Shown one piece after another: positions 1-45,246 of a stretch of 45,246 nucleotides of DNA. The stretch is taken from the IMG/VR virus record IMGVR_UViG_3300010354_000156, positions 1 through 45,246 of that record. One strand, given 5' to 3'. Within the stretch, counting starts at the first letter, position 1, and each line of letters opens with the position of its first letter. The stretch comes from a virus. A model generated the notes under the pieces. That model was not told the DNA's origin and did no database searches. It saw only the letters and a program-made list of their open reading frames with translations. The position numbers and the translations under genes are program-made.

Positions 1-346
1 ACCGTTCTTCCCACCATTCTTCCCACCACATTTCCCACCGTTCTTCCCACCACATTTCCCACCGTTCTTCCCACCATTCTTCCCACCACACTTCCCACCG
101 TTCTTCCCACCACACTTCCCACCGTTCTTCCCACCATTCTTCCCACCACACTTCCCACCGTTCTTCCCACCACACTTCCCACCATTCTTCCCACCATTCT
201 TCCCACCTTACTTCCCACCGTTCTTCCCACCACACTTCCCACCATTCTTCCCACCACACTTCCCACCACCAAGCTGCCAGTACCCATGTACTTGGCCTTA
301 TTGGGGACCAGGATTCAGCTGTTATTGCAACTGGTATCCAGGATAA
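1..346 (+). CDS. Tail fibre, C-terminal fragment with [F/H]FPP repeats (5' end outside window)
   Basis: The gene enters the window already in frame (first full codon at 2) and stops at TAA 344-346. What is visible is a run of 22 tetrapeptides of the form [F/H/Y]-F-P-P (5-268), then PPPS and a short cap with the pattern C-x3-C-x-WPY followed by SC-x-CNWYPG at the very end. The same repeat and cap end the 1017-residue fibre at 36245-39298, so this is most likely the C-terminus of a second, related tail fibre or adhesin exposed at the tail tip. The four cap cysteines could form disulfides or bind metal; that is inference. A promoter and an oxygenase operon start directly downstream. The N-terminal part and total length cannot be judged. 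Confidence 0.8.
2..268 (+). repeat. 12-bp tandem repeat with a 60-bp higher-order unit (left fibre)
   Basis: Twelve-base units encode F-F-P-P or H-F-P-P. They are organised in a 60-bp higher-order unit coding for the order F,F,H,F,H: bases 1-60, 61-120, 121-180 and 181-240 are nearly identical, followed by one F and one H unit. One H codon (CAC/CAT) is replaced by TAC (Tyr) at 209. The tract is in frame throughout, so copy-number changes of 12 or 60 bp would leave the fibre reading frame intact. Confidence 0.95.
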
Positions 347-349
347 AGG

Positions 350-379
350 TTGACAGCAATATATAAAATATTGTAAAAT
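350..379 (+). promoter_or_regulatory. Sigma70-type promoter of the oxygenase operon
   Basis: A perfect -35 TTGACA (350-355) is followed after 18 bp by a -10 TAAAAT (374-379). It starts four bases after the fibre stop codon. Transcription would begin near 386, just ahead of a Shine-Dalgarno AGGAGA (389-394) for the gene at 399. This separates the accessory operon 399-7560 from the fibre gene. Confidence 0.7.
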
Positions 380-398
380 ATACTAAATAGGAGAAACA

Positions 399-875
399 AT
401 GCCAATTAAAAAGTATGCATTTATTACAAAAATAGAAGAAAACTCTTGGGAAGTCTTTCATATAGAGAGAGTTGATACTGAGGCTACACCAATAGTTGCT
501 GAGTTGTGGCTTGATGCATTTAGTAGTGGAGAAACTATTACTGGAGTAAATGCTACAGGTAAAATAAATGTTGCTCATAAATCAACCTGGGATGGATCAA
601 ATTTTACTTTACCAGACCCATTTCCAAATCACTGGAAAATGCCAGCAGGAATTCCTTTAGAGAATCCAGACGGAACCCCAATAGCATCTTTTGTGTTATG
701 TAGAAATAACAAAGTTTTTCATATAACTTCAAGTATAGCAACTAGTTTTTATAGCCAGAAATTTACAGCAGCGTTTGACAACGATGTATCTTGTGTAGAG
801 GTTCAAGATGGCGAAGTTGTTGCTTTGGGTCAACTTTGGGATGGCTCTAATTGGATATTGTCGTCTGGACAGTAA
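399..875 (+). CDS. Unknown phage protein with two WDGSN motifs
   Basis: 158 residues; no enzyme family recognised. It reads as a beta-rich protein with two copies of a WDGSN-aromatic motif (STWDGSNFTLP near residue 65 and LWDGSNWIL near the C-terminus). Such motifs occur in short phage virion or fibre-associated proteins, so a structural or fibre-accessory role is possible but unproven. There is no signal peptide or membrane segment. The ATG is well placed behind AGGAGA (389-394). It is the first gene of the operon that carries the oxygenases and ends directly against the next start codon (stop 873-875, ATG 876). Confidence 0.7.
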   Translation: MPIKKYAFITKIEENSWEVFHIERVDTEATPIVAELWLDAFSSGETITGVNATGKINVAHKSTWDGSNFTLPDPFPNHWKMPAGIPLENPDGTPIASFVLCRNNKVFHITSSIATSFYSQKFTAAFDNDVSCVEVQDGEVVALGQLWDGSNWILSSGQ

Positions 876-1115
876 ATGTCCAAATGGCAAGAGTGGAAAA
901 ACTCTCAAGGAGAAACTAGACCCTGGCATCTACTGGACAAAGAAAGATTTGTAAAGGATAAAACCTTACCAGAAAAAAGATTAGAAATTTGTAATAGTTG
1001 TGAATTTTTTATACATAAAACATCTCAATGCAAAAAATGTGGTTGTTTTATGAGACTTAAATCTGAGCTGTCTGCTGCAGAATGTCCTATAGGAAAATGG
1101 GGTAAAGAACAATAA
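876..1115 (+). CDS. Small Cys-cluster (zinc or Fe-S ribbon-like) protein
   Basis: 79 residues with C-x2-C (ICNSCEFF, about residues 39-42), then C-x2-C-x-C (QCKKCGCF, about 52-57) and a last Cys in AECPIGKW near the C-terminus. This spacing suggests a small metal-binding ribbon; zinc is the simpler guess, but an Fe-S cluster is possible because the operon's other products are iron enzymes. Small proteins ending in CPxGKW are known to me from marine phages beside 2-oxoglutarate oxygenases, without a proven function. The stop overlaps the next start as TAATG (1113-1117). Confidence 0.7.
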   Translation: MSKWQEWKNSQGETRPWHLLDKERFVKDKTLPEKRLEICNSCEFFIHKTSQCKKCGCFMRLKSELSAAECPIGKWGKEQ

Positions 1116-1774
1116 TGTATGAAAAAGAGGAATTATTTCCTGGACTTTGGGTATATAGAAATGTAATAAATAAAGATTTAGATATTATAAATAGATTAGA
1201 AAAAAACATTAAAGACAGTAACGGCTTGTATAATTGGCAAGATGCAACTGTAGGATATAGAGAAAAAATTCCAGAATATAGAGATTGTGTAGATTTTAAA
1301 TTAAAATATTTTGACTATCCAGGAAAAGATAAATATCAAAAAGAATTTGATAAAATATGGCAAGATGTTCATGATGTACAAAAAATTGCATTAGATGATT
1401 ATTGTGCTTTTTACAATATAGAAATGAAATATTGGGAAGCCATGAACTTTGTTAAATATGGTCCTGGACAACACTTCTCTTATCATTCAGATCATGGGTG
1501 GTCTTATATAGCAACAGTTTCAATGGTTGCGTACATTAATGATGATTATTTAGAAGGCGGAATTAGGTTTGATAAAATAGATAAAACAATTAAGCCAAAA
1601 GCTGGAGACCTATATATTTTCCCTTCAAATTATTTGTTTTCACACGCAGCACTCCCAGTAGAATCTGGTACTAAATATTCTATTGTAACAATGACAGATT
1701 ATAATGATGCGACTCACAATGAACAATTTTATAGACAATTTATGTCTGACAAATCTATAAAAGGTCCCTATTAA
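1115..1774 (+). CDS. 2-oxoglutarate/Fe(II) oxygenase 1 (prolyl-4-hydroxylase-like)
   Basis: 219 residues. The double-stranded beta-helix shows the full facial triad: H124-x-D126 in YHSDH, distal H177 in FSHAA, and K187 in GTKYS where the co-substrate carboxylate is normally held. Between them is the family-typical turn INDDYLEGG followed by KPKAGDLYIFP. These enzymes couple 2-oxoglutarate decarboxylation to hydroxylation of a protein or small-molecule substrate. The substrate is not shown by sequence. It is the first of seven oxygenase-like genes in the operon and overlaps its neighbours as TAATG on both sides. No signal peptide, so it acts in the host cytoplasm. Confidence 0.92.
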   Translation: MYEKEELFPGLWVYRNVINKDLDIINRLEKNIKDSNGLYNWQDATVGYREKIPEYRDCVDFKLKYFDYPGKDKYQKEFDKIWQDVHDVQKIALDDYCAFYNIEMKYWEAMNFVKYGPGQHFSYHSDHGWSYIATVSMVAYINDDYLEGGIRFDKIDKTIKPKAGDLYIFPSNYLFSHAALPVESGTKYSIVTMTDYNDATHNEQFYRQFMSDKSIKGPY

Positions 1775-2505
1775 TGGAATTTGAAGTATATACAACAAGT
1801 GGTTTTTCTGCGGAAGTAAAACCACTTGGTATCAAGAGACAGTGGATGGAAGATACATACGATAAACATGCTTATCATTGTTTTCCAGTAAGTCTTTCAA
1901 ATGGTTTGGGGTGGGGAATTTCTTTCCCTAAAGAAATAAGTTTTATTTGGGACGGCATATCAGAAGAAAAAGATGGCCATGTAAAAATCTTAAGTGGTCA
2001 TGAATATGTTTCAACCGTAAGAGCTAATGCAACAGTTAGCTTTAATACAAATTTAGTAATTAGAACATCAAAGGATTTTTCTATGTTGGCAATGCCAACT
2101 CCAAATTGGCCAATAGATGGGGTTTGGCCATTTACAACATTAATAAGCACATCTTTTTTTAAAGGAATATTCCCAATAGCTTGGAGAATAACTAAAGCAA
2201 ATGAAGTTATAACGATTCCACCACATACTCCAGTAGTAGCAATTATGCCAATTTCTCTTTCATCATTAAATAACTCAACAGCAATAATTAAAAAAATGAC
2301 AGATTTACCAAGAGACTTTTTCCCAAAAGAAGATTATGGTCAAATTGTAAGTAATATAAACAAACAAGGTAAATGGAGCGATTTTTATAGAAATGCAACA
2401 GATCATAAAGGTAATAAAATAGGAGATCATGAAGTAAAAGCTATTAGACTTAAAGTAGACGATACTGCTATTAATGGTCCAGAAGGTTGTGGTATTCATG
2501 AATAA
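1774..2505 (+). CDS. DUF6065-like protein A
   Basis: 243 residues. I recognise the general pattern of the DUF6065 family found in phages and bacteria: an N-terminal FPVSLSNGLGWGISFP segment, a WDG motif, and a later part where a proline-rich stretch leads to IPPHTPVVAIMPIS. No known catalytic motif is visible. The next gene has the same C-terminal plan (PAGTPYLQIIPF), so the two look like diverged copies. AAAGG lies upstream of the ATG, which overlaps the oxygenase stop as TAATG. Position inside the oxygenase operon suggests a linked task, for example substrate binding; that is inference. Confidence 0.75.
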   Translation: MEFEVYTTSGFSAEVKPLGIKRQWMEDTYDKHAYHCFPVSLSNGLGWGISFPKEISFIWDGISEEKDGHVKILSGHEYVSTVRANATVSFNTNLVIRTSKDFSMLAMPTPNWPIDGVWPFTTLISTSFFKGIFPIAWRITKANEVITIPPHTPVVAIMPISLSSLNNSTAIIKKMTDLPRDFFPKEDYGQIVSNINKQGKWSDFYRNATDHKGNKIGDHEVKAIRLKVDDTAINGPEGCGIHE

Positions 2506-3214
2506 AATTATTTTTCATTCAAACAAACATTACAACAAAGAAGAAACTGTTCCATGCCCAGCTAGAAAAAAATTACCTAAATGGTGGGAAGACTCAGATA
2601 CTTTCGTAAAAGACCCGCAAGGAAACCCTGTAGCAAATTGGAATGGTGAAGGTAAAATGTTTGGGTTTAAAGCATGCCCAGCAGTTCTTGACACTTTTAC
2701 TACAGGATATATGCTTTTAACTCCATGTGATTTAGAGTTTTATGAAAAAAATGGAAGAACAAAAGTTAAGGTTCCACTAGGATTTGATGATTTTGTTGGA
2801 GAAAGACCGCCCATGCAAGGTTTTGAAACTCCACCAGGATACAGTTCTTGGCATTTTCATTGGTACGCAAATTGGGCCCCTGAATTGCCAGAGGGATATA
2901 GCTCAATATATGTTCAGCCTATAAATCATTTTGAATTACCATGGGTTACTGTCGGTGGTATAATAGACAGTGATAAGGTTACTACTTCTGGGTTAATCCC
3001 ATTTTTTATCAAACAAGGATTTATTGGGACTGTTCCAGCAGGAACTCCTTATTTACAAATAATTCCATTTAAAAGAGAAGACTGGGAGTCAGAAATTATT
3101 TTCCACACTCCGATGGAAATAGCTAAAAAAACTATGAAAACTTCAGAATTATTTAGAACCACAGAGGGTGGAGTTTACAAGAAAAATTTTTGGACACGGA
3201 GAAAGTATAAATAA
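2498..3214 (+). CDS. DUF6065-like protein B (paralogue of the previous gene)
   Basis: 238 residues from the ATG at 2498, chosen over an in-frame ATG at 2474 because 2498 is preceded by AGAAGG (2481-2486) and gives only an 8-base overlap with the previous gene. The protein starts with MNKIIFHSN and carries CPARKKLPKWW near residues 19-29, a motif common in phage proteins of this type, then QPINHFELPW, GGIIDSD and GTPYLQIIPFKRE, which match the later half of protein A. Function unknown; a small beta-rich protein working with the oxygenases is a guess. Confidence 0.75.
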   Translation: MNKIIFHSNKHYNKEETVPCPARKKLPKWWEDSDTFVKDPQGNPVANWNGEGKMFGFKACPAVLDTFTTGYMLLTPCDLEFYEKNGRTKVKVPLGFDDFVGERPPMQGFETPPGYSSWHFHWYANWAPELPEGYSSIYVQPINHFELPWVTVGGIIDSDKVTTSGLIPFFIKQGFIGTVPAGTPYLQIIPFKREDWESEIIFHTPMEIAKKTMKTSELFRTTEGGVYKKNFWTRRKYK

Positions 3215-3215
3215 T

Positions 3216-3905
3216 ATGCAAAATCAAGTAAATACTAATAAAGACCATGATTATAAATCGTTAGGCTCTATAACACCATCTGGGTTTTTTGGAAAAGGTG
3301 TAGACAATATAGTAGAGCTTCCTAACTTTCTTACAGAAGAAGAAAAAGAAAGATTAACCAATTTTGCACTAACAAATAAAACTTGGGATATTACAGATTC
3401 TCACACTAACGAAAATGGTACTGTAATATATGATGCAAATGCTTGGGCAAATAGGGTTTGTACAAGAAAATCAATGGAAATTTCACACGATCCTTCAATA
3501 GTTAATGTTGTTGAAGGTTTAATTTCTAGACTTCAAAAAGAAGTAGAAAAGTTTTTTAATGTTAAAGTACAAGCAACTGGACCAGCAATAGTTAGGTGGC
3601 CAGTTGGAACAAGACAAGATCCTCATGCTGACAAAGAGTTGCATGAAGGTCCAGACGCTGGGACACCAAATGATTTTCCACATTATGACATAGCATCTTT
3701 ATTTTATTTTAATGATAACTATGAAGGTGGAGAACTTTTCTTTCCAGTTCAAGGCGTAGAGTTTAAACCAAATGCTGGGTCAGCTTATTTTTTCCCAGGA
3801 GATAGATGGTATGTTCATGGAGTTAGGCCAGTAATATCTGGAGGAAGATTTACTTCACCATTTTTCTGGCAAATACTGGAGCATACTGGAGAAATAAAAC
3901 CATGA
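3216..3905 (+). CDS. 2-oxoglutarate/Fe(II) oxygenase 2
   Basis: 229 residues from ATG 3216, preferred over the in-frame ATG at 3168 because it follows a good GGAGAAAG (3198-3205) and avoids a long overlap. Facial triad: H137-x-D139 (PHADK), distal H201 (YVHGV) and R211 (GGRFTSPFFW), the residue that normally binds the 2-oxoglutarate carboxylate. The core motif FNDNYEGGELFF is present. It differs from most of its neighbours by having Arg rather than Lys at the co-substrate position, so it may be a separate subfamily. Stop overlaps the next start as ATGA. Confidence 0.92.
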   Translation: MQNQVNTNKDHDYKSLGSITPSGFFGKGVDNIVELPNFLTEEEKERLTNFALTNKTWDITDSHTNENGTVIYDANAWANRVCTRKSMEISHDPSIVNVVEGLISRLQKEVEKFFNVKVQATGPAIVRWPVGTRQDPHADKELHEGPDAGTPNDFPHYDIASLFYFNDNYEGGELFFPVQGVEFKPNAGSAYFFPGDRWYVHGVRPVISGGRFTSPFFWQILEHTGEIKP

Positions 3906-4762
3906 ATCTAGAGTTTGAAGAAATTTATCCAAAAATTTTTGTGTATAAAAATCCATGGAAAGATATAAATTTAGTTACAAAAACTATTATAGATTCAGAT
4001 GTTAATCCAGAAAATTCTATATTAAAAGACTGGAAGGGTTGGTACACTTTTGGTAAAGAAGTTAATATGTTAAATTGGGACGGGATAATTGATCCTAAAA
4101 GAGCAGAATTGGAACAGGGTGTTTGGAACGAAATAATAGACTTGTTTTATGCTACCACGCAGCATTATTCTGAATATCACAGCCTTCCGATAGAAAAAGA
4201 AAAAATGGTTTTAGACGAAGGAAGCGGATTTGAAACAGAAGCCTGGAAAAGAATGGGACCATCAATTTGTAAGTACGATGTTGGCGGAGGAATAGAAAAT
4301 AACGAATTTGATTTGGCTATGCACATGCATACAGACTATCAAGTAGAATATGAACAAAATAGAGGCTATAAATTTACATTAACATGCACCATGTATTTAA
4401 ACGATGACTATGATGGTGGCGGTATAGATTTTTTGGTTGGAGAAAACAAATTGTTTTATTACAAGCCAAAAGCTGGAGATATATTGGTTTTTCCAGCTGG
4501 AGACCCAAATTACTTGTCAGACCCAGGAGAGCTTTATAGACATGGTGTCAGAAAAACATACGTAAAACCAAAATATTTTATAAGAAATCACTGGACAAGA
4601 TTTTATGAAGGCTCTGAAGAGTGGCAAAAAAACGAAAAAACTTATGGAAAAGATTTATGGTCAGAAATGGAAAAAGAAAGAATTAAAGATGGAATAAAGT
4701 CAGGATTGTATCAGTTAGTAGATTATGCTAAAATAAAGGAAGAGGCAGAAAGAATAAAATGA
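3902..4762 (+). CDS. 2-oxoglutarate/Fe(II) oxygenase 3
   Basis: 286 residues. H143-x-D145 lies in HMHTDY, the distal His is H214 in LYRHGVR, and the basic co-substrate residue is probably K224 in KPKYFIRNHW. The core turn LNDDYDGGGIDF and KPKAGDILVFPAG are typical of the prolyl-4-hydroxylase-like group. A roughly 40-residue charged helix follows the catalytic domain (about 240-286). The N-terminus YPKIFVYKN resembles that of the oxygenases at 1115, 5511 and 6350, which suggests a shared ancestry by duplication. Coupled by ATGA overlaps at both ends. Confidence 0.92.
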   Translation: MNLEFEEIYPKIFVYKNPWKDINLVTKTIIDSDVNPENSILKDWKGWYTFGKEVNMLNWDGIIDPKRAELEQGVWNEIIDLFYATTQHYSEYHSLPIEKEKMVLDEGSGFETEAWKRMGPSICKYDVGGGIENNEFDLAMHMHTDYQVEYEQNRGYKFTLTCTMYLNDDYDGGGIDFLVGENKLFYYKPKAGDILVFPAGDPNYLSDPGELYRHGVRKTYVKPKYFIRNHWTRFYEGSEEWQKNEKTYGKDLWSEMEKERIKDGIKSGLYQLVDYAKIKEEAERIK

Positions 4763-5511
4763 CATTTAATTTATCAGAACAAAGAAGGTTAAAAGAGGAT
4801 ATTGTTGTCTTTGATAACTTCATTAGTGAAGAGTTATGTAAATCTATAATTGATTATTGGGGGCTAGCTGTTGAAGAGGGCTCTTTACAATGGGATCCAA
4901 TATCCTTCTATGACTCATTTGCATCTAATGTTCCAGACACATCTAGTAAAGAAAAATATGGAATTCCATATGATTTTTTTGTGCAATTAAAAGATAAAAT
5001 AAAAGAAGCTGTTGCTGAAACAAGAGGCTTGCCAGTAAAAGAAGTAAGCTATCATTGTCAAAAATGGGTAGAAGGGGCATATGCTGGCTATCATTCAGAT
5101 AACACATCTATTGATTCTACAGAATATAATTCTTTTGAGAGAAGTAAATGGGCAGCGTTTTTATATTTAAATGAAAATTTTGAAGGTGGAGCTTTAAATT
5201 TTAGAGATCATCCAATTACCATACAGCCAAAAACTGGAATGCTTGTTGCTTTTGCAGGTGGACACCATAATATTCATGAAGTTCAGATGATAACAAAGGG
5301 AGAAAGATGGACAATAGGCTCCTTTTGGGATAACGAAGAAGCAGAATATAGTGAAGAAAAGAGAGCGCTGTGGGAACAAGATATTGCTGAGCAAAGAAAA
5401 AGACAGGCAGACGACGCAGCTCTTTGGGCTGAAATGAAAGAGCGTGGCGAAAGGCTTAAGCCTGGACCAGATCAGACTGCTAAAAAAGATGTTGCCCTGG
5501 AGGTCAAATAG
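4759..5511 (+). CDS. 2-oxoglutarate/Fe(II) oxygenase 4 with charged C-terminal helix
   Basis: 250 residues. H112-x-D114 (GYHSDN), distal His H173 (NIHEV) and R183 (GERWTIGSFW) complete the iron and 2-oxoglutarate sites; LNENFEGGALNF is the core turn. Residues about 193-250 are a highly charged helical extension rich in E, K, R and Q, absent in the other copies, which could mediate oligomerisation or partner binding. The catalytic domain is of the prolyl-4-hydroxylase-like type; the substrate is unknown. The stop shares one base with the next GTG start. Confidence 0.92.
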   Translation: MTFNLSEQRRLKEDIVVFDNFISEELCKSIIDYWGLAVEEGSLQWDPISFYDSFASNVPDTSSKEKYGIPYDFFVQLKDKIKEAVAETRGLPVKEVSYHCQKWVEGAYAGYHSDNTSIDSTEYNSFERSKWAAFLYLNENFEGGALNFRDHPITIQPKTGMLVAFAGGHHNIHEVQMITKGERWTIGSFWDNEEAEYSEEKRALWEQDIAEQRKRQADDAALWAEMKERGERLKPGPDQTAKKDVALEVK

Positions 5512-6353
5512 TGATAGCAAAAAAGCTACATGACAAAGTTTTCTACTATGAAAATGTAATAGAGAACCCAAAAGACTTAATTGAAAAAATTGAATCTACT
5601 GAATTTTCAGAAGAATTTTTTCCAATATTTACAAAATGGATAGAATGGAATGTTGATTCAGATCGTGGCAGTTATATAGTTTATGGTAAAAAGAAAATGT
5701 GTAAACTAAATGATACAAGCAAATTACGTCACTCAGATTCTAACATAGCCTCGGAACTGGTCAACACAGACCCAGATATTATTAATAGGGCAGAGTATAT
5801 AATTGAAACAATTAATTCTGCAATGGAAAACGTGTGTAATGATTATAAAAAACAAATTGGAATTGATGATGATGTAGTAGTTTTAAGAAATGTAGGAATT
5901 CACAAATATAAAGCTGGAACATGGATGGGAACACATTATGATTCACAAGAAGGAGATACCAGGCTAAAGTATTCTTTAGTTTTGTATCTTAATGATGATT
6001 ATGAGGGCGGGGAATTGTCATTTACAATTAAAGATGGTGTTTTAAGTAATCCAGATAATGGTTTTCCAGATAATCCATGGAATCACCTTTCAATATTAGA
6101 CGAGTCTGGTGGAGGCAAGTACGCCTTGGATGATGATTTACAAAATCCTAAAAACAAAGACTTAATTGATTTTTATGTAAAGCCAAAAGCTGGTAGCTGT
6201 ATAATTTTTCCATCTCAAGAACCTTACAGCCACACTGCACACTTAGTAAAAAGTGGTTGGAAATATATGGTACCAGGATTTTGGATTAATCCAGACGGAA
6301 TGGATTCTGTATCTCAAAATAGTAATTCTAATGTAGATTACAGTCAATTATGA
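5511..6353 (+). CDS. 2-oxoglutarate/Fe(II) oxygenase 5
   Basis: 280 residues with a GTG start at 5511 behind a strong GGAGG (5498-5502). Facial triad H142-x-D144 (THYDS), distal H241 (YSHTAH) and K251 (GWKYMVPGFW). The core turn LNDDYEGGELSF is followed by an insertion of about 45 residues (roughly 175-220, rich in N, D, P and G) before VKPKAGSCIIFPS. This loop would sit near the active-site mouth and could set substrate choice. The N-terminus (KVFYYENVIENPKDLIEKIE) is closely related to that of the next two genes. Confidence 0.93.
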   Translation: MIAKKLHDKVFYYENVIENPKDLIEKIESTEFSEEFFPIFTKWIEWNVDSDRGSYIVYGKKKMCKLNDTSKLRHSDSNIASELVNTDPDIINRAEYIIETINSAMENVCNDYKKQIGIDDDVVVLRNVGIHKYKAGTWMGTHYDSQEGDTRLKYSLVLYLNDDYEGGELSFTIKDGVLSNPDNGFPDNPWNHLSILDESGGGKYALDDDLQNPKNKDLIDFYVKPKAGSCIIFPSQEPYSHTAHLVKSGWKYMVPGFWINPDGMDSVSQNSNSNVDYSQL

Positions 6354-6970
6354 AAGATAACAATATGTATAACTTAAATGAACTAGCTCCAAAAATTTGT
6401 TATTTTACAAATTGTTTAACTGACCCAAAAAAACTTGTAGATGAAATTGAAAAATCTAATTTTGATGAAAATATAAAAAGAAATATTTTGTCTGAATGGA
6501 GAAATTGGTCTGCAAGTAATGTTCCAGAAGATCAATATGGTACAGGTATGTTTACTAAGTTTTCTAATATAAATGACCCAGAAATTGATGATAGGTCTAA
6601 ATACATTTTAACAGAAATAACAAATGCTTTTATGGAATGTTCAAAAAAATATAAAGAGCATTATAACTTAGATCATGAAGTGAATCTAGATGATGAATTT
6701 GGAATTAAAAAATATTTTGTTGGCAAAGGCCTTGGTCCACATGCTGATCAATATGACGGAAACATGAGACTCAGATATTCTTTAGTTCTTTATGTTAATG
6801 ATGATTATGAGGGCGGAGAACTATTGTTTGAAAATCATGATGTTGGAGTAAAGCCAGAAGCGGGTAGCTTAGCTATTTTCCCATCATCATATCCCTATTT
6901 ACACGAATCTACTCCTCTAATTAGTGGAGCTAAAATCATGTGTCCAGCATTCTGGATGACGGAAGGATAA
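6350..6970 (+). CDS. 2-oxoglutarate/Fe(II) oxygenase 6
   Basis: 206 residues, a compact copy without the insertion of its upstream neighbour. Facial triad H131-x-D133 (PHADQ), distal H185 (YLHES), K195 (GAKIMCPAFW). The core reads VNDDYEGGELLF then VKPEAGSLAIFPSS. It shares the RLRYSLVLYxNDDYEGGEL block with gene 5 (5511), showing that the two are recent duplicates relative to the others. Start ATG overlaps the previous stop as ATGA. Confidence 0.92.
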   Translation: MKDNNMYNLNELAPKICYFTNCLTDPKKLVDEIEKSNFDENIKRNILSEWRNWSASNVPEDQYGTGMFTKFSNINDPEIDDRSKYILTEITNAFMECSKKYKEHYNLDHEVNLDDEFGIKKYFVGKGLGPHADQYDGNMRLRYSLVLYVNDDYEGGELLFENHDVGVKPEAGSLAIFPSSYPYLHESTPLISGAKIMCPAFWMTEG

Positions 6971-6975
6971 TTTAT

Positions 6976-7560
6976 ATGGCAATGTATGTATTTAGAGAAT
7001 TGTCTCCTAAAATATTTTATTTTACATATTCTCTTCAAGAGCCAGAATCTTATATTAATTTTATAGAAGAATCTGAAAACAATAATACTGATTTAGACAT
7101 AATATCAAAATGGTCTCCATTGACTTTTGGTAACAACCCAAAAGTTTTTGGGTCAGAAAAAATACTTTCTTCTGATTTTTCTAAAAAAGAACTTCCAATA
7201 AATCCTAGAAACTTATATTTAGTAAATACATTGAAGGCTACATTTCATCATTGTTTTTCACAATATAGACTTTATAATAATATAGAAGAGCCAGTTGACC
7301 TAGATACAACTTATACTGTGAAAAAATATAATACAGGATTTTTACATAAAGAAAGGGGTAACGGTAAATACGTTGCATATTTTTTCTTAAACGATAATTA
7401 TGGTGGCGGTCACATAACTTTTCCAGGTACTAGCTTTTCTGTTACAAATGAAATTAAGCCAGAAAAAGGTAGCGTAATAATTTTCCCTTCAGAAAACGAA
7501 ATAACATCTAGCCCAACATTCACTTCTGACAGGTATTTAGCTGTTGGTACATGGAAATAA
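6976..7560 (+). CDS. Degenerate 2-oxoglutarate oxygenase 7, probably inactive
   Basis: 194 residues from ATG 6976, chosen because GGAAGGAT (6961-6968) precedes it; an in-frame ATG at 6940 would overlap the previous gene by 31 bases. The fold is kept: N-terminus SPKIFYFTYSL, core FLNDNYGGGHITF, IKPEKGSVIIFPS and a final GTW. The iron site is altered: the HxD motif reads H124-K-E126, and where the distal His should lie (EITSSPTFTSDRYLAV) there is no His, although R186 remains. Glu can sometimes replace Asp, but loss of the distal His argues against normal catalysis. It could serve as a scaffold or regulator of the active copies, or be decaying. Confidence 0.85.
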   Translation: MAMYVFRELSPKIFYFTYSLQEPESYINFIEESENNNTDLDIISKWSPLTFGNNPKVFGSEKILSSDFSKKELPINPRNLYLVNTLKATFHHCFSQYRLYNNIEEPVDLDTTYTVKKYNTGFLHKERGNGKYVAYFFLNDNYGGGHITFPGTSFSVTNEIKPEKGSVIIFPSENEITSSPTFTSDRYLAVGTWK

Positions 7561-7569
7561 ATTATATTC

Positions 7570-7578
7570 TGATATAAT
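7570..7578 (+). promoter_or_regulatory. Extended -10 promoter, leaderless start
   Basis: TGA-TATAAT forms an extended -10 with the hexamer at 7573-7578. No convincing -35 is seen at 17 bp. The ATG of the LamG gene is only six bases downstream, at 7585, so transcription should start at or within a base or two of the start codon. No Shine-Dalgarno is present. Confidence 0.6.
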
Positions 7579-7584
7579 TAAAAT

Positions 7585-9378
7585 ATGTCATACTATCAAT
7601 CTGTATTAAAAGATTCTCCAGTCGGGTTTTGGAAGCTGGACGAGTCTTCTGGATCCATATCATATGATTCATCAGGCTGTGGCAATAACGGTTCTTATGT
7701 TGGTAGTATTAATAAAATTTTAATACCTCTTGTCCCTGGGGGAATTCATGCAAATAAAATAACAAATACTCAAAAAATTTTATTCCCAATAACTAAAGAT
7801 TTTTCTGGGCAAACTGGTGTTGGCGGATTTGCAATAGAAAAAACAGAAGATAATGATTTCTCATTAGAGGTTTGGTTTCACCCCAAAAATATTACATCTT
7901 TAACTCCAATACTAGCAGATACTAACGGAATAGGAATTTATTGGGATAACGGTAATATAGTTTTTAAAATAGAGTCTGAAAGAATAGATTACACTGTGCC
8001 CTATAAAAATAAACTGTTTCATGTTGTTGCTACGTATCAAAGTAACTCTATAAAATTATATGTAGATTCCGAACTTGTTATTTCAAAATATATAGACCCA
8101 ATAGTATTTTCAAATACATCTTTAGTTCTTGAATCAGGACCCTCTTTGGTTAATGAAAATTTTCTTGTAGATGCACCAGCAGTTTATAGGTATGCCTTAA
8201 CAATTAATCAAATAAAATCTCATTACCTTCATATTTATAAAAACTTAAGCGTTCAAATTGCGTCAAGTAATTTTGGACAACTTTTTAAATCCACTCTTCA
8301 ACATCAATATAATGTTGATCAATTTATTTTGCCATCAAACATACCATTTGGCATACTTGAAAACGATGATATAAAATATAAAAAATCAAGCAATAGTTTA
8401 TATTTAACTTCATCTAGTGGATATTTTTTAACATCTATAAGTCTAATGCATTGGAAGCAATACATTTCTTCTAAAATAGAATGGTTTGGCGGAGAAGGAA
8501 TAAGGGTTTACTCCTCTTTGGTTTCTGACGCTGGTCCTTGGATAGAGTGTACAAATGGTTCCGTGTTGCCTCAAATTAAAATGGGACAAAATGTTGGCAG
8601 TATTACCTCAATATATTTAAAGGTTGAATTTTTATCAACTGATATAACAAAATATATTCCTGAGTTATATTATTTAGGAGTGTATCTTTATCAAGACAAA
8701 AAGCTAAACTCTCATAATGGTAGATCTTATATATCTACATCTCAACCAACTTCTGGATCTAACTGGGATGTAGATTTTTCTAATAGAGAATATCAGATGT
8801 ATTCAAGAAATTTTGATAATGGAATCAGGTCATTGGGTGCTGGGTTTTTTGCCAATACAGTAGATAATATAAGGTCAATAGAAACTGTATTAACTCCAGT
8901 ATCATTATCAAGCGGATATTTGATGTACAACAAGACAAATGGGGTGGAGTACAGTTTGTCTTGGGACTCAAATGGCACAATAACAAAATCTAATATATCT
9001 AATTTATATATAAATGGACAAGACATATCTTCAGCAACTAATATATCTTCATATCTGAATATAGATGAGCCAAATTATATTTTAATAAAAACAAGTGCCA
9101 ATATTAGTGGACAAATATGGTTTAATACAAAGTCAGAGAATAATGTTAGATCTGGTTCTCTAGCAAATAATATATATAATTTAATATGTCTTTACGAAAG
9201 CTCATCAATAAGTCATTTGACAAATTATAATTTTTATATTGGAAATGAAAAAATATCAGTTTCTGACTCTGGGATAACCATAACAGAGTTTTCTGCACCT
9301 ACAAATGCGTCAGAAGGCGGGGGGATTTCTAGGTCCATAACTCATGATTATGACTGGCAGCTGTTGAATAATCAATAA
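7585..9378 (+). CDS. LamG/concanavalin-like lectin protein, putative virion or receptor-binding component
   Basis: 597 residues. The N-terminal 215 residues form a LamG-like jelly roll: it opens with SYYQSVLKDSPVGFWKLDE, a signature of such domains in phage and actinobacterial proteins, and contains FSLEVWFHPKN, HVVATYQSNSIKLYVDSELV and a final helix-like segment. The rest (about 220-597) is beta-rich with no recognised domain. Such domains bind sugars, so a role in host recognition or capsid/tail decoration is likely; which structure it joins is unknown. It lies alone between the oxygenase operon and the head genes, under its own leaderless promoter. Confidence 0.75.
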   Translation: MSYYQSVLKDSPVGFWKLDESSGSISYDSSGCGNNGSYVGSINKILIPLVPGGIHANKITNTQKILFPITKDFSGQTGVGGFAIEKTEDNDFSLEVWFHPKNITSLTPILADTNGIGIYWDNGNIVFKIESERIDYTVPYKNKLFHVVATYQSNSIKLYVDSELVISKYIDPIVFSNTSLVLESGPSLVNENFLVDAPAVYRYALTINQIKSHYLHIYKNLSVQIASSNFGQLFKSTLQHQYNVDQFILPSNIPFGILENDDIKYKKSSNSLYLTSSSGYFLTSISLMHWKQYISSKIEWFGGEGIRVYSSLVSDAGPWIECTNGSVLPQIKMGQNVGSITSIYLKVEFLSTDITKYIPELYYLGVYLYQDKKLNSHNGRSYISTSQPTSGSNWDVDFSNREYQMYSRNFDNGIRSLGAGFFANTVDNIRSIETVLTPVSLSSGYLMYNKTNGVEYSLSWDSNGTITKSNISNLYINGQDISSATNISSYLNIDEPNYILIKTSANISGQIWFNTKSENNVRSGSLANNIYNLICLYESSSISHLTNYNFYIGNEKISVSDSGITITEFSAPTNASEGGGISRSITHDYDWQLLNNQ

Positions 9379-9401
9379 TTTTGTCATTACGATTGACAAA
9401 A
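9379..9401 (+). promoter_or_regulatory. Perfect 8-bp inverted repeat after the LamG gene, overlapping a TTGACA
   Basis: TTTTGTCA (9379-9386) and TGACAAAA (9394-9401) are exact inverse complements with a 7-base loop, starting directly after the stop codon. There is no U-run behind it, so it is a weak terminator at best. The right arm and loop cover a TTGACA (9393-9398), so it may instead be an operator for the head-gene promoter. Confidence 0.4.
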
Positions 9402-9404
9402 AGC

Positions 9405-9433
9405 TGGACTTGGGGTATCAAAAGTGGTAAAAT
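9405..9433 (+). promoter_or_regulatory. Promoter of the head-gene operon, near-leaderless
   Basis: A -35-like TGGACT (9405-9410), 17 bp, then TAAAAT (9428-9433) preceded by TGG, an extended -10. The ATG at 9442 is eight bases after the -10, so the transcript would be leaderless or nearly so. An alternative reading is TTGACA 9393-9398 with TATCAA 9416-9421, also 17 bp apart; both would serve the same gene. Confidence 0.5.
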
Positions 9434-9441
9434 GATTACCT

Positions 9442-9768
9442 ATGGAAATAAAAAAGACGGGCGCTAAATTTAAAGAAAATGAAACCAGGCTAGGTGTATA
9501 CGTCTGGGAAATGCCTGATGGAAGATGGATAGGCGATGATGAAGGTAATTTCCTTTCTATAAATTCAATGAGAGGCGATAGAAGCAGAATTGATTTGCTG
9601 GCCAAGGCGGTAAGAGGATACGGTATTTATGAAGGTAATCCAAAATTTTTAGAAGGTAGTAGGCAAATTGATGACGAAGAGTTTGAATACCAAAAACAAA
9701 GATTAAGATGGGGGCTTACTCCAGATCCACTAGATATCGGAGTCCATAAAGAAGAAATGGCTAATTGA
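9442..9768 (+). CDS. Small conserved-looking protein upstream of the portal
   Basis: 108 residues, not recognised. It contains a Trp-rich strand region (LGVYVWEMPDGRWIGDDEGNF) and a C-terminal helix with QRLRWGLTPDPLDIG. It has no signal peptide or membrane span. As the first gene of the head operon, immediately ahead of the portal, it occupies a place where many phages encode a terminase small subunit or head accessory protein, but nothing in the sequence supports a DNA-binding role. A portal-associated or packaging accessory function is a guess from position. Confidence 0.65.
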   Translation: MEIKKTGAKFKENETRLGVYVWEMPDGRWIGDDEGNFLSINSMRGDRSRIDLLAKAVRGYGIYEGNPKFLEGSRQIDDEEFEYQKQRLRWGLTPDPLDIGVHKEEMAN

Positions 9769-9781
9769 GGAAGGGCAAAAA

Positions 9782-11362
9782 ATGATTGAGCATGAAGAAG
9801 ATGTTGTGTCAAACAATATAGAAATATCAAATGTTGCAGACTGGATGAGATTTAATACTCAGGCTGTACAAACAAACGATGACCCTTTTTCTATAGAAGG
9901 CGAAGAATTATTAAAATTATCTGGACTCAGTCCAGCAATTAGAAGAAAAGCAAGTAGGGATATACAAAAAAAGTTTACTGGAGTAGATGGATCTGCAACT
10001 CAACAATTACTAGTGCAACAGGCTGTAAGCGGATATGCATTATTTGATCTTGTTATGCCAGAATATAATTTAGATTATTTATCAACAATATATGAAATTT
10101 CCCCATATAACTATGCAGCAATTAATGCTAAAGTTTCCAATATTGTTGGGTTGGGCTTTGACTTTATAGAATCTAGGAAAACAACAGATACTTTAGATTC
10201 AATTGAGGATGATAAACAATTAGAAAGAGCTCGTAGAAAATTAAATAGAATTAAACAAGATTTACATGAGTGGCTTGAAGATTGTAATGAAGAAGAAACG
10301 TTTAAAGAAACACTTATAAAGTTCTATACCGATGTAGAGGCCACTGGTAATGGGTATCTAGAGGTCGGTAGAACGACTGCTGGCAAGATAGGGTACATTG
10401 GACACATACCGTCAAAGACAATGCGTGTAAGACGCCTTAGAGACGGTTTTGTGCAATTGTTATATGGCAAGGCCGTGTTCTTCCGCAATTTTGGAGACAC
10501 AGAAACTCCTAATCCAATTGCAGGCGCAACTGATCGTCCTAATGAAATTATTCATTTAAAGAAATATACACCTAAAAATAATTATTATGGAATTCCAGAC
10601 ATTATTGCAGCACAAAATGCAATGGCTGGAAATGAGTTTGCGGGCAAATATAATTTAGATTATTTTGAAAATAAAGCAGTTCCAAGATATATTATTACCG
10701 TTAAAGGTGCTAAATTATCTACAGAGTCTGAACGTAAATTATTAGAATTTTTCCAAGTCGGATTGAAGGGCAAAAATCATAGGTCCTTGTATATACCCTT
10801 GCCACCAGACTCTCCAGACTCTAAAGTTGAATTTAAAATGGAACCAATTGAAGCAGGAACTCAGGAATCATCATTTAACGTTTATCGACAAGCAAATAGA
10901 GATGAAATATTGATGGCGCATAGAGTTCCAATTAATAAGGTTGGGACAGCTACTGGCATATCTTTAGCAAATGCTAGGGACGCTGATAAAACATTTAAAG
11001 AACAAGTTTGTGCTCCAGCACAGGATATTCTTGAAAAGAAATTAAATAAAATTATTCAAGAAATGACCGATGCCCTAGTTCTTAAATTTAATGAATTAAG
11101 TTTAACCGATGAAGATACTCAATCTAAGATTGATGAAAGATATTTGAGGCTACAAGTAATTACTCCTAATGAAATTAGAATTAGGAAGGGTATGGTTCCA
11201 AGAGATGGTGGCGATGAGGTAGTAGATTTAGCTGCCAAGGCTGCTGAAATTAAAGCTCAGGCAATGCAGAGTAGGGCAAGAGACGGAGAACGTGCCGCAA
11301 ATTCCCCAGATAATTCAGGAGAAGGACGAAATTCAAAAGGTGATGGCAGACAAGTTGAGTAG
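9782..11362 (+). CDS. Portal protein (PBSX-like family)
   Basis: 526 residues. The portal is the dodecameric ring at one capsid corner through which DNA enters and leaves. Features matching PBSX/SPP1-type portals: ISPYNYAAINAKVSNIVG (residues about 100-120), the wing segment with TGNGYLEVGRT and GYIGHIPSKTMRV, the IIHLKKYTPKNNYYGIPD strand, then the stem/crown helices with QANRDEILMAHRVPINKVG and a long helix ending in ITPNEIRIRKGMVPRDGGDEV. The last 35 residues are a charged, flexible tail. GAGGAAGGG (9767-9774) gives a strong ribosome site. No terminase gene precedes it, which is unusual. Confidence 0.93.
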   Translation: MIEHEEDVVSNNIEISNVADWMRFNTQAVQTNDDPFSIEGEELLKLSGLSPAIRRKASRDIQKKFTGVDGSATQQLLVQQAVSGYALFDLVMPEYNLDYLSTIYEISPYNYAAINAKVSNIVGLGFDFIESRKTTDTLDSIEDDKQLERARRKLNRIKQDLHEWLEDCNEEETFKETLIKFYTDVEATGNGYLEVGRTTAGKIGYIGHIPSKTMRVRRLRDGFVQLLYGKAVFFRNFGDTETPNPIAGATDRPNEIIHLKKYTPKNNYYGIPDIIAAQNAMAGNEFAGKYNLDYFENKAVPRYIITVKGAKLSTESERKLLEFFQVGLKGKNHRSLYIPLPPDSPDSKVEFKMEPIEAGTQESSFNVYRQANRDEILMAHRVPINKVGTATGISLANARDADKTFKEQVCAPAQDILEKKLNKIIQEMTDALVLKFNELSLTDEDTQSKIDERYLRLQVITPNEIRIRKGMVPRDGGDEVVDLAAKAAEIKAQAMQSRARDGERAANSPDNSGEGRNSKGDGRQVE

Positions 11363-11373
11363 TCCTACTCAAC
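11354..11373 (+). other. Hairpin overlapping the portal stop codon
   Basis: GTTGAGTA (11354-11361) pairs with TACTCAAC (11366-11373) around a 4-base loop; the portal stop TAG (11360-11362) lies in the stem. A GGTTATTT stretch follows, so it is at most a weak terminator. It sits just upstream of the protease promoter. Confidence 0.4.
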
Positions 11374-11380
11374 TGGTTAT

Positions 11381-11409
11381 TTGCCTTTAGATATATAAAA
11401 GCCTATAAT
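11381..11409 (+). promoter_or_regulatory. Promoter of the protease gene, leaderless
   Basis: TTGCCT (11381-11386), 17 bp, TATAAT (11404-11409). The ATG at 11418 follows after eight bases, and there is no Shine-Dalgarno in between, so the expected transcript starts one or two bases before the start codon. Confidence 0.6.
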
Positions 11410-11417
11410 ATACACAT

Positions 11418-12746
11418 ATGACCATTGAAAAATCACATTGGTCTTCTAAGGGAAACGTTATTAATTTATCGGTTCCTTTTACGAAGGTCAACAGAGAAAA
11501 AAGAACAGTCTCAGGTTTTGCAACACTTGACAACCTGGATCAGACTGGCGATGTCGTTACTCAAGAAGCAAGTATGAAAGCTTTTGAAAGTTTTCGTGGA
11601 AATTTAAGAGAAATGCATCAGCCAATTTCGGTTGGTAAAGTTGTTTCATTTAGACCAGAAACATATTATGATCCAAAGTCAAAAGAGTTTTATAATGGTG
11701 TTTACGTAGACGCATACATTTCAAAAGGCGCACAAGATACTTGGGAAAAAGTACTAGATGGAACATTACAAGGATTTTCAATCGGCGGTAAAATTATAGA
11801 TTCAGAAACAGAAATGAATAAGGCAACAGGAGAATCTGTTCGCTTTATTAAGGATTATGCACTTGTTGAATTATCAATAGTAGATTCTCCAGCAAATGAA
11901 TTATGCAACATACTATCAATTGAAAAAGTCAATGGTCAAATGATTTTTAAAGGTATTGCTGCAGATGTCAAAATGGAAAATATTTTTTATTGTGCAGATA
12001 GCGATTCTGTATTTATGTCAACAGAAGCTGAATATATTTCACCAGTGACTGGTAAAAAAGCAGAATTAATTGGGTGGGTTGAATCAAACGATGTAAACAA
12101 ATCCAAAGAAATAGATAAGATTCTTGATTCACATAAGAAATCAAGATTAACGTTGCCTGATACACAAATAGCAAAACAGGCAAACGCAGAAGGAGGTAAT
12201 GAAGTGGAAAACGTAGAAATTACAAACACTGAAGAAACTGTTGAAAAATTACGTGCACCAGAAGCACCAGTTGCAGAAGCTGCACCAGTAATTGAAGAGC
12301 CAACAGTAGAAAAAGTAGAAGAGTCTACAGAAAACAACACTTCTGCCGAAGTTCTGGAACAAGCAGCCGATGTATCAGATGCACAGGTCGAACAACCTGA
12401 TTTTGCAAAGATGCTTGGCGACCTTAAGGGTTTCTTCTCAGAGACTTTGGAAAAGGCCTCTGAGGCAAACGCAGCTCAGGTTTCAGCAATTAAAGAAACA
12501 GTTGAAACATTTAGCAAAGGCGTGGATGCTCGAATTTCAGAATTAGCAGAAAAACACACAGTACTCTCAGATGCAGTAAATGCAATTAAAAACACCATAG
12601 ACGGTGTTGAGAAGAGAGTAGACGCAGTTGAATCAGAAACTGCAATTAAGAAGTCCTCTGACCTTGGCGGGTCACGGGAAGTAACAATAAAGAAATCAAA
12701 ATGGAACGGCACTTTCCTCGGTTCCGTTAGTGAATTGATTAAATAA
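11418..12746 (+). CDS. Prohead protease (XkdF/HK97-like) fused to a scaffold-like region
   Basis: 442 residues in two parts. Residues about 1-175 match the XkdF-type prohead serine protease: SGFATLDNLDQTGDVVT, a candidate catalytic His in REMHQPISVGKV, GFSIGGKI and a candidate catalytic Ser in VELSIVDSPANE. After about residue 255 the sequence is low-complexity, rich in E, A, V and T, followed by long heptad-like helices (about 325-415), as in phage scaffolding proteins. The protease would cleave the scaffold after assembly. The major capsid gene follows after 19 bases. The capsid protein has no long N-terminal delta domain, which fits a separate scaffold. Confidence 0.88.
   Translation: MTIEKSHWSSKGNVINLSVPFTKVNREKRTVSGFATLDNLDQTGDVVTQEASMKAFESFRGNLREMHQPISVGKVVSFRPETYYDPKSKEFYNGVYVDAYISKGAQDTWEKVLDGTLQGFSIGGKIIDSETEMNKATGESVRFIKDYALVELSIVDSPANELCNILSIEKVNGQMIFKGIAADVKMENIFYCADSDSVFMSTEAEYISPVTGKKAELIGWVESNDVNKSKEIDKILDSHKKSRLTLPDTQIAKQANAEGGNEVENVEITNTEETVEKLRAPEAPVAEAAPVIEEPTVEKVEESTENNTSAEVLEQAADVSDAQVEQPDFAKMLGDLKGFFSETLEKASEANAAQVSAIKETVETFSKGVDARISELAEKHTVLSDAVNAIKNTIDGVEKRVDAVESETAIKKSSDLGGSREVTIKKSKWNGTFLGSVSELIK
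12188..12197 (+). promoter_or_regulatory. Internal Shine-Dalgarno inside the protease gene
   Basis: AGAAGGAGGT is nearly the full complement of the 16S rRNA 3' end. Its GGAGG core ends seven bases before an in-frame GTG at 12204-12206. It is one of the strongest ribosome sites in the window, yet lies in the middle of a coding region and exactly at the boundary between the protease and scaffold-like parts. Confidence 0.7.
12204..12746 (+). CDS. Probable separate scaffold protein from an internal in-frame GTG
   Basis: Starting at GTG 12204 (frame of the 442-residue protease) gives a 180-residue product beginning M-ENVEITNTEETVEK. It consists of an acidic, Pro/Ala-rich linker followed by long coiled-coil helices (DFAKMLGDLKGFFSETLEK and onward) and a basic C-terminus KKSKWNGTFLGSVSELIK, the usual plan of a scaffold that binds capsid subunits through its end. 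Nested protease/scaffold genes are established in lambda (C and Nu3). Here the evidence is the strong Shine-Dalgarno at 12188-12197 and the domain boundary. The product could still be made only by proteolysis of the full protein. Confidence 0.65.
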   Translation: MENVEITNTEETVEKLRAPEAPVAEAAPVIEEPTVEKVEESTENNTSAEVLEQAADVSDAQVEQPDFAKMLGDLKGFFSETLEKASEANAAQVSAIKETVETFSKGVDARISELAEKHTVLSDAVNAIKNTIDGVEKRVDAVESETAIKKSSDLGGSREVTIKKSKWNGTFLGSVSELIK

Positions 12747-12765
12747 GGGTAGGTGAAAATAACTA

Positions 12766-13800
12766 ATGAGTAATGAACTATTAGCTAAAGCAGCTGCAGC
12801 AGATACAACCCTAACAGGTAGTATGACTGGAGCAGCAGACCCCACCACTGGAATCCACGTCGGTTCCGAGGGTAAGGGTGGATTGCTCAATCCTGAGCAA
12901 TCTGCAAGATTCCTTGATTACATGTTCGATGCAACAGTAGTCGGAAAATTAGCACGTACAGTTCGCATGCGAGCTGATACTACAGAGATAGATCGTATTG
13001 GCGTTGGCGAGAAGCTTATGAAGCTTGCAGCCGAAGCTGAGAATACTGGCACAAATTCTGCCGTACAATTCTCAAAGATCTCTCTTACAACAAAGAAGCT
13101 TCGTTTGGATTGGGAGCTTTCGACAGAGTCTCTAGAAGACAATATTGAAGGTGCCGATCTCGAAGATCATATTGCAAGACTTATGGCAACACAGGCAGGT
13201 AATGACCTTGAGGACGTAGTCCTTAATGGTGACATTACACTCACTGGAGATAATCTATACAAGGCTTTTGACGGCATTGTAAAGATTGCTAAGGCCAACG
13301 GTCACGTTGTTGATGCAGATGGAGATCCAGTATCTCGTGCTGTATTCAATAATGCACTTAAGGCTATGCCACGTAAATACAAGCAGCGCAGACCAGATCT
13401 TCGCTTCTTGTCAGGATCTAACTTAATTCAGGATTATTTGTATTCAACATCACAAAATATCCAGAATGTTAACCCACAAGATATTGCTGCAAGCATTATC
13501 CGTGGAGATACTGCAGGTCTTGGTGGTCCAGCTGGATTTACAGCACCATTCGCATTTGGTATTCCAATTGTTGAGGTTCCTCTATTGAAGGAAACTCAGG
13601 GTGCCGACAATGATCTTGGTGATATCCACTTGACATTCCCAAATAACGTAGTTATCGGTATCAAGCGTGATGTAACAGTTTATCGCTTCTTCTGGCCAAA
13701 GAAGGACTCCATCGAATATACAATGTATACTCGTGTTGGATGCCAAATTGAGCAGGCAGATGCGTGGGTTGTTGTTAAGAACGTTAAAGTTGCTTCCTAA
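12766..13800 (+). CDS. Major capsid protein (HK97 fold)
   Basis: 344 residues. Position after protease/scaffold and sequence features support an HK97-fold capsid protein: N-arm (about 1-40), GLLNPEQSARFLDYMFDATVVGKLAR as start of the first domain, KKLRLDWELSTESLEDNI, the spine helix DLEDHIARLMATQAGNDLEDVVLNGD, and the A-domain ending in YTRVGCQIEQADAWVVVKNVKV. Arginine is mostly encoded by CGT/CGC here, whereas surrounding genes use AGA, as expected for the most abundant virion protein. It is followed at once by a strong terminator. GGGT/AGGTGA bases upstream serve as ribosome site. Confidence 0.92.
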   Translation: MSNELLAKAAAADTTLTGSMTGAADPTTGIHVGSEGKGGLLNPEQSARFLDYMFDATVVGKLARTVRMRADTTEIDRIGVGEKLMKLAAEAENTGTNSAVQFSKISLTTKKLRLDWELSTESLEDNIEGADLEDHIARLMATQAGNDLEDVVLNGDITLTGDNLYKAFDGIVKIAKANGHVVDADGDPVSRAVFNNALKAMPRKYKQRRPDLRFLSGSNLIQDYLYSTSQNIQNVNPQDIAASIIRGDTAGLGGPAGFTAPFAFGIPIVEVPLLKETQGADNDLGDIHLTFPNNVVIGIKRDVTVYRFFWPKKDSIEYTMYTRVGCQIEQADAWVVVKNVKVAS

Positions 13801-13826
13801 TTAATAAATAGGAATTAAAACTGCTG

Positions 13827-13857
13827 AAAAGCCTCCAAATTAATTTTGGGGGCTTTT
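13827..13857 (+). terminator. Intrinsic terminator after the major capsid gene
   Basis: AAAAGCCTCCAAA (13827-13839) pairs with TTTTGGGGGCTTTT (13844-13857) with one G-U pair, and the stem ends in a T-run with further Ts downstream. It lies 26 bases after the capsid stop codon. Confidence 0.85.
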
Positions 13858-13873
13858 CCTTTTAACTTACTAA

Positions 13874-13882
13874 TGCTATAAT
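13874..13882 (+). promoter_or_regulatory. Extended -10 promoter of the connector operon
   Basis: TGC-TATAAT with the hexamer at 13877-13882; no clear -35, which would fall in the terminator. A Shine-Dalgarno AAAGGAG (13896-13902) and ATG 13908 follow, so the leader is about 20 bases. Confidence 0.65.
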
Positions 13883-13907
13883 TTATTTACATACCAAAGG
13901 AGTAAAT

Positions 13908-14306
13908 ATGTCATTTGACACACTAAAGGTAAAAGATTTAAAGCAAATTGCAGAAGATTTTGCCGTAGAAACAGATGGACTAAAGAATAAAGCAGATATT
14001 ATTGCCGCATTGGCAGAAGAAGGCGTAACTTGGTCAGTCTATCAAAACACACTTAAAAATATAGAAGACGCTAAAGAAGATGCTCCAGAAGTTCTTCCAA
14101 AATTTGATCCTAATAAGGAATTAGATGAAGACATGGTCTTGGTTAGAATGACAAGAGCAAATTATAGATACGATGTTGCAGGACACACGTTTACAAAAGA
14201 TCATCCTTTTGTGGCCATGAAGCCTGATATCGCACAAGAAATTTTTGATAAGGAGGAAGGGTTTAGGTTAGCTACTCCTAGAGAGGTACAAGAGTACTAC
14301 AACTAA
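13908..14306 (+). CDS. Small head protein with SAP/HeH-like N-terminus
   Basis: 132 residues. Residues about 5-40 (LKVKDLKQIAEDFAVETDGL, then KADIIAALAEEG) match the helix-extended-helix/SAP-like motif found in Rho N-termini and in small phage head proteins. After an acidic linker, the C-terminal part (VLVRMTRANYRYDVAGHTF to the end) is a compact domain with a YDVAGHTFTKDHPF strand pattern. Its place between capsid and connector genes suggests a head-completion or capsid-associated protein. The true role is unproven. Confidence 0.7.
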   Translation: MSFDTLKVKDLKQIAEDFAVETDGLKNKADIIAALAEEGVTWSVYQNTLKNIEDAKEDAPEVLPKFDPNKELDEDMVLVRMTRANYRYDVAGHTFTKDHPFVAMKPDIAQEIFDKEEGFRLATPREVQEYYN

Positions 14307-14314
14307 ACTTATAG

Positions 14315-15295
14315 ATGGCAGAAATTTTATTAAATTCTCAATCTCCGATAACCCATCAAGTTTTCTGGAATGGAGATGTAGCAATTCCAGATGAGAACCC
14401 AGAAGTAAAACTTTATGATATTACTAGCGATCCAGCAATCGATCCAGCAATAAATCCAGAAACTGTTATTGCAACTTTAGACACAGTAGCTGATGAAAAC
14501 AATCCTGGATCATATATAGTCTATGTGCCATTTGAGTATACAGACAGAAATAGAACATTAAGGTTAAGGTGGGAATATTATATTGGAGATAAATATATTA
14601 GTAAAGTCGATGAGATTTTTGTAGTAACTCCTTATGTTGATTTTAATCATGTTCAAGATTTAGGCTTTAGTTTAGATTCTACAGATCCAAATTATAGGTC
14701 ATACAAGGAATTATTAAATGCAGAAAGATATGCTAGAAAACAAGTGGAGCAATACACTGGACAGCAGTTCTTTTTGTACGACGATGTTTATGTTTTAAAC
14801 GGTTACGATTCAGATACTCTTCCGATGCCAGCAAAAATACAATCAATTCATGAACTTTATGCTGACGATTCATTATTGCTTGACAATATAAATGAAATTA
14901 ATAACTGGGGCCTAACAGTAGAAATTTCTGCTACAGGATATGGAATTAAAGTTAATAAGTCAGATATGCTTAATAATACAACATACATAGCAAACGGACT
15001 TGTCCCACCATCAATATACGACACGTCTGGTGTATTTAGATCAAATGTTTCATATAAGGTTCAGGGTAGATTTGGTTGGGAAAAAGTCCCCGATGATGTT
15101 GAGTTAGCAGCAGTTGAGCTAATGAAAGATTTTTTTGCAAAAGATCAAATTTGGAGAAATAAATATATAAAAAATATATCTACATATGATTGGGATTTTG
15201 AATATACTTCAGAAGCTTACGCAGGAACTGGAAATGCCTATGCGGACAAACTACTGTCTGATTATGTCATGGTAAGCAAAGTTCAGGTAATATGA
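14315..15295 (+). CDS. Head-tail adaptor (gp6-like) with extra N-terminal beta domain
   Basis: 326 residues. The N-terminal 110 residues are beta-rich and Ig-like (HQVFWNGDVAIPDENPEV through VDEIFVVTPYV). The rest resembles head-tail connectors of the HK97 gp6 group: helix KELLNAERYARKQVEQYTGQ, the strand QFFLYDDVYVLNG, and the late helix PDDVELAAVELMKDFFAKDQ. Such proteins form the ring under the portal. Adaptors are usually around 100-200 residues, so the N-terminal domain is an addition. No clear Shine-Dalgarno; translation may be coupled to the previous gene, whose stop is eight bases upstream. Confidence 0.75.
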   Translation: MAEILLNSQSPITHQVFWNGDVAIPDENPEVKLYDITSDPAIDPAINPETVIATLDTVADENNPGSYIVYVPFEYTDRNRTLRLRWEYYIGDKYISKVDEIFVVTPYVDFNHVQDLGFSLDSTDPNYRSYKELLNAERYARKQVEQYTGQQFFLYDDVYVLNGYDSDTLPMPAKIQSIHELYADDSLLLDNINEINNWGLTVEISATGYGIKVNKSDMLNNTTYIANGLVPPSIYDTSGVFRSNVSYKVQGRFGWEKVPDDVELAAVELMKDFFAKDQIWRNKYIKNISTYDWDFEYTSEAYAGTGNAYADKLLSDYVMVSKVQVI

Positions 15296-15723
15296 TGTAT
15301 GATCTTGTAGATTCTATATTATCAATGAAGTTAGATATTTATAGACAATATGAAATTCAAGATCCTGATACAGGATCAATAAAAAGAGATTGGCAGTATC
15401 AGCGAACAATAGATGCATACGCAAAAGGAATTATAAGTAATTCCTCTACCACCAGATCAAGCGATAAGCAAGTATTTTCAAACAAATATTCTAATGAACA
15501 AGTTATACAAGTTAGAACTTCAGAAAGATTAACTGTTCGTGACAAGATAACTAATATTAGAGACCCTAAAGGTAATCCAATTTGGTCTGAATTAAATTAC
15601 CCAACTGAGACACCAACTGTATTTGAAATTATGGGAGTCACTCCTATAACAGATCCTTTTGGAAATGTACTTGGATATAACTCTTCAATGAGAAGATCGG
15701 AGAATCAGCAAATTGGCATCTGA
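15292..15723 (+). CDS. Putative head closure (stopper) protein
   Basis: 143 residues, small and beta-rich. Segments KLDIYRQYEIQDPDTGSIKRDW, QVIQVRTSERLTVRDKITNIRD and TVFEIMGVTPITDPFGNVLGYNS match the general plan of phage head-closure proteins, which sit below the adaptor ring and keep DNA in the head. Assignment rests on this plan and on gene order (adaptor, stopper, neck, tail terminator, tail tube). ATG overlaps the adaptor stop; a second ATG lies one codon later. Confidence 0.6.
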   Translation: MMYDLVDSILSMKLDIYRQYEIQDPDTGSIKRDWQYQRTIDAYAKGIISNSSTTRSSDKQVFSNKYSNEQVIQVRTSERLTVRDKITNIRDPKGNPIWSELNYPTETPTVFEIMGVTPITDPFGNVLGYNSSMRRSENQQIGI

Positions 15724-16498
15724 AGCATTAGCAATGCAGGCAGCTAGCGGACTTGTTAGATTAATGGCAGGTCAGCCAGTAAGCGGTTCTATAAAAGATT
15801 CAACTGTTGCACAAATTTCAGCAGCATTATTTTATAAAACAAATATATTAGCTAAATTAACTTCAGATTTAAATTTTCAAAAAGCCTTTGGAAAAATTAT
15901 ATTTAATCAAATTAATATAGATTTTCCAAATTATATAGATTCTAAAGCTAGAACTTCTCCAAAATCTTTGCATCATGTTTATGAATGGGATAGAGTCGGA
16001 GATAAAGATGCCAGACTTTTTAAATTAAAAAAAATATCTCAAGATGGTTTATCTTTAAAAATAAATTACGAATTGTTGGATTCTAAAACTTTCGTACCAT
16101 CAGAAAACTCTAATCATAGACATGTGTTTACAAAAAAAGCATTTGTAATGGAAGAAGGAAAAACAGTTGTAATTAGCCCAAGATATTCAGAAAGATTAGT
16201 TTTTAATGTAAATGGATATACTGTGTTTATGCCAAAAGGACAATCAATATCTGTTAATAAACCTGGCGGAGTTGCAGTTAAAAATTCTTTTTTTAGTTCA
16301 TATAGATATTTTTTTACAGGGCAACTTGTAAATTTATCAATAAAAAAATCTGGATTTCAACAAATATTTAATTCTTCAATGTCTAAAGCATTAGGAATTC
16401 CAGGCCACATTAAGACTGTTAAATATAAATTTTCACCAAACACTATTGCAAGCGAGGCAGACGCAGCCCTACTTGCAGCATTTGCTGGGGTGTCATAA
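15713..16498 (+). CDS. Neck/tail-completion-like protein, unrecognised family
   Basis: 261 residues from TTG 15713, an 11-base overlap with the previous gene; an alternative ATG lies at 15734. An N-terminal Ala-rich helix is followed by SKARTSPKSLHHVYEWDRVGDKDARLFKL and a His/Asn-rich middle segment (SENSNHRHVFTKKAFVM). In many siphophages this slot holds the HK97 gp10-like neck or minor capsid protein, and the LHHVYEW segment is compatible with that group. No catalytic motif is seen. The gene is coupled to the next by a TAATG. Confidence 0.55.
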   Translation: MASEALAMQAASGLVRLMAGQPVSGSIKDSTVAQISAALFYKTNILAKLTSDLNFQKAFGKIIFNQINIDFPNYIDSKARTSPKSLHHVYEWDRVGDKDARLFKLKKISQDGLSLKINYELLDSKTFVPSENSNHRHVFTKKAFVMEEGKTVVISPRYSERLVFNVNGYTVFMPKGQSISVNKPGGVAVKNSFFSSYRYFFTGQLVNLSIKKSGFQQIFNSSMSKALGIPGHIKTVKYKFSPNTIASEADAALLAAFAGVS

Positions 16499-17007
16499 TG
16501 GTTAATTATAAATTAGATGCAATGTTTGAATTGAGAAGATATCTTTGGGAAAAACTTCATTCTAATAACATATTTGATAAAGACGACTATTGGTCTGATA
16601 ATCTAAATGAAAACATTGTGCCAATTATTCCTATACAGCAAACTCCAGAAATGAGTCAATTTTTAAGCGGCAAGAAACATATAGTTTATGATAAGATAGG
16701 AGTTTCCTACAAAGATAATTGGCTTATATGCTGTGAGCAAATTTTGTTTACGGTATACACAACAGACATATCAGAAATCGTAGAAATTAGAAATTTCATG
16801 ACCGATGAATTTAGAAGGATGGATGAGTCAGCTAAAGATATTAATTATTGGTCTGGCATATCTGATAAGTTTAAATTTCATAGTATTTTTATAGCCGATA
16901 TTTCTCCTACCAGCCCATCTGAAGAATTACAGGGATTTCTATCTACAGATATAATTTTAGAAATTCAATACTCTAGAATAACAGACAATTCTGGCAGATT
17001 TGCCTAG
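16498..17007 (+). CDS. Putative tail terminator/completion protein
   Basis: 169 residues, mixed alpha/beta, with an N-terminal helix (LDAMFELRRYLWEKLHSN), strand and turn elements around VPIIPIQQTPEM, and QILFTVYTTDISEIVEIRNFM as a typical strand-helix pair of tail-terminator proteins. These form the ring at the head-proximal end of the tail tube and stop its growth. The call relies on order (last gene before the tail tube) and overall form. The gene runs into a 103-base gap that contains the tail-tube promoter. Confidence 0.6.
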   Translation: MVNYKLDAMFELRRYLWEKLHSNNIFDKDDYWSDNLNENIVPIIPIQQTPEMSQFLSGKKHIVYDKIGVSYKDNWLICCEQILFTVYTTDISEIVEIRNFMTDEFRRMDESAKDINYWSGISDKFKFHSIFIADISPTSPSEELQGFLSTDIILEIQYSRITDNSGRFA

Positions 17008-17008
17008 T

Positions 17009-17037
17009 TTGCTTTAGGCGACTAAATACCGTAAAAT
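17009..17037 (+). promoter_or_regulatory. Promoter of the major tail protein gene
   Basis: TTGCTT (17009-17014), 17 bp, TAAAAT (17032-17037). The transcript would start near 17044, giving a leader of about 67 bases that includes an AT repeat (about 17070-17081) and a strong AGGAGG (17095-17100) ten bases before ATG 17111. Confidence 0.55.
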
Positions 17038-17110
17038 TGTCCATAGAGGAAAGGGCCTAGCCAGCCAAATATATATATATTAATTTCATGAAATAGGAGG
17101 ATAAAAACTC

Positions 17111-17797
17111 ATGGCACAATCAGCAGGTAATGCTAAAAATATTCTCGTTGGTGCGTCTCCTTTGTTTATATCAAACATTGATATTACAGAAGGATCAGCA
17201 TACAAGGAAAACGCAGAACCAGGTTCAACAGATGCAGGTGCATATAGCTCTTCTGCGTCTTATACAACAACCCTAAACGGTATTGATAGCGGAGCATTTT
17301 ACTACAGAAATGTTGGTTTTACTAATAATGGTCTTCAAATTACTTATAATCCAACATACGATTCCGTAACTGTAGATCAGCTCCTTGATACAGCAAAGCT
17401 ATTCAAGTCTGCGATGGAGGTTATGATCGCAACAGAAATGTCCGAAGGAACATTATCAAATGTTCTAGTTGTATTTGGACAGGGATCAGACACCTTGACA
17501 TCACCAACTACAGGAACACAAAATGGAAATGATGTACTCGCTCTTGCGGGTGGATCTTTAGGTGAGGCTCCAACAGAGCGTCAGCTAATTGCAGTTGGAC
17601 AAGCTCCAACAGTAGATGCTCCAAATACAGAGCGTGTATATTATGCACGTCGTGTTCTTTCAGTACAACAGTCACAGTTCTCTTTGGCTCGTACTACGCC
17701 AACCACATTTCCAGTAACATTCCGTCTTCTTCCAGATGCTTCAAAGGTCGGGCAAGAATACGGTTTAATTATTGACCGTGCTTGGACACCAGCTTAA
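17111..17797 (+). CDS. Major tail (tube) protein
   Basis: 228 residues. It sits between the tail terminator and the frameshifted assembly chaperone, the standard place of the tail-tube gene in siphophages. The sequence is beta-rich and ends with ERVYYARRVLSVQQSQFSLA and TPTTFPVTFRLLPDASKVGQ, typical of tail-tube proteins, which usually end in a strand describing the inner tube wall. Much of the gene uses CGT for Arg, unlike its neighbours, and it has its own promoter, an AGGAGG ribosome site and a terminator, all in line with a very abundant product. Confidence 0.88.
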   Translation: MAQSAGNAKNILVGASPLFISNIDITEGSAYKENAEPGSTDAGAYSSSASYTTTLNGIDSGAFYYRNVGFTNNGLQITYNPTYDSVTVDQLLDTAKLFKSAMEVMIATEMSEGTLSNVLVVFGQGSDTLTSPTTGTQNGNDVLALAGGSLGEAPTERQLIAVGQAPTVDAPNTERVYYARRVLSVQQSQFSLARTTPTTFPVTFRLLPDASKVGQEYGLIIDRAWTPA

Positions 17798-17815
17798 TAA
17801 TTAAAATTAATTATT

Positions 17816-17850
17816 AATAAATAGCCCCCAGAAATGGGGGCTTATTTATT
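17816..17850 (+). terminator. Intrinsic terminator after the tail-tube gene
   Basis: AATAAATAGCCCCC (17816-17829) pairs with GGGGGCTTATTTATT (17836-17850), with one bulged T, around a 6-base loop. The outer A/T pairs make it work in both directions. It ends exactly where the next promoter begins. Confidence 0.9.
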
Positions 17851-17877
17851 GTATCTGCAACATCCTTATGCTATAAT
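17849..17877 (+). promoter_or_regulatory. Promoter of the tail chaperone/tape measure operon
   Basis: TTGTAT (17849-17854), 17 bp, TATAAT (17872-17877) preceded by TGC, an extended -10. The -35 overlaps the last bases of the terminator. A full AAAGGAGG (17891-17898) leads to TTG 17904. Confidence 0.75.
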
Positions 17878-17903
17878 AATTTAGAATCCTAAAGGAGGAT
17901 AAA

Positions 17904-18236
17904 TTGGCTACAAAAGTATATGATGTAGAAGAAATTGAATTACAAAATGGCGCTAAGGTAAAGTTAAAGCCATTATCAATCAAGCAACTGCGTAAATTTA
18001 TGGAAGTTGTTAAAAGAACACAAGACTCAACAGATGAAAATGTTACTCTAGGTATCCTTATCGATGCATGTGCTGTAGCGCTAGAAACACAGCTACCAGA
18101 ACTTGTTGCAGACAAAGATAAATTAGAAGAGGCATTGGATGTCCCAACAATTAACCGCATTCTTGAAGTTTGTGGTGGAATTAAGATGGACGACCCAAAC
18201 CTGATAGCGGCAGCGGTTCTAGCTGGTCAGAACTAG
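17904..18236 (+). CDS. Tail assembly chaperone, short form (gpG-like)
   Basis: 110 residues from TTG 17904, five bases after a perfect AAAGGAGG. Mostly helical after a short beta start (VYDVEEIELQNGAKVKLKPL, SIKQLRKFMEVVKRTQD). Tail assembly chaperones coat the tape measure protein while the tube polymerises and do not remain in the virion. Place directly before the tape measure gene and the frameshift arrangement downstream are the diagnostic features. It ends at TAG 18234-18236 in the zero frame; a part of ribosomes should shift before that. Confidence 0.87.
   Translation: MATKVYDVEEIELQNGAKVKLKPLSIKQLRKFMEVVKRTQDSTDENVTLGILIDACAVALETQLPELVADKDKLEEALDVPTINRILEVCGGIKMDDPNLIAAAVLAGQN
18194..18200 (+). 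other. Programmed -1 ribosomal frameshift site CCCAAAC
   Basis: In the chaperone frame the bases read C-CCA-AAC, a canonical X-XXY-YYZ heptamer. A -1 slip at N99 moves ribosomes into a frame that is open from 18185 (after a TAA at 18182-18184) to the stop at 18563-18565. The heptamer lies 34 bases before the zero-frame stop. Confidence 0.88.
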
Positions 18237-18565
18237 ATTTAGCCGCATTATTAGGCGAAGTATTTCTTCTTGGGCATTGGAAGAATTACGAAGAGTTAGA
18301 AGAAAATTTATCAATGCCTGAGCTTCTTCAGACATTAAATTCAATGCATAAGAAGGAGCACAACCAGCGAAAGTTTGCAGCATCATTAAAAGGAATACAA
18401 ATAGATGATGACGCAGAAGAAAAAGAGAGTAAGACCTTTGACGATGTAAGAAGAAAGGCACTTGGTATAACGGCATCAGCAGATGATGTAGTTAGCTTAC
18501 AAGGATCTTTTGCCAGCGAAGCTGGTTTTGGAATCGGAATGGGGTTAGGATACTCTAAGGAGTAA
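18200..18565 (+). CDS. Tail assembly chaperone, frameshift extension (T part of GT)
   Basis: This frame has no start of its own near its beginning; it is reached by the -1 slip at 18194-18200 and adds 121 residues, giving a fusion of about 220. It begins PDSGSGSSWSELDLAALLG, goes on as a helical segment (VFLLGHWKNYEELEENL) and an acidic stretch, and ends GIGMGLGYSKE one base before the tape measure ATG. In lambda the fused form binds the tape measure through the T part; the same is expected here. An ATG at 18314 in this frame is only an internal Met. Confidence 0.85.
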   Translation, partial: PDSGSGSSWSELDLAALLGEVFLLGHWKNYEELEENLSMPELLQTLNSMHKKEHNQRKFAASLKGIQIDDDAEEKESKTFDDVRRKALGITASADDVVSLQGSFASEAGFGIGMGLGYSKE

Positions 18566-18566
18566 T

Positions 18567-21500
18567 ATGGCAGACGAACAAATTGTAACGAGTATAGTCG
18601 CCAAAGCTGACTTATCTAGCCTTGTGTCTGAAGTACACAGGGCTACAGCTAGTTTACAGCAATTACAAAGAGAATTAATTACATCAAATAAATCTATAGC
18701 ATCTGCAACAAAGGTTGCTAATAATTTATTTAGAGATTCTCTTATTGGTAGCGGAATGTACTCCAGCCACTTTGTCAATCTGCAATCAGATGTAGATAAA
18801 TTTGGAAAAAATCTTGATGCTGGAAGACTTAAACTTAAAGATTATTTTTCTACATTTAGAACTCATATAAAAACTTCAAAAGGATTAATTAGAGAACTTG
18901 CTCAAGAACAAGTTATGCTTCAAAATGCTGTAATGCAACCTTTGGGAAGAAATGCTCAAGGTTTAATGCAATACAATGTAATGATTCCAAGAGGTTTAGA
19001 TTTAACAAAAAATAAAATTCAATTAGCTAGAATGGAAATGCAGATAATGAATAAAGCATTATCTGAAGGAGCAACCTCATTAATAAATTGGGGTAAAAAT
19101 ACACAGTGGGCTGGACGACAGCTGACAGTAGGTCTTACAGTCCCGCTTGCAATGTTTGGTTCCCAGGCTGCAAAAGCATTTAGAGAAGCAGATCAAGAGT
19201 TAACAAGATTAGTTAAGGTTTATGGAGATTTATCAGGAAGCACATCTAAAGATTTAGCACAGATAAGAAAAGATGTTACTCAAACTGCAAAAGAATTATC
19301 TTCTACTATGGGAGTTTCTTTTAAAGAAACAATTGGGCTTGCTGCTGATATAGCCGCAACTGGACAACAAGGACAACAGCTTTTAGGATCTCTTCAGGAA
19401 ACAACCAGATTGGCTGTGCTTGGAGAGGTTGATAGAGCTGAAGCAATGAAGGCAACTTTAGCAATTCAAACAGCATTTAAATCAAACACTCAAGAACTAA
19501 CAGAATCCATTAACTTTTTAAACGCCGTAGAAAACCAAACTTCAACAACCCTTAATGATCTTGTGGAAGCAATTCCAAAAGCTGGAACTGTTGTAAAACA
19601 ATTAGGCGGAGACGTACAAGATTTAGCTTTATATTTAACAGCTATGCGTGAAGGTGGAGTAAATGCTTCAGAAGCAGCCAACGCATTAAAGTCTGGCTTA
19701 GCTTCTATGATCAACCCAACAAAACAAACAATAGGGGTAATGTCAGATTTTGGAATTGACATAATGGGAATGGTTCAACGTAATACTGGAAATACTACGG
19801 GAATGATTATGGAGTTGCAGCGAGCTTTAGATGGACTGGATCCATTAAGTAAAGCAAGAGCACTTGAGCAAATGTTTGGTAAATTTCAGTTTGCAAGAAT
19901 GGCAGCTCTTTTTAATAACTTAGGAAAAGAAGGAAGTCAAACTCTTCAGGTTATGGAGTTAATGAATGCAAGTGCTTCCCAGCTAGCTAACATAGCCAGT
20001 CGAGAATTATCGATGGTAACTGAATCTGCTTCTGGTAAATATAGAAGAGCGATAGAAGGATTGAGGGCAAGCCTTGCTGATGTTGGTGAAGAATTTTTAG
20101 GAGTAGCAACTAAATTTTTAAATGCTTTTACCAAAGTTTTAGATTTTTTTAACAATCTACCAGAACCAATTAAAAAAGCTGTAACTTATTTGGGAGGTTT
20201 TACAGCAGTAATTGGTCCAATAATTATGTTAACTGGTGTACTTGCTAACTTTTTTGGATATATAACTAAAGGCATAGTTCAATTAAGAGCATTTTTCCAA
20301 AGAGCTCATGGATGGAAAATGCTTACTCCAGAAATTATAGCTGCAGAAAAAGCATCTCAAATGGTAGAAAAAGCATTTTATTCTGATGCTAAAGCTGCAG
20401 AGGTTTTACATGGAGCATTAACTAAATTAGTTTCAGACTATATGAATCTACAAAAAGCTATGCTTACAGGGTCTGTTCCAGTAAACCCTGCTGTTAATAC
20501 AGTTGGCGGATCCACAGTTATTAATCCTTTAAGAAGAGTTGTTAATCCAAATGATCCATATGCTGGAGAAATTAATACAAGAGCAATGTCTCATATTAAC
20601 CCAAGAGATCCAAATAACCCAGCATCTATATTCGGAGGAGTTCCTGGAGCGGTTCCAGTTAATAGAGGAATTTTAAGAACTCCACAAATATTTATGCAAG
20701 ACAGACTCCCAAATATAGAAGGTTTAACTTCAGTAAAAGGAATATCTACTGGAATAGTTGCTGGAGAAGCTGCCAGATTTCACGCACTGATGGCAACTCT
20801 TGGAATGCAAACTGAAGCGGAAGTTGCTAGTTTAAAGAAAACTATTGCACTAGGTGGCACTGTAAGTGCAGAACTTTTAGATACTTTTGATGACATATTA
20901 CCAATTACAACAAGATTAGCAGACAATGCAGCAACGCAATCAGCTAGAATTGTCTCAGAACTAAGAGCTGGGAAAATGACAGTTGATGCGGCTAAAACAG
21001 AAATAATGGCTATTAATGCACAACTAGAAGCTTCTTTAAAATCAGAAGTTGCTGCATATGCTGCAGTACGTGGCAGAACAATTGATTTTACAAAAGCTCC
21101 ATTAATGAATCAGCCAGTAGTCGATGCTACTGGACAATTTACATTAAGAGATTTATACAAAAAAGAAGCAAACAGAGCTGTTATGGAAGAGTTTGGAAGA
21201 CTTCGTGGAATCAGAACATTTGGAGCCCCATACAGCATTCAAACAACTAGGTTTCCAAAATTAAATTCTGGAGGACAGGTAGAATCATTTGGACCAAATA
21301 AAACTCAAGTATCTGGCCCAACATCAATTAACTATGATGATAGATTAGGTTCTGTTCCGCTAGGTGGTTATGTATTAAATCAGCAAGCTTCAATGGACCC
21401 AGCAAATGCATCACTTGTTGCTATGGCCCCATATACTTATGAAAATGGCGGAGAGATAACAGCAGCATTAACTCCAGGGGAAATAGTATTTGGACCTAAA

Positions 21501-24500
21501 ATTCAAAGAGATCCAATGCTATATGCAGCGGTAGATGCTGCCAATAATGGATATAATTTTGGTGGACAAATAATGAGAGGCATAGGAAACTATGGAGCCT
21601 GGGATGATTATAGATCGAGAGCAGCAATAGCAGAAAGATATGACGTATCATCAAATTGGACAGAAGAGGCCAAGTTTAGAATGAAAATAAATGCAGCTTC
21701 AGCTCTTGTTTCAGTAGGAGTAGATCCTAAAGAAGCTGTTAAAATGGCACATGAAGATGTTGAAGAGGCATATACTAAATCTACATCAAAAACTTCAGGT
21801 AGAGTAAGTCGTGCTAAATTCAAACAAGAAGCTTTAAGAATTATCAAAGAAAGGCAAAGAAAATTAACTGGGCTTGGAATTCAAAATAGATTATTGGGCG
21901 TTGGCTCAGGAACTATGAATTTACATGCTTCTCAAATTGATTCAGGCTCTATAAATCTTCTTAAAGAATTAACAGGAGATAAAAACATTGTATCTAATCT
22001 TCGTGCAGGAGAAGTTGATAGAATTTATAAGTCTATTTTTGGAATCACTACAGATAATTTAAATAATTTAGAAGAAAAATCTTTGCTTGCAATGCTAAGA
22101 GATAAATCAAATAATAAATTTGCATCTGAGCATATGTCACCAAGAGACATAAAAGGTAAAACTTCTTCAAGCGGAGCTTGGGGATATAACGCAAGAGGAA
22201 ATTATCTACAGGCTATGGCTGGGGAATCAGATATTAACTGGATGCATGCTCAACTTGGAGATGTTAGAAAAAGAAAATTATGGGGTAATTTTGTTGCATT
22301 TGATAGCCCACATGCAAAATCATTAGTTGATTGGGCTGCAAAAACATCTGGGGTTGGAAATATGCAAGAGCTTCGCCAATCATTAAAAAGAGGTGCCGTA
22401 GGAAATAAATCGTTCTTAAAGTTTTTATCTTTAATTAGAAATCCAAGATTTAACTTAATGCCGAGAGCTTCTTTTGTAGATGCTAGATTAAATTCAGGAG
22501 GAGCAGTGCCTGGAGGTTCTATAAGACACGGAAGATATGGATATGGATTAAATCCAATGTCGTTATTAACTCCAGAAAAAATGCTTAATGTTTTGCGTAC
22601 ATCTAAAGAACTTAGTAGCAAAGCAGCACTTGGAGAATTTGCAAACATGTCTCCAGCTTCTTATAGTCATCAAATTATGCCAAGTTCTGGAAAAAGTTAT
22701 CCAATTCCTGGAGTTTCTGGTATATATAAAAATGATAAGGGAGATTTAGTATTTTTTAAAGGTGTTCCAAATGAAATTACTGCAAAAGCAGAAATGTATG
22801 GAACCAGAATGGCCAGAGAGGTATTTGGATTAGATTCTCCAAATCAAACAGTTAGAACTATATTAAATCCATTCGATCCAGCTAGAAAGAGCAAATTGTT
22901 AGGATTGGAATCCCCTTTTGATTCCAGGTTTTCAGCTGGTGGAACTAAATTTACAGAAGATCAAATGATTAGACAAACTGTTGCTTCTTTATTAATGGGC
23001 AATAAAGATTTGTCCAAGTCTAATGTTTTTGGAAACGTGTTAGCTGATGTTGGACCAGCAGGAGTATTCCCTAGAGCATCAATGAATACCGCTTTTGCAG
23101 AATCAATGAATTCAATGGAAAAACAGGCAATGATAAACCTTCTTGCCGTGAGAGGTGGAGCAAGAAAAGATTTTGCACACAACACATCTTCAATAGCAGC
23201 AGGAATGTCTCCAAGACAATATGGCGCAAAAATGAAATCAGCTATGAAAAAAATGCATCCAAAGCTACAAGCATTTATTAATTCACTTCCAGAATCTGAC
23301 AGAGCTCCATATATAGCAATGCTAGCAAGACTTGAAGATGGAATGAATGTTAACTGGAGCAAATATCAATCAATTCATGCTAATCCAGCTTTTAATAAAG
23401 GCGGAGGAGTTATTAGTCGAAATAGGTCTTCATACGGAAATAGAAAGCCAGCAGGTTTTAGAGAAGGAGAAATGGGAACAGGCAGAACAGCTAGAAGAAG
23501 GGGAACTTTTGGAGTTTATAATCCTGGCAATGTAATGTTTGATCGCATAGCAGATCCATTAGAAACAGCAATGCTTCAGGCTAGAGCTGGCTTAATGACA
23601 TATGGATCTCAGCTTAAAGATTCAGGAATAATGATAGCGGAAACTTCTAAAGCCATGGCAATACAAACTAGGGCTGGCTTAATGGCATATGTTGCACAAA
23701 CTAAATCCGCAGCAACAACGTTAGCAAGTACTGGAAGATACATTGGACTTAGAACAAGAATTCTTATGGACAACATGTCTACTAAATTAAATCCTTTAAG
23801 GCTAGAAGCTTATCAACAACACAGAGAAGCTGGAACACTTCAAACTCATTATAAGCCTGGAATGATAACTGGACCAATTGGATTGACTCCATGGCAACAA
23901 CAATCACTTCAAGATGGTAGACAACTAGAAAGCAGAAAATTAGGATATTATGGTTTTAGAAAAACTGAATATCGTTTAGATGGACAAAACATATCAAGAG
24001 CAGAAGCCCAAAGACAAGGATTGGTTGCCCCAAGAGGCAGTATTGGCTATGGCGGACAAATGGCAATGGGTATGGCAGGAATGGCAGCAGGAAGTGCTTT
24101 AATGTCTCAGGGCAAAACTGGTTTAGGAATGGGCCTGATGATGGGATCAAGCATAATTCCTATGATGATGCCACAAATTATTGCCGCATTAACTAAGTTA
24201 AAAATGAGCATGATTGCTGTTGCTTCTGTATTTAAAGCAGGAACATTTAGCGTGAACACCTTTGTAACAGCATTAACGAAAATAAAATCCGCTGGTCCGT
24301 TAATAATAATAACAGCAATAATAACAGCTCTTGGAATTTTAATTAAAAAAACAAGAGAGTGGAATAGGGATGCTCAGCTAAGATTTGGAATGAATGCTAA
24401 ATCAGCAGAAGAGGCTGGAATAAAATACACTAGCTTGGCTGATAAGATGAAACTTGTTGCACAAAGACAGGCTTCTTTACAAAATGTTGGTAAGGGTGGA

Positions 24501-26876
24501 GGAAGTTTAAGCGGAATTTCAGGACTAAATATGTCAATGCAAGAATTAAAAGAAGCCAAGGAATATGCAAAAGAAAATCTGGGATCCTTTGTAGATTCAT
24601 TTAATAGAGCAGATGCAGAAAATATTGCTGAATTGGCAACCAACATAAAGGCACAATTTATTGCTGCTGGTATGAGTGTTGAAGAAGCAAATAAAAAAAT
24701 TATGGGAATGATTTCTGCCTCTAAAAATGCTAACTTAGCGGTAAAAGTTTTATCAGATAGATCATTTACTTCTGTAAGAGATGCATCATCAGCAGCAGAA
24801 TATTCAGTTAAAAGTTTATCTGGAGTTATTACTGCTGGTAGCACTGAAGTAGAGCAGTATGACACAAAAATTATAGAGGGAATTAGTTCAGTAATAGACC
24901 TTACAGACAAAGCAATTGTTTCTACTTCACAACAAAAAGATGCTGTAGGAAATTTAAAAGGAGAATATAAGGCTTTATTAGAAACTACTAATAAATTAAA
25001 ATCAATAAAAGGTTTTAATCAAGAAATAGGCGTAGACGCATATAATGCTTTGCCAGCAGAACTTAGCGCAATATCATCAAAGAGCGACACAATAGCAGGA
25101 ATTTATGCCAAATGGAGACTATATCTTAAAGGAGTTAAGATAGATCTTCAAGCAATTAGTTCAACAACAGCAGAAGCAATTGATAAATATTTAACAGCTT
25201 TTACTGCCGCTCAAGATTCTTTGGTAGAAGAAGGAAAATCAGCATTCAAAAATAATTTAGGTGCAGATAAACTCGACGGCACATTTAGAAAAGTTGGGTT
25301 TACTATGGCTAGCTTGCAAAATATAATTGATCAAACTGGTAGAGAAGCAGCATTAGCACAACAAAAAGCTTCAAGGTCTGTAGAGGATCAAAATGAAAAA
25401 TTACAAAAACAAATTGATTTAATTCAAAAAGCTGCTGATGAAAAATTAAAAGCATTAGATGCAACTCAGTCTAGAGAAAATTATGAAATAGAACTTCAAA
25501 AATCTAGATTGGATTATCAAGCTGCTGTAGCAAGAGGAGATTTTGCTGCAGCAGAAAGAGCTAGATTAAATTTACAACAGTTGCAAAAAACTCGTCAAGT
25601 AGAGCAAGCAAAGCTTGCAATACAAGAAGATGCTAATGCACAACAGGAAAAAATAAGAAAACAGCAAGAAGCACTTGCCAAGGAAGAAAAGAAAAGACAA
25701 AGAGCTTTCCAGGACGCACAAAACGAAGCGGCTAGAGCTCAAGAGGCAATGAATAAGATTGCTTCTTTTAGTTCTCAATATAAAGATTTATTATTACAAA
25801 AGCAAACAAATCAATTTATAACAAATGCCTCTGAAAAAAGATTAGCTGATAATCAAACTAATAATCAATTGCAAGCATTAGTTCTTCAAATTCAACAAGC
25901 AGCAACAGTTCAAAAAGGTAAACCAGGTTATGACCTTGCTGCAGATATCAAAAAAGCTTTTAGTCAATTTTTTGACCCAGTAACTGGTAAAGCATTAAAG
26001 TTTGATGCAACAACACAAACTCCAACATATAGTACAACTTCTGGATTGTCTTTAACAAGTAACACCGTAAAGGGTCAAATGTCTAATGTTTTAGATGCAG
26101 ACATGAAAACTGTTCGTGCACAAGCATTACTAATAACTGGTGGCATGACGATTAAAGAATTAGCAGCCTCAATAAAGAAAGATTTAGGCCAATGGAAAGA
26201 TGATAAAGATGATCCAGACACAATAACTCCTGGAAAATCAGACAGCACATCAATAGCAACTATTACCGCAGAAAGCGGACAGCAAGCAAGCGGTAAAGCT
26301 ATGGGCTTAGCAAAAGATAAAAAAACAAAAATATTTACTGCAGAAAGCGGAATGACTTTTGCAGTATTTAATTATAAAGGTAAAACATATGCAACTGCTC
26401 TTAACGGGTCTGGTATTTATAAGTACGACACCAACAAAAATGTTTTAGGAGAGTTGGTTCAGGCTAGAAATATGAACAGCGGAGGACAAGTTTTTGGTCC
26501 TGGAACAGGAACATCCGATTCAATTCCAACAATGTTATCAAATGGAGAATACGTAATAAATGCAAAATCTGCACAAAATGTTGGATACGGATTTTTAAAT
26601 AGTATAAATAATATGGCAATGGGCGGGATAGTTGGAAATGTATCAATGCCTAAATACAATTTAGGTGGAATGCTGGCTAGGTCTCAGAGACTCAATATGG
26701 CAAATGGAGGGCATGTTGGTAATGTTATAATAGACTTAGATATTCATGCTTCTCCAGGAATGGACGAGAGAGCTTTAGCTAGGGCGGCAGCTAGAGAAGT
26801 ATTTGCAGCAATCAATGATAAGAAGTTACAAATGGGTTCTGGAAAGATGTCTCAATTAAATAGGATGGTAATATGA
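18567..26876 (+). CDS. Tape measure protein, 2769 residues
   Basis: The protein sets tail length and reaches through the tube. Residues about 175-505 match the TP901-type tape measure core (WAGRQLTVGLTVPLAMFGSQ, LYLTAMREGGVNASEAANAL). Hydrophobic segments lie near 541-566, 1829-1875 and 1908-1928. GG-motif blocks ending in TPGEIVFGP (about 970-985) and SNGEYVINAKSA near the C-terminus are usual in such proteins. Residues about 2258-2445 are a long charged coiled coil. Residues about 1380-1510 show a kinase-like pattern (see findings). At roughly 0.15 nm per residue, the established ratio, the tail would be about 415 nm. TAAGGAG lies before the ATG. Confidence 0.95.
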   Translation: MADEQIVTSIVAKADLSSLVSEVHRATASLQQLQRELITSNKSIASATKVANNLFRDSLIGSGMYSSHFVNLQSDVDKFGKNLDAGRLKLKDYFSTFRTHIKTSKGLIRELAQEQVMLQNAVMQPLGRNAQGLMQYNVMIPRGLDLTKNKIQLARMEMQIMNKALSEGATSLINWGKNTQWAGRQLTVGLTVPLAMFGSQAAKAFREADQELTRLVKVYGDLSGSTSKDLAQIRKDVTQTAKELSSTMGVSFKETIGLAADIAATGQQGQQLLGSLQETTRLAVLGEVDRAEAMKATLAIQTAFKSNTQELTESINFLNAVENQTSTTLNDLVEAIPKAGTVVKQLGGDVQDLALYLTAMREGGVNASEAANALKSGLASMINPTKQTIGVMSDFGIDIMGMVQRNTGNTTGMIMELQRALDGLDPLSKARALEQMFGKFQFARMAALFNNLGKEGSQTLQVMELMNASASQLANIASRELSMVTESASGKYRRAIEGLRASLADVGEEFLGVATKFLNAFTKVLDFFNNLPEPIKKAVTYLGGFTAVIGPIIMLTGVLANFFGYITKGIVQLRAFFQRAHGWKMLTPEIIAAEKASQMVEKAFYSDAKAAEVLHGALTKLVSDYMNLQKAMLTGSVPVNPAVNTVGGSTVINPLRRVVNPNDPYAGEINTRAMSHINPRDPNNPASIFGGVPGAVPVNRGILRTPQIFMQDRLPNIEGLTSVKGISTGIVAGEAARFHALMATLGMQTEAEVASLKKTIALGGTVSAELLDTFDDILPITTRLADNAATQSARIVSELRAGKMTVDAAKTEIMAINAQLEASLKSEVAAYAAVRGRTIDFTKAPLMNQPVVDATGQFTLRDLYKKEANRAVMEEFGRLRGIRTFGAPYSIQTTRFPKLNSGGQVESFGPNKTQVSGPTSINYDDRLGSVPLGGYVLNQQASMDPANASLVAMAPYTYENGGEITAALTPGEIVFGPKIQRDPMLYAAVDAANNGYNFGGQIMRGIGNYGAWDDYRSRAAIAERYDVSSNWTEEAKFRMKINAASALVSVGVDPKEAVKMAHEDVEEAYTKSTSKTSGRVSRAKFKQEALRIIKERQRKLTGLGIQNRLLGVGSGTMNLHASQIDSGSINLLKELTGDKNIVSNLRAGEVDRIYKSIFGITTDNLNNLEEKSLLAMLRDKSNNKFASEHMSPRDIKGKTSSSGAWGYNARGNYLQAMAGESDINWMHAQLGDVRKRKLWGNFVAFDSPHAKSLVDWAAKTSGVGNMQELRQSLKRGAVGNKSFLKFLSLIRNPRFNLMPRASFVDARLNSGGAVPGGSIRHGRYGYGLNPMSLLTPEKMLNVLRTSKELSSKAALGEFANMSPASYSHQIMPSSGKSYPIPGVSGIYKNDKGDLVFFKGVPNEITAKAEMYGTRMAREVFGLDSPNQTVRTILNPFDPARKSKLLGLESPFDSRFSAGGTKFTEDQMIRQTVASLLMGNKDLSKSNVFGNVLADVGPAGVFPRASMNTAFAESMNSMEKQAMINLLAVRGGARKDFAHNTSSIAAGMSPRQYGAKMKSAMKKMHPKLQAFINSLPESDRAPYIAMLARLEDGMNVNWSKYQSIHANPAFNKGGGVISRNRSSYGNRKPAGFREGEMGTGRTARRRGTFGVYNPGNVMFDRIADPLETAMLQARAGLMTYGSQLKDSGIMIAETSKAMAIQTRAGLMAYVAQTKSAATTLASTGRYIGLRTRILMDNMSTKLNPLRLEAYQQHREAGTLQTHYKPGMITGPIGLTPWQQQSLQDGRQLESRKLGYYGFRKTEYRLDGQNISRAEAQRQGLVAPRGSIGYGGQMAMGMAGMAAGSALMSQGKTGLGMGLMMGSSIIPMMMPQIIAALTKLKMSMIAVASVFKAGTFSVNTFVTALTKIKSAGPLIIITAIITALGILIKKTREWNRDAQLRFGMNAKSAEEAGIKYTSLADKMKLVAQRQASLQNVGKGGGSLSGISGLNMSMQELKEAKEYAKENLGSFVDSFNRADAENIAELATNIKAQFIAAGMSVEEANKKIMGMISASKNANLAVKVLSDRSFTSVRDASSAAEYSVKSLSGVITAGSTEVEQYDTKIIEGISSVIDLTDKAIVSTSQQKDAVGNLKGEYKALLETTNKLKSIKGFNQEIGVDAYNALPAELSAISSKSDTIAGIYAKWRLYLKGVKIDLQAISSTTAEAIDKYLTAFTAAQDSLVEEGKSAFKNNLGADKLDGTFRKVGFTMASLQNIIDQTGREAALAQQKASRSVEDQNEKLQKQIDLIQKAADEKLKALDATQSRENYEIELQKSRLDYQAAVARGDFAAAERARLNLQQLQKTRQVEQAKLAIQEDANAQQEKIRKQQEALAKEEKKRQRAFQDAQNEAARAQEAMNKIASFSSQYKDLLLQKQTNQFITNASEKRLADNQTNNQLQALVLQIQQAATVQKGKPGYDLAADIKKAFSQFFDPVTGKALKFDATTQTPTYSTTSGLSLTSNTVKGQMSNVLDADMKTVRAQALLITGGMTIKELAASIKKDLGQWKDDKDDPDTITPGKSDSTSIATITAESGQQASGKAMGLAKDKKTKIFTAESGMTFAVFNYKGKTYATALNGSGIYKYDTNKNVLGELVQARNMNSGGQVFGPGTGTSDSIPTMLSNGEYVINAKSAQNVGYGFLNSINNMAMGGIVGNVSMPKYNLGGMLARSQRLNMANGGHVGNVIIDLDIHASPGMDERALARAAAREVFAAINDKKLQMGSGKMSQLNRMVI

Positions 26877-27451
26877 GTTTTGAAGTTTTGCCAAAGGGCT
26901 CTGCGCTATACATAGAAGCAAAAGATTTGTTGTCTATGTCTACTTCTGGAACAGCATTTAGATACCCTGGAGACATTTCCGATAGAAACGCTGGAGGCCA
27001 AAATTATAACGTTACTACAGCAACCAGAAATATTTTATTGCCTGCAGATAAAGATATTTTAAAATTTAGAAGAGTTTCTGAACATAATAGATCTGAATTT
27101 ACAATAGGCACTAACAGAATTAAACAATCTGTCAGGATGGCAAACGGAACTTTAAGAGAATTTGTTATTGCAGACAAAAAAATATTTTCTGTTGCATGGA
27201 CAATGCTTCCTTCGTATAGAAATGAGACTGTTGATGGGGCATGGGGTGCAGAAGATTTAAAAATATTTTATGAAAATTCTGATGGACAAAAGCCTTTTAG
27301 AATTAAAATAAATACATCTTTTACGGCACAAACTGCAGAGTCTTCAACTAACAATATATATACAGTTGTATTTAGTTCATTAGATTGCACATTGGTAAAA
27401 AGAGGAATACAGGGATATTGGAATGTTAATCTATCTATGGAGCAGGTATGA
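26873..27451 (+). CDS. Distal tail protein-like, first gene after the tape measure
   Basis: 192 residues, beta-rich with a central KIFSVAWTMLPSYRNETVDG and a C-terminal strand YWNVNLSMEQV. The C-terminal strand describing a tube-like protein and the place immediately after the tape measure suggest the distal tail protein (Dit-like) that joins the tube to the hub. I cannot recognise a family from residues alone. It overlaps the tape measure gene and the next gene by ATGA, so production should be coupled to both. Confidence 0.65.
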   Translation: MSFEVLPKGSALYIEAKDLLSMSTSGTAFRYPGDISDRNAGGQNYNVTTATRNILLPADKDILKFRRVSEHNRSEFTIGTNRIKQSVRMANGTLREFVIADKKIFSVAWTMLPSYRNETVDGAWGAEDLKIFYENSDGQKPFRIKINTSFTAQTAESSTNNIYTVVFSSLDCTLVKRGIQGYWNVNLSMEQV

Positions 27452-30400
27452 TAACTCTTTCAGACTCTACACAAAATAATAAAATACAAGATATATTTAA
27501 AAAAGATTATTCAGTAAAAGCTTCAATTGACGGAAATATTGAATATAATATAAACAATATGATTGATAAAATTGTAGCTACATCAAATGGCGCTGATCAT
27601 TCGTTATCTAATGCTTTTAAAAATTTATTTCCAATAGATAGTATTTATTCTATAAATAGACCATTACTTCCAGGAATTAAATATTATATATATACTTCTG
27701 AAACATATCCTGGAACAAATAATCAAACAGACACCCCATTAAATTCATTTGATAATCCGAGATCAATTGGCCAGTCTACAAAACCAAGACTTTATTATCC
27801 TGGCCCAGACACAGCATATAAATATTGGGTTGGACCAAAAAATTCTAACATAAATGTATCTTTAGAATATTTTAATAACAATACAACTCCCTCTGCAAAG
27901 TTGGTACCTTGTAATAAGGTTGTGGCAAGATTTGAGACAAATCACGACACACCAACTTCTTGGACAATATCTGCAACAAAATCAGATAATACAGTGGTAA
28001 CTCTTGGGACTGGCACATCATTAAATAACAATGGAGAGGCAGTAGTTTATTATAACGGAACCTCATGGTCTTTAACAAAGCCAAATTCTTACTCATCAAC
28101 GCAATCATTTAAAAAAATAACTTTAACTGCAACAAATTCTGGAACAGGAAAGTTTATCGGAGTTTTGGAATTTAGTCCTAGGTGGGTTGTAGAAATAAAA
28201 GAAGATATTGAGGGTGTAGATTTATACAAAGAAACAAGTATTTCTGATGATGCAATTCTTCCAGTTGGAACATTGAGCGCTAATTTATTAACATTAAGAA
28301 TTAATAAACTAAGCAATACAGATAACATTTTAGAAGAATACAATAGAGATCTAGATTTTGACACATCTAAATTATATTTAGACAAAAATGCAATAATAAA
28401 TTTATATATGAATGTTAATGATGGAGCAAGCGATATACAAATTCCTCAAGGTAGATACTATATCGTAGAATGGTCTCTTTCAGAATTTGGAGCGGCTACA
28501 ATAAAGGCTTTAGACTCAACTAAAATTTTACAAGACACTTTAGTTCCTTTATTACTAATTCAGGATACTCCAGCAACATCAATTATTAAAAGAGTTTTAG
28601 ACTCAATAGGATTTTCGAATTATAGAGTAAATGTAAAAACTGATATTTCTGGAAACATAACAGATCAATCAGTTCCAACAGTAAGATATTTTTGGACAAA
28701 AGATGGGCAAACAGTATGGGAATGTTTACAAGAATTGTGTAGAGATATGCAAATAAATATTTTTGTAGACCACAATGATGTTTTACAAATATATACTAGA
28801 GATTTTATATATGACTCAGAAAGATCAGAATCCTGGATCTTTACAAATGAAGTAATATCATCAGGTGGTTCTATTTCATACATACCAAACATAATAAGTT
28901 TAAGTAAAAAGGAAACAGTGGCTGGAAATTCTGTAAAAATTTTATGGTCAAGTCCAGGAACAAGTGGTTACGTTTCAAACAGTGCAGCTCCAGTGTGGAT
29001 ATCAGCAGAAGATTCATTAGCAGCTGGAACATTAGCAGTTAATCTAGACAACTCAGAAACTAATTTTATTACATTAAATAATCAAACTGTTGATCAATTA
29101 ATAACTTCCGATTTGGTAATACCAGATTTTGAAGGGTATATGCTTTTAAATGGAGAAGTTATAGAATATGAAGGAATAGAATTTCAATATAAAAAATTAA
29201 GTGATGGTTCAGATACTACTGCCGTAATTAAATCGTCTGCAGATTTTTGGAAACATTCTGGACTAGCTGAAACTGATACAAATAATATAAATACATTTAA
29301 ACCAACTGGAAGATATAAGATTAAAAAAAGAGGTTCCTTGGGAACATCACCAAAGTCTCATTCTACAGCATATCAAACAACATATTCATTTAACACAATA
29401 GATTTAATAGCTCCAGGAGACCCAGAATTTAAAGGCGATCTTACTAGTGTCTATACGAGTGCTAGTATAGATTGGAGCAAAAGATCTTCAAATATTTCAA
29501 AAGCTTTTTTACCAGTAACAAATTTTGATAAAAGTAAAACCAGGTTTACAACTAATATTTTTACATTTAATAACATAAGCACTTCATCTCAACCAGGTTA
29601 TTATTCTATGGGAACAAGAATGTTTTTTGATAATCAATTTGATACTGGATTAAAAAATTCATATTCTACAGAGCAAATAGGCGGCTTTACAATATTTGCT
29701 GGAGAAGGTGGGAAAAAGGGCTATCATGTAATATTAAGCACCACAGCCTTGTCAAAAAGCAGTAAAGATATTAGAGTGTTAAAAACCAACAGTTCTGGAG
29801 TTACTACAGTTTTAAAAACTAGCCAAACAAATGCAGTTAGTAAATTTGCTGGAGTGTACGCTGCCCAAACATATAATGTAGATGTTTTAGTTAAGTCTAC
29901 ATATACAAGTGGAAGCATATCTAAGAATAACATTACGATATGGATTAATGGGTTTAGAATAGATGCAGAAGATACATCGAGCCCACTTTCTCCATCAAAC
30001 AGATTGGGCCTAATTTGTGGTCAAGGCATAGTTTATTATGATTATTTATACGGATTAAATATTGAAGGTACAAGTACCATATCTAATATTGATTATGCTA
30101 CATTAAATTCTTTGGCGTCTTATAGGTATAATGGAGTTTATTCAGACGACACAATATCAATGCTTTTTGGAGATTTAATATATAATGCTGGAGAAACAAA
30201 AGAATCTAGAAATGGCTCTTTAATTGAATTTGGATCTGTTGCAAGACAAATTAAAAAACAAAAAATTAGATATGACTCTAGCAACCCAGCAATACCAATT
30301 TATCTTTCTACTGGATCAAATAAAAATGTAACAATTATGGCAAGTAAATTACAACCATTTACAGCAGAGATGTATGTGCTAAATAATACTTCTGGATTCA

Positions 30401-30777
30401 CTAATTTATCTGATGGACAATATAATACATTTCAAATTATTGGCAATCCAGTTATTGATGGAGGAGTTGTTGAATATTCAACAGATGATCCAGATAGCAG
30501 GGCCAAAAAGTATCCAGTACAATTTGAATCAACTTGGATTCAATCAATGACGGATGCAAAAGCCCTTGCAGATTGGATTACATCTACACAATTGAATAAA
30601 GGGAAAAGTGTAGATATGGAAGTATTTGGAAACCCCTTACTTGCACCAGGAGACATAATTAAAATAAATTATCCCCTACAAGATTTGTCTATTAATGATA
30701 AAAAATATATTATTACTCAAGTCAGACTATCATTTTTGGAAGGAGTAAGTACCAGCATTAGCTGTAGGGCTATTTAA
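27448..30777 (+). CDS. Tail hub/tail-associated protein with inserted lectin-like domain
   Basis: 1109 residues. Residues about 285-500 resemble the hub core of siphophage tails (IPQGRYYIVEWSLSEFGAAT, DTPATSIIKRVLDSIGF, and TVWECLQELCRDMQINIFV), and the last 110 residues return to this fold (ADWITSTQLNKGKSVDMEVF, APGDIIKINYP). In between, about 650-880, is a jelly-roll of the concanavalin/LamG type (GYYSMGTRMFFDNQFDTG, GGFTIFAGEGGKKGYHVIL, ITIWINGFRIDAE). The core should sit at the tail tip; the insert probably binds sugars during adsorption. A second beta domain at about 60-240 may also be accessory. Confidence 0.8.
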   Translation: MITLSDSTQNNKIQDIFKKDYSVKASIDGNIEYNINNMIDKIVATSNGADHSLSNAFKNLFPIDSIYSINRPLLPGIKYYIYTSETYPGTNNQTDTPLNSFDNPRSIGQSTKPRLYYPGPDTAYKYWVGPKNSNINVSLEYFNNNTTPSAKLVPCNKVVARFETNHDTPTSWTISATKSDNTVVTLGTGTSLNNNGEAVVYYNGTSWSLTKPNSYSSTQSFKKITLTATNSGTGKFIGVLEFSPRWVVEIKEDIEGVDLYKETSISDDAILPVGTLSANLLTLRINKLSNTDNILEEYNRDLDFDTSKLYLDKNAIINLYMNVNDGASDIQIPQGRYYIVEWSLSEFGAATIKALDSTKILQDTLVPLLLIQDTPATSIIKRVLDSIGFSNYRVNVKTDISGNITDQSVPTVRYFWTKDGQTVWECLQELCRDMQINIFVDHNDVLQIYTRDFIYDSERSESWIFTNEVISSGGSISYIPNIISLSKKETVAGNSVKILWSSPGTSGYVSNSAAPVWISAEDSLAAGTLAVNLDNSETNFITLNNQTVDQLITSDLVIPDFEGYMLLNGEVIEYEGIEFQYKKLSDGSDTTAVIKSSADFWKHSGLAETDTNNINTFKPTGRYKIKKRGSLGTSPKSHSTAYQTTYSFNTIDLIAPGDPEFKGDLTSVYTSASIDWSKRSSNISKAFLPVTNFDKSKTRFTTNIFTFNNISTSSQPGYYSMGTRMFFDNQFDTGLKNSYSTEQIGGFTIFAGEGGKKGYHVILSTTALSKSSKDIRVLKTNSSGVTTVLKTSQTNAVSKFAGVYAAQTYNVDVLVKSTYTSGSISKNNITIWINGFRIDAEDTSSPLSPSNRLGLICGQGIVYYDYLYGLNIEGTSTISNIDYATLNSLASYRYNGVYSDDTISMLFGDLIYNAGETKESRNGSLIEFGSVARQIKKQKIRYDSSNPAIPIYLSTGSNKNVTIMASKLQPFTAEMYVLNNTSGFTNLSDGQYNTFQIIGNPVIDGGVVEYSTDDPDSRAKKYPVQFESTWIQSMTDAKALADWITSTQLNKGKSVDMEVFGNPLLAPGDIIKINYPLQDLSINDKKYIITQVRLSFLEGVSTSISCRAI

Positions 30778-30783
30778 CAATAA

Positions 30784-30792
30784 TGGTATAAT
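30784..30792 (+). promoter_or_regulatory. Extended -10 promoter, leaderless start
   Basis: TGG-TATAAT with the hexamer at 30787-30792, in a 21-base gap. ATG 30799 follows after six bases, so the mRNA should begin at the start codon. No -35 is seen at 17 bp and no Shine-Dalgarno in the gap. Confidence 0.6.
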
Positions 30793-30798
30793 AAATAA

Positions 30799-31185
30799 AT
30801 GGCAGAAAAGAACAATTCCGCAGGCATCTCAGTTCCAATTATAGGAGATGAGGTAGACAAATATTACCTTAACAAGGTGTGGTTGTCAGATCAGGGTTCT
30901 TCTAAAACAAAGTCTTCCTCTCCAATAATTAGTCCTTCTGGAAGTATACCGATTCCAGAAGATCCAAACGATCCAAACGATCCAGATCCAGAAGATCCCC
31001 CAAAGCCTGCTCCAAAAAGACCTCAGCTAGACGATATTCAACGGCCAGTAGGTCAGGTAATATATTATGAAAACGGTATTGCAAAAGTTAGAGTTACTAT
31101 TAGGGCATACATTTCTGCAGATAGCCCAGTTAAAAGATTTAAAGTAGCAAGCACTAAACCAATTTCCCAGGGGGGAACACCATGA
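30799..31185 (+). CDS. Tail protein with Pro/Asp linker
   Basis: 128 residues. A short N-terminal domain (VPIIGDEVDKYYLNKVWLSD) is followed by a Ser-rich stretch and an extended linker of P, D, N and E (about 52-78, with repeated DPND), then a small C-terminal beta domain with GQVIYYENGIAKVRVTIRAYIS. Such linkers connect rigid parts of tail tips. No family recognised. It is the first gene behind the leaderless promoter and overlaps the next gene as ATGA. Confidence 0.65.
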   Translation: MAEKNNSAGISVPIIGDEVDKYYLNKVWLSDQGSSKTKSSSPIISPSGSIPIPEDPNDPNDPDPEDPPKPAPKRPQLDDIQRPVGQVIYYENGIAKVRVTIRAYISADSPVKRFKVASTKPISQGGTP

Positions 31186-32039
31186 TAACTAAATTTGGAA
31201 AAAGATTTTTGATAGATTATTTGGCTGGAAATAGAAACTTTTATCAAAAAGAAATTGCTATTGGTATAGCAACAAACTCAGAGTATGCTTTGTCAGATTC
31301 TAATTCTAGATTAGGATTTGAATTTTATAGAGTTCCAGTTCTTTTTGGAGGAATTGATGTTGACACATCTGTATCTCCATATACATATACTGCAATATAT
31401 AACACAAAGCTACCAACAAATTTGGCTGGGAAAATAAATGAATTAGCACTATATCCAGAAAAAAGATTATCTAGCAACATATATGATAATAAGTTTATAA
31501 CATCTTTTGAGTCAATATATGAATGGTCTCCTACTCCAACATTAGATGAAACAAATTATAGAGTGGGCAATAGTTCTTTGGTATTTTCTTCAAATGGAAC
31601 AACCGCTAGAGAATATACAAGTGTAATAGAAAATTTTGATATGTCAGGCTATAGCAACTTTGACACAATTTCATTTTCCTACAAGGTAAATGATGCTAAT
31701 TTGTCATCAGTAAAAATAAAACTTTATAGCTCTGATACAAGTTATTATCAATTTAATTTTACTGGACACTCAGTTGGCTGGAATATAAAAAATATTGCAT
31801 TGTCTCAAATGACTATAGTTGGGACTCCAGATAAATCAAATATATCTAAAATTGGAATATTAGTAACTCCTACCACATCAGCCACATCAATTGTTGTAGA
31901 TGGATTAAGAATAAATGATGAAGATACTTTTGACCCAGCTTATGGAATGATTGCTAGATCAAATATAACTGAAGTTGAAAAAATTGCTGGTAGAGATTTA
32001 ATTATTGAATATAAATTAAGATTAGACTTTGGTGCATAG
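31182..32039 (+). CDS. Tail tip protein with carbohydrate-binding-like jelly roll
   Basis: 285 residues. The N-terminal 100 residues (GKRFLIDYLAGNRNFYQKEIAIGIATN, split here at a family-like GxRxLxxYLAG start) are typical of phage tip-associated proteins. Residues about 108-250 form a jelly roll resembling carbohydrate-binding modules: a strand with ESIYEWSP, VGNSSLVFSSNGTT, DTISFSYKVNDANLSSVKI and SIVVDGLRINDEDT. A role in receptor contact is likely by analogy. The last 35 residues end in LIIEYKLRLDFGA. Confidence 0.7.
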   Translation: MITKFGKRFLIDYLAGNRNFYQKEIAIGIATNSEYALSDSNSRLGFEFYRVPVLFGGIDVDTSVSPYTYTAIYNTKLPTNLAGKINELALYPEKRLSSNIYDNKFITSFESIYEWSPTPTLDETNYRVGNSSLVFSSNGTTAREYTSVIENFDMSGYSNFDTISFSYKVNDANLSSVKIKLYSSDTSYYQFNFTGHSVGWNIKNIALSQMTIVGTPDKSNISKIGILVTPTTSATSIVVDGLRINDEDTFDPAYGMIARSNITEVEKIAGRDLIIEYKLRLDFGA

Positions 32040-32042
32040 TAA

Positions 32043-35000
32043 ATGGCAAATTTTTATGATTTAAATCCAACACAAACTAAATCATCAGATGGTAAATACA
32101 TAGATTTAGTTTTTAGTGGGTTTGAACCAAATACTGATTACGGATTAGTATTTGCATGGGAATATGAAGATGCCGAACTTGGTATTAGCGAATACTCAAA
32201 CATATTTGAATTTAGAACTAAGGCTGTTCCAGCAATAGAAGCACCGTCTTTTAGTTGTAGCAATGTTACATATTTTCAAGGAATTTTAAATATAAAATGG
32301 GATGGTAAAACAGAAAGCGGCGCAGATTATGGATCTAATTTAGGTTTAGTATATATAGATGTTAAAGACAATGAGCATCCAGTAACATCATTAAGAGTTT
32401 ATCAAACAGTAGGTTCATTATCTCAAGCTGGAACATTTTCTATAGCTGTTCCGCCAAGGTCTCACAGTGTTAGGTTATGGGCATTTGGAAAAAATGGAGA
32501 AGTTTCTTATTTAACTTCAGAGTGTACAGTAACTCCAAAAATAACAGCCCCCTCATCTCCTACAGGAGTACTAGGGTTTTGGGAGGGCACAAACTTTGTA
32601 GTAACATTTAATCATGACCCATCTTCATCTGGTAATGAGTACTTAAAAGAATACCTTATAACACTTACAGGGGCGTATAACACTAAAACATTTACTCTGT
32701 CTCCAGTTGCTGGAACAACACAAAGATTTGCAATAGAACAAAATAGATTTGGTGCCGTATTCGGCAACCTTGAAACATATTTTAGTGGAAATATAAGAAC
32801 AGTAGACATATATAATAATGAGGGTACCCCAATTACAATATTAAATTCAAGCGGTGGTACTGTAATATCTTATGTTTCTTCTTTATCTGTCCCGTCAATA
32901 ACAGCACTTACTGAAGATGTAAATGGTTATAAAGTTTCATTTTCAGAATATTCTGCAGACAAACCATTTAAAAAAATAGAAGTTTTTCATGTTACGTCAA
33001 ATGCTACTTCTGACCCTATAAATGGATATGAATATGTTGGAGGCGGAACATCTAGTCCAATTGCTATAAGATCAACAACTGGCAAAAAATGGGTAAAGAT
33101 AAGAGCTATAGATACTTTAGGTGTTCCAACTAATTTTTCAACAGCATTAACCGTTACCCCAGTAGATATTGTTGCAGCCGCAGTAGATTCTCTAGCTCCA
33201 GATCCAATACAATCCGCAACAGCTTCTGCTACAGTTGATACAACAGATTCTTCTGGTCTATCTGGTATTATAACTTTGACGGTAACAAATGCCGTTTCTG
33301 CAGCGCCTTCAGATTTTAATGGATACATAGTTAAAATAATTAGGCAATCTGATAATGCTCAATGGACTCAAGAATTTTTAAGTAAAACATATTTAACTAC
33401 TTTGCCAGTCAAACTTGGAATAGCAACTGGCCAATCTTATACTCTTTCTGTTGCAACAACAGATGGAAGAAACCAGTCTTCGTTTACAAATGTTACTGGA
33501 AATCCAATATCTGTTTCTGACAATAGAACAAATACTACTGTTGCTACATCGTTATTACTTTCCGCTACAGATTCAATTTTAACCGTAAGGTGGACAGCTC
33601 CAAACAATAGCAATGTTGAATCGTATAGAGTTCAGTTAACAAGTAATGCTGATACAACATTTAGCTCTCCGTTGCAAGAAATTTATACAAGATCAACAAC
33701 AGTTTCTTTTGGAGGTTTGTCCGCAAGCACAACATATAGGGTTAGAGTTACAACTAAATATTCTGGACCCAATGGAGCATTGAGCACTAATCATTTAGCT
33801 GGAACGGCAACATTAAATTCTTCTGGTGCAATAAGCGATGGGAATAGACCTACAACTAACCCTTCTCCTATAACTGTAAAATCTTTATTCAAAGCTTTTG
33901 CTTTAACATGGAACGAAATAAGCAATGGATCAGACGATGTAACTTATGAAGTTTATGTAAAAACAGTTGATAGCACAAATATTGTGGACCCAGCTAATCT
34001 TGTTATGGAAATAAATGGAACTTTTGCCGTAATAAATTCTTTAAAAGATGGAACTGCAATTGCATATCCAGCTGAAACCAATCCAACAACTGCAACTAAT
34101 TATTATTTTGCAGTTAGGGCAAAAGATGCAGATGGAATTTCTACTGCAACTGTAACACCAGTTGGCCCATTTACAGCATCAAGAACAGGTCAATTTGATA
34201 TTGCAAGTAATGCTATTTATGCAAATCATATCACCGCTGGAGAAATTAAAGCGGACAAGATGGAAACAGATTTACTTTTTACTAATAAAACTATTAATGT
34301 CGGAGAAAGCACTAGCACAAATAGAATAAGGCTTGATGGAAATACTGTAACAATGACAGATGCAGCTTTAGCAGCTCCATCTACTTATACTGCGAAAGGA
34401 AGAATTTTTATAGGAGCTGGTAATTATTTTGCCAGCGGTACTTCTTTTTATGCAGACAATACTGGAAGATTATCAATTGGAGATAAGTTAAAATTTGATG
34501 GTTCCACATTAACTGTAAACGGAGCTGGAACATTTACTGGACTATTGACAACTGGATCAACTGGAAGTCAGATTAAAATTGGAACTGGAGCTAACGGAGC
34601 AAATAATGGAATTTGGATAGACCAAGGAAGTCAGTATATATATACAAATGGAACGTTTTCTTTAGGCGGAGGTAATTTAACTGGAACTAATTCTTCGGTT
34701 ACAATTGCTGGAACAATGACGGTAAAGGGTAATAGTGAACTTCAAGGTGATTTAAAATTAGTTTCCCCAGGTGTTTTTTATATAGGAGCAAATAAGGCTA
34801 GCGGATCTAGAGTGCTTATTGATAGTGCTGGAATTGCAGCATACAACTCTTCTGGAGTTAGAATGTTTGCACTTGACACTACTGGACAAATAGAGGCAAA
34901 AAACGGTTTAATAGCTGACTGGTCTATTGGAACATCATCAATTACAAAAACATCAAGTTATCCTTTAAATGCAAATACAGTAACATCAACAGTTTCGTTA

Positions 35001-36236
35001 GATTCATCTTCAAAAGAAATTAAAATTAATGGTAGCGGAGTAGGAAATACTTTTGAAGTAGGAATGGGGCTTCCATCAGCAACAGAAGCTAAAGTGTTTT
35101 GGGCAGGAGTTAGTAAAAGCAACCCTTCATTTTATGTAAATAGAGACGGAACTGTTGCTATAACTGGAACCGTTACAATTGGAGATACAACTGCTGCAAA
35201 CGTTGCAGCAAAAGACCTTAATAACGTTACATCTACTAATGCAACTTCTTTTGTAAGCACAAAAGTAACCAGTATCTCTGGAGGCAAAATAACAACTGGA
35301 AGCATACAGTCTGGTGGCTATCTTGCCCCAAGCACTGGAACTGGCGGCACTGCTCCATTTTCCCAAAGCGGAACATTAATAAATGTAGATGACGGATCTA
35401 TAATATCTAAACAATTTGTAATTCAGTCAGATGGAACTGCACAGTTTAAGGGAGCATTGTCTTCTGGAATATCAATAACGGCTCCAGTTATTACTGGAAC
35501 TGGTGTATTAAAAATAGGAACTGCTTCAGGAACACCATCAACATACCCATTTGAAGTAGATTCAACAGGTAAATTAACTGCTAAAAATGCAGTTATAACT
35601 GGAGACATTAGAGCTACAACTGGATATATTGGCGGAGATGGAACTGGATGGCAAGTTTCCTCAAATACAATTAGCAATGGAACTATATCTTTAAATGCTT
35701 CCACAAGTACTATTTCTGGCGGAACAATATCTGGAACAACAATAACAGGTAGCTCACTAACATCAAGTCAAACAAACCCCGTTACTGGAGCAGTAGTAAC
35801 TGCAACTATAAATGGCGGATTAATTTCAATATCTGATACTGGCAATAGTTTCTTATCAAACGGTGGATTTAGTATAAGCGGTAAAAACCTTGGTAATCAA
35901 AACGTAAGTTCTTCAATAGGAGCAGCATATTTTGGCTTAACTGATCCATCAAACACTGGAATTTTAAACATGAGTGGAACTGGAAGATTGCAAATATATA
36001 CAGGTGGAGGATCAAGCGGTATAGTTCAAATAGGTGGCCCAGATAATTCTACAAACTTATCGATACTTGGTAGGCTTAGCGTTCTTGGAGGATTGAATAC
36101 AACTGGAGGAACTGTAGTAGTTGTTGGCTCAAGTCATTCAAGCCCTGCCGTTAGAAACATATCTGGAGGAACTGGCGCAAAATCATCTACTGCTACAGAT
36201 GGTTTACATGGAGATATCTGGATACAGTATACATAG
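32043..36236 (+). CDS. Large tail fibre with fibronectin III domains
   Basis: 1397 residues. The first half holds fibronectin-III-like domains; the clearest are about 505-590 (SILTVRWTAPNNSNVESYRV and TYRVRVTTKYSG) and 610-715 (AFALTWNEISNG, YYFAVRAKDADGIS). At about 728-741 NHITAGEIKADKM marks the transition found in tip-attachment fibres, leading to beta-helix-like repeats rich in G, T, S and I (about 745-1340), with several GTMTVKGN-type strands. The end SSTATDGLHGDIWIQYT resembles short fibre tips. It probably forms a trimeric fibre that contacts the host. Only GGTG is near the ATG. Confidence 0.83.
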   Translation: MANFYDLNPTQTKSSDGKYIDLVFSGFEPNTDYGLVFAWEYEDAELGISEYSNIFEFRTKAVPAIEAPSFSCSNVTYFQGILNIKWDGKTESGADYGSNLGLVYIDVKDNEHPVTSLRVYQTVGSLSQAGTFSIAVPPRSHSVRLWAFGKNGEVSYLTSECTVTPKITAPSSPTGVLGFWEGTNFVVTFNHDPSSSGNEYLKEYLITLTGAYNTKTFTLSPVAGTTQRFAIEQNRFGAVFGNLETYFSGNIRTVDIYNNEGTPITILNSSGGTVISYVSSLSVPSITALTEDVNGYKVSFSEYSADKPFKKIEVFHVTSNATSDPINGYEYVGGGTSSPIAIRSTTGKKWVKIRAIDTLGVPTNFSTALTVTPVDIVAAAVDSLAPDPIQSATASATVDTTDSSGLSGIITLTVTNAVSAAPSDFNGYIVKIIRQSDNAQWTQEFLSKTYLTTLPVKLGIATGQSYTLSVATTDGRNQSSFTNVTGNPISVSDNRTNTTVATSLLLSATDSILTVRWTAPNNSNVESYRVQLTSNADTTFSSPLQEIYTRSTTVSFGGLSASTTYRVRVTTKYSGPNGALSTNHLAGTATLNSSGAISDGNRPTTNPSPITVKSLFKAFALTWNEISNGSDDVTYEVYVKTVDSTNIVDPANLVMEINGTFAVINSLKDGTAIAYPAETNPTTATNYYFAVRAKDADGISTATVTPVGPFTASRTGQFDIASNAIYANHITAGEIKADKMETDLLFTNKTINVGESTSTNRIRLDGNTVTMTDAALAAPSTYTAKGRIFIGAGNYFASGTSFYADNTGRLSIGDKLKFDGSTLTVNGAGTFTGLLTTGSTGSQIKIGTGANGANNGIWIDQGSQYIYTNGTFSLGGGNLTGTNSSVTIAGTMTVKGNSELQGDLKLVSPGVFYIGANKASGSRVLIDSAGIAAYNSSGVRMFALDTTGQIEAKNGLIADWSIGTSSITKTSSYPLNANTVTSTVSLDSSSKEIKINGSGVGNTFEVGMGLPSATEAKVFWAGVSKSNPSFYVNRDGTVAITGTVTIGDTTAANVAAKDLNNVTSTNATSFVSTKVTSISGGKITTGSIQSGGYLAPSTGTGGTAPFSQSGTLINVDDGSIISKQFVIQSDGTAQFKGALSSGISITAPVITGTGVLKIGTASGTPSTYPFEVDSTGKLTAKNAVITGDIRATTGYIGGDGTGWQVSSNTISNGTISLNASTSTISGGTISGTTITGSSLTSSQTNPVTGAVVTATINGGLISISDTGNSFLSNGGFSISGKNLGNQNVSSSIGAAYFGLTDPSNTGILNMSGTGRLQIYTGGGSSGIVQIGGPDNSTNLSILGRLSVLGGLNTTGGTVVVVGSSHSSPAVRNISGGTGAKSSTATDGLHGDIWIQYT

Positions 36237-36244
36237 GATGAATA

Positions 36245-39200
36245 ATGTCTGATATTTTCTTTAAAACAGATGCTTCTGGTTCTCCTGGATGGAGAAAGAT
36301 GATTAATCTTTTTTTCAAAACAGACGCTTCTGGTTCTCCTGGATGGAAACAGGCTATAGCAATTTGGCTTAGAACTGCAGATCAATGGCTTAAGGTTTGG
36401 CCAGTCTCTGGAGTTTTTGCAAGTCGAACTGCATGGATTGGTCCAGACTCTACAACAACCTATGACAATAGGCTTACTCAATATAGTTATATTTATATAG
36501 GGTCAAATTATTATGGAAATAACGCAATATGGGACGCTAATGGTTTCACTATTAACAACTATACCTATGCCTGGAGATATTTTACTGCAATACCGACTTC
36601 GGATAATGACCTTGGAACTATTTTTCCAGGAGAGACTGCAACTCCATGGTCTGGCGCAACTGCTGCTGGAGCTGGTGTAGATATATTGCCATTATCAACC
36701 TGGGATAATGCAACTAATAACACTACATATGACAGAAAGTATTTAACATTTGAAGCTAAAGCTAATACTACAAACACATCATATACTGGAGTTTCTAGGT
36801 CTCCATATATAAAAATAATAAGAAGGGTTCCAGAAGTTTCTGGAACTCCAAGTATGAGTGTTACAAATCCACAAGTTGGAACTGCAATAACATTTTCCGC
36901 ATCATGGAATACAACCGAAGCTAGGAAAGCTGAATCTAATAGAACCACTGTTAAGTGGTATAAAAACTCTACAAGCTCCACAACTGGAGGCATTTTAGTG
37001 CAAGATAGCACTTCTTTAACCCCTCCACCAAATATATATTCGTATTCCCCACAACCAACAGATGTGGGAAGCTATATATATGCAGTAGAGGAAAGATTTA
37101 ATTCTGGCACAGATGAGACACTTGGCCTATATACTGGAGTTAAGGCTACAGCAATTACAGCTGGTACAGTAACAGATATCAACTATCAATTAGCTGGAAA
37201 TCAAAGAAGAATAGCATTGCCTTCTAATTTTACTGCAAATACAGTGCTTTATATTTCAACAAATGGTTTTATAAATTGGGGAGGTACAGATCCAGGAGGT
37301 TCAAGATCTATGCCAACTTCTGGAATAACCTTAGCTCCGCTTCTTGCAGATTTAAGACAAGGAGCCGATTCTGGAACATCTAATACTGTAAGCGGAGGCG
37401 GATTATGGACTTTTGCAGACAGCACTAATTACTACGTTAGGTGGCGTGGCGGCTATTGGAATGATTCTTTGCAGATGACAGAGTATCAAGTTAAATTTTA
37501 TTGGAACCAAGCATATGCTGATGTTTACTTTATAAATAATGGATTAACATCAGTAACTCCAAGCACTACGGCAGTTCAAGATGGGCTAAACGCATATAGG
37601 TCATGGAGCCAGTCTACTTCTCAATCATCTACATTAATAAGTTTGGCCAGTATGACTAGAAGCAATTTAAAAGATGGTGTTGACGATGATAGGACTCAAA
37701 TAACTGCATCACTACCATCTGCTCCAACTGGTGGATCGGCATCAATAACAAACTCAGGTGGTACACAAATTTCTACAGGAATTCCTGGAAGTACTGTTTT
37801 GTATTTAACAAAAACAGATGCTACGGGATCACCAACACCTACGGCTTCCTGGGTTTGGGAAAGAAATGATGGCGGAACTGGTGGTAGTACTTTTAGAACT
37901 GTTCAAACGGCAGGTAATACATATACAACGAGTTCGGCAGACAATAATTATTCTGTAAGAGCAACTGTTACATGGTCAAATGGAACATCTCCAAATCAAG
38001 TTGTTACTACGAATTCTGTTGGATTTTTACAGTATACAGTTACCTGGGATAGAAATACTGGAACTAGCGGAGGCGGAACAACTACTCAGTATAATGGAGT
38101 ATCTCATACAGCTCCATCAGTAAATAAAAATTCTTATTTGGTAACATATTCGGTTGGAACTGGAAGTGGAACTGCCCCTACAGCATCTCAAGCTGTTTTC
38201 CCCATGAATGGATATTACAGTACAACTAGCGGAAGTGCTTCATATGGACCAATTGCAGTTGGCGGAACATTTATACCAGATCAAACAAGAACAATGTATG
38301 CTAGATGGGGCGCTACTAGCAATTCCATAACTCTTGCAGGTCAAGGCTCTATGTCAAAAACAAATAATGATTTTGGTGGATGGAATATAGGGGGAACTAC
38401 ATATGCTGCTGGAACAAGTTATACACCCACTGCTAACGTAACAGCAACAGCAATTTGGATTCCAAATGTGTCTAAGCCATCTGGAGGATCAGTTACCTTA
38501 AGCGGAAATGGAGTTGCTGGTACCTTACTGACTGCTACAACTACTGGATGGAGTCCAACACCAGACGGATTCACTGTTGAGATTCGTGCTAGCACAACAA
38601 ATCCAGTTACATATGCGAATTCTGTTAATAAAAGCACTAATAGCTTATATTATGTTTCAAGCACAAATTACACCGTTACAACTTCAGATGCAAATGCACC
38701 AGTATATTATTTTAAAGGTTTTGCTACTGCATACAATGCTGGAGGGACGTCTACTATGGTTGAATCTAATCAGATTACATCTTCAAGATTACAAAAACCA
38801 ACTGGTTTAACTTTAACATATAATGGATGGAATGGATCTCAGCATTCTTGGAGCGCTTCATGGAACTCTGTAACTGGAGCTACCAGTTATTCAGCATATC
38901 GTGAAGTTGCTCAAACCAACGGAGGCACAGTACAACACACTTCAACTGCACAAACTGGATTAACTTCAACATCAGCAACCTTTACAACAGGAACTCAAGC
39001 AAATACTTGGGCTCGTTTTTATGTAAAGGCAGTGAATTTATTAGACGATTCTGGATATGCTGGCCCATCTTCATGGTCTGGACCATCTGCTGCACCACCA
39101 CACTTCCCACCGTTCTTCCCACCACACTTCCCACCATTCTTCCCACCGTTCTTCCCACCACACTTCCCACCATTCTTCCCACCACACTTCCCACCATTCT

Positions 39201-39298
39201 TCCCACCACACTTCCCAAGCGGTGGATGTGGAGACTCTTGTAACTGGCCTTATTTTGGAGAAGGATGGAGTTGTACTTGCAACTGGTATCCAGGATAA
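36245..39298 (+). CDS. Tail fibre/adhesin with nidogen-like, InlB-like and [F/H]FPP parts
   Basis: 1017 residues. N-terminus: two 18-residue copies of FFKTDASGSPGW followed by a third diverged one. Residues about 312-480 resemble a nidogen-like (NIDO) domain: VLYISTNGFINWGG, LAPLLADLRQGAD, YVRWRGGYWND. About 592-692 is an InlB-type beta repeat (VTWDRNTGTSGGG, QTRTMYARWG). About 849-950 is fibronectin-III-like. Residues 953-992 are ten [H/F]FPP tetrapeptides, then the Cys/aromatic cap ending CNWYPG, as in the left-edge fragment. All are surface-adhesion modules, so this is likely the exposed receptor-binding fibre. GGATGA before ATG 36245. Confidence 0.85.
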   Translation: MSDIFFKTDASGSPGWRKMINLFFKTDASGSPGWKQAIAIWLRTADQWLKVWPVSGVFASRTAWIGPDSTTTYDNRLTQYSYIYIGSNYYGNNAIWDANGFTINNYTYAWRYFTAIPTSDNDLGTIFPGETATPWSGATAAGAGVDILPLSTWDNATNNTTYDRKYLTFEAKANTTNTSYTGVSRSPYIKIIRRVPEVSGTPSMSVTNPQVGTAITFSASWNTTEARKAESNRTTVKWYKNSTSSTTGGILVQDSTSLTPPPNIYSYSPQPTDVGSYIYAVEERFNSGTDETLGLYTGVKATAITAGTVTDINYQLAGNQRRIALPSNFTANTVLYISTNGFINWGGTDPGGSRSMPTSGITLAPLLADLRQGADSGTSNTVSGGGLWTFADSTNYYVRWRGGYWNDSLQMTEYQVKFYWNQAYADVYFINNGLTSVTPSTTAVQDGLNAYRSWSQSTSQSSTLISLASMTRSNLKDGVDDDRTQITASLPSAPTGGSASITNSGGTQISTGIPGSTVLYLTKTDATGSPTPTASWVWERNDGGTGGSTFRTVQTAGNTYTTSSADNNYSVRATVTWSNGTSPNQVVTTNSVGFLQYTVTWDRNTGTSGGGTTTQYNGVSHTAPSVNKNSYLVTYSVGTGSGTAPTASQAVFPMNGYYSTTSGSASYGPIAVGGTFIPDQTRTMYARWGATSNSITLAGQGSMSKTNNDFGGWNIGGTTYAAGTSYTPTANVTATAIWIPNVSKPSGGSVTLSGNGVAGTLLTATTTGWSPTPDGFTVEIRASTTNPVTYANSVNKSTNSLYYVSSTNYTVTTSDANAPVYYFKGFATAYNAGGTSTMVESNQITSSRLQKPTGLTLTYNGWNGSQHSWSASWNSVTGATSYSAYREVAQTNGGTVQHTSTAQTGLTSTSATFTTGTQANTWARFYVKAVNLLDDSGYAGPSSWSGPSAAPPHFPPFFPPHFPPFFPPFFPPHFPPFFPPHFPPFFPPHFPSGGCGDSCNWPYFGEGWSCTCNWYPG
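36263..36346 (+). repeat. Direct repeat of 30 bp, period 54 bp, in the fibre N-terminus
   Basis: Copies at 36263-36292 and 36317-36346 differ in one base (GATGC versus GACGC) and encode the same KTDASGSPGW segment. Together with the flanking codons they form an 18-residue unit. A third, degraded copy (IAIWLRTADQWLKVW) follows without nucleotide identity. Confidence 0.9.
39101..39220 (+). repeat. 12-bp tandem repeat with 60-bp register (right fibre)
   Basis: Ten 12-base units encode the order H,F,H,F,F,H,F,H,F,H at the first position of [F/H]FPP; the last unit ends in Ser. This fits the 60-bp unit F,F,H,F,H of the left tract (1-240) in exactly the same register, including the final extra F and H units before the cap. 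It contains about two higher-order units, against more than four on the left. Confidence 0.95.
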
Positions 39299-39326
39299 TA
39301 TGAACTTTACTAAAAATAAATAGTAA

Positions 39327-39335
39327 TGGTATAAT
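39327..39335 (+). promoter_or_regulatory. Extended -10 promoter of the small-gene cluster
   Basis: TGG-TATAAT with hexamer 39330-39335, followed by AAAGGAGG (39340-39347) and ATG 39353. The leader would be about ten bases, just enough to hold the Shine-Dalgarno. Confidence 0.65.
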
Positions 39336-39352
39336 GATAAAAGGAGGACAAT

Positions 39353-39577
39353 ATGTCTATATTAACAAAAGAAGATAAATTGCAAATAATTGAATCTAGA
39401 AAAAGAGGCCTAGAGTATAAAAAGTATGGCTTAGAATTAGATTTAGTTGTTGCTAATGCTGCAACAGAACCTGATGAGAAATTAATTGAATTGATTACTA
39501 CAACAGTTTCTGAAATTAATACTCAATTGGCAGCACTTGATGTAGAATTTACTAGTGTAAATTCTTTAACAGAATAG
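39353..39577 (+). CDS. Small helical protein
   Basis: 74 residues, nearly all helical: SRKRGLEYKKYGLELDLVVA and LIELITTTVSEINTQLAALD form two amphipathic helices with a turn between. No membrane span, signal peptide or cysteine. Translation should be efficient (AAAGGAGG, 39340-39347). It is first in a three-gene cluster behind the fibre, where phages often place fibre chaperones or small virion components; none can be assigned. Confidence 0.7.
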   Translation: MSILTKEDKLQIIESRKRGLEYKKYGLELDLVVANAATEPDEKLIELITTTVSEINTQLAALDVEFTSVNSLTE

Positions 39578-39584
39578 GAATAAA

Positions 39585-39758
39585 ATGGAAAAATTGGAAT
39601 TGGTTGTCGCTGCATTACAAGAAAGAATGGGACAGCTAGTGGTTGGGTATGAAACTCAGATTGCTCTATTAAGGGCAGAAATTACTCAATTTAATGAAAA
39701 AGAAAAAGCAAAATCTGAGTATGCAAAAGAACTTGACACTAAGATAAACGGAGAATGA
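39585..39758 (+). CDS. 57-residue coiled-coil protein
   Basis: 57 residues starting MEKLELVVAALQERMGQLVV. The whole chain is one long amphipathic, charged helix (LQERM, then ETQIALLRAEITQFNEKEKA), likely a coiled coil. AGGA at 39576-39579 precedes ATG 39585, seven bases after the previous stop. It ends one base before the next gene. Resembles in length and make-up small fibre-associated or assembly helices; no membrane anchor, so not a spanin. Confidence 0.7.
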   Translation: MEKLELVVAALQERMGQLVVGYETQIALLRAEITQFNEKEKAKSEYAKELDTKINGE

Positions 39759-39759
39759 T

Positions 39760-40197
39760 ATGGCAGATATACAAGTGTTTGCAGATGGTGAACCTGTAGA
39801 CCCACAAAAACTAAGAAGTTTACAATCTCAAATTAGTGAAATAAGGGCTACGGCTGGTAATGCATATAATTTAATAAGCACTACAGTTAATGGTACTACT
39901 CAAAACTATACTTACCACCACAGATCAGGAATGATTTCTTTTAAAAATTTAAAAAGCGGAAGTACTGTAGAGCAAACCTGTGGCTTTACTTGGGATTCTT
40001 CTAAATATGAAGATCCTGTTACTGTAATAACTCCAAAATTAGAAAACCCTGGCGCCGATGATATTAGGGTGGCAGTTAGAGGTGAATATGAACCTAGAAT
40101 ACAGGTTTATTATAAAGATGGAGGCACTCAAAATGCAGCTAAGCCACTTTTAAATGTTAATTTTATAAGTTCAGCAAAATTCAAAGTTGAAGAATAA
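39760..40197 (+). CDS. Unknown protein with helical N-terminus and beta C-terminus
   Basis: 145 residues. The first 45 (PQKLRSLQSQISEIRATAGNA) are helical, possibly trimerising; the rest (from TTVNGTTQNYTYHH) is beta-rich with SMIS-like strands, VRGEYEPRIQVYYKDGG and a last NFISSAKFKVEE. This plan, helix plus beta tip, is common in small phage fibres and adhesins, and a single Cys lies at about residue 74. Placement after the fibre genes supports a virion role. Function not established. Confidence 0.65.
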   Translation: MADIQVFADGEPVDPQKLRSLQSQISEIRATAGNAYNLISTTVNGTTQNYTYHHRSGMISFKNLKSGSTVEQTCGFTWDSSKYEDPVTVITPKLENPGADDIRVAVRGEYEPRIQVYYKDGGTQNAAKPLLNVNFISSAKFKVEE

Positions 40198-40200
40198 CTA

Positions 40201-40228
40201 TTGACACCTTAAATCTATATGTTATAAT
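40201..40228 (+). promoter_or_regulatory. Strong sigma70-type promoter of the replication-side operon
   Basis: TTGACA (40201-40206), 16 bp, TATAAT (40223-40228), the last preceded by TGT. It is the closest match to the consensus in the window and begins three bases after a stop codon. Transcription should start near 40235. Confidence 0.8.
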
Positions 40229-40237
40229 TTCTTTTAT

Positions 40238-40254
40238 GTTAATACAAAATTAAC
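40238..40254 (+). promoter_or_regulatory. Putative operator palindrome GTTAAT-N5-ATTAAC
   Basis: Two perfect 6-base inverse complements with a 5-base gap, directly downstream of the expected start of transcription from 40201-40228. Such placement is typical for a repressor site that blocks RNA polymerase. As RNA it would be a weak A-U hairpin. Confidence 0.5.
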
Positions 40255-40274
40255 ATTTCTTATACGGAGACACC

Positions 40275-40982
40275 TTGAATCATAAAATATTAGCTCCTGG
40301 AATTTTTCAATATGATTTAAATTTAAGGTTGGCAAATAAAACTTTAAAACTAATTAAAGATTCTGATGAGCACATTTGGGAAAAAGCAAAAATTTATGCA
40401 GAGGTTTCTCACCACTCACACGCAAAAAATTTGCCAAATTCTGTTACTTCAGTTAGAACTTCAGATGTTACTAGATTAACTAGTTTATCAGAAGATATCA
40501 ATAAAGAGATATCTTTTGAGGTTAATCAAAACTTAATGTCTTATAATATGTTTTTTAATGAAGGACCGAGTTTAACTATTAATGATGAACAATTTATAGT
40601 CTTAAGATATGGTGTTGGAAATTATTATAAAATGCACAGAGATTCTGGTCCTCCAACTTATAGAACAGTTTCATGTTTAGTATATTTAAATACAGATGAA
40701 TACGAAGGCGGAGAAACATACTTTAAGCATTTTGATTTAAATGTAAAGCCAGAAAAACCATCTGTACTACTTTTCCCAAGTTCATATTCATATTCACATA
40801 CAGCTAAAACTGTAGAATCTGGCACTAAGTATATTTTAACAAATTGGTATAACGATTTGCCAAAAATACAAAATAAAGACAACAGGTTCATGTTGTCTAA
40901 CTTAACAAATTTAAATGAAAAAAATATATCAATAATAAATAATGATATTTATATAAAAATAGAACAAGGAATAAAAAAGTGA
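40275..40982 (+). CDS. 2-oxoglutarate/Fe(II) oxygenase 8, stand-alone
   Basis: 235 residues from TTG 40275; GGAG (40266-40269) lies in front. Facial triad H121-x-D123 (MHRDS), distal H175 (YSHTA), K185 (GTKYILTNW). Core LNTDEYEGGETYF followed by KPEKPSVLLFPSS. It is the eighth oxygenase-like gene and lies at the other side of the structural region, close behind the second [F/H]FPP fibre. Divergence of the N-terminus (LAPGIFQYDLNL) shows that it is not a recent copy of those at 1115-7560. It overlaps the next gene as GTGA. The strong promoter ahead suggests early or high expression. Confidence 0.92.
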   Translation: MNHKILAPGIFQYDLNLRLANKTLKLIKDSDEHIWEKAKIYAEVSHHSHAKNLPNSVTSVRTSDVTRLTSLSEDINKEISFEVNQNLMSYNMFFNEGPSLTINDEQFIVLRYGVGNYYKMHRDSGPPTYRTVSCLVYLNTDEYEGGETYFKHFDLNVKPEKPSVLLFPSSYSYSHTAKTVESGTKYILTNWYNDLPKIQNKDNRFMLSNLTNLNEKNISIINNDIYIKIEQGIKK

Positions 40983-41785
40983 GTAATGATTTAAAATGGA
41001 TGCTTTCATCAGACCAACAATTCCCATACCAAGATAATAAGATGATTAAACTTTGGTTTGAAGTAATGAAATGGTTTAAGCCGAATGTGGTAGATATTCT
41101 TGGAGATACTGATGATCAAGCATGCTATAGTAAATACACAGAAGGGAAATCTGCAGAATTTCTTAAGATGTATAAGGATCAAAATGGTGCAGCGATTGTT
41201 CCTTTAATGCAGCATGAAGCAAAAGGCGCTAGAGAATTTTATGAAATGAATAGAGAAATTGCTGGCGCTGAAGCTGAATTATTTACTGCATTGGGTAATC
41301 ACGACATTAGAATTTTCAATTACTTAGATGCTAAGCTCCCAGAATTTATGAATATAGTTACTCCAGAAGCATTATGGAGACTAGATTCTCTTGGATACAA
41401 ATATATTTATTATGACGCATTGCCAGAAAAAAGATACGGAGACATACATGTACATCATGGGATATCTATTGCAGACACTGGAGCTGTTCGTGCAGACATG
41501 AATAACCTTCAAATATCTTTAATTCGTGGACATTCTCATAGATTGGCTGCACATTTTCAAACTTATGAACTAAGAAATAAAGGTAAAGGAGAAACCATAC
41601 GTGGTTATGAAATTGGTCACATGTGTGACCCAAAGTCTTCTGGAATGAAATATATGCAGCATCATGATTGGCAAAAAGGTTTTGCGATTGCTCATATAGA
41701 AAATGGTAAAACTCCACATATTCAGCTTATTGAAGTTTCTAATGATTATTCATGTGTAGTAGATGGGAAATTATTTAAACTATGA
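40979..41785 (+). CDS. Calcineurin-like metallophosphoesterase
   Basis: 268 residues, GTG start. The metal-binding motifs are in order: D12-x-Q14 (SDQQFPY, where Q replaces the usual His), GDTDD (42-46), GNHD (106-109), VHHG (158-161) and GHSHR (184-188). Together they hold two metals and hydrolyse phosphate esters, such as nucleotides or nucleic acid ends. Phage members of this family lie near replication genes, as here. The substrate cannot be read. The Gln in the first motif is accepted in several members. Coupled to the oxygenase by a GTGA overlap. Confidence 0.9.
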   Translation: MSNDLKWMLSSDQQFPYQDNKMIKLWFEVMKWFKPNVVDILGDTDDQACYSKYTEGKSAEFLKMYKDQNGAAIVPLMQHEAKGAREFYEMNREIAGAEAELFTALGNHDIRIFNYLDAKLPEFMNIVTPEALWRLDSLGYKYIYYDALPEKRYGDIHVHHGISIADTGAVRADMNNLQISLIRGHSHRLAAHFQTYELRNKGKGETIRGYEIGHMCDPKSSGMKYMQHHDWQKGFAIAHIENGKTPHIQLIEVSNDYSCVVDGKLFKL

Positions 41786-41970
41786 TGACATGTAAAAATT
41801 GTGGTGGTCGTGTATTTGTGGATAGAGTTTTTTCACAAAAACTACATGTAGAATTGTTTTGTATAATGTGCGGTAAGCGCTGGATGATAAACAAAGACAC
41901 AAGTCCTTTAGGTAAATGGTTAGAAACAATAGAAAAAGAAAAGCTAAAAAGCTTAGCTATTTCTTCTTAA
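41782..41970 (+). CDS. Small zinc-ribbon protein
   Basis: 62 residues with CKNC (4-7) and CIMC (27-30) in the pattern C-x2-C-x19-C-x2-C, a zinc ribbon, and a helical end. Such proteins are frequent beside phage replication genes and often bind nucleic acids or partner proteins. A second ATG is at 41785. The gene overlaps the previous one by four bases, and its 3' end overlaps the following reading frame. Confidence 0.75.
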   Translation: MMTCKNCGGRVFVDRVFSQKLHVELFCIMCGKRWMINKDTSPLGKWLETIEKEKLKSLAISS

Positions 41971-42398
41971 ATAGTAAAATACATAAAGTATTGAACTATT
42001 CCCGTGCCAAAGATGAATTAATTGCATGGTGTTATCCAGATAAAAAACGTGTTCTTTATTCTTATTCTCAAGTAATTAAGAATATGGAAAATGCTTACTC
42101 TACTAAACAAGTGGCTGAATTACTAAATAAGCACAAAATTACAATTGAAGACTATATACTAGAGGGTAAAATTAAATATCCTCAAAAAGTATATCCAATT
42201 GGAAACCCAGAAAGTGACTGGTATAAATTTATGTATAGCGAATCGGACATAATGGACATACATCAATTTGTTTTAGAATCAGGATATTCTAAAAATATGC
42301 CATCAAAAACAGAATTAAGAGCACTTCTCAAACACAACACTATATTGTATACTAAGACCACTGAAGGTAACTTTGTACCAGTATGGAAGGCGGATTAG
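41916..42398 (+). CDS. Putative HTH DNA-binding protein; start uncertain
   Basis: 160 residues from ATG 41916. Residues about 61-95 (NAYSTKQVAELLNKHKITIE, then EDYILEGKIK) have the appearance of an excisionase/MerR-type helix-turn-helix, which would bind DNA. The rest is not recognised; it ends in LLKHNTILYTKTTEGNFVPVW. The start is unsettled: ATG 41916 overlaps the previous gene by 55 bases with only AGGT in front, while TTG 41991 (135 residues) avoids the overlap but lacks a Shine-Dalgarno. The DNA-binding region is kept in both cases. Confidence 0.65.
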   Translation: MVRNNRKRKAKKLSYFFLNSKIHKVLNYSRAKDELIAWCYPDKKRVLYSYSQVIKNMENAYSTKQVAELLNKHKITIEDYILEGKIKYPQKVYPIGNPESDWYKFMYSESDIMDIHQFVLESGYSKNMPSKTELRALLKHNTILYTKTTEGNFVPVWKAD

Positions 42399-42505
42399 TG
42401 TCAAGCAGAATTGTAGTCTGTGAATTATGTAAAAAGGAAATAGAATTGCGTTGGGGCATTTTCGGTCACGACACATTAAGTAGACATAGAAAGGCGGATC
42501 ATTAA
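42398..42505 (+). CDS. 35-residue CCHH zinc-finger microprotein
   Basis: GTG 42398 directly overlaps the previous stop (TAGTG) and follows GGAAGGCGG (42386-42394), a good ribosome site. The peptide reads MSSRIVVCELCKKEIELRW and continues with GIFGHDTLSRHRKADH to TAA 42503-42505. It has C-x2-C (8-11) and H24/H30 or H35, enough to bind one zinc in a CCHH arrangement. The stop and the next start overlap as TAATG. Very short but with ribosome site, motif and tight packing, it is likely a real gene; DNA- or protein-binding is a guess. Confidence 0.75.
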   Translation: MSSRIVVCELCKKEIELRWGIFGHDTLSRHRKADH

Positions 42506-42771
42506 TGGGATTTGAGCAGTTGCCTCCCAAGCAGGGCGACATGGAGTTGCCGTATTTTAATTGGAGACCACCCACTCAGGTAAGAGTAGATCTTTCTTTT
42601 ACTAGAAATCTTGGTAACTTTGAAAGTATTAAAATTGGAATTGGAGTAGACGACTATGTTCGTGATGGCGAATCGGTTGATGCTGCAACTGAAAGAGTTT
42701 ATAAGTTTGTTGAGTCTAAATTAATTTTAAAAACACAAGAGGTAGAAGAAGAATTAAATGGCAACAAATAA
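42505..42771 (+). CDS. Small conserved-type phage protein near replication genes
   Basis: 88 residues; begins MGFEQLPPKQGDMELPYFNW. The pattern VRVDLSFTRNLGNFESIKIGIGVDDYVRDGE with a following helix ATERVYKFVESKLILK is known to me from many phage proteins of unknown function beside recombination or replication genes. It would be a single beta sheet with a C-terminal helix. AAAGGCGG (42490-42497) precedes the ATG. It overlaps the following gene by 14 bases. Confidence 0.7.
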   Translation: MGFEQLPPKQGDMELPYFNWRPPTQVRVDLSFTRNLGNFESIKIGIGVDDYVRDGESVDAATERVYKFVESKLILKTQEVEEELNGNK

Positions 42772-43072
42772 AGAACCATACATACTTCTTACTATCTACA
42801 TGGCGCTTTATGAGCAGAAGTATGGGAAAAAACCTAGAATAAATAAATATAAAGAAAAGTGGGCTATGCAAGATGTTTTAGATAGCATAGGGTTTGAGCA
42901 AGCAAAAGATGTTCTTAATTATTATTTTCGCACTGGTAAAAATGGTCATCCATTAAATTTTTTTTATAATAATTTTGATAGGCTTGAAGATATGATGATA
43001 CAAATTAATAAAGATGTTGCCAATCGGGCTCGTCTATTAGAGAAAACAAAGAAGTTGGTTGAAGAAGAGTGA
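42758..43072 (+). CDS. Putative helicase loader or replication accessory protein
   Basis: 104 residues, all helical. It contains KYGKKPRINKYKEKWAMQDV and a motif VLNYYFRTGKNGHPLNFFY followed by NNFDRLEDMMIQIN; this pattern recurs in small phage proteins encoded just upstream of a DnaB-type helicase. That place, and the GTGA overlap with the helicase gene, suggest a role in helicase loading or origin recognition. No ATPase motif is present, so it would not be a DnaC-type loader. Confidence 0.65.
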   Translation: MATNKEPYILLTIYMALYEQKYGKKPRINKYKEKWAMQDVLDSIGFEQAKDVLNYYFRTGKNGHPLNFFYNNFDRLEDMMIQINKDVANRARLLEKTKKLVEEE

Positions 43073-44334
43073 ACACTGAAGCTGAATTAATTTCTGCTGT
43101 GTGTAAAAATAAAGACATAAGCACACTTCTTGCTGACAATGCTGATGACTTGTTTACTTCCCATAAAGATATATGGGAGGGGTTAAAGAGCTATTATTAT
43201 AAATTTAGGGCTGTTCCAGAAGTAGGAATATTGCAGGATAAGTTTAAAGATTTTGAACCAGTACAAACTAAGGCTGAAACAGGTTATTATTTAGATAAAT
43301 TAAAAAATGAATTTGTTTCTTCTAGATTAAAAACTATTATGCTTCAGGCTGGCTCATCATTAAAAGAAGATGCTCCGTCTAGGGTACTTGGTGTTATGCA
43401 AAGTCAGTTGGCCACCCTAAGTAGGTATACAAACAATGTCAGAGATGTAGATATCACTGATATTGATTCAGCAGAAAGACATTATCAGTCTGTAAAAGAC
43501 AGATCTAGTGTTATGGGTGGAAGCCCAGGAATATTAACTGGTTTTGAGGCTATAGATAAGGCCTACCCCACAGGAATGGCTCCAGGACACCTTATAGTGG
43601 CCATAGGATGGCCAGGAAGAGGAAAGACATGGTTTACCTCATACTTAGCTTGTAAGGCTTGGGAGCAGGGGTTTAAGCCAATGATAGTTTCTCTGGAGAT
43701 GGCTCCAGAGAATATGCGAGATAGAATTTATACGATGCTCGGTTCAGGCTTGTTCCGTGCTAGTGATTTATCAAAAGGAGATATTAATTTAGATGATTTC
43801 AGGTCATGGGCAACAAAAACCACGGAAGGCAAGAACAGCTTTGTCCTGGTTTCTAATGAGGGCACGGCAGAAGTCACTCCTTCAACAATACAAGGCAAAA
43901 TTGATCAACACAAACCAGATTTAGTTATTTTAGATTACCACCAATTGTTTAATGATAATAAGCGCAGTAATTCAGAAGTTGAAAGAAATAGAAATATCTC
44001 AAGAGATTTCAAATTATTAGCAGTGTCCAACAACATCCCAATTATAGATATTACTGCAGCCACTGCAGATGATATTTCAGATCAAGATGAGCCACCAATG
44101 ATGAGTCAGGTAGCATGGTCTAAAGCAATTGAATACGATGCTGATATGGCTATTGCTATTCATAAGCATGCTAATACAGATATGATAGAGGTTGTATCTA
44201 GAAAAAACCGTCACGGTCAAGATTTTAGATTTTTTCTCGATTGGGACATTAATCGTGGAATTATTAAGCCTATCTACGAAAATTTACCAGAATTAAATAA
44301 TGACTCACAAGAAAATAAAAAGATTTCAAATTGA
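43069..44334 (+). CDS. DnaB-type replicative helicase
   Basis: 421 residues, GTG start. Residues about 1-115 resemble the DnaB N-terminal helical domain (ELISAVCKNKDISTLLADNA); 155-400 are the RecA-like motor: Walker A GWPGRGKT (180-187), VSLEM (208-211, the glutamate activating water), Walker B LVILDYHQL (285-293), and SRKNRHG (377-383) where the arginine finger sits. It unwinds DNA ahead of the fork as a hexameric ring. The strand that usually ends in a Gln (as in SQLNR) reads IIDITAATADD here. The chain is slightly shorter than host DnaB. The primase gene follows closely. Confidence 0.92.
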   Translation: MNTEAELISAVCKNKDISTLLADNADDLFTSHKDIWEGLKSYYYKFRAVPEVGILQDKFKDFEPVQTKAETGYYLDKLKNEFVSSRLKTIMLQAGSSLKEDAPSRVLGVMQSQLATLSRYTNNVRDVDITDIDSAERHYQSVKDRSSVMGGSPGILTGFEAIDKAYPTGMAPGHLIVAIGWPGRGKTWFTSYLACKAWEQGFKPMIVSLEMAPENMRDRIYTMLGSGLFRASDLSKGDINLDDFRSWATKTTEGKNSFVLVSNEGTAEVTPSTIQGKIDQHKPDLVILDYHQLFNDNKRSNSEVERNRNISRDFKLLAVSNNIPIIDITAATADDISDQDEPPMMSQVAWSKAIEYDADMAIAIHKHANTDMIEVVSRKNRHGQDFRFFLDWDINRGIIKPIYENLPELNNDSQENKKISN

Positions 44335-44590
44335 AGTAGAATTTATTGATGATTCTGATATTATTAGAATCAGAAATCAATATGAAAACCTGTTGACGAG
44401 TCAAATGCGTGACGCTGGTTATATAAGGGTGCTTGACATAGATCCAGCTTTCTCGGTAGAATTTACAGGCGAGACATGGAAGTTCCTAATGACCATCCAT
44501 GGAATTTATGTGGGAAAGAAGAAGGCATGGCAATTAGAGGGTATAACCCAAAACAAACCAGTCAAACGGAATACACGCCAGCTCACATAA
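44300..44590 (+). CDS. Unknown small protein between helicase and primase
   Basis: 96 residues, overlapping both the helicase (35 bases) and the primase gene (64 bases) in other frames. Predicted mixed fold: IKRFQIEVEFIDDSDIIRIR then helix ENLLTSQMRDAGYIRVLDID and a strand FSVEFTGETWKFLMTIHGIY with a basic end. No motif recognised. The overlap and reading-frame integrity speak for a real gene, and the place suggests a replication accessory role. Confidence 0.65.
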   Translation: MTHKKIKRFQIEVEFIDDSDIIRIRNQYENLLTSQMRDAGYIRVLDIDPAFSVEFTGETWKFLMTIHGIYVGKKKAWQLEGITQNKPVKRNTRQLT

Positions 44591-45246
44591 AGTCTGTAAT
44601 TAAAAGTCTTGGAATAGATATTGCAGGTGAAACTTCAAATGATTATTTATCCTATTGTCCATTTCATTCAAATAGACATACGCCAAGTTTTAGTGTGAGC
44701 AGGACTAAAGGGGCTTACATTTGCTTTAATCCGTCATGCGGAAAAACTGGAACTATAATGGATCTTGTAAAAGAAGCGCTTGGCAAAAATGAATATCAGG
44801 CATTGAGGTATATTGAATCAAAGCAGGCGGAATCTATAGAAAATTTTGATGAAGAATTAAAATCAATGTTTGAAGATAAGCCAGACTTTGTAGAGTTTTC
44901 CCAACAAACATTAGATGATTTATACAATAACCTAGGCAAAAATAAACATGCACAAGAATATTTTCAGCATAGAGGAATAAATATTGACTCGATGCATTAT
45001 TTTAAATTAGGATATTCTTCCAATTTAGGAATGGTTATTGTTCCAGTTCACAGTCCAGATGGCACTCCAGTAGGTTTAGTGGGAAGGTCTATATCTGAAA
45101 AAAGATTTAAGAATAGCAATAATCTTCCACGTAGTAAAACAATGTTTAATATTCATAGAGCTAAGCGTATTGGAGATAGAGTTATTATTGTTGAATCTAC
45201 TTTTGATGCGATCAGAATACATCAGGCTGGGTTTCCAAATGTTGTA
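44527..45246 (+). CDS. DnaG-type primase, N-terminal part (3' end outside window)
   Basis: 240 residues visible from ATG 44527; an upstream in-frame ATG at 44476 is possible, but 44527 has GGGAAAG nine bases before it and gives the better N-terminus MAIRGYNPKQ. A CHC2 zinc-finger is clear: CPFH in YLSYCPFHSNRHTPSFSV and C-x4-C in CFNPSCGKTG. The later part contains GYSSNLGMVIVPV and the start of the TOPRIM domain (VIIVESTFDAIR), which binds metal for primer synthesis. It overlaps the small gene upstream by 64 bases and is cut by the window edge inside the catalytic domain. Confidence 0.9.
   Translation, partial: MAIRGYNPKQTSQTEYTPAHIKSVIKSLGIDIAGETSNDYLSYCPFHSNRHTPSFSVSRTKGAYICFNPSCGKTGTIMDLVKEALGKNEYQALRYIESKQAESIENFDEELKSMFEDKPDFVEFSQQTLDDLYNNLGKNKHAQEYFQHRGINIDSMHYFKLGYSSNLGMVIVPVHSPDGTPVGLVGRSISEKRFKNSNNLPRSKTMFNIHRAKRIGDRVIIVESTFDAIRIHQAGFPNVV

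What the first reader, a model, noticed from the sequence alone, without database searches (positions are those of the whole stretch)
22680..23120. Kinase-like (HipA/PI3K-type) pattern inside the tape measure protein
Residues about 1380-1510 show, in order, a Gly-rich start (GVSGIYKNDKGDLVFFKG with K1398), a following helix with E1409 (AEMYGTRMAREVFGL), LLMGNKDLSKSN with D1481-x4-N1486, and an Asp (D1494) thereafter. The spacing D-x4-N after a LxxGN lead matches the catalytic loop of HipA-like kinases. If real, the phage would carry a kinase-fold enzyme in the tail lumen and could inject it with the DNA. The resemblance is by eye, and the Asp after the loop is not in a standard setting.
Basis: inference. 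Interest (0 to 1): 0.6.

Follow-up and report, generated by a model that had tools for sequence, protein, structure and literature searches.

The report
Kinase cassette inside phage tape measure
The long ruler protein of this uncultured phage's tail carries, as a swappable module, a complete kinase-like enzyme domain with its catalytic residues strictly conserved in 111 relatives, which suggests the phage injects a signalling enzyme into its host along with its DNA.

Summary
Residues 1326-1609 of the 2,769-aa tape measure protein (TMP) fold as a two-lobed kinase. AlphaFold gives pLDDT 85 for the window and 94 for a homologue about 40% identical; nearly all top PDB matches are kinases (Fam20C, CtkA, HipA, JNK, PI4K-II-alpha). 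In 111 distinct homologues K1398, D1481, N1486 and D1494 never vary, and E1409 is kept in 109. The by-eye pattern in one sequence is no better than chance; alignment and fold carry the case.

No Pfam, NCBIfam or PHROG model recognises it. Profile comparison links it not directly to HipA but to a little-noticed family of phage kinases (GodonK gp67 type) in head-region proteins. The domain is always inside a giant TMP, next to Gly-rich linkers in the window's group, beside a slot holding at least six unrelated domain clusters, and absent from some TMPs 80-90% identical in their N-terminal part. So it is an exchangeable cassette.

Best reading: an active kinase ejected with the TMP, acting on host targets at or inside the membrane. 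Activity, delivery and substrate are inferred, not shown.

The parts
18567..26876 (+). tape measure protein, 2769 aa
   Evidence: Pfam PhageMin_Tail 3.9e-29 at aa 239-438; PHROG TMP families to 1.6e-114; between tail assembly chaperone and minor tail genes
21555..21596 (+). Gly-rich linker 1, NFGGQIMRGIGNYG (aa 997-1010)
   Evidence: recurring linker pattern N.GG...[YF]G
21597..22490 (+). slot-1 cassette, unknown domain (aa 1011-1308), exchanged for unrelated domains in relatives
22491..22541 (+). Gly-rich linker 2, NSGGAVPGGSIRHGRYG (aa 1309-1325)
22542..23393 (+). kinase-fold cassette (aa 1326-1609)
   Evidence: AlphaFold; Foldseek; conservation; profile link
22758..22760 (+). K1398, predicted ATP-binding Lys on strand beta-3
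   Evidence: 111/111
22791..22793 (+). E1409, predicted alpha-C Glu
   Evidence: 109/111
23007..23009 (+). D1481, predicted catalytic Asp
   Evidence: 111/111
23022..23024 (+). N1486, predicted metal-binding Asn
   Evidence: 111/111
23046..23048 (+). D1494 of the DxG motif, predicted metal-binding Asp
   Evidence: 111/111
23394..23438 (+). Gly-rich linker 3, NKGGGVISRNRSSYG (aa 1610-1624)
24177..24344 (+). hydrophobic, possibly membrane-spanning segments (aa 1871-1926) downstream of the cargo slots
   Evidence: hydropathy scan

Best explanation
Aa 1326-1609 of the TMP are a kinase-fold enzyme domain with an intact catalytic set, carried as an exchangeable cassette between Gly-rich linkers in the middle of the tape measure protein. 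Shown here: predicted fold, strict conservation of catalytic residues, remote homology to phage kinases of the head region, restriction to TMPs, cassette exchange. Inferred: it binds ATP and transfers phosphate; it lies unfolded or extended in the tail tube in a few copies per virion; when the TMP is expelled ahead of the DNA the domain folds at or across the host membrane and phosphorylates a host target early in infection, for example to shut down a process or a DNA-entry defence.
For: Fold: window model pLDDT 85.2, pTM 0.84; homologue model pLDDT 94.2, pTM 0.91. PDB matches: Fam20C prob 0.99, E 8e-4; CtkA 0.96; SidJ, WNK1, PI4KII-alpha; replicate: AAK1, JNK, HipA 4pu5 prob 0.89, CtkA 0.96. 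Catalytic residues invariant in 111 sequences. Profile link to GodonK-type kinases: E 2.9e-5, score 41.0, 0 of 300 shuffles reach it (max 28.3), with K, E, D, N and D in register. All 191 kinase-containing ORFs are at least 1,000 aa long and TMP-like. Cassette exchange and clean absence in close relatives. Precedents: lambda TMP is labelled during injection by TurboID fused to the inner-membrane protein ManZ (PMC13190303); T5 TMP carries muralytic activity (title of a reference in PMC10038345); TMP-related effectors with an enzyme domain in actinobacterial contractile systems (PMC11126660, PMC13277306).
Against: No biochemistry. Foldseek TM-scores are modest (at most about 0.45) and the C-lobe is unlike known ones. 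The N-to-D spacing is short. A folded 280-aa domain hardly fits a tail lumen. Only a few TMP copies per virion. Substrate unknown. No cultured phage in the searched collection carries it.
Confidence: 0.62

Rival explanations
1. An active kinase that works in the virion or during assembly: it phosphorylates the TMP itself or other tail proteins in the producing cell, tuning assembly or the ejection trigger, and is not a host effector.
For: Always inside the TMP, never free; catalytic set intact.
Against: Closely related TMPs lack it and keep the rest of the tail protein (L178, L203); the neighbouring slot changes freely, as for cargo rather than assembly parts.
Confidence: 0.15
2. A kinase-fold enzyme with another chemistry or a non-protein substrate: AMPylation, glutamylation, or phosphorylation of a lipid, sugar or small molecule of the host envelope.
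For: Fold hits include SidJ (a glutamylase) and PI4K-II-alpha (a lipid kinase); the C-lobe is novel.
Against: The catalytic-loop Asp, Asn and DxG are those of phosphotransferases and hardly vary.
Confidence: 0.17
3. A structural spacer or pseudoenzyme that merely lengthens the tape measure; the fold is a relic.
For: TMPs tolerate large inserts of many kinds.
Against: Four catalytic residues are 100% conserved across 111 sequences down to about 40% identity; a spacer would lose them.
Confidence: 0.04
4. Coincidence: the motifs are chance in an unrelated fold.
For: The ordered pattern alone occurs as often in shuffled sequence.
Against: Two confident models, kinase-dominated structural hits, conserved catalytic set, significant profile link.
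Confidence: 0.02

Closest known systems
GodonK-type phage kinases (Gordonia phage GodonK gp67, Pseudomonas phage Dolphis gp117, Yersinia phage fHe-Yen8-01 129, Actinomycetia phage DSL-LC01)
   Same: Only family with a significant profile link; same GG.Y..dG..YVK, alpha-C Glu, D..N, DxG and F.[RK]A.G elements in register; one record notes 'phage particle associated protein'
   Different: In GodonK and DSL-LC01 the gene lies by the portal in the head region, not in a TMP; several are annotated as ADP-ribosyltransferases; longer D..N loop and hairpin
HipA toxin kinases (PF07804) and CtkA
   Same: Fold hits; Lys, alpha-C Glu, D-x4-N
   Different: No Pfam match; direct profile score is background; embedded in a TMP rather than a stand-alone toxin
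Polyvalent-protein kinases (Iyer et al. 2017, PMC5512222)
   Same: Kinase domain in a large multidomain phage protein predicted to be injected; cassette-like exchange
   Different: Those have lost the C-terminal subdomain and occur in other lineages; here a helical C-lobe is present and the carrier is the TMP
TMP-related effectors of actinobacterial contractile injection systems (Tme, Sle1; PMC11126660, PMC13277306)
   Same: TMP-like carrier with an enzyme or exchangeable functional domain, loaded in a tail-like particle
   Different: Bacterial nanomachines, not phages; the functional domains are C-terminal; no kinase reported in the parts read

Membership tests
Kinase-like superfamily | two-lobed kinase fold | tested here: met
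   AlphaFold; Foldseek; TM-scores modest (at most about 0.45)
Kinase-like superfamily | beta-3 Lys and alpha-C Glu | tested here: met
   K1398 111/111; E1409 109/111
Kinase-like superfamily | catalytic D-x4-N and DxG Asp | tested here: met
   D1481, N1486, D1494 111/111; G1496 107/111
Kinase-like superfamily | ATP binding and phosphotransfer | not testable with these tools
   needs biochemistry
HipA family (PF07804) | sequence match to HipA_C | tested here: not met
   profile comparison E 0.38
HipA family (PF07804) | stand-alone toxin with HipB antitoxin | tested here: not met
   domain found only inside TMP-sized ORFs
PI3/PI4 kinase (PF00454) | sequence match to the Pfam model | tested here: not met
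   no match
GodonK-type phage kinases | profile homology over the kinase core | tested here: met
   E 2.9e-5; 0 of 300 shuffles
GodonK-type phage kinases | carried by a separate head-region gene, often annotated as ADP-ribosyltransferase | tested here: not met
   always in TMP; GodonK gp67 follows the portal gene
Polyvalent-protein kinases (PMC5512222) | loss of the C-terminal subdomain | tested here: not met
   helical C-lobe predicted at high confidence
Tape measure protein | TMP sequence families, length and gene position | tested here: met

The most novel reading that the evidence does not exclude
Phage tape measure proteins are a general cargo-delivery platform: a linker-bounded 'cargo bay' in the TMP holds exchangeable enzyme domains, of which this kinase is one, so that a siphophage injects a set of effectors through its own ruler protein at the moment of DNA entry.
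Probability: 0.45. Interest if true: 0.88.

Novelty: new variant of a known kind. Interest (0 to 1): 0.7.

Why it matters
Injected phage enzymes are known from the head (T4 Alt, polyvalent proteins), while TMPs are known mainly as rulers, pores and cell-wall hydrolases. A conserved, catalytically intact kinase as a swappable TMP cassette in a large uncultured phage group would make the TMP a delivery vehicle for signalling enzymes, and gives a direct test: mutate one residue or remove the cassette and look at the first minutes of infection. It also defines a kinase family that public profile libraries miss.

Tried and rejected
Pfam, NCBIfam and PHROG scans of the window, family members and consensus sequences: no kinase match. 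PDB sequence search: nothing relevant. INPHARED tblastn: no relative. Genome-contig scan: none. Direct profile comparison with E. coli HipA and with a HipA alignment: not significant; in the second, the catalytic loop aligns in register. Haloviral proteins HSTV-2 gp16 and HHTV-1 gp13: kinase motifs visible, but too few relatives for a significant profile link. Chance by-eye pattern: considered and rejected on fold and conservation. Papers: none found that reports a kinase in a TMP; the library is open-access only.

Full report
Observation. The ORF at 18567-26876 (+) encodes a 2,769-aa tape measure protein, between a tail assembly chaperone and minor tail genes, downstream of portal, protease, capsid and adaptor genes. 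In a single sequence the ordered G-K-E-DxxxxN-D pattern is not above chance (3 sites against 3.5 +/- 1.8 in shuffles), so the observation alone proved nothing; relatives and fold had to decide.

Relatives. Scans of IMG/VR with the window sequence and then with alignments found 40, 77, 111 and 215 matching loci (the best 80 kept per scan). In the loci held, 191 ORFs carry the domain and none is shorter than 1,000 aa; complete ones are giant TMPs, mostly 2,000-4,700 aa. There is no match in 50,697 cultured-phage records, nor in the genome collection at the sensitivity of the pattern scan. Over 111 distinct sequences, down to about 40% identity, G1375, S1377, G1385, K1398, Q1470, D1481, N1486 and D1494 are invariant and E1409 is kept in 109. 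These are the residues a kinase needs: ATP-binding Lys, its alpha-C Glu partner, catalytic Asp, and metal-binding Asn and Asp. D1494 lies in D-V-G (G in 107 of 111), so its setting is standard; only the short hairpin (eight positions from N to D) is unusual. The loop DLS[KPR]SNV resembles the DLKPEN-type loop of ordinary protein kinases (from general knowledge).

Fold. AlphaFold with the family alignment gave pLDDT 85.2, pTM 0.84 for the window, and 94.2, 0.91 for homologue L089 with 62 sequences. Both show strands, an alpha-C helix, two more strands, a helix, the catalytic loop with a short hairpin, then a helical C-lobe. Foldseek against the PDB lists almost only kinases or kinase-fold enzymes: Fam20C, CtkA, SidJ, WNK1, MAP kinases, PI4K-II-alpha; BAK1, AAK1, JNK, LepB, HipA, CtkA. 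TM-scores are modest, up to about 0.45 for CtkA, and no match of the replicate reaches E 0.001, so this is a divergent kinase. In the viral library the best hits are large phage proteins annotated as ADP-ribosyltransferase, portal or PI3/4-kinase.

Sequence kinship. No profile library recognises the domain. Direct comparison with HipA is not significant. Following the viral fold hits led to GodonK gp67, a 1,479-aa protein encoded next to the portal with relatives in Gordonia, Pseudomonas, Yersinia, Aeromonas, Morganella, Enterobacter and lake actinobacterial phages, several annotated as ADP-ribosyltransferases, one noted as particle-associated. The TMP profile matches the profile of that family at E 2.9e-5, score 41.0; 200 column shuffles and 100 block shuffles never exceeded 28.3 and the reversed profile scored 13.5. 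The scored core is the Gly-rich strand, K and E; the extended alignment also puts D, N and D and a shared D.G....F.[RK]A.G segment in register. That family in turn reaches HipA at E 6e-4. So the domain is best called a divergent relative of these phage kinases inside the broad HipA-like part of the kinase superfamily, not a HipA. Each of these is a single-pair E-value; the shuffles are the calibration.

Cassette architecture. Linkers of the form N.GG...[YF]G flank the segment at aa 997-1010, 1309-1325 and 1610-1624; the pattern is recognisable in the window's group but not in all distant TMPs. Slot 1 (aa 1011-1308) is shared at 77% with only L009 and L042, and six other sequence clusters occupy it elsewhere, some of which may be distant cousins. 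TMP L178 is 84% identical over aa 1-1002 but carries other domains in place of the kinase; L203 keeps a slot-1 domain and runs straight into the downstream part. In an N-terminal search that did not use the kinase, 19 of 21 TMPs at 75% identity or more have the kinase and 1 of 27 below that. N-terminal identity stays near 77-87% while kinase identity runs from 47 to 85%, as expected if cassettes move by recombination or evolve faster than the rest. More distant TMPs hold the kinase nearer the N-terminus, mostly at about aa 740-1070.

Mechanism. TMPs fill the tail tube, in mycobacteriophage Douge as a trimer with the C-terminus at the baseplate, and are thought to be expelled before the DNA (PMC13033339). 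Lambda TMP is labelled by TurboID fused to the inner-membrane protein ManZ during injection, and the host defence SNIPE binds TMPs there (PMC13190303). TMP-related effectors of actinobacterial contractile systems carry enzyme domains, such as the Tme endonuclease (PMC11126660), and the exchangeable Sle1 domains (PMC13277306). Polyvalent phage proteins with kinases are predicted to be injected (PMC5512222). By analogy the kinase would travel in the tube, probably unfolded given the narrow lumen, and act at or inside the membrane on a host protein. Delivery, activity and substrate are inferred. The main physical difficulty is size and low copy number; an enzyme can act at low copy.

Verdict. New beyond the finding: the conserved family of TMP kinases, its link to GodonK-type phage kinases, and the cassette bay. 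Novelty: new variant of a known kind (injected phage kinases), in an unreported carrier as far as the searched open-access papers show.

Noticed in passing
window 21597-22490 (TMP aa 1011-1308): Slot-1 cassette of unknown function, swapped for other domain clusters in relatives; no Pfam identity.
   Followed up: partly
L178 TMP aa 1013-1448; L209 aa 970-1252: TMPs with a related N-terminal part but no kinase carry another unknown domain family in the same place.
   Followed up: partly
L003 TMP aa 2794-2937; L005 aa 2773-2916: CHAP/NlpC-P60 cell-wall hydrolase domain inserted near the TMP C-terminus (Pfam CHAP 8.9e-9 for L003).
   Followed up: partly
L067 10001-10843, L068 5855-6697 (kinase position of E1409): A small clade has Ser instead of the alpha-C Glu but keeps the other catalytic residues.
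   Followed up: no
L277 523-4962 (GodonK gp67) and L298-L305: A family of phage kinases in head-region genes, several in proteins annotated as ADP-ribosyltransferases; Pfam finds nothing in GodonK gp67.
   Followed up: partly
L174 10647-12119 (HSTV-2 gp16); L176 9436-12738 (HHTV-1 gp13): Haloarchaeal tailed viruses also encode kinase-motif proteins in their structural gene region.
   Followed up: partly
L040 (IMGVR_UViG_3300045125_000026): The kinase match does not lie in one open frame; frameshift or assembly error.
   Followed up: no
L255 (JARKOR010000214.1): A Candidatus Nanosynbacter MAG contig encodes a HipA 100% identical to that of E. coli K-12, probably contamination.
   Followed up: no
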